Virus record (IMG/VR): IMGVR_UViG_3300032242_000398
Span: 1 to 20,553 of that record
Length of the DNA stretch: 20,553 bases
Reading direction: 5' to 3' (one strand)
Origin: a virus
The position numbers and the translations under genes were made by a program. Below the pieces are notes generated by a model, which was not told the DNA's origin, searched no databases, and worked only from the letters and a program-made list of their open reading frames with translations. Below are positions 1 to 20,553 of the stretch, one piece after another. Positions within the stretch are counted from its first letter, which is position 1, and each line of letters opens with the position of its first letter.

Positions 1-190
1 CATTTTGATTGGTTTGCTGATTGGGATTCAATTGCTGAAGCAAACTAGCAGAACCAGTAAGCCCTTGATTTTGACTTTGACCTTTGCCACTTGGAGTAGC
101 TTGGGCAGGATTTTGCAAAATAGAACCCAATCCACCCATGCCTTTGCCTTGAGATGGGCTTGTGGAATCCCCGGTGCTAAAGTTGTTCAT
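1..190 (-). CDS. Gln/Asn/Gly-rich phage protein, N-terminal part (runs off left edge)
   Basis: An open frame starts with ATG at 190 and continues without a stop to base 1, so only the first 63 residues are visible. The protein begins MNNFSTGDSTSPSQGKGMGG and is rich in Gln, Asn, Gly and Ser with almost no hydrophobic stretch, so this part looks disordered. A Shine-Dalgarno-like AAAGG lies just upstream of the ATG, in the same AAAGGTAA setting seen before other genes of the window. It follows the second tail assembly chaperone by about 58 bases on the same strand. Position suggests another structural or internal virion protein, but there is no motif to support a function. The coding call rests on the ribosome site, the strand and the continuous frame. 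Confidence 0.6.
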   Translation of the reverse strand, partial: MNNFSTGDSTSPSQGKGMGGLGSILQNPAQATPSGKGQSQNQGLTGSASLLQQLNPNQQTNQN

Positions 191-248
191 AACTTACCTT
201 TGTCAATTGTTGAAATTATCCCATGAACCTTTTGATGTTCAAAGTTTT

Positions 249-656
249 TTAAGGAGGAGTGGGCCAAACCACATTAAATGGATAGCCTGACTGCGCCGTA
301 ACATCACGCAATTGTTGACGATAAACAGCCCATTGCTGCTGCACTTCTGGTGTCAACGGGTTGTTTGGAATTTGTGTCCAATCAGATTTGTAAAGCAACA
401 CATCACGTTTTTCAACAACAGCATTTCCTGCTGCAACAGGATCAAGAACCCATTGATGCGTTGTCCAATCAAAATTTGAATATTTATCTGGTTTTGGTGG
501 AAACTCTACAGGTTGTTGATTTTCAATGTAATACAAAGAATCATCAATAAAACCATCCAAATATGCTTCATTTGGACCAATTTGAATGTCAATATTTATT
601 GTATTTACAATACGCAAAATTTGACCAGTTATAGTGCTGTAAACAGTATATGTCAT
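249..656 (-). CDS. Tail fibre assembly chaperone (second copy)
   Basis: A 135-residue protein whose C-terminal half (about residues 82-135) has the signature of phage tail assembly chaperones (Phage_tail_APC type): an RDVLL..SDW helix, then WAVYRQQLRDVTAQSGYPF and the terminal VVWPTPP. The N-terminal half contains YLDGFIDDSLYYI and FDWTTHQWVLD, common in fibre assembly proteins of this type. Such proteins help fibres fold or trimerise and are normally absent from the finished virion. Its start overlaps the stop of the 557-residue fibre gene as ATGA (654-656 against 653-655), which points to translational coupling and to that fibre as the client. It is a paralogue of the protein at 5032-5487: both end in the same W.VYRQ.LRD...Q.G.P...WP..P pattern. 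Confidence 0.8.
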   Translation of the reverse strand: MTYTVYSTITGQILRIVNTINIDIQIGPNEAYLDGFIDDSLYYIENQQPVEFPPKPDKYSNFDWTTHQWVLDPVAAGNAVVEKRDVLLYKSDWTQIPNNPLTPEVQQQWAVYRQQLRDVTAQSGYPFNVVWPTPP

Positions 657-2326
657 CTTTTTGTTTCCAACACAAACAAAGATCGTTGAGAAGTAGAAGG
701 GGCAGTTATGCCACTTAACAAGTCTTGCAGTTGATAATAATAAGTGTGGGTTCCAGCAGATGGATTATCAGAATAAGCAAAAGAAGAGTTTTGACTTGTC
801 ATCAAAACTGTTGAATCACGAACAATTCTTAAATTTGCTGGACTAACATTAAGACTGCCATCAAGGCCAGCAACTGGATTGCTGGCTGCTGCCACATAAA
901 CTTGATAGCCAGAAGTTGTAATAGTTACAGATTGAATTGTTACCCAATTATTTGTGCTGGTAGACGAACTAATTGAACCAGAAGTAAATGCACTTGCGGT
1001 AACAGTTGCAGAATTTGTTGCAATATTGCTGGTGTTGACCACGTTTCCATTTAGCGTCATTTGAGTGCCGTTAAATGAAATATTGGTAGAAGAATTGCCA
1101 AGAGCAAAAGTTCCATCGCTATTGATTACGCCACCAGAACCCGTCATGGTTGAGCCAGAAATAGCAGGAGTACTACCAGATTGCAATGTGCCTCTAGCAT
1201 ACAAGTTGTTTAAGTATGCGCTTCCTGATGTACGAGAAATGTAATATCCAACAGTACCCCATGTTGATGGATTGCTAGAAACTGGAGGGTTTGAGCCATT
1301 CCAGTTGTCGGAACGAATATCTTGAAAAACGCTTGCAGCAATAGGCCCAACCCATGCTGTTGTGTTTGGGGAAACTCCATTAATCGTTACAGAAGAACTG
1401 TTGTAAAGACCTTGGATATACCAAAGAACATCACCAACAGAAACTGAAGGAGCAGTGCCAACCCATCCACTTGGAATTGTTGCGCCTGAAGTCGGAGTTG
1501 TAAATGTTGGTGTAGATGATGACTGACTTTGAGTTTTATATGCAGTAATTGCACTCAGTCCATTATTTCCGTTTGCACCGTTTGCACCGTTTGTTCCATT
1601 GGCTCCATTTGTTCCGTTGTATGCCAAGTTATAAATTGCATACGATGTATTTGTCCAATCACAAACGGATGTTGTTAAATTAACAGATGCAGACAATGGA
1701 ACTGTAATTGCCCAAAGATAATCCCCAGGAGTCGTATCTGATGCTGGAGTTATTGTCCACCCTGAAGGTGCTGTATACAGCCCCGTTGCCCAAGTGAATG
1801 TTGTAGTTGTAGTTGGACGAGTGGGTGGAGTTGAGCTAGATGTCCATTTATAAATTGTTGGATATGCTACTTGTTTTCCTTTTCCAGTAGTAATCACATC
1901 CAAATCAATTGAATTTCCATCTTCTTGTAAATAATCAAAACTTGGCGCTGCTGTTGATACAACAAATTGAATTTGCCTTCCACCAGCAGTTTGATAAAAC
2001 AAAAAATTTGTTGTACCAAAACCGCTTGCTGTTTTGTACCAAATGTAATCGGCAGGATTAGTAGATTCAACGGAACTATTAGTGTTTCGCAATCCGTAAT
2101 AACTGCGGTTTGTTGGAGTGTTGCTGAAATTTACAGAACCATCAGCACTATCTGCATATTTGACCGCCAAATATTTGTACAGATAAGCAATGATTAATCC
2201 TGTTGGACCAGTAATTTGTCCTGTGTTTGGGTCTGCTGCCAGATTTGCGCCAAAGTTTGCCAATAAATAATTGACAGCTTCCGAAACTTCGGAAATATTT
2301 GGATTGGTATCAAGGGCGAATGGCAT
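653..2326 (-). CDS. Tail fibre / tail tip protein with collagen-like spacer
   Basis: A 557-residue protein rich in Ser, Thr, Asn and Gly. The N-terminal ~60 residues are helical-looking and probably anchor it to the tail. A short collagen-like run (GTNGANGTNGANGANGNNG, residues 238-256) lies between two related segments (about 155-232 and 262-330), which share PSGW...P..PGD.LW and a later W. The segment at about 375-430 (LYARGTLQSG then FALGNSSTNISFNGTQMTL) resembles the part after the central domain in lambda gpJ-like host-specificity proteins. The C-terminal ~110 residues look like a beta-sandwich. Its start overlaps the upstream stop as TAATG, and it is followed directly by an assembly chaperone, which supports a receptor-binding fibre role. 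The exact family is unassigned. Confidence 0.75.
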   Translation of the reverse strand: MPFALDTNPNISEVSEAVNYLLANFGANLAADPNTGQITGPTGLIIAYLYKYLAVKYADSADGSVNFSNTPTNRSYYGLRNTNSSVESTNPADYIWYKTASGFGTTNFLFYQTAGGRQIQFVVSTAAPSFDYLQEDGNSIDLDVITTGKGKQVAYPTIYKWTSSSTPPTRPTTTTTFTWATGLYTAPSGWTITPASDTTPGDYLWAITVPLSASVNLTTSVCDWTNTSYAIYNLAYNGTNGANGTNGANGANGNNGLSAITAYKTQSQSSSTPTFTTPTSGATIPSGWVGTAPSVSVGDVLWYIQGLYNSSSVTINGVSPNTTAWVGPIAASVFQDIRSDNWNGSNPPVSSNPSTWGTVGYYISRTSGSAYLNNLYARGTLQSGSTPAISGSTMTGSGGVINSDGTFALGNSSTNISFNGTQMTLNGNVVNTSNIATNSATVTASAFTSGSISSSTSTNNWVTIQSVTITTSGYQVYVAAASNPVAGLDGSLNVSPANLRIVRDSTVLMTSQNSSFAYSDNPSAGTHTYYYQLQDLLSGITAPSTSQRSLFVLETKR

Positions 2327-3936
2327 TAGAAAGCGTCCTCAACAACAGTGGCTTGCCAGTTCATGGCTGTCAAATTCCAATGGTTTGTTGCATCATTGGA
2401 TTCCACTTTAACTGCAACAGTACGCACAGCATTTTGCTGAGTTGTTACCCAAGGCGTATTGGTGTCAATCAGGGTTGTTCCTGTTTGACCATACGTTGGA
2501 GCTTGAGCGGTGGAGTTTGCACCACCAACAGTGATGTCAATAGCGCCAGTACCTGCAATCTCGGGAAGCAAACGGTGTGTGTACACCTTGGAGCTAAATG
2601 GGACAACACCATTTGGTGTCTGCAACTCAAGATTGGTACGTTCAAATTTGCAAGGAATGCTATTGCCATTGAACGAGTTGCCAACAGCAGTTTGAAGAAT
2701 TTTTTGGTTTGTGGAGTTAGATTGTGCGTACACAACGCAACGAGAAGACAAATTAAATGCACCACTGACTACCTTTGGACCTTCAGTGCCCATGCAAGCG
2801 TTCTGAACGGTCTTAGGAGCGTTCCAAATGTTGAGGTCATACCGATAGGACAACATCTTGTTGCACCACCCTGTAGACGTTAAATCAGGATAGTAAATTT
2901 CAATCTGGTATTTTTGAGTGTTGTTCACCATGAACAAACGGCTGTAATACGCCGGATTCAGATTGGAAAAGAAATAATCTTTCACCTTCTGATTGCCAAT
3001 GGAATTAAAATTTGCCCCATCAAAAACCCAAATGTCACGGGCATCAATCCCATAGACATTGGCATCAGTATTGGTCCAGCAATTGTTATTCAACAAGCCT
3101 CGACCTTGGTTAAGCAAACGAACACCAAAAATAGGTGCAGTGCTGTTTTGATAGGCAATCGGGCTAAAAACAACTGTGTCCCAATACGAGCAAACGTAAA
3201 AATTGCCACCCAAGAAAAAGCCATCCACAATTGGACCGCGAACAGGAATTTCTTGTTCGTTGGCTACGTTGTTTAAAGTTGGTGTCCAAGTCCCAGGAAT
3301 GCCTGTATTGGCAAAAGCTTGCGACCAACGAACAGTTGTGGGGTAGTTATATGAAGTGCCACCAACAATTTCTGTTAAATTTCCAGCAATCAAAATGTTT
3401 CCCACGTTTGGAGAACAATAGTTGCGGACAAATCCAGCCGTTGTTTTGGTTACTCCAGGAGTGTAATTCCATTGAGCATCAGACGTTACAGTCAATTCAT
3501 TTGCTGTTTGCAACAAATACATTGGGTTTGACAATGTATCGTTGACAAAGAAAACACTACCAACCCAAGAAAATGTGATGTTGATGTCTTCGGTGTAATT
3601 TGGCAAAGTCACCGAAGGATTTGCACCAACACCGGGGGTAATGTTGGTAATGCCAGCAGTGGTTACCAAATACCAGCGACCATTATTGGATGTGTCACGA
3701 GTAGCGACAATGTAAACCCAGTTTGTTTCAGAGCGAAAACCACCCTCAACAAAAATGGTTTGATTTGGGATCGCAGAAAGAATTTCTTGTTCGCCATAGA
3801 TTTTTTGAATTCCACGAACATCGGTTTCTACGTTGTAACCAGAGTTATATTCATTTGGAGCCAAAGCATTGCTAGGCACATCCGGTGTAAAGGACATGCC
3901 TACAAATGGGGTTTTGATTCTCTGGTAATCGGCCAT
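2326..3936 (-). CDS. Probable tail hub/nozzle (tail tube) protein
   Basis: A 536-residue, beta-rich protein with many Trp, Tyr and Asn residues and no membrane segment. The N-terminal MADYQRIKTPFVGMSF and the repeated strands around GNILIAGNLTEIVGG, VDGFFLGGNFYVCSYWDTVV and DARDIWVFDGANF resemble the propeller-like nozzle or stabilisation proteins of short-tailed phages (functional analogues of T7 gp12 or P22 gp10). The stretch YQIEIYYPDLTSTGWCNKML followed by SYRYDLNIWN is typical of that class, where assembled units record a measured state in a chain of strands. In such phages the protein sits below the portal-adaptor and forms the DNA exit channel. The gene starts 1 base after the glycosyltransferase stop, behind GGTGG. 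The assignment rests on resemblance and position, not on an exact family match. Confidence 0.6.
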   Translation of the reverse strand: MADYQRIKTPFVGMSFTPDVPSNALAPNEYNSGYNVETDVRGIQKIYGEQEILSAIPNQTIFVEGGFRSETNWVYIVATRDTSNNGRWYLVTTAGITNITPGVGANPSVTLPNYTEDINITFSWVGSVFFVNDTLSNPMYLLQTANELTVTSDAQWNYTPGVTKTTAGFVRNYCSPNVGNILIAGNLTEIVGGTSYNYPTTVRWSQAFANTGIPGTWTPTLNNVANEQEIPVRGPIVDGFFLGGNFYVCSYWDTVVFSPIAYQNSTAPIFGVRLLNQGRGLLNNNCWTNTDANVYGIDARDIWVFDGANFNSIGNQKVKDYFFSNLNPAYYSRLFMVNNTQKYQIEIYYPDLTSTGWCNKMLSYRYDLNIWNAPKTVQNACMGTEGPKVVSGAFNLSSRCVVYAQSNSTNQKILQTAVGNSFNGNSIPCKFERTNLELQTPNGVVPFSSKVYTHRLLPEIAGTGAIDITVGGANSTAQAPTYGQTGTTLIDTNTPWVTTQQNAVRTVAVKVESNDATNHWNLTAMNWQATVVEDAF

Positions 3937-3937
3937 G

Positions 3938-5002
3938 TTAATCCACCGTGGTTGGCTCCGTCATGTGCTGTAAGTTTCCAACAAGACGGCTATCAGTTGG
4001 ATTGAATTCTAAGGCTTTTTTGCATAATTCAATAGCTTCATTCTTGAGGCCAAGATTCCATGCTCCAAGGGATGCCAAGTCCCAAGGCTTTTCCGTCCAT
4101 ACAGATGGGTCCATCGTATAAACAGCTTGCTTGTCAGTTATGTGCAAGGCTTGCTTGGCAGATGAATAGCACTCAACCCACATGCTTCTGCGATAACAGA
4201 ACATGGCAAGATCAACCCAAGGTTCACGAGTTCCTGGTGCTTCAGCACAAGCCAAACGAAGCCACTTATGAGCTTCCCATTGGTTGCCTAACTCGTCATA
4301 GGCTTTGCCAAGCAATCTCATGGCATAGCAGCGTTCATTTGCCCAATTGGCTTCTGGCATAGCCAAATAACGATTCAGGGCCTGTATGGCCTCTTCCCAT
4401 CGGTCGTAGAAGGTCAGTTCACGGGCATGATAGAAAGCATTTCGTGGGCAGTGAGCATCTTCCTTGATTGCAAGTTCCAGCAAAGGCATATATTGTCCAC
4501 GGGACTTGGTGGGGTCTGGGTGGTGGCTAACCAGCAACATATCCGTCTGGGCATATATTTCCTGAATTCGTCCGTCAGGGCGAGGGTACTCATGAACAGG
4601 ATGATGCCAATGGTAGCCATGACGATGATGGATTTTTTCATAGAAAAAACTGATGCCACAGCCCCAATCAAATTTGTATCGAAGACGGGTCGTATCATCT
4701 TTCCATACCCGTTCAATTTCTTCACGCCATCCCGGCTCTAGCACTTCATCCAAATCTAGGGAAATGCAGACATCGTAGTCACCGGGAATTAATGCCAATG
4801 CTGCATCACGAGCTTTGTCAAAACGCCAAGGTTTGATGCAAATATCATGCACCTTAGCCCCGCATTCCAAAGCTAAATCAACCGTTTTATCAGTTGATCC
4901 AGTGTCAGCAATCAAAATCAAATCAGCATCTTTGGCTGAATCACAAAAACGCTGAACAAACTGTTCTTCGTTCTTGCTGATGGCGTAAACGGCAATTTTC
5001 AT
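3938..5002 (-). CDS. Family 2 glycosyltransferase with C-terminal TPR-like repeats
   Basis: A 354-residue protein with a clear GT-A N-terminal domain. It has the opening strand and loop KIAVYAISKNEE (residues 2-13), the nucleotide-sugar loop ADTGSTDKT (32-40) and the metal-binding DxD site at D83-L-D85 in SLDLDEVLEPGW. A His-rich stretch HWHHPVHE (131-138) follows and is common in this subgroup. From about residue 186 to 340 there are helical pairs such as AFYHARELTFYDRWEEAIQA and AWNLGLKNEAIELCKKALEF, consistent with TPR repeats that could bind acceptor or partner proteins. No signal peptide or membrane segment is visible, so it should be cytoplasmic. It sits between a fibre chaperone and the nozzle gene on the same strand. 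Donor and acceptor cannot be told from sequence: a virion protein, host surface glycan or DNA are all possible. Confidence 0.9.
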   Translation of the reverse strand: MKIAVYAISKNEEQFVQRFCDSAKDADLILIADTGSTDKTVDLALECGAKVHDICIKPWRFDKARDAALALIPGDYDVCISLDLDEVLEPGWREEIERVWKDDTTRLRYKFDWGCGISFFYEKIHHRHGYHWHHPVHEYPRPDGRIQEIYAQTDMLLVSHHPDPTKSRGQYMPLLELAIKEDAHCPRNAFYHARELTFYDRWEEAIQALNRYLAMPEANWANERCYAMRLLGKAYDELGNQWEAHKWLRLACAEAPGTREPWVDLAMFCYRRSMWVECYSSAKQALHITDKQAVYTMDPSVWTEKPWDLASLGAWNLGLKNEAIELCKKALEFNPTDSRLVGNLQHMTEPTTVD

Positions 5003-5031
5003 GTTCTATCTTATGGAATGTAATGTGATGC

Positions 5032-5487
5032 TTATGGAGCATCAGGCCAAGTGATTTCCCAAGGAAAGCCAGCTTGATTGCTGATGTCTCGCAAGGCTTG
5101 ACGGTATACAGCCCATTCAAAATCTTGAGGCGTATTGCTTTCCAATGCTTTAATGACTCGCCAATCACATTCAACCAACTTTGCATCACGTTGAGTGCGA
5201 ACGGACTTAGCTTGTTCTGCGTCTTCAACAGCAATTTGTTCGGCATCCATGTTGACCAAAGAATAATTGGTAAACCATTGTCCATTGACTTGCTGCACCC
5301 CATCTCGATATGAAATTTGATAACGTGCAGGTTGTATTTGTGGGCCTTCTAACACGGGATCAACACCAATGACCTCCATGATTTCAGGTGTCAGTTGGTC
5401 GTAGGATGGACCGTTGTTGGCTTGCAAATACGAGCGCAGTTGGCTTTCGTACATAACTTGACCTGTGGCGCGAATTCTGATTTCCAT
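5032..5487 (-). CDS. Tail fibre assembly chaperone (first copy)
   Basis: A 151-residue protein. Residues 98-151 carry the assembly-chaperone signature: RDAKLVECDW, WAVYRQALRDISNQAGFPWE and the final WPDAP. The N-terminal half (MEIRIRATGQVMYESQLRSY, then IGVDPVLEGPQ and YRDGVQQVNGQWF) matches a leader segment often seen in phage fibre assembly proteins. AAGGA about seven bases before the ATG gives a good ribosome site. It lies immediately downstream of the 650-residue fibre gene, nine bases after its stop, so that protein is its probable client. It is paralogous to the chaperone at 249-656 in the C-terminal domain, while the N-terminal halves differ, as expected if each recognises a different fibre. 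Confidence 0.85.
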   Translation of the reverse strand: MEIRIRATGQVMYESQLRSYLQANNGPSYDQLTPEIMEVIGVDPVLEGPQIQPARYQISYRDGVQQVNGQWFTNYSLVNMDAEQIAVEDAEQAKSVRTQRDAKLVECDWRVIKALESNTPQDFEWAVYRQALRDISNQAGFPWEITWPDAP

Positions 5488-5496
5488 GATGTGTCC

Positions 5497-7449
5497 TTAT
5501 GCAATTGCAAGATATGCAAAAGTAACGCCGCTTGCGTTGATGTTGGCGGGTGCGCCAGATTGAATTGTAAATCCAGTACTTGTTGTAAAAATGTAATTAG
5601 CATTGACTTCAACAGCGGTACTGTTCATCAACAAATAAGGGTCAGTGCCAGATACCATTCCACGAGCAGTGTCCCAAAAATACCAATCCGCAGAAACCAC
5701 ATCAATGCGTTTTATCAACACAAAACGTGCGCCTGAAGAAAAACCACAATCAATTGTTTGTGACGCTCCAGTGCCCGTGTAACTTCCTACTTTTGAAACT
5801 CCCGATAAGGTTGCAAAAAGATAATTTGTATATAAAACTCCCGCAGAATTTACAAGCGCATCATTGTTTGCAAAAAAAGTAGTTGCTGTTGGGGCAGCAT
5901 TCCAAAGACTGGATGTTGTGGGTGCGGCATTTGAATTTAAAATCAAATATTTTGTATATCCAACAGGAGCAAAATATACGGCCCAATTTATGTTGTTTGT
6001 CAAATTTTTGACAATCATTAATTCAGGAATAACACCAAGATTATGATTAAAAGTTGATGGAACTCCACCTAGGCCAGTGTATACAACCTGATCAAAAAAT
6101 CTTGGCGCACGTTTAAATCCCAATAAAGAATAAAGAGCGCCTGAAGTGTTTTGACCAAGCCCAATATTACTAGCGTTCATTAATCCAACTGGACCAGTAG
6201 TTCCAGTGCTACCGCCTTGAATTGATTGTCCAGTATTTGATGGAGATGTAATGAAGGCATCGTTGTAACGCAAACGATCAATAAATGTTGGGCCAGCTTC
6301 CACAAAATTTCTATCAGTGTAAATACCAAGATCAATCGTAATTGGAAGACTTTTTGTAGTTGCAGCGCCAGTGCCAGTGTAAATTGCAGGAGAAAACACT
6401 TGAGAACCGCTTGTAGGAATTCTCATTGGTCCACGCCGAATGGCAATATAGATATATGTAGAACTTGCAACAAAAATTGAACCGCCTGTTGCAGACACAG
6501 TAAAACCAGTTGCTGATGGATAAATTTCTCCATTGTCTACAGTTTCTATGGTCGCTGTATTTGGATTTAAAGATTGCCCATCTGTTGTAGTCATGCCTCG
6601 CATGACATCCCACAAAATCCAATTTCCTATAACGCCTGGACGCCTTATAAGCACCCATTGAGGTTCATAACCAAAATTGACAGTGGCAGTGTTGCTGCTA
6701 CTTGTAGTAAATGTGCCGCAAGAAATTACATTGTCATTTCCTGTTGGCCCAAAACCTCCAGCATTATCCGCAAATAAATATGCAATATAAGCAGCACCAC
6801 TTGTATTTACGCTTGTATTTGTACCAAGAGAAAAAACAGTGTTTGTGGGCGCTGTACTATTCCATGCAGTCGGGTTGTTTGCTTGCGCTGTAGTTGTGTT
6901 AAGAGTTATTGAATATGCAGCACTTGTTAAATTTTTATGGTAACAAATCCACGATCCCGTTGTGCTTACAGGGCGCACAATTATAAAACCTGGGACACTT
7001 CCAAGGTTGTGTGGAATTGTTGTATTTGCACCTGTTCCGGTGTAAGTAACAATGTCAAAAAATTTTTGTTTGGCAGCAAATTGCCAATCTACATACAAAG
7101 CACCAGAGTTGTTGTAGTTGCTGTCAGTTCCAATCGTATATCCTGAAGAACTAAATGCTGTTAAGCCTTGAGTATCTGTGGTTTGTGCGGCAGTACTACT
7201 GCTGATAAATGCTTTGGTTGCACCACGAACAGTATCTGTTAATTTGTTTGTTGTTGCCGCAGAACGTGATTTTATCCAAACCAAAGATTTATTTGCAACA
7301 GAATCAATGTTTGTGGTTATTGTGTTAGATGTGTTTGTTCCAGTTCGCAACCATGTTTGAAAAAAATCTTCAATGTAATTGACAACAGTTGGCGCTCCAC
7401 CAACATATCCATCAATACTGCTGTTTCCAGAGGTTTGTTGAAGTGGCAT
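5497..7449 (-). CDS. Tail fibre/appendage protein built from tandem beta domains
   Basis: A 650-residue protein made of related segments in tandem. Segments with YTGTG...IPHNLGSVPGFIIVRP at about residues 131-228 and FDQVVYTGLGG...HNLGVIPELMIVKN at 452-548 alternate with segments holding LIRR...W..WD..RGM at 240-338 and 553-650. A further related segment is at 55-125 (LVWIKSR...DTVRGATKAF). These resemble the repeated beta domains found in tail appendages of environmental phages (DUF7483-like). The protein is rich in Ser, Thr, Asn and Ala, with no catalytic motif seen. The start lies one base after the stop of the collagen-like fibre gene and has no visible Shine-Dalgarno sequence, so translation probably depends on re-initiation. 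An assembly chaperone follows directly. Role inferred: receptor-binding fibre or a structural part of the tail. Confidence 0.7.
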   Translation of the reverse strand: MPLQQTSGNSSIDGYVGGAPTVVNYIEDFFQTWLRTGTNTSNTITTNIDSVANKSLVWIKSRSAATTNKLTDTVRGATKAFISSSTAAQTTDTQGLTAFSSSGYTIGTDSNYNNSGALYVDWQFAAKQKFFDIVTYTGTGANTTIPHNLGSVPGFIIVRPVSTTGSWICYHKNLTSAAYSITLNTTTAQANNPTAWNSTAPTNTVFSLGTNTSVNTSGAAYIAYLFADNAGGFGPTGNDNVISCGTFTTSSSNTATVNFGYEPQWVLIRRPGVIGNWILWDVMRGMTTTDGQSLNPNTATIETVDNGEIYPSATGFTVSATGGSIFVASSTYIYIAIRRGPMRIPTSGSQVFSPAIYTGTGAATTKSLPITIDLGIYTDRNFVEAGPTFIDRLRYNDAFITSPSNTGQSIQGGSTGTTGPVGLMNASNIGLGQNTSGALYSLLGFKRAPRFFDQVVYTGLGGVPSTFNHNLGVIPELMIVKNLTNNINWAVYFAPVGYTKYLILNSNAAPTTSSLWNAAPTATTFFANNDALVNSAGVLYTNYLFATLSGVSKVGSYTGTGASQTIDCGFSSGARFVLIKRIDVVSADWYFWDTARGMVSGTDPYLLMNSTAVEVNANYIFTTSTGFTIQSGAPANINASGVTFAYLAIA

Positions 7450-7450
7450 A

Positions 7451-10399
7451 TTATTTGTATTGCGTGAGTGAAGCCAAAACAGTGTAAGTGGCAGATGCGG
7501 TTTTTACTATCGCATAACGATAAACATCAAGCCCAGATGCGTTACCAACAGTAGGTGCGCCGCCAATCCATTTTGGCGTTACAGCAGTTCCGTCAATTGT
7601 TACTGCACTGTTGTAATAGGCCGTAGCGCCTTGAGTTGTAATCAAAACACAAGTAACTGATTGACCAATTGCCAATACAGTATTCATGCTTGTAAGACTG
7701 CTAAATGAAATGTTCAACGTCCAGTTATTTGCAGCATTGGTTGTGTAATATTGCACCGATCCAGACTGTACATAGTAGTTGGTTGTAGCAGATGGAGCCG
7801 CAGCAACTACGTTAACAGTTTCATTGGAATCTAAAAATGTTGCGCCAAAAACAGCATTTGTTCCTTGTGGATAAAGGTTTACAGTTGTAATCAGTTGAGT
7901 TGCTGACAACTGCATTTTGTAAGCGCCTTTACTTTGCGTAAAGCCACCCACATACCATTGATGCGCGTTTGCAGAACCAGTATTGTCTGTTGCGTAAACC
8001 AAATTTCCTGTATAGCTGCTGTTCAATGCAGAGCCAAACAAATACGCTTCGTTGGGGCCAGTCACCGTGTAGGTGATATCAGCATATGTCGAACTGGTAA
8101 AGCCCATATCGGCCCAACCGTGAGCATCCGTACTGTTGTTGGCATAAGCCACAAAATCAGCCGAAGCACTGATGCCGTTTGTTGCGTTGTAAATATACGA
8201 TTGAATGTAGTTATTTATTGCACCAGTAACGCCCACGATTGGGTTTGTTGTGCCCCCAAGCAAAGCGTTAGAACCAACACGCATTGTTGTGCCATCAAAC
8301 TGCAAGTTAGCACTTGTAGTAAATGACCCATAATGAATGTAGTTTGCAGTAAACGAAGTTAAACCAGTACCACCGTTGGCAATAGCAACTGTACCAGTGA
8401 CGTTAGCCGCTGTGCCTGTTGTGTTTTGATTTAGTGTTGGTACATCAGCAGCAACAATTGCTCTGAATGTTGGTACGCCAGCAGAACCGTTAGGAGCGGC
8501 CAAAATGTAGTTTGCTGTTTTTGAAGCGTATGGGTTTTGAGTATCTCCATAACTTGCAGCCAAACTAATTGCTGGAGTTGTACCGCCAGAAGAGACAACA
8601 GGAGACGTACCAGTAACTGAAGTAACAGTGCCGCCAGAACCTGTAGCAGCAATTGTGATGCCTCCAGAACTATTGGTAATAGTTACACCAGACCCAGCAG
8701 TCAATGTGGTTCGAGTAAAACCTGTGCCGTTGCCAATGTCCAATGCGCCGTTGGCAGGTGTTGTTGTTAAGCCTGTACCGCCGTTGGCAATGGCAACTGT
8801 GCCAGTGACGTTTGCAGCATTGCCTGAAATGTTTCCACTAACTTGCGATCCTGGCAAACTTAATGCACTCAACGTAGTGATTGTTGAGTTGGTTGTTCCA
8901 GTAATGTTGGCTGCTGTACCTGTGGTGTTTTGGTTAAGCGTAGGAACATCGGCTGCTTGAATTGCAGCCAATGCAGCGTTTGTGCCATCAGAACGAAGGT
9001 AACGACCAGCCGTTTGAGTGCCAGTCAATGCAGTAATTGCAGCAGCTTGTGTTGTTTGTCCTGTACCGCCGTTGGCAATCGCTACTGCACCCGTAATAAC
9101 AGAAGCAGAAACAGACAAAGGGGTGGTTTGCTTGACAAAAATTTTGCCAACAGAAGCATCAACATAAGATACCGTGCCAACTTGAACTGCAATCCCCGTT
9201 GGAGGAATTGTGTTCATTAATTGACCAGCAGAATAAGGGCTGAGATACAGCACTTGACCCACCGTAAATGTGCCAGTGTTGACGTTATCAATACCACCTT
9301 GAGCAGTAACATAACCAATTGCACCGTTGGCAATTGAGCCATTTGTCAAACCAATTACAGCCGAAGTTGCAGCCACATCTGCTTTAGCCAAAGCAATGTT
9401 TGGGTATGTTTGACCACTTGATGTGCTAGTAATGTAAACAGGCGCACCGTTTGCAATTGTTGAGCCAGTATTGTTAATCACCTTGACTTGAATGTCTTGA
9501 CCAATATGAACAATAGCACTTGATGAATCATTAAAGTACGCCAAAGCATGAGCCGCACTGTCGTACCATAAACGACCTTCTGTATACGAGGGCGCAGAAA
9601 CTCCAGTCCAGCTTTCATAGCTGGTTTGAGTTGGCGTAGTTAGTGAAGGGCTTGTTGAAAGAACTGTGTTGCCAGTACCTGTTGATGTTGTAACACCAGT
9701 GCCGCCATTGGCAACAGGAAGAGCTGTACCGCTGTAAGTCAATGCCAGTGTGCCACTAGCAGTAATTGGACTCCCACTAACGGTAAAAATAGCAGGAGCA
9801 GTTAATGCTACCGAGGAAACAGTACCAGAACCTGTGCCGGGTGCGCCTGTAGGGCCAGTAGGACCCAAAGAACCCGTTGTTCCCGTGGGACCTGTAGAAC
9901 CCGTGGCTCCAGTGGCTCCAGTGACTCCAGTGGCTCCTGTAGGGCCTGTAGGGCCTTGAACAGTAGATGGCGCACCTGTGGGTCCAGTTGGACCTGTAGG
10001 CCCAGTAGGACCTGCAATTGAAGATGCAGCACCAGTAGGACCAGTAGGTCCAACTCCTGTGGGTCCGGTAGGGCCAGAAATTGTTGATGGTGCGCCTGTT
10101 GGTCCTGTTGGGCCATTTAATCCCGAAGTTCCATTAGCACCTGTTGGGCCAGTTGGGCCAGTTGTTCCTAAAGTTCCAGACGATCCTGTTGGACCAATAG
10201 AACCTGTTGGGCCAGTTGGGCCAGTTGGACCTGTTACACCAAAATTAACCGTACTTTGATAAAGACCAACAGTTTCAGCGCCTGAGTTTGCAACTACGGA
10301 ACCTGTTCCGCTATTGCCATACAGGCCAGATGTTTGGTTGCCAGGACTGGCAATAACATTGGCATCGGATGTGTTTCCGTAAAGACCGCTAGTAGCCAT
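7451..10399 (-). CDS. Collagen-like tail fibre protein
   Basis: A 982-residue protein with a mosaic layout. Residues 2-53 hold three ~20-residue repeats around GLYGN, GLYGN and GLYQS. Residues 54-190 are a collagen-like G-x-y region dominated by GPTGPTG. Residues ~200-700 contain at least four ANGGTG motifs and the twice-used [17 protein letters not shown], both common in phage fibre shafts. The segment [20 protein letters not shown] then VLYLSP (about 360-390) is another recurrent fibre domain. The C-terminal ~250 residues are non-repetitive and may form the receptor-binding or capping domain. GAGGT seven bases before the ATG gives a good ribosome site. It lies between the adaptor gene and another fibre gene. 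Collagen-like regions in phage fibres are known to form trimeric rods; receptor specificity is unknown. Confidence 0.85.
8394..8460 (-). repeat. Intragenic direct repeat, copy A (fibre shaft module)
   Basis: This 67-base stretch and 8898-8964 encode nearly the same segment, [17 protein letters not shown] plus flanks, in the same frame of the 982-residue fibre. The DNA copies differ at scattered, mostly synonymous positions, so the duplication is not recent or has been held by protein-level selection. The preceding VAIANGGTG module (about 8372-8410) also has a close copy at about 8779-8817. Confidence 0.75.
8898..8964 (-). repeat. Intragenic direct repeat, copy B (fibre shaft module)
   Basis: Partner of the stretch at 8394-8460, same strand and frame, encoding [20 protein letters not shown] instead of the ANVTG version. 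Both copies sit next to a TG(T/N) and ANGGTG module, so the shaft appears to have grown by module duplication. Confidence 0.75.
9830..10240 (-). repeat. Collagen-like Gly-Pro-Thr coding repeat
   Basis: Residues 54-190 of the 982-residue fibre are G-x-y triplets, mostly GPT, broken by short linkers such as [18 protein letters not shown] and GAPSTVQGP. At DNA level this is a degenerate 9-base-type repeat (GGACCTGTAGGCCCAGTAGG and close variants read on the plus strand). The repeat also keeps other frames open, which explains a Gly-Pro-Val-rich reading on the opposite strand that I do not regard as a gene. Such arrays can change length by recombination, which would alter the length of the fibre rod. 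Confidence 0.9.
10241..10396 (-). repeat. Threefold ~20-residue GLYGN repeat at fibre N-terminus
   Basis: Residues 2-53 of the collagen-like fibre read as three consecutive units: SGLYGN followed by NVIASPG, SGLYGN followed by SVVANSG, and VGLYQS leading into the collagen region. Spacing of the GLY motif is exactly 20 residues (positions 5, 25 and 45). The place, at the N-terminus where phage fibres attach to the tail, suggests a repeated anchoring motif; this is inference. Confidence 0.8.
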
Positions 10400-10407
10400 T
10401 TGTTACC

Positions 10408-11391
10408 TCACTTAAAGCTGTAGCGATAATTGCGGGGCTGAAATTCGGAAGTGAGGTGTTGATCCCCACCACGCCATTTGCCTTTGTAGTTCTGATCTTC
10501 AATCAGACCATAAGCGTCATCAAATCGACTAATCCATTTTTGAGCTTCTTCGACATTTTTGTTTTTGTCGTAATAAGCCCAAAGAGTGCCATACAAATAG
10601 CCTTCAGGAAAAGAAGACAAAATTGCATTGTTTTGCACAATTGGATATGTGGAAGATTGTGTTGGGCTAAATAAAAATGGAAACGTGCGTTGATAATACG
10701 CTTTGATTGTGACGTTTGCACCTGGGTTTGGCGTAAACACATAGTTAGGACCGACTTCAGAAAAAGAAGCACGGATAACTCGTGGTACACCAAATGGGCG
10801 AATGTACAGTTGGTCAATCATTCTGCGGCGAATGATTTCACGGTCACCAACTCGGTCATACACAATCCAAGGACCAAGAGCAGTAGCACCGGGAGGCTGA
10901 TTGGATGGAGCAGATTCTTGGAAGAACAGAATTGGGAAATTCATGTCCGCAGGAATCGGAGCCATGCCTTGAGCATCTGTTGTCAGAATTGTGGGGCTTG
11001 TTGCATCATAAGGATTTGAACGAAGAGAAGGCAACTCAATTGTTCGCATCTTCAGTTCAGCCATTTGAATGCAAGACTGAATTTCCAAAGATGATGTTGT
11101 TGGCAGCTTCAAAATTGCTGTCGGCAAACTTACGCTTGACCATGTTCCATCAGGATCATTGACAGTAATTGTGCTTGTTGAAACTGCGGTAACAGCAGCA
11201 AAAGGTCCCATGATGTTGGGACCAATAAAATCTCCAATCAGAACTGCGCTTGTGGGATTTGCTGAACAGGTAATAACTCCTGTGGTGGAGTTAAATGCTG
11301 TTGCGTTAATGCTGATGCTGCTGGGAATGGCCCCCACCCATTGGGCTACACGGCTAACAAGTGAGTTAGCGGATTGAATATAAAGGGCCAT
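10408..11391 (-). CDS. Putative head-tail adaptor protein (SU10-adaptor-like)
   Basis: A 327-residue protein without membrane segments. The N-terminal part (VSRVAQWVGAIPSS) is followed by a beta-rich insert at about residues 25-90. Helices and strands typical of phage adaptor proteins come next (IQSCIQMAELKMRTIELPSL, AQGMAPIPADMNFPILFF). The C-terminal part, PEGYLYGTLWAYYDKNKNVE then WISRFDDAYG, is the helical end seen in adaptors that dock under the portal ring (functional equivalents of T7 gp11 or P22 gp4). It is preceded by AAGGA seven bases before the ATG, and lies between the coat-protein region and the fibre genes, where such adaptors are found. Function is inferred from resemblance and gene order. 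Confidence 0.6.
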   Translation of the reverse strand: MALYIQSANSLVSRVAQWVGAIPSSISINATAFNSTTGVITCSANPTSAVLIGDFIGPNIMGPFAAVTAVSTSTITVNDPDGTWSSVSLPTAILKLPTTSSLEIQSCIQMAELKMRTIELPSLRSNPYDATSPTILTTDAQGMAPIPADMNFPILFFQESAPSNQPPGATALGPWIVYDRVGDREIIRRRMIDQLYIRPFGVPRVIRASFSEVGPNYVFTPNPGANVTIKAYYQRTFPFLFSPTQSSTYPIVQNNAILSSFPEGYLYGTLWAYYDKNKNVEEAQKWISRFDDAYGLIEDQNYKGKWRGGDQHLTSEFQPRNYRYSFK

Positions 11392-11400
11392 GTCGCATCC

Positions 11401-11901
11401 TTATTTGGTCGGTACAGCAGGATTATACGGAAGAGGAATTTTTCCGCTAGGGTGACAGACAAAATCGCTGTAATACTCATTAACGATGGCGTAAAACAGA
11501 ATTTTGTCCTCTTTGTCTCGCTTGATCAATTCCCAAGGACGGTTGTTAAACCATTTGGAACTGATTTCATGGGCAAAGCATTTGGGCAACTCCATCGCAT
11601 GAAAAGTTCCTGCAAAGAATGGGTTTGCTGTCCCATGTTCTTTGTAAAACTCCCTGCGGTCTTTGCACATTTGACGGATTGACTCGACGTTTTTTTGGTC
11701 ATATTGCACATAACGTGTGCCATCAATAGCACCGACTTTGTAGTCAATGTTATCGGTCTTAAAAGTTTGGGACCAAGTGCCCGACTTTACTTCGTTGTAA
11801 AGCTTGTCGTTATGACGGAAAACGCCGTCAATGCCACCTTCAAGAATACCGTCTGAGTAGTATTTCTCGTTGATCTTTACTTCTTCATTATCGTCAGTCA
11901 T
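11401..11901 (-). CDS. Uncharacterised phage protein between coat and adaptor genes
   Basis: A 166-residue protein I do not recognise. I chose the ATG at 11901 (MTDDNEEVKINEKYY) instead of the in-frame ATG at 11913 because GGAG lies six bases before it, inside the longer reading. The protein is charged, with acidic N-terminal residues, aromatic-rich segments (EKYYSDGILEGGIDGVF, YAIVNEYYSDFVCHPSG) and a Pro-rich end (GKIPLPYNPAVPTK). No signal peptide, membrane helix or catalytic motif is visible. Genes at this place in related phages often code for head decoration, head completion or hypothetical proteins, but nothing here decides between them. It lies about 60 bases downstream of the coat gene, one of the two longest gaps in the window. 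Confidence 0.75.
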   Translation of the reverse strand: MTDDNEEVKINEKYYSDGILEGGIDGVFRHNDKLYNEVKSGTWSQTFKTDNIDYKVGAIDGTRYVQYDQKNVESIRQMCKDRREFYKEHGTANPFFAGTFHAMELPKCFAHEISSKWFNNRPWELIKRDKEDKILFYAIVNEYYSDFVCHPSGKIPLPYNPAVPTK

Positions 11902-11907
11902 TGCTTT

Positions 11908-11911
11908 CTCC
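11908..11911 (-). promoter_or_regulatory. Ribosome binding site GGAG that decides the start at 11901
   Basis: On the minus strand GGAG is followed by six bases (AAAGCA) and ATG at 11901. The alternative ATG at 11913 overlaps this site and has no comparable sequence at the right distance, only a C/T-rich stretch. Confidence 0.6.
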
Positions 11912-11963
11912 ATGCTTTACCAAAGGAGGCCATTTCGGACCCCCTTCAGAAAAGCCCTAGAGC

Positions 11964-13121
11964 TTAAGCCAGGTAACGCTGGACTTGAGTGCTTGGACGA
12001 GGAGTCGTCACAGCAGCACCTGTTGGGCTGATAGCAGCCAACACAGCCACACCTGCGGGGTTACGCACAATCAGCGTACCTTCCATGATGTACTGGTCCA
12101 AAGAAGCGTCAGCAGAACTAAACACTTCGTTGTTTGGACCCAGTTCACGCAAGCTACCCCACTGGATGACGTCAGGGTTCAGGAACAGGGCAGAAGTGTT
12201 GTCTGCACCAGTTTGGTCCATAACCCAAGAATCGTCGATCTGGTAGGTGTAGTTGAAGTCACCTTCGTAAGTACCAATCGTATCGCCCTTGTCAGCAGGG
12301 TTGAAACGGTTGATCGAACGGCTGGTAGGCATCATGTCCGAGATGTGGGTACGCATCGAAGTTGGGACCACCATGTTGGTGATCTTGGCGTTGAAGCGTT
12401 GCTCGGCGGTAGTCACCAACTGCTTGTACAGGTAAGGGCTGAACTGTTGCAGGGTCACGCCACTTGAGAAAGTGAAGTAGCCCAGACCAGCGTTGCTCAA
12501 CAGACCGTTGAAAGGTTGGTTGGTGTTGGTCACGGCAGTGGTGTCGTTACCATCGCTGGTAGCCAAGTTCAGAACCGAAACGCCGTCAGTGTCGTTGCCC
12601 GAACGTGTACCTGCGAAAGAATACAGCGAACCGAAACGACGACCGTTGTTAGGCGAAGAACCTTGAGTGGCAGCTTGACCGGAGTACTTGATAGAAGCAC
12701 CGTCAGCGCGAACCATTTGCAGTTCAACGTCAAACATGATTTCAGTCAATTGCTTGACTTCTTGGTAGGCTTGTGGATCGCCACCAGCTTGTTCAACAGC
12801 ACGAGCAGTGCCAGTAGCACCAATCACAGTGGTGAAAATCTGGGTGTAGTTACCGCAGTTAGCACGGGTGTTGTCAGCAGCTTGCGAAGCAGCAACAGCA
12901 GCGCCTTCCAACTTGGCGTTCAGGGCTGGAGTACGGTAGTAATCCACAGGCCAGATGTGCAGAGTCGAATTGACTTTGCGCTTCTTGGACATAGCCATGT
13001 TAGTCAGAGGGGTACGGTCTTTAACATAGTTAGAGACGGTCATATCGAGGTCTTTGACCACGATGTCGGTGGTATACGAGCCGTTGCCGTTACCAAGGTT
13101 TGCAGAGGTGATTGTAGACAT
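11964..13121 (-). CDS. Major capsid (coat) protein, SU10/DUF5309-like
   Basis: A 385-residue protein. The N-terminal TPLTNMAMSKKRKVN followed by HIWPVD (residues 37-60) matches the TP...K....H.W..D pattern of the SU10-type coat family. Later elements agree with that family: GNYTQIFTTVIGATGTARAV (90-109), the helix EIMFDVELQMV, VVPTSMRTHISDMM, IGTYEGDFNYTYQIDDSWVM, and ALFLNPDVIQWGSLREL. It is expected to have the HK97 fold and to form the icosahedral shell with the scaffold encoded just upstream. The ribosome site AGGAG, six bases before the ATG, is the strongest in the window, as expected for the most abundant virion protein. The gene is more GC-rich than the fibre genes (52% in one 60-base line I counted, against 30-45% in fibre lines), probably reflecting codon choice for high expression. 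Confidence 0.88.
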   Translation of the reverse strand: MSTITSANLGNGNGSYTTDIVVKDLDMTVSNYVKDRTPLTNMAMSKKRKVNSTLHIWPVDYYRTPALNAKLEGAAVAASQAADNTRANCGNYTQIFTTVIGATGTARAVEQAGGDPQAYQEVKQLTEIMFDVELQMVRADGASIKYSGQAATQGSSPNNGRRFGSLYSFAGTRSGNDTDGVSVLNLATSDGNDTTAVTNTNQPFNGLLSNAGLGYFTFSSGVTLQQFSPYLYKQLVTTAEQRFNAKITNMVVPTSMRTHISDMMPTSRSINRFNPADKGDTIGTYEGDFNYTYQIDDSWVMDQTGADNTSALFLNPDVIQWGSLRELGPNNEVFSSADASLDQYIMEGTLIVRNPAGVAVLAAISPTGAAVTTPRPSTQVQRYLA

Positions 13122-13127
13122 GGAAAA

Positions 13128-13132
13128 CTCCT
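13128..13132 (-). promoter_or_regulatory. Strong Shine-Dalgarno site of the coat gene
   Basis: AGGAG on the minus strand, six bases before the coat-protein ATG at 13121, in the short gap after the scaffold stop. It is the closest match to the consensus among the sites I inspected and fits the need for high coat-protein output. Confidence 0.65.
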
Positions 13133-13137
13133 GTTAA

Positions 13138-14256
13138 TTAACGCTTGCGTTGTTTGTTTGCAGCAAGCATGGTTGCCAAAAGGTCGCGTGACGCATTCCT
13201 ATCACCGGACTTAGCCTGTTTTTGAAGACGTTCCATCTCGTTCTCTGGAGCGGTTTTGGCTTTTGCAACTGGTCGGCTGGCTGCTGCCAACGAACTACCT
13301 GCATTACGCACTTTGGGTCCTTCACGAAACTTCATTCCATCCCGGATCAACCCCAACAGATACTCGTCACTGGATACCAGATCAATGTTCTGGACACCAG
13401 GAATATAAGAACCTGCTGCACCTTTCCATTCTTTACCTAGCTTCTCACGAAGTTCAGTAAAGTTGGCCTTGTTAGCCAATTCTTTGTCAGAAAACGATTG
13501 CCGCGCTTGTTCCAAAGTTTTCTGGACAAATGCGGACCGATGCTGATAGAACTGTTCAACTTTGGGCCGAGTTGTCTTAATGAACTGAGACTTTTCCTCA
13601 ATCAGAGAGGCGTTTTGGCGAATAGCCGCTTCTGCCTGACTCTTTTCTGCTGGATCAGTAGCGTTTTGATAGATTTGCTGCCATTGCTGGTTGTATTGTT
13701 GGAGGGTGATCAGTTCATCTGCTGCGCTTTGCAACTGAGGAACAATGGTCAACTCCAGACCAATCTGCAATCCATCAAGTTCACTTCGACGTTTCGATTC
13801 GTACTCTTCAAAATCGGCTCGTTCGGCTTTAAGCTTACGGGCACTTTCATGGATAGCACTGCCCTGACCCAGAATAGAAGCTGCTTTTTCTGCTGTGATC
13901 TCAATAAAGCCGCCTTCGGCATCCTTATTGGGGATTCGCAACGTCAAATCAGGATTCTCTTTCGCAAAATCCAGGAAGTTGACTGCTTCGGTTACACCAT
14001 CAGTGGCCTCGGCTTCATCTTCGGACTGTACGGCATCCGACTCATTAACAATACCATCTTCAGGTTCGACACCTTCAACAGGAGTCGCCTCCGGGGATTC
14101 AGCTTTCGCTTCTTCTTGTCCGGCTGGTGGTGGAGAACTGCCATCAGGTTGCGGATTGTTACGCTTGTTAGCGGCAATCATTGCAGCGATAGCATCGGCG
14201 GGATTCGCCACACCAGTTTGCTCAGGGGCGGTCGCATTAGCGATTACGTCTGACAT
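13138..14256 (-). CDS. Scaffolding protein
   Basis: A 372-residue protein with the composition and position of a phage scaffold: directly upstream of the coat gene, highly charged and mainly helical. Residues 40-95 are acidic and Pro/Ala/Glu-rich, probably disordered. Residues ~135-275 look like coiled coil (ARKLKAERADFEEYESKRRS, LITLQQYNQQWQQIYQ, KVEQFYQHRSAFVQKTLEQA). The basic C-terminus ending ANKQRKR fits a coat-binding helix as in P22 and related scaffolds. A short motif near the N-terminus (AAMIAANKRNN, 24-34) is echoed at the C-terminus (ATMLAANKQRK, 361-371). The scaffold should fill the prohead and leave or be cleaved before DNA entry. No protease gene is visible nearby. The ribosome site is AGAGAG. 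Confidence 0.82.
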   Translation of the reverse strand: MSDVIANATAPEQTGVANPADAIAAMIAANKRNNPQPDGSSPPPAGQEEAKAESPEATPVEGVEPEDGIVNESDAVQSEDEAEATDGVTEAVNFLDFAKENPDLTLRIPNKDAEGGFIEITAEKAASILGQGSAIHESARKLKAERADFEEYESKRRSELDGLQIGLELTIVPQLQSAADELITLQQYNQQWQQIYQNATDPAEKSQAEAAIRQNASLIEEKSQFIKTTRPKVEQFYQHRSAFVQKTLEQARQSFSDKELANKANFTELREKLGKEWKGAAGSYIPGVQNIDLVSSDEYLLGLIRDGMKFREGPKVRNAGSSLAAASRPVAKAKTAPENEMERLQKQAKSGDRNASRDLLATMLAANKQRKR

Positions 14257-14272
14257 AGTTTACTCTCTTTGG

Positions 14273-14590
14273 TTAAGTGATAGATTTCTTTGCCACTTTT
14301 CCAAGATATTCTGTCTTTTCAACAAAGCCAATGAAATCTCGGACTCCAGCAACATTAAATGCGTTTTCAATACGCTCTGGATCAGTTCTGGATTCTTCCA
14401 GACGGGCCAGTAAGTCAAACCTGTAAAGGTTAAACAGCAATGCAAAATCCTCATTCTTCATGAGGCGGGAAGCACATTCCCCATTGTCAATAACTAGAGT
14501 TTTTCGATTTACATCTGACTCCTTTGCTGCATCAGAGGCACGAGTCCTCCGATTGAAATAATCACGAATATTCAATACCAAGCTTTTCAT
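14273..14590 (-). CDS. Small uncharacterised phage protein between portal and scaffold
   Basis: A 105-residue protein of no family I recognise. It begins MKSLVLNIRDYFNRRTRASD and contains a run of charged helical sequence (DFALLFNLYRFDLLARLEES) and an end rich in Lys (EKTEYLGKVAKKSIT). There is no signal peptide or membrane helix. AAGGT lies seven bases before the ATG, the start is nine bases after the portal stop, and the stop lies 16 bases before the scaffold start, so it is a regular member of the head operon. It could be a head assembly factor, but nothing in the sequence proves this. Confidence 0.75.
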   Translation of the reverse strand: MKSLVLNIRDYFNRRTRASDAAKESDVNRKTLVIDNGECASRLMKNEDFALLFNLYRFDLLARLEESRTDPERIENAFNVAGVRDFIGFVEKTEYLGKVAKKSIT

Positions 14591-14599
14591 TGCAATACC

Positions 14600-16771
14600 T
14601 TAGTCAATTTCGACTGCTGAAAGTTTACCTCTTTTTGCAGCCAATGCTTCAAACATATTGTCTGTGTCAATATCTTCGGCTTTTTTGACATTCAATGCCG
14701 ACACAGTTTGAGATTCTTGCGTCTTGGCATTGTTCAAATCAACCTTAGATTGAATTTCTTTTTGCTCTGGGCTTGGGCCTTGTTGAGCTTTTGCTTGAGC
14801 AAGTTTAGCGGCCTCTTCCATTGTCGGCAAGTATGCGTCAACATCTTTAACGCCCAAAACTCGCAAAGTATCTGCAAATGGACGGCGAACCTTTTCAAAC
14901 AACTCGGGAACACTTGGGTCCAATTGCATCATGGCTTGAGTAAATTGAGCTTGAGCCTGACCAATCAATTGTTGGCGAGTCAAACGATTCTCGTCCGACA
15001 AGAAACCCAAAGCCAAATCAATGTTAATCAGCTTGCGATCAATAAACTCATAGTTATTCATGGAAATGGCATCCATAAACGGTTTGCCTTTGCCGCAAAC
15101 ACCAGCCAGTTGCTGAATGTTGTAATCATCAGCATATTGAATCAGCGTTTTCCAGATAATGTAGATGGCATCACGCAAACCAATAGCGCAATTCTTGACC
15201 ATTTCATCTTGAATCAACTGGTTTGGACCCATAGCCAACTGAAGCTTGAATCCGCTGTTGCCATCTTTCATGACTTCAGGATTCAGCACATCACCTGGGC
15301 TTGTCATGCCAATCATTGCCATCTTGTCAGATTCAAAACGCTGCATAGACGATTCAACGTATGCCAAGTTGCCTTGCATAGGCGAGAACTCGTAAACGTG
15401 TTTGGCAGGATCAAACTTACGGTCCAACACAAACATGGCAGATACACCACGCTGGATTTCTTCGGCATCCATAAACTCTGGGTTCACGCCGATCCGAGGA
15501 GTGGACGATTGCATGGCAAAAGCCATCTCAGCACGAGCAATGGATGTAGCATATTCTTGCATAGGCACAAGGCGTTCTGCAAGGCTGTAGCCAAAGAAGT
15601 TGCCAGTGATTGGCTTGGGGCACATTGCTGCCAAAGGAATGAAGTCCACTTCTTTGACGTACAAAACGTAAGAACCCGAGAAGCAAACTTCCACAATTTC
15701 TTCTTCGCCGTCACCGTCAACGTCTTTGCGAATCCATGCCGTGGTCAGCATGATGACTCGGCTGTACTTGTCAGCGCCAGCAGATGCAATTACACCTTGA
15801 CCGGGAACAGGAGTGGAATCACGAGCATGAAGAGCAAGATCGTTTTCCAATGCGCCAGCTTGATATGCTCCAGCAGGACCGTAAGCGGCATGTTCTGCCA
15901 GCTTTTCAATATCGACATAGGGGAATTGTGATTTGCACTCATGGATCGTCATTGGATCATAAAAGCCAACAAAATCCTGGTCTTGAATGCCTGAGATTGT
16001 GGGGTTGCAAACAAAGTAATGTTGTGCAACATGCTTGATTTTGACTGTGGTTGAATAACCAGTCATCTTGTACTTGGCGCGATAAATGGTATTGGCCTTG
16101 ATGGCTTCATCCATCTCTTCTTGCGTACCACTTGGGCCATTTTCTGCTTCTTCAGGCCCCATGACCTCTTGCATGACGCCTTCCAAGTTGACATCAATGC
16201 GGCGCATGTTTTGACGTTTGACAGTCAAGCCTTTTTCAGCAGCCATTGTCTCAAACACACGCAATTGGTCTTTTGTCCCCTCGACCTCTTTGTATTGGGT
16301 AATGGGTTCCCGCACAGGGGAAATCATCACAATGCCGTTTTTGTGCAACAACGAATCTTGTGCCCAATCACGAATGATGGCGTAAGAATCGTTTTTGCTG
16401 TTGAGCATGTACTTGACCATTTCAGTGGCTTGAGTAGCTTGTTCGCTATCCATTTCACTGAAACGCTCAAATTCAAAGTTGACTTTGCCGTTAGGCATCA
16501 GGCATTTGGTAATGATTGCCGTAGCGTAATCAACACCAGGGGTCACTACAGGGTGAATGTAGTCAATACCACGGATTGGCTCTGTGGAATTGCTAACTGC
16601 AATGTTCAGGTAATGGTAATCAGACAGTCGATTGAACGTATTCTTGGCTTGAGTCAAGCGAAGATAGTCCACCATCTTCAGGTACACCTCATGGGCAACT
16701 TGGAATACGATTCCTTTGTTACCAGCGGGCGCTTCGATGTACTCGACGATGATGTTTTGTTTGTCCAACAT
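14600..16771 (-). CDS. Portal protein, P22-type
   Basis: A 723-residue protein in the size range of P22 portal. Recognisable parts are the N-terminal helices (EVYLKMVDYLRLTQ, then FNRLSDYHYLN), a wing region with KHVAQHYFVCNPTISGIQDQ at about 247-266, and the conserved segment ending TTAWIRKDVDGDGEEE (343-358). NFFGYSLAERLVPMQEYATS (391-410) follows, then IARAEMAF at the start of the stem/crown part. The C-terminal ~100 residues are Gln/Ala/Lys-rich helix, like the barrel or crown of P22-like portals. Twelve copies form the DNA channel at one vertex, bind terminase during packaging and later the adaptor. AAAGGA within the terminase C-terminus serves as ribosome site; the start is 2 bases past the terminase stop. 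Confidence 0.88.
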   Translation of the reverse strand: MLDKQNIIVEYIEAPAGNKGIVFQVAHEVYLKMVDYLRLTQAKNTFNRLSDYHYLNIAVSNSTEPIRGIDYIHPVVTPGVDYATAIITKCLMPNGKVNFEFERFSEMDSEQATQATEMVKYMLNSKNDSYAIIRDWAQDSLLHKNGIVMISPVREPITQYKEVEGTKDQLRVFETMAAEKGLTVKRQNMRRIDVNLEGVMQEVMGPEEAENGPSGTQEEMDEAIKANTIYRAKYKMTGYSTTVKIKHVAQHYFVCNPTISGIQDQDFVGFYDPMTIHECKSQFPYVDIEKLAEHAAYGPAGAYQAGALENDLALHARDSTPVPGQGVIASAGADKYSRVIMLTTAWIRKDVDGDGEEEIVEVCFSGSYVLYVKEVDFIPLAAMCPKPITGNFFGYSLAERLVPMQEYATSIARAEMAFAMQSSTPRIGVNPEFMDAEEIQRGVSAMFVLDRKFDPAKHVYEFSPMQGNLAYVESSMQRFESDKMAMIGMTSPGDVLNPEVMKDGNSGFKLQLAMGPNQLIQDEMVKNCAIGLRDAIYIIWKTLIQYADDYNIQQLAGVCGKGKPFMDAISMNNYEFIDRKLINIDLALGFLSDENRLTRQQLIGQAQAQFTQAMMQLDPSVPELFEKVRRPFADTLRVLGVKDVDAYLPTMEEAAKLAQAKAQQGPSPEQKEIQSKVDLNNAKTQESQTVSALNVKKAEDIDTDNMFEALAAKRGKLSAVEID

Positions 16772-16773
16772 GA

Positions 16774-18366
16774 TTAAATCCTTTGCGCCTTGCCTTCAAT
16801 GGGGGCTGGTCTGCGGAATTGAAATGTGTTTGCTCGGCTAACCGTAGATTCTCCGTGCCCTTGAATCAAAGCCAAAACGCCAATTCGTGCTGAGTCAATG
16901 TGATCATCAGGATCAGTGAATCGACCAGCATCATCAATGGCGTAGTTTCTTGCTTCATCAAGGAAACCAACACATGCCTCGTTTATTTTAAACGTGCCAC
17001 GTTCCATACCTAACCGCATTATATTGATTCCGTAGGACTTATGGTTAGTTACTTTGCCTTGGTCGTTTACGGGGTTCAATATAGCACCGGGAATGCAGTT
17101 GAGGCCATAGTTATCCTCAAATACTTCCCGAACTGATTGTTCCGTTAAGGTGTATCGACCTGCTTGGGTTGCATCGTGAGGCAAAGCAATGGGAACACCC
17201 TTGGATTCACGGTCCATCAGGTAATGGACATATTCATCAGGGGTTTCGCCTTGAGCAATCTTAATTTGCTTGTGCAGATAAATGATTTCTTCCACTGGAT
17301 CACGAAAAAGGAAGCTGATAACCGTGGGATCGTTTTTGATACCCAAGTCAAAAGACACCAATCGCTCGATTTTGGGGTCATTTTTCAAATCAACTTCGGT
17401 AGATTTGTAAGTAGGCCATTCCAGCAATGGGAAAACCACGCCTTTGCCGACCAATGGGATGCCATTCATACGACATTCCCGTTCCCAAGGCATAAAGTCT
17501 CGGGACAATTGATCCCGTTCTTCTTGGCTAAAAAACTTTTCGCCCCATTCATTCTCAAACGGCACATCATTCCAAGTTACTCGGACATGGATGTAGCCAT
17601 CAATTTGGTCCCAGAACTTTCGAACAAGTCCTGACATACCTTTGAGGGGGGTAAAAGAACACATAACCTGCCCGTTCCGTTGTGCAGTACGGACAACAAG
17701 TTCTGAGAATGTTTCGTCTGGAGGTTGTTCGTCCAAGACCACAAGGTCAAGTTCAAAACCCTGCAAATGACGCACTTGCTGAGTGTAGTTGGAGAAATAG
17801 AGTTTTGATTTGCCACCAGAAGAATGCCAGATTTCGATTGCCAGGACATTAGCGCCATCGGTACGCATTGATTTGTCATCAAGGCATTCCCGAGGAATTG
17901 AGCCAGTCCCAAGTTTGTAGGATTGCTTGATGTCGTCGCACCCAAGCAATTTGCTTTGCAAGGTTTTGGCTACCTGTTCCCAGGATTCACCAGAACACAT
18001 GGCAATAATTGGCTGCTCCCAACGCTTGCCTTTCCAGCCTTTTGGGTATCTGCCTGTCAAGTGATAAGCAGTCTCATAAGTAGATGCAATGGTCTTGCCA
18101 GCACGGTTGGCAGCAATCATTCCCCGGCGCGTATGAGTTGCGCCAGTTTCAAAGAATTTGGATTGGTACTTGAAAGGCCGAAACCACTTCAAGGTATTGA
18201 ACTGCATGTCTTTGGCAATGACATCTCTTGCAGCTTTCATCTTGCGAAGCTGGTCAGCGTCAAGATGCTTAATAGCGGCCTTGCCACCAGCCAGCTTTAC
18301 AAGATGTTTAAGTGCCCTGTCTTTGTAGATGGGCAGGATGTAGTCACTGGCTTCACTTTTTGCCAT
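16774..18366 (-). CDS. terL: Terminase large subunit
   Basis: A 530-residue packaging motor and nuclease. I start it at the ATG at 18366 (MAKSEASDYILPIYKDR). The frame is open 18 codons further, but that part would be a Cys/Phe-rich extension lying fully over the upstream gene. The ATPase domain has Walker A AANRAGKT (85-92), Walker B LDLVVLDE (206-213) and the coupling motif CSFTP (236-240). The nuclease domain has acidic residues at D340 (SFDLG), D398 (PHDAT) and D488/D491 (DDHIDSARIG), the expected RNase H-like set. It acts with the small subunit at the portal to translocate and cut DNA. The start overlaps the end of the upstream small gene by 14 bases, so translation is probably coupled. 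Whether packaging is headful or cos-type cannot be told from this. Confidence 0.93.
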   Translation of the reverse strand: MAKSEASDYILPIYKDRALKHLVKLAGGKAAIKHLDADQLRKMKAARDVIAKDMQFNTLKWFRPFKYQSKFFETGATHTRRGMIAANRAGKTIASTYETAYHLTGRYPKGWKGKRWEQPIIAMCSGESWEQVAKTLQSKLLGCDDIKQSYKLGTGSIPRECLDDKSMRTDGANVLAIEIWHSSGGKSKLYFSNYTQQVRHLQGFELDLVVLDEQPPDETFSELVVRTAQRNGQVMCSFTPLKGMSGLVRKFWDQIDGYIHVRVTWNDVPFENEWGEKFFSQEERDQLSRDFMPWERECRMNGIPLVGKGVVFPLLEWPTYKSTEVDLKNDPKIERLVSFDLGIKNDPTVISFLFRDPVEEIIYLHKQIKIAQGETPDEYVHYLMDRESKGVPIALPHDATQAGRYTLTEQSVREVFEDNYGLNCIPGAILNPVNDQGKVTNHKSYGINIMRLGMERGTFKINEACVGFLDEARNYAIDDAGRFTDPDDHIDSARIGVLALIQGHGESTVSRANTFQFRRPAPIEGKAQRI

Positions 18367-18541
18367 ACAGATCACGCATAGACAAAAGAAGGTCGGCAGC
18401 AGATGCCAGATAGAAGACATCCCGAGGGGCTAAGGTCCGATCTCCTTGGAGGTCTTTCTGTAGCCACTCAAGAGTCTTTCTGGCGCAAGTTTCTGCTTGC
18501 CCCGAAAGCTTTTGACGGAAGACGTTGTGAGTCTCTTCCAT
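18353..18541 (-). CDS. Small uncharacterised phage protein upstream of terL
   Basis: A 62-residue helical protein when read from the ATG at 18541 (MEETHNVFRQKLSGQAETCA). That ATG overlaps the upstream stop as ATGA. An in-frame GTG at 18550 would add three residues, but the ATGA overlap is the more usual arrangement here. The protein has two likely helices (QAETCARKTLEWLQKDLQ and DVFYLASAADLLLSMRDLYG), no membrane segment and no known motif. Its stop lies within the first codons of terL. Small proteins directly before terL can be small terminase subunits, but this one is short and lacks a visible DNA-binding motif, so I prefer the 159-residue protein at 19868-20347 for that role. Confidence 0.65.
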   Translation of the reverse strand: MEETHNVFRQKLSGQAETCARKTLEWLQKDLQGDRTLAPRDVFYLASAADLLLSMRDLYGKK

Positions 18542-19182
18542 CACGCCCACGGGTTAGTGACGTTCTTTGCGTTGATGCTGGTAATCTCGCGGTCAATCAA
18601 ACCCCAGATGCCACCACCTTTTTCGCCTGTGCAATACGAATACAGGCCACGACCTTTTTCCGTATATGTGCCATCCGGACGGCGCATCACAGTCTCTTCA
18701 GTACGAGGGTCAAGCCAAGTGTACTTTTCAGGCACACGTTGACCAAACTTGTTCAGGCGTTCACCAATAGCTTGTTGTTCAACAGGCCCCATGATTTGGT
18801 AAGTGATGATGCCATTTTCATACTTGCGAAAATTGATTTGCACTTTCCGATCTGACTGTGGGTCAGTTGGGTGAGGCATGTTTGTCGCACCAAAGAAATG
18901 AATCTGCGAGTCTTCGCTTGGCAGGTCTTTTGGACGAGGAGGCAAAGGCTTCAGTTCATCCATAGGAATAGTTTCTTTGCGGTCAATGTACGGATTGAGT
19001 TCCGTCATGTATTCGCTAGGAATTTTCTTGCCTTCCAAAGCATTCTTGGCTACTTGGTATTGATCTTCTTTTGGTTTCCCAATGAAGTCCAAGCTCAAGC
19101 CTACTTTGTCATAGATGAACTGAGCCAATTCCTTTGCGGTTGGAAGGTCAGCCTTCAGTGCTTCAATATCATACGTTGCCAT
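18541..19182 (-). CDS. Uncharacterised phage protein
   Basis: A 213-residue protein I cannot assign. The N-terminal half is helical and acidic (MATYDIEALKADLPTAKELA, FIYDKVGLSLDFIG). A Pro-rich link KPLPPRPKDLPSED (about 78-91) follows, then a beta-like part with RKVQINFRKYENGIITYQIM, PEKYTWLDPRTEETVMRRPD and GLYSYCTGEKGGGIWGLIDR. No signal peptide, membrane helix or catalytic motif is seen. AAAGGTAA before the ATG at 19182 gives a good ribosome site. Its stop overlaps the next start as ATGA. It sits between TerS and TerL candidates, so a role in packaging or early head assembly is possible but unsupported. Confidence 0.8.
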   Translation of the reverse strand: MATYDIEALKADLPTAKELAQFIYDKVGLSLDFIGKPKEDQYQVAKNALEGKKIPSEYMTELNPYIDRKETIPMDELKPLPPRPKDLPSEDSQIHFFGATNMPHPTDPQSDRKVQINFRKYENGIITYQIMGPVEQQAIGERLNKFGQRVPEKYTWLDPRTEETVMRRPDGTYTEKGRGLYSYCTGEKGGGIWGLIDREITSINAKNVTNPWA

Positions 19183-19192
19183 ACATTACCTT

Positions 19193-19417
19193 TCAGATTT
19201 TTTTGGGAAGTTTTGGAACAGTGAACTTGCCACCATTGGTGTTGTTGTGATGCGGGTCAGACAGAGGATTCTGATTGAACGTATCACGAACAGCAGTCGC
19301 AAGAGTCTTGCTGCGTTTGTGGCTATCAGCAAAAGCATCAAGCTTTTTGTTGATGCCTTTGGTCAGGCCAGCAGTCATTTGCTTGCCACCAGAGATAACT
19401 TTACCGTATGCGGACAT
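19193..19417 (-). CDS. Small basic uncharacterised protein
   Basis: A 74-residue, Lys-rich protein (MSAYGKVISGGKQMTAGLTK, then NKKLDAFADSHKRSKTLATA) with a Pro/Lys end KFTVPKLPKKI. It has no recognised motif and no membrane helix. GGGG, seven bases before the ATG, may act as ribosome site. The gene begins three bases after the previous stop and ends ten bases before the next start, so it belongs to the same transcript. The positive charge would allow nucleic acid contact, but that is only a hint. Confidence 0.65.
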   Translation of the reverse strand: MSAYGKVISGGKQMTAGLTKGINKKLDAFADSHKRSKTLATAVRDTFNQNPLSDPHHNNTNGGKFTVPKLPKKI

Positions 19418-19420
19418 GAT

Positions 19421-19711
19421 TTACCCCAGGTAGTTTTTGGTTGATTTGTCCATGTAGCCATAGTTGCTAGGCTTGCTGTCAACACAACCCTTGCAATCAA
19501 CCATGACTTTTTGATGGCGACCACCAGTAGCACCAGCTTGGGTGTTATCTGTTTGGCGACCATAAGAAGGAGCGCCTTGGTTGCCTTTGGGTGTGGCAGT
19601 ACCATGCTTAGGGCCAGTAACAGCAGTCACGCCTGTATTGCTGTTTGGAGTGTGCTTGGAAACATTGCCCTTGCGATTAGGCGATTGGGCAAACAAGAAG
19701 TTGGTGGTCAT
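19421..19711 (-). CDS. Small Gly/Asn/Thr-rich uncharacterised protein
   Basis: A 96-residue protein of low complexity, rich in Gly, Thr, Asn and Lys (for example KHTPNSNTGVTAVTGPKHGT). It has one CxxC pair in VDCKGCVDS near residue 74 and a Tyr-rich end. It looks mostly disordered and I know no family for it. The ribosome site is AAAGG and the ATG overlaps the stop of the 48-residue gene upstream as ATGA. The CxxC could bind a metal, but two Cys residues alone do not show this. Confidence 0.65.
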   Translation of the reverse strand: MTTNFLFAQSPNRKGNVSKHTPNSNTGVTAVTGPKHGTATPKGNQGAPSYGRQTDNTQAGATGGRHQKVMVDCKGCVDSKPSNYGYMDKSTKNYLG

Positions 19712-19854
19712 TTCTTACCTTTCGGTTTGGGTTTGGCTTCTCGTTTTACGGAGTAAGCAATTGCCACGGCTTGCTTCTGCGGTTTCCCGGCCTTGATTTC
19801 AGCCTTGACGTTGGATTTAAAAGCCTTCTCAGACTTCGAGTGCTTTAACGGCAT
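19708..19854 (-). CDS. 48-residue basic phage protein (KAGKPQKQAVAIAYS type)
   Basis: ATG at 19854, stop TGA at 19708-19710. The protein is MPLKHSKSEKAFKSNVKAEI, then KAGKPQKQAVAIAYSVKR and a Lys/Pro tail. The K-x-GKPQKQAVAIAYS core is a pattern I associate with very small phage proteins of unknown role, found in many environmental phages near packaging genes. AAAGG before the ATG is a good ribosome site; the gene starts 13 bases after the small-terminase candidate and overlaps the next gene as ATGA, filling the only apparent gap in this block. Pattern, ribosome site and fit between neighbours make it a real gene despite its size. Confidence 0.82.
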   Translation of the reverse strand: MPLKHSKSEKAFKSNVKAEIKAGKPQKQAVAIAYSVKREAKPKPKGKK

Positions 19855-19867
19855 TATTACACCTTTC

Positions 19868-20347
19868 TCAAACTTTGCGTAAGGCAGTTAAGAAATCATC
19901 CAACGCTTCTTCAGCAGTGGACTCTTCATCCTTCGATGCATTTTGAACATGCTCGATAGAAATGATTGGGGCACGAGATGACTCGAATGGAGCCAGTTTA
20001 TCAGCAATCTTGGCTTTGTCTTTGATGTCAATTTCATCAGACTGCATGGCATCAATCAAAACCTCCATAGCCGTCTTGAGTGGCCCCAAACCTTTGGCAA
20101 TCCGTTCTTCATTGAGCTTGTTGAACAAAGCGCCGTATTCGGTTACCCGGTTGACAATGGATTTAGGCCGACCACCAACAGATGGCTTATCAGCATCCTT
20201 TGGAAGTTTCTCGCCAGTAGCCAAAGCCATAGCTTTCTTTTGGGCTTTCTTGCGTTGATAGTATTCCCGAGCTTGAGCCTTTTTGGCTTCGTCAGAAACA
20301 TCAGTGCCTTCAGGGCGAATGTCACCAAAAAGAATATCCTTGTTCAT
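19868..20347 (-). CDS. Putative terminase small subunit / DNA-packaging protein
   Basis: A 159-residue protein. The N-terminal third is basic and helical (KKAQAREYYQRKKAQKKAMA) and leads to VGGRPKSIVNRVTEY (57-71), a GGRPK stretch common at the start of phage DNA-binding packaging proteins. The centre has helices LKTAMEVLIDAMQSDEIDIK and KAKIADKLAPFESSRAPIIS; the A-KLAPF-ss-P arrangement recalls the oligomerisation region of small terminases (the usual APYVHP-type segment). The C-terminus is acidic (ALDDFLTALRKV). Small terminases recognise phage DNA and hand it to the large subunit. Its start overlaps the upstream stop as ATGA, with AAGGG as ribosome site. It is separated from terL by five small genes, more than is usual. 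The assignment is moderate; a generic packaging-region protein is the alternative. Confidence 0.55.
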   Translation of the reverse strand: MNKDILFGDIRPEGTDVSDEAKKAQAREYYQRKKAQKKAMALATGEKLPKDADKPSVGGRPKSIVNRVTEYGALFNKLNEERIAKGLGPLKTAMEVLIDAMQSDEIDIKDKAKIADKLAPFESSRAPIISIEHVQNASKDEESTAEEALDDFLTALRKV

Positions 20348-20553
20348 TTCAATCCCTTAATCAATTCTTCAGTTCGGCCCCAGGCATAAGAGCCATTAAC
20401 TTGAAACCCACGCTTTTTATGAATCTTCATAAACGCATCATGTTCACCACGAATACTGGTTGAGCAAATAACCGGAATATTCCAATTGGCTGCCCAAAGA
20501 ATATGTTGGTCAATCATCTCATTAATCAACTTAATCCGCAGTCTCGGACTCAG
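20344..20553 (-). CDS. GNAT-like acetyltransferase, C-terminal part (cut by right edge)
   Basis: The frame is open from the window edge to the stop at 20344-20346, so only the last ~69 residues are visible (beginning LSPRLRIKLINEMIDQHI). A TTG at 20529 is in frame but probably internal. The sequence WNIPVICSTSIRGEHDAFMK then HKKRGFQVNGSYAWGR has the form of the last helix-strand part of GNAT N-acetyltransferases (H...FYEK.GF-like HKKRGF). The acetyl-CoA binding loop would lie outside the window, so the call is tentative. Such proteins occur near head genes in several podoviruses. The stop overlaps the next start as ATGA. Confidence 0.45.
   Translation of the reverse strand: MSPRLRIKLINEMIDQHILWAANWNIPVICSTSIRGEHDAFMKIHKKRGFQVNGSYAWGRTEELIKGLK

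Follow-up and report, generated by a model that had tools for sequence, protein, structure and literature searches.

Introduction

The closest described counterpart of the enzyme considered here is SgtA of Clostridioides difficile, a 358-aa protein that combines a GT-A domain with TPR repeats and whose gene lies beside bclA3 (PMC7157674). In vitro, SgtA places beta-O-GlcNAc onto Thr residues of Gly-Pro-Thr (GPT) collagen peptides of BclA3, spores of the knockout lose their O-GlcNAc signal, and the glycan has been suggested to mask peptide epitopes on spores (PMC7157674). GmaR transfers GlcNAc to flagellin, and its TPR part has been proposed to select the protein substrate (PMC9638930). Among viruses, mycobacteriophage virions carry capsid and tail-tube proteins glycosylated by phage enzymes, according to the passages of PMC12619734 and PMC11600133 that refer to Freeman et al. 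2023, and a passage of the review PMC8968730 relates that Mimivirus has a collagen hydroxylase/glycosyltransferase with which it glycosylates its own collagen. This review also suggests that bacterial collagen, in which hydroxyproline is lacking, has its hydration network improved by sugars (PMC8968730). Collagen-like phage fibers are themselves known, and the recombinant phage collagen EPclA was stable without glycans (PMC3368898), a point against the function proposed below.

Here we compare with these systems a glycosyltransferase (GT) encoded in the tail module of a phage. The window analyzed is the entire 20.5-kb virus record, and its structural genes are nearest to those of an uncultured Manatee Spring podovirus, MW202484, with which the portal shares 76.5% identity.

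Results

The GT gene and its neighborhood

The features considered are collected in Table 1. As the initial annotation had it, the GT gene is placed between a fiber chaperone gene and a 'nozzle' gene, with a PF16778 gene upstream and a phrog_3287 structural gene downstream. The name 'nozzle' is taken from that annotation, and the product is distantly related to a PaP3/LUZ24-like phage protein. The GT stop is 1 nt away from the start of the nozzle gene, and two genes separate the GT from the collagen fiber gene, which is the first fiber gene of the module. In a promoter scan of the window, matches were fewer than in shuffled sequences; terminator-like matches exceeded the shuffles but lay mostly inside genes, and neither kind of match was used as evidence.

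Table 1 Features of the window considered in the analysis.
Feature	Position	Strand	Basis and remarks
Virion structural protein ('nozzle')	2326..3936	-	phrog_3287; directly downstream of GT; backbone marker
GT-A (GT2-type) + TPR glycosyltransferase, proposed collagen Thr O-glycosyltransferase	3938..5002	-	354 aa; complete, ATG start
TPR-like helical repeats, GT residues 171-350, proposed acceptor-binding part	3953..4492	-	Pfam, AlphaFold2 model
Catalytic half of GT: ADTGSTDKT, DLD and conserved region up to residue 114	4661..5002	-	Motifs, invariant residues
Tail assembly chaperone	5032..5487	-	Phage_tail_APC, PF16778, 1.6e-18; directly upstream of GT
Second fiber gene (DUF7483)	5497..7449	-	GPT stalk absent; swapped independently of GT
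982-aa fiber with collagen-like stalk, proposed acceptor	7451..10399	-	Pfam Collagen 4.6e-11; 13 GPTG motifs
Collagen-like (G-X-Y) segment, fiber residues 54-190, proposed O-glycosylation sites	9830..10240	-	Mostly G-P-T and G-X-T triplets
SU10-type adaptor	10408..11391	-	Other flank of fiber module; backbone marker

Side observations were made at the capsid gene, opposite which long antisense ORFs are found both in the window (11964-13121) and at L352:7955-9004. At the place of the capsid, the annotation of MW202484 has a 'hypothetical protein' on the other strand, probably where the capsid gene should have been called.

The GT ORF is a real gene and not a chance one. That it encodes a complete GT-A enzyme, as had been read from the sequence, is borne out by a Pfam Glycos_transf_2 match at residues 8-103 (32 bits against a cut-off of 23.3, E 1.5e-7), by the motifs ADTGSTDKT (residues 32-40) and DLD (residues 83-85), and by the full length of the ORF; with a profile match above cut-off and a DxD motif, the enzyme belongs to GT family 2. 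Across 64 phage and bacterial homologues, D33, T34, G35, S36, D38, D83, D85 and E86 are invariant. The helical-repeat C-terminus also finds support, both in a TPR_14 match at residues 229-266 (24.5 bits against a cut-off of 23.5), with further sub-threshold TPR matches at residues 312-337, and in the AlphaFold2 model (64-sequence alignment, pLDDT 96.5, pTM 0.90), where a GT-A domain occupies residues ~1-165 and paired helices fill residues 171-348. The family phrog_13126, labeled 'beta-1,4-glycosyltransferase, moron', matches the protein end to end (E 6.9e-101). Purifying selection is stronger on the GT (pN/pS 0.11-0.19) than on the nozzle (0.19-0.29).

Among the relatives, the GT ORF exceeds its usual length by about 150-180 aa, reaching 517-532 aa, in L029, L041, L046, L115, L125, L453 and L503, a possible fusion with the preceding gene or a start-codon artefact.

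The initial annotation missed what is the key to this case, namely the Gly-Pro-Thr repeat of the first fiber. Over the whole 982-aa protein, the G-X-Y runs amount to 42 triplets, of which 19 are Gly-Pro-Thr and 27 carry Thr in the Y position. Such a GPT stalk is absent from the second fiber (5497-7449), from the nozzle and from the distal fiber.

Co-occurrence of the GT and GPT collagen in the same backbone

Relatives were gathered by three separate scans, using the GT, the nozzle and the adaptor. Contigs were retained if they spanned the region from adaptor to nozzle, and near-duplicates (99.5% nozzle identity) were dropped, leaving 67 contigs; loci pre-selected by the GPT pattern were left out of the co-occurrence counts. 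In the fiber module, the number of GPTG motifs ranges from 11 to 36 in the 35 contigs with the GT and from 0 to 3 in the 32 contigs lacking it (Fisher 7.5e-20). For GAT-type collagen, the DUF7483 fiber and the chaperone, the association with the GT across the 67 contigs is far looser. A six-frame search of the whole GT-lacking contigs, many of them ~41 kb, revealed no member of the GT family in any of the 32, and a GT2 enzyme of any kind in only three (L215, L221 and L229), which are the three with Ser-type collagen.

The measure used should be considered when referring to these counts. We initially scored collagen as any G-X-Y run of at least 8, which gave exceptions in both directions, and this measure was replaced by the GPTG motif count. 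The exceptions then vanished because the collagens of the GT-lacking contigs were of the GAT, Gly-rich or Ser type. As the GPTG measure was picked after the first results had been seen, the second backbone described below is the cleaner test. In addition, the contigs are related to one another, and simple counts are inflated by the recombination of fiber modules as blocks; the co-occurrence test was therefore repeated on trees, and evidence from bacteria and from the second backbone was drawn upon as well. Counted on supported branches, the independent pairs in which the GT and GPT collagen changed in step were 9 of 9 on the nozzle tree (p=0.004) and 6 of 6 on the adaptor tree (p=0.031). In these tree contrasts, neither the DUF7483 fiber nor the chaperone changes along with the GT.

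These results bear on the choice of acceptor. That the GT glycosylates some other virion or host protein, such as the chaperone, the nozzle or another fiber, with GPT collagen being only a correlated feature, would suit a TPR domain and a peptide-glycosyltransferase fold, which are compatible with any protein acceptor, and would also suit a GT gene that abuts the nozzle gene. We nonetheless consider this very unlikely, given that the nozzle, second fiber and chaperone are present in the same backbone with or without the GT and that the GPT repeat alone tracks it, GAT-type and Ser-type collagens not doing so.

A similar weighing applies to the host surface. In aquatic phage papers, GTs beside fiber genes are usually taken to modify it (PMC7029224; PMC10202952), and the PHROG label points the same way. 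Here, the GT would modify LPS, cell wall or exopolysaccharide and block superinfection, and its link to GPT would reflect the joint exchange of a host-range cassette, as the fiber locus does recombine as a block. Against this, however, the fiber and chaperone genes that intervene between the GT and the collagen gene are swapped without the GT following, the GT-GPT pairing is found again in bacteria, in phage DSL-LC01 and in backbones unrelated to this one (see below), and the enzyme has a TPR domain and peptide-glycosyltransferases as its fold neighbors. We thus regard the host-surface explanation as unlikely. The behavior of the gene also differs from that of an O-antigen or cell-wall GT, in that its presence follows GPT collagen and its bacterial relatives adjoin collagen genes.

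Directly before the nozzle gene of L215 lies a 162-aa ORF that is HNH-endonuclease-like by sequence (L215:7761-8249), and ORFs as long as this one are found at the same place in L030, L102, L116, L138 and L206.

Other phage backbones

Among contigs that reach 8 kb or more beyond the GT on the upstream side, a GPT-collagen gene was found upstream in 46 of 46 contigs of the same backbone and in 14 of 14 of other backbones, the latter from an unbiased scan; some contigs in these counts are near-duplicates, and loci fetched by the GPT pattern were excluded. Movement of the GT independently of the tail genes had been named as part of a result that would count against glycosylation of virion proteins, and such movement was not seen in these contigs. 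The second backbone is marked by an unrelated 160-aa protein. In its non-redundant set, all 31 contigs with the GT carry GPT collagen, which is missing in three of the four contigs without the GT. The Actinomycetia phage DSL-LC01 is of a different kind, with 129 kb, and in it a homologue 47% identical to the GT follows two GPT-collagen genes. More distantly, PaBG encodes a GT of 33% identity and, about 17 kb away from it, three adjacent collagen-like tail fiber genes (L434:38020-40634), and no collagen was found near the gene of the distant relatives in Lu11 and Alexandra.

The converse relation is weaker. L508 is a genuine exception: its 1679-aa fiber (L508:5407-10446) contains 41 GPTG motifs, yet the GT is absent from the contig, which is 13.3 kb long. 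We had also entertained the rule that GPT collagen always needs the enzyme, and dropped it, since an unbiased scan for the GPT pattern shows many such collagens without the GT or any GT2. Of 122 stretches with GPT collagen, 120 of which had been selected by the pattern, 15 carry the GT-TPR enzyme. Among 50 whole contigs with GPT collagen, many of them fragments, 32 have no GT2 at all. As many other phages have GPT collagen without the GT, the coupling is lineage-dependent.

Further genes were seen next to the GT in some of these phages. In DSL-LC01, a gene for a tryptophan halogenase (L351:13433-15004) sits after the collagen genes and before the GT. The GT of L134, and also that of L135, is directly preceded by genes for a sulfotransferase (PF13469) and an APS-kinase-like protein (7313-8916 in L134), hinting at sulfated fiber glycans.

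Ser-type collagen and accompanying enzyme genes

In the three GT-lacking contigs with a GT2, the collagen is rich in Gly-Tyr-Ser/Gly-Phe-Ser, and the slot of the GT is occupied by an unrelated GT2 of 322-323 aa and a methyltransferase, with a GT9-like gene in L221 and L229. Homologues of this alternative GT2 were found in nine loci of two backbones (L213, L215, L221, L229, L230, L499, L510, L512 and L515). Ser-type collagen (GYSGFSG) is present in 9 of 9, and GPT collagen and the GT-TPR enzyme are present in none. In these nine loci the GT2, of ~322-330 aa, comes with a methyltransferase (FkbM or class I), and five have a GT9-like gene, all in the slot taken elsewhere by the GT-TPR gene.

There is, in our estimate, about an even chance that phages run a matched-pair system, in which GPT stalks go with the GT-A/TPR enzyme and GYS/GFS stalks with a cassette of GT2, methyltransferase and GT9-like gene, and in which, in some phages, the sulfotransferase and APS kinase or the halogenase of the same slot elaborate the decoration. 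The fiber would then be a glycoprotein stalk with exchangeable chemistry.

Bacterial homologues

A single-sequence scan of genome contigs found no relatives, while an alignment-based scan of bacterial genomes yielded full-length homologues of 41-55% identity, mostly from Bacilli and Clostridia (Bacillota). For 34 of the 54 bacterial homologues with at least 2 kb upstream, a GPT-collagen gene lies on the same strand at a distance of up to 1.5 kb and is often the next gene, and Clostridial homologues of ~42-46% identity directly follow GPT-collagen genes. The GT of the window falls in a mainly viral branch, apart from the Bacillota branch. Grouping with host cell-wall GTs had been named as a result that would count against fiber glycosylation; the enzyme instead groups with bacterial enzymes encoded beside GPT-collagen genes.

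Glycosylation of phage DNA (hypermodification) is a known role of phage GTs, according to a passage of PMC12619734. For this enzyme it is extremely improbable, considering the late structural position of the gene, the TPR domain and the collagen genes beside the bacterial homologues; in the 20.5-kb window, which does not include the early region, no gene for modified-base synthesis was seen.

Two tandem GT copies occur in the bacterial contigs L373, L382, L386, L394 and L430, mostly with no GPT-collagen gene in reach, and their acceptors may differ.

Discussion

Proposed function

Because its relatives keep the gene only together with a GPT repeat in the fiber, the GT very probably acts as an SgtA-like protein O-glycosyltransferase on Thr of the collagen stalk of its own fiber (7451-10399). 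The activity of SgtA, the fold shared with SunS/ThuS and the sequence similarity to GmaR, when considered together, likewise point to O-glycosylation of stalk Thr as the most likely activity. The earlier proposal of virion-fiber glycosylation, with the TPR part guiding the choice of acceptor, is thus supported by the comparative data on GT-GPT coupling, and can be narrowed to one probable acceptor: a virion fiber stands, while Ser/Thr/Asn-rich fibers in general give way to a collagen-type Thr repeat, as it is GPT that tracks the GT.

In the mechanism that we propose, the TPR half would most likely hold the collagen-like chain of the fiber encoded by the phage itself while this chain is nascent or still unfolded, and the GT-A half would transfer the sugar, most likely GlcNAc from UDP-GlcNAc. 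The acceptor would be Thr in the Y position of Gly-Pro-Thr and Gly-X-Thr triplets, and transfer would precede folding of the stalk into a triple helix. The outcome may be a sugar-coated collagen stalk that is more stable, shielded, or both.

A specific function is thereby proposed for a widespread phage family, PHROG 13126, otherwise read as serving host-surface or DNA modification. The results suggest that phages of several backbones may use a dedicated enzyme to build glycosylated collagen tail fibers, much as spores do in the case of BclA, and the GT-GPT pairing would predict, from sequence alone, which phages glycosylate their collagen fibers. If this is true, sugar-coated stalks would matter in aquatic phages for the stability of the fiber, for adsorption and for host range, and the GT would be a compact enzyme with which recombinant collagen could be glycosylated.

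Comparison with known systems

Phage virion glycosylation, collagen-like phage fibers and GT-A/TPR glycosylation of collagen Thr in C. difficile are all already known, and it is their combination that is new to the open-licence literature searched, in which we found no earlier description of a phage collagen-fiber GT matched to repeat type. The initial annotation had called the function undescribed. This does not wholly hold, as SgtA acts likewise on spore collagen (PMC7157674), and applies to the phage collagen-fiber version within the papers searched.

The mycobacteriophage system is likewise phage-encoded and acts on the virion, but its targets are capsid and tail-tube proteins and not collagen stalks. 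The Mimivirus system differs in its lysyl hydroxylase chemistry, in belonging to a giant eukaryotic virus and in using a different enzyme. The nearest solved folds are SunS/ThuS (7msn, 7msp, 7msk; Foldseek E 8e-18, TM ~0.63-0.67, whole chain), which are also GTs acting on a ribosomal peptide, SunS coming from the SPbeta prophage. These, however, attach an S-linked sugar to glycocin peptides and share 16-22% identity with the phage GT, beside which no glycocin precursor gene was found, the neighbors being fiber, chaperone and nozzle genes. By sequence, the nearest PDB entry is Listeria GmaR (22ao, 7x9r; E 7e-7), which shares a GT domain, TPR repeats and a protein acceptor with the phage enzyme, but has 637 aa, an extra antirepressor domain and flagellin as its acceptor.

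The likeness to SgtA, as this enzyme is known here from its published description, extends further. Both proteins, of 358 and 354 aa, have a GT-A N-terminal half followed by a TPR C-terminal half within ~350-360 aa, both genes are coupled to a GPT-collagen gene, and both enzymes have a Thr-rich collagen substrate, proposed in the case of the phage GT. They differ in that the phage gene lies in a tail module, two genes from the collagen gene and in a mainly viral branch, and in that its proposed target is a virion fiber, while that of SgtA is the spore coat. The GT looks like a phage branch of the SgtA enzyme type, used on virion fibers.
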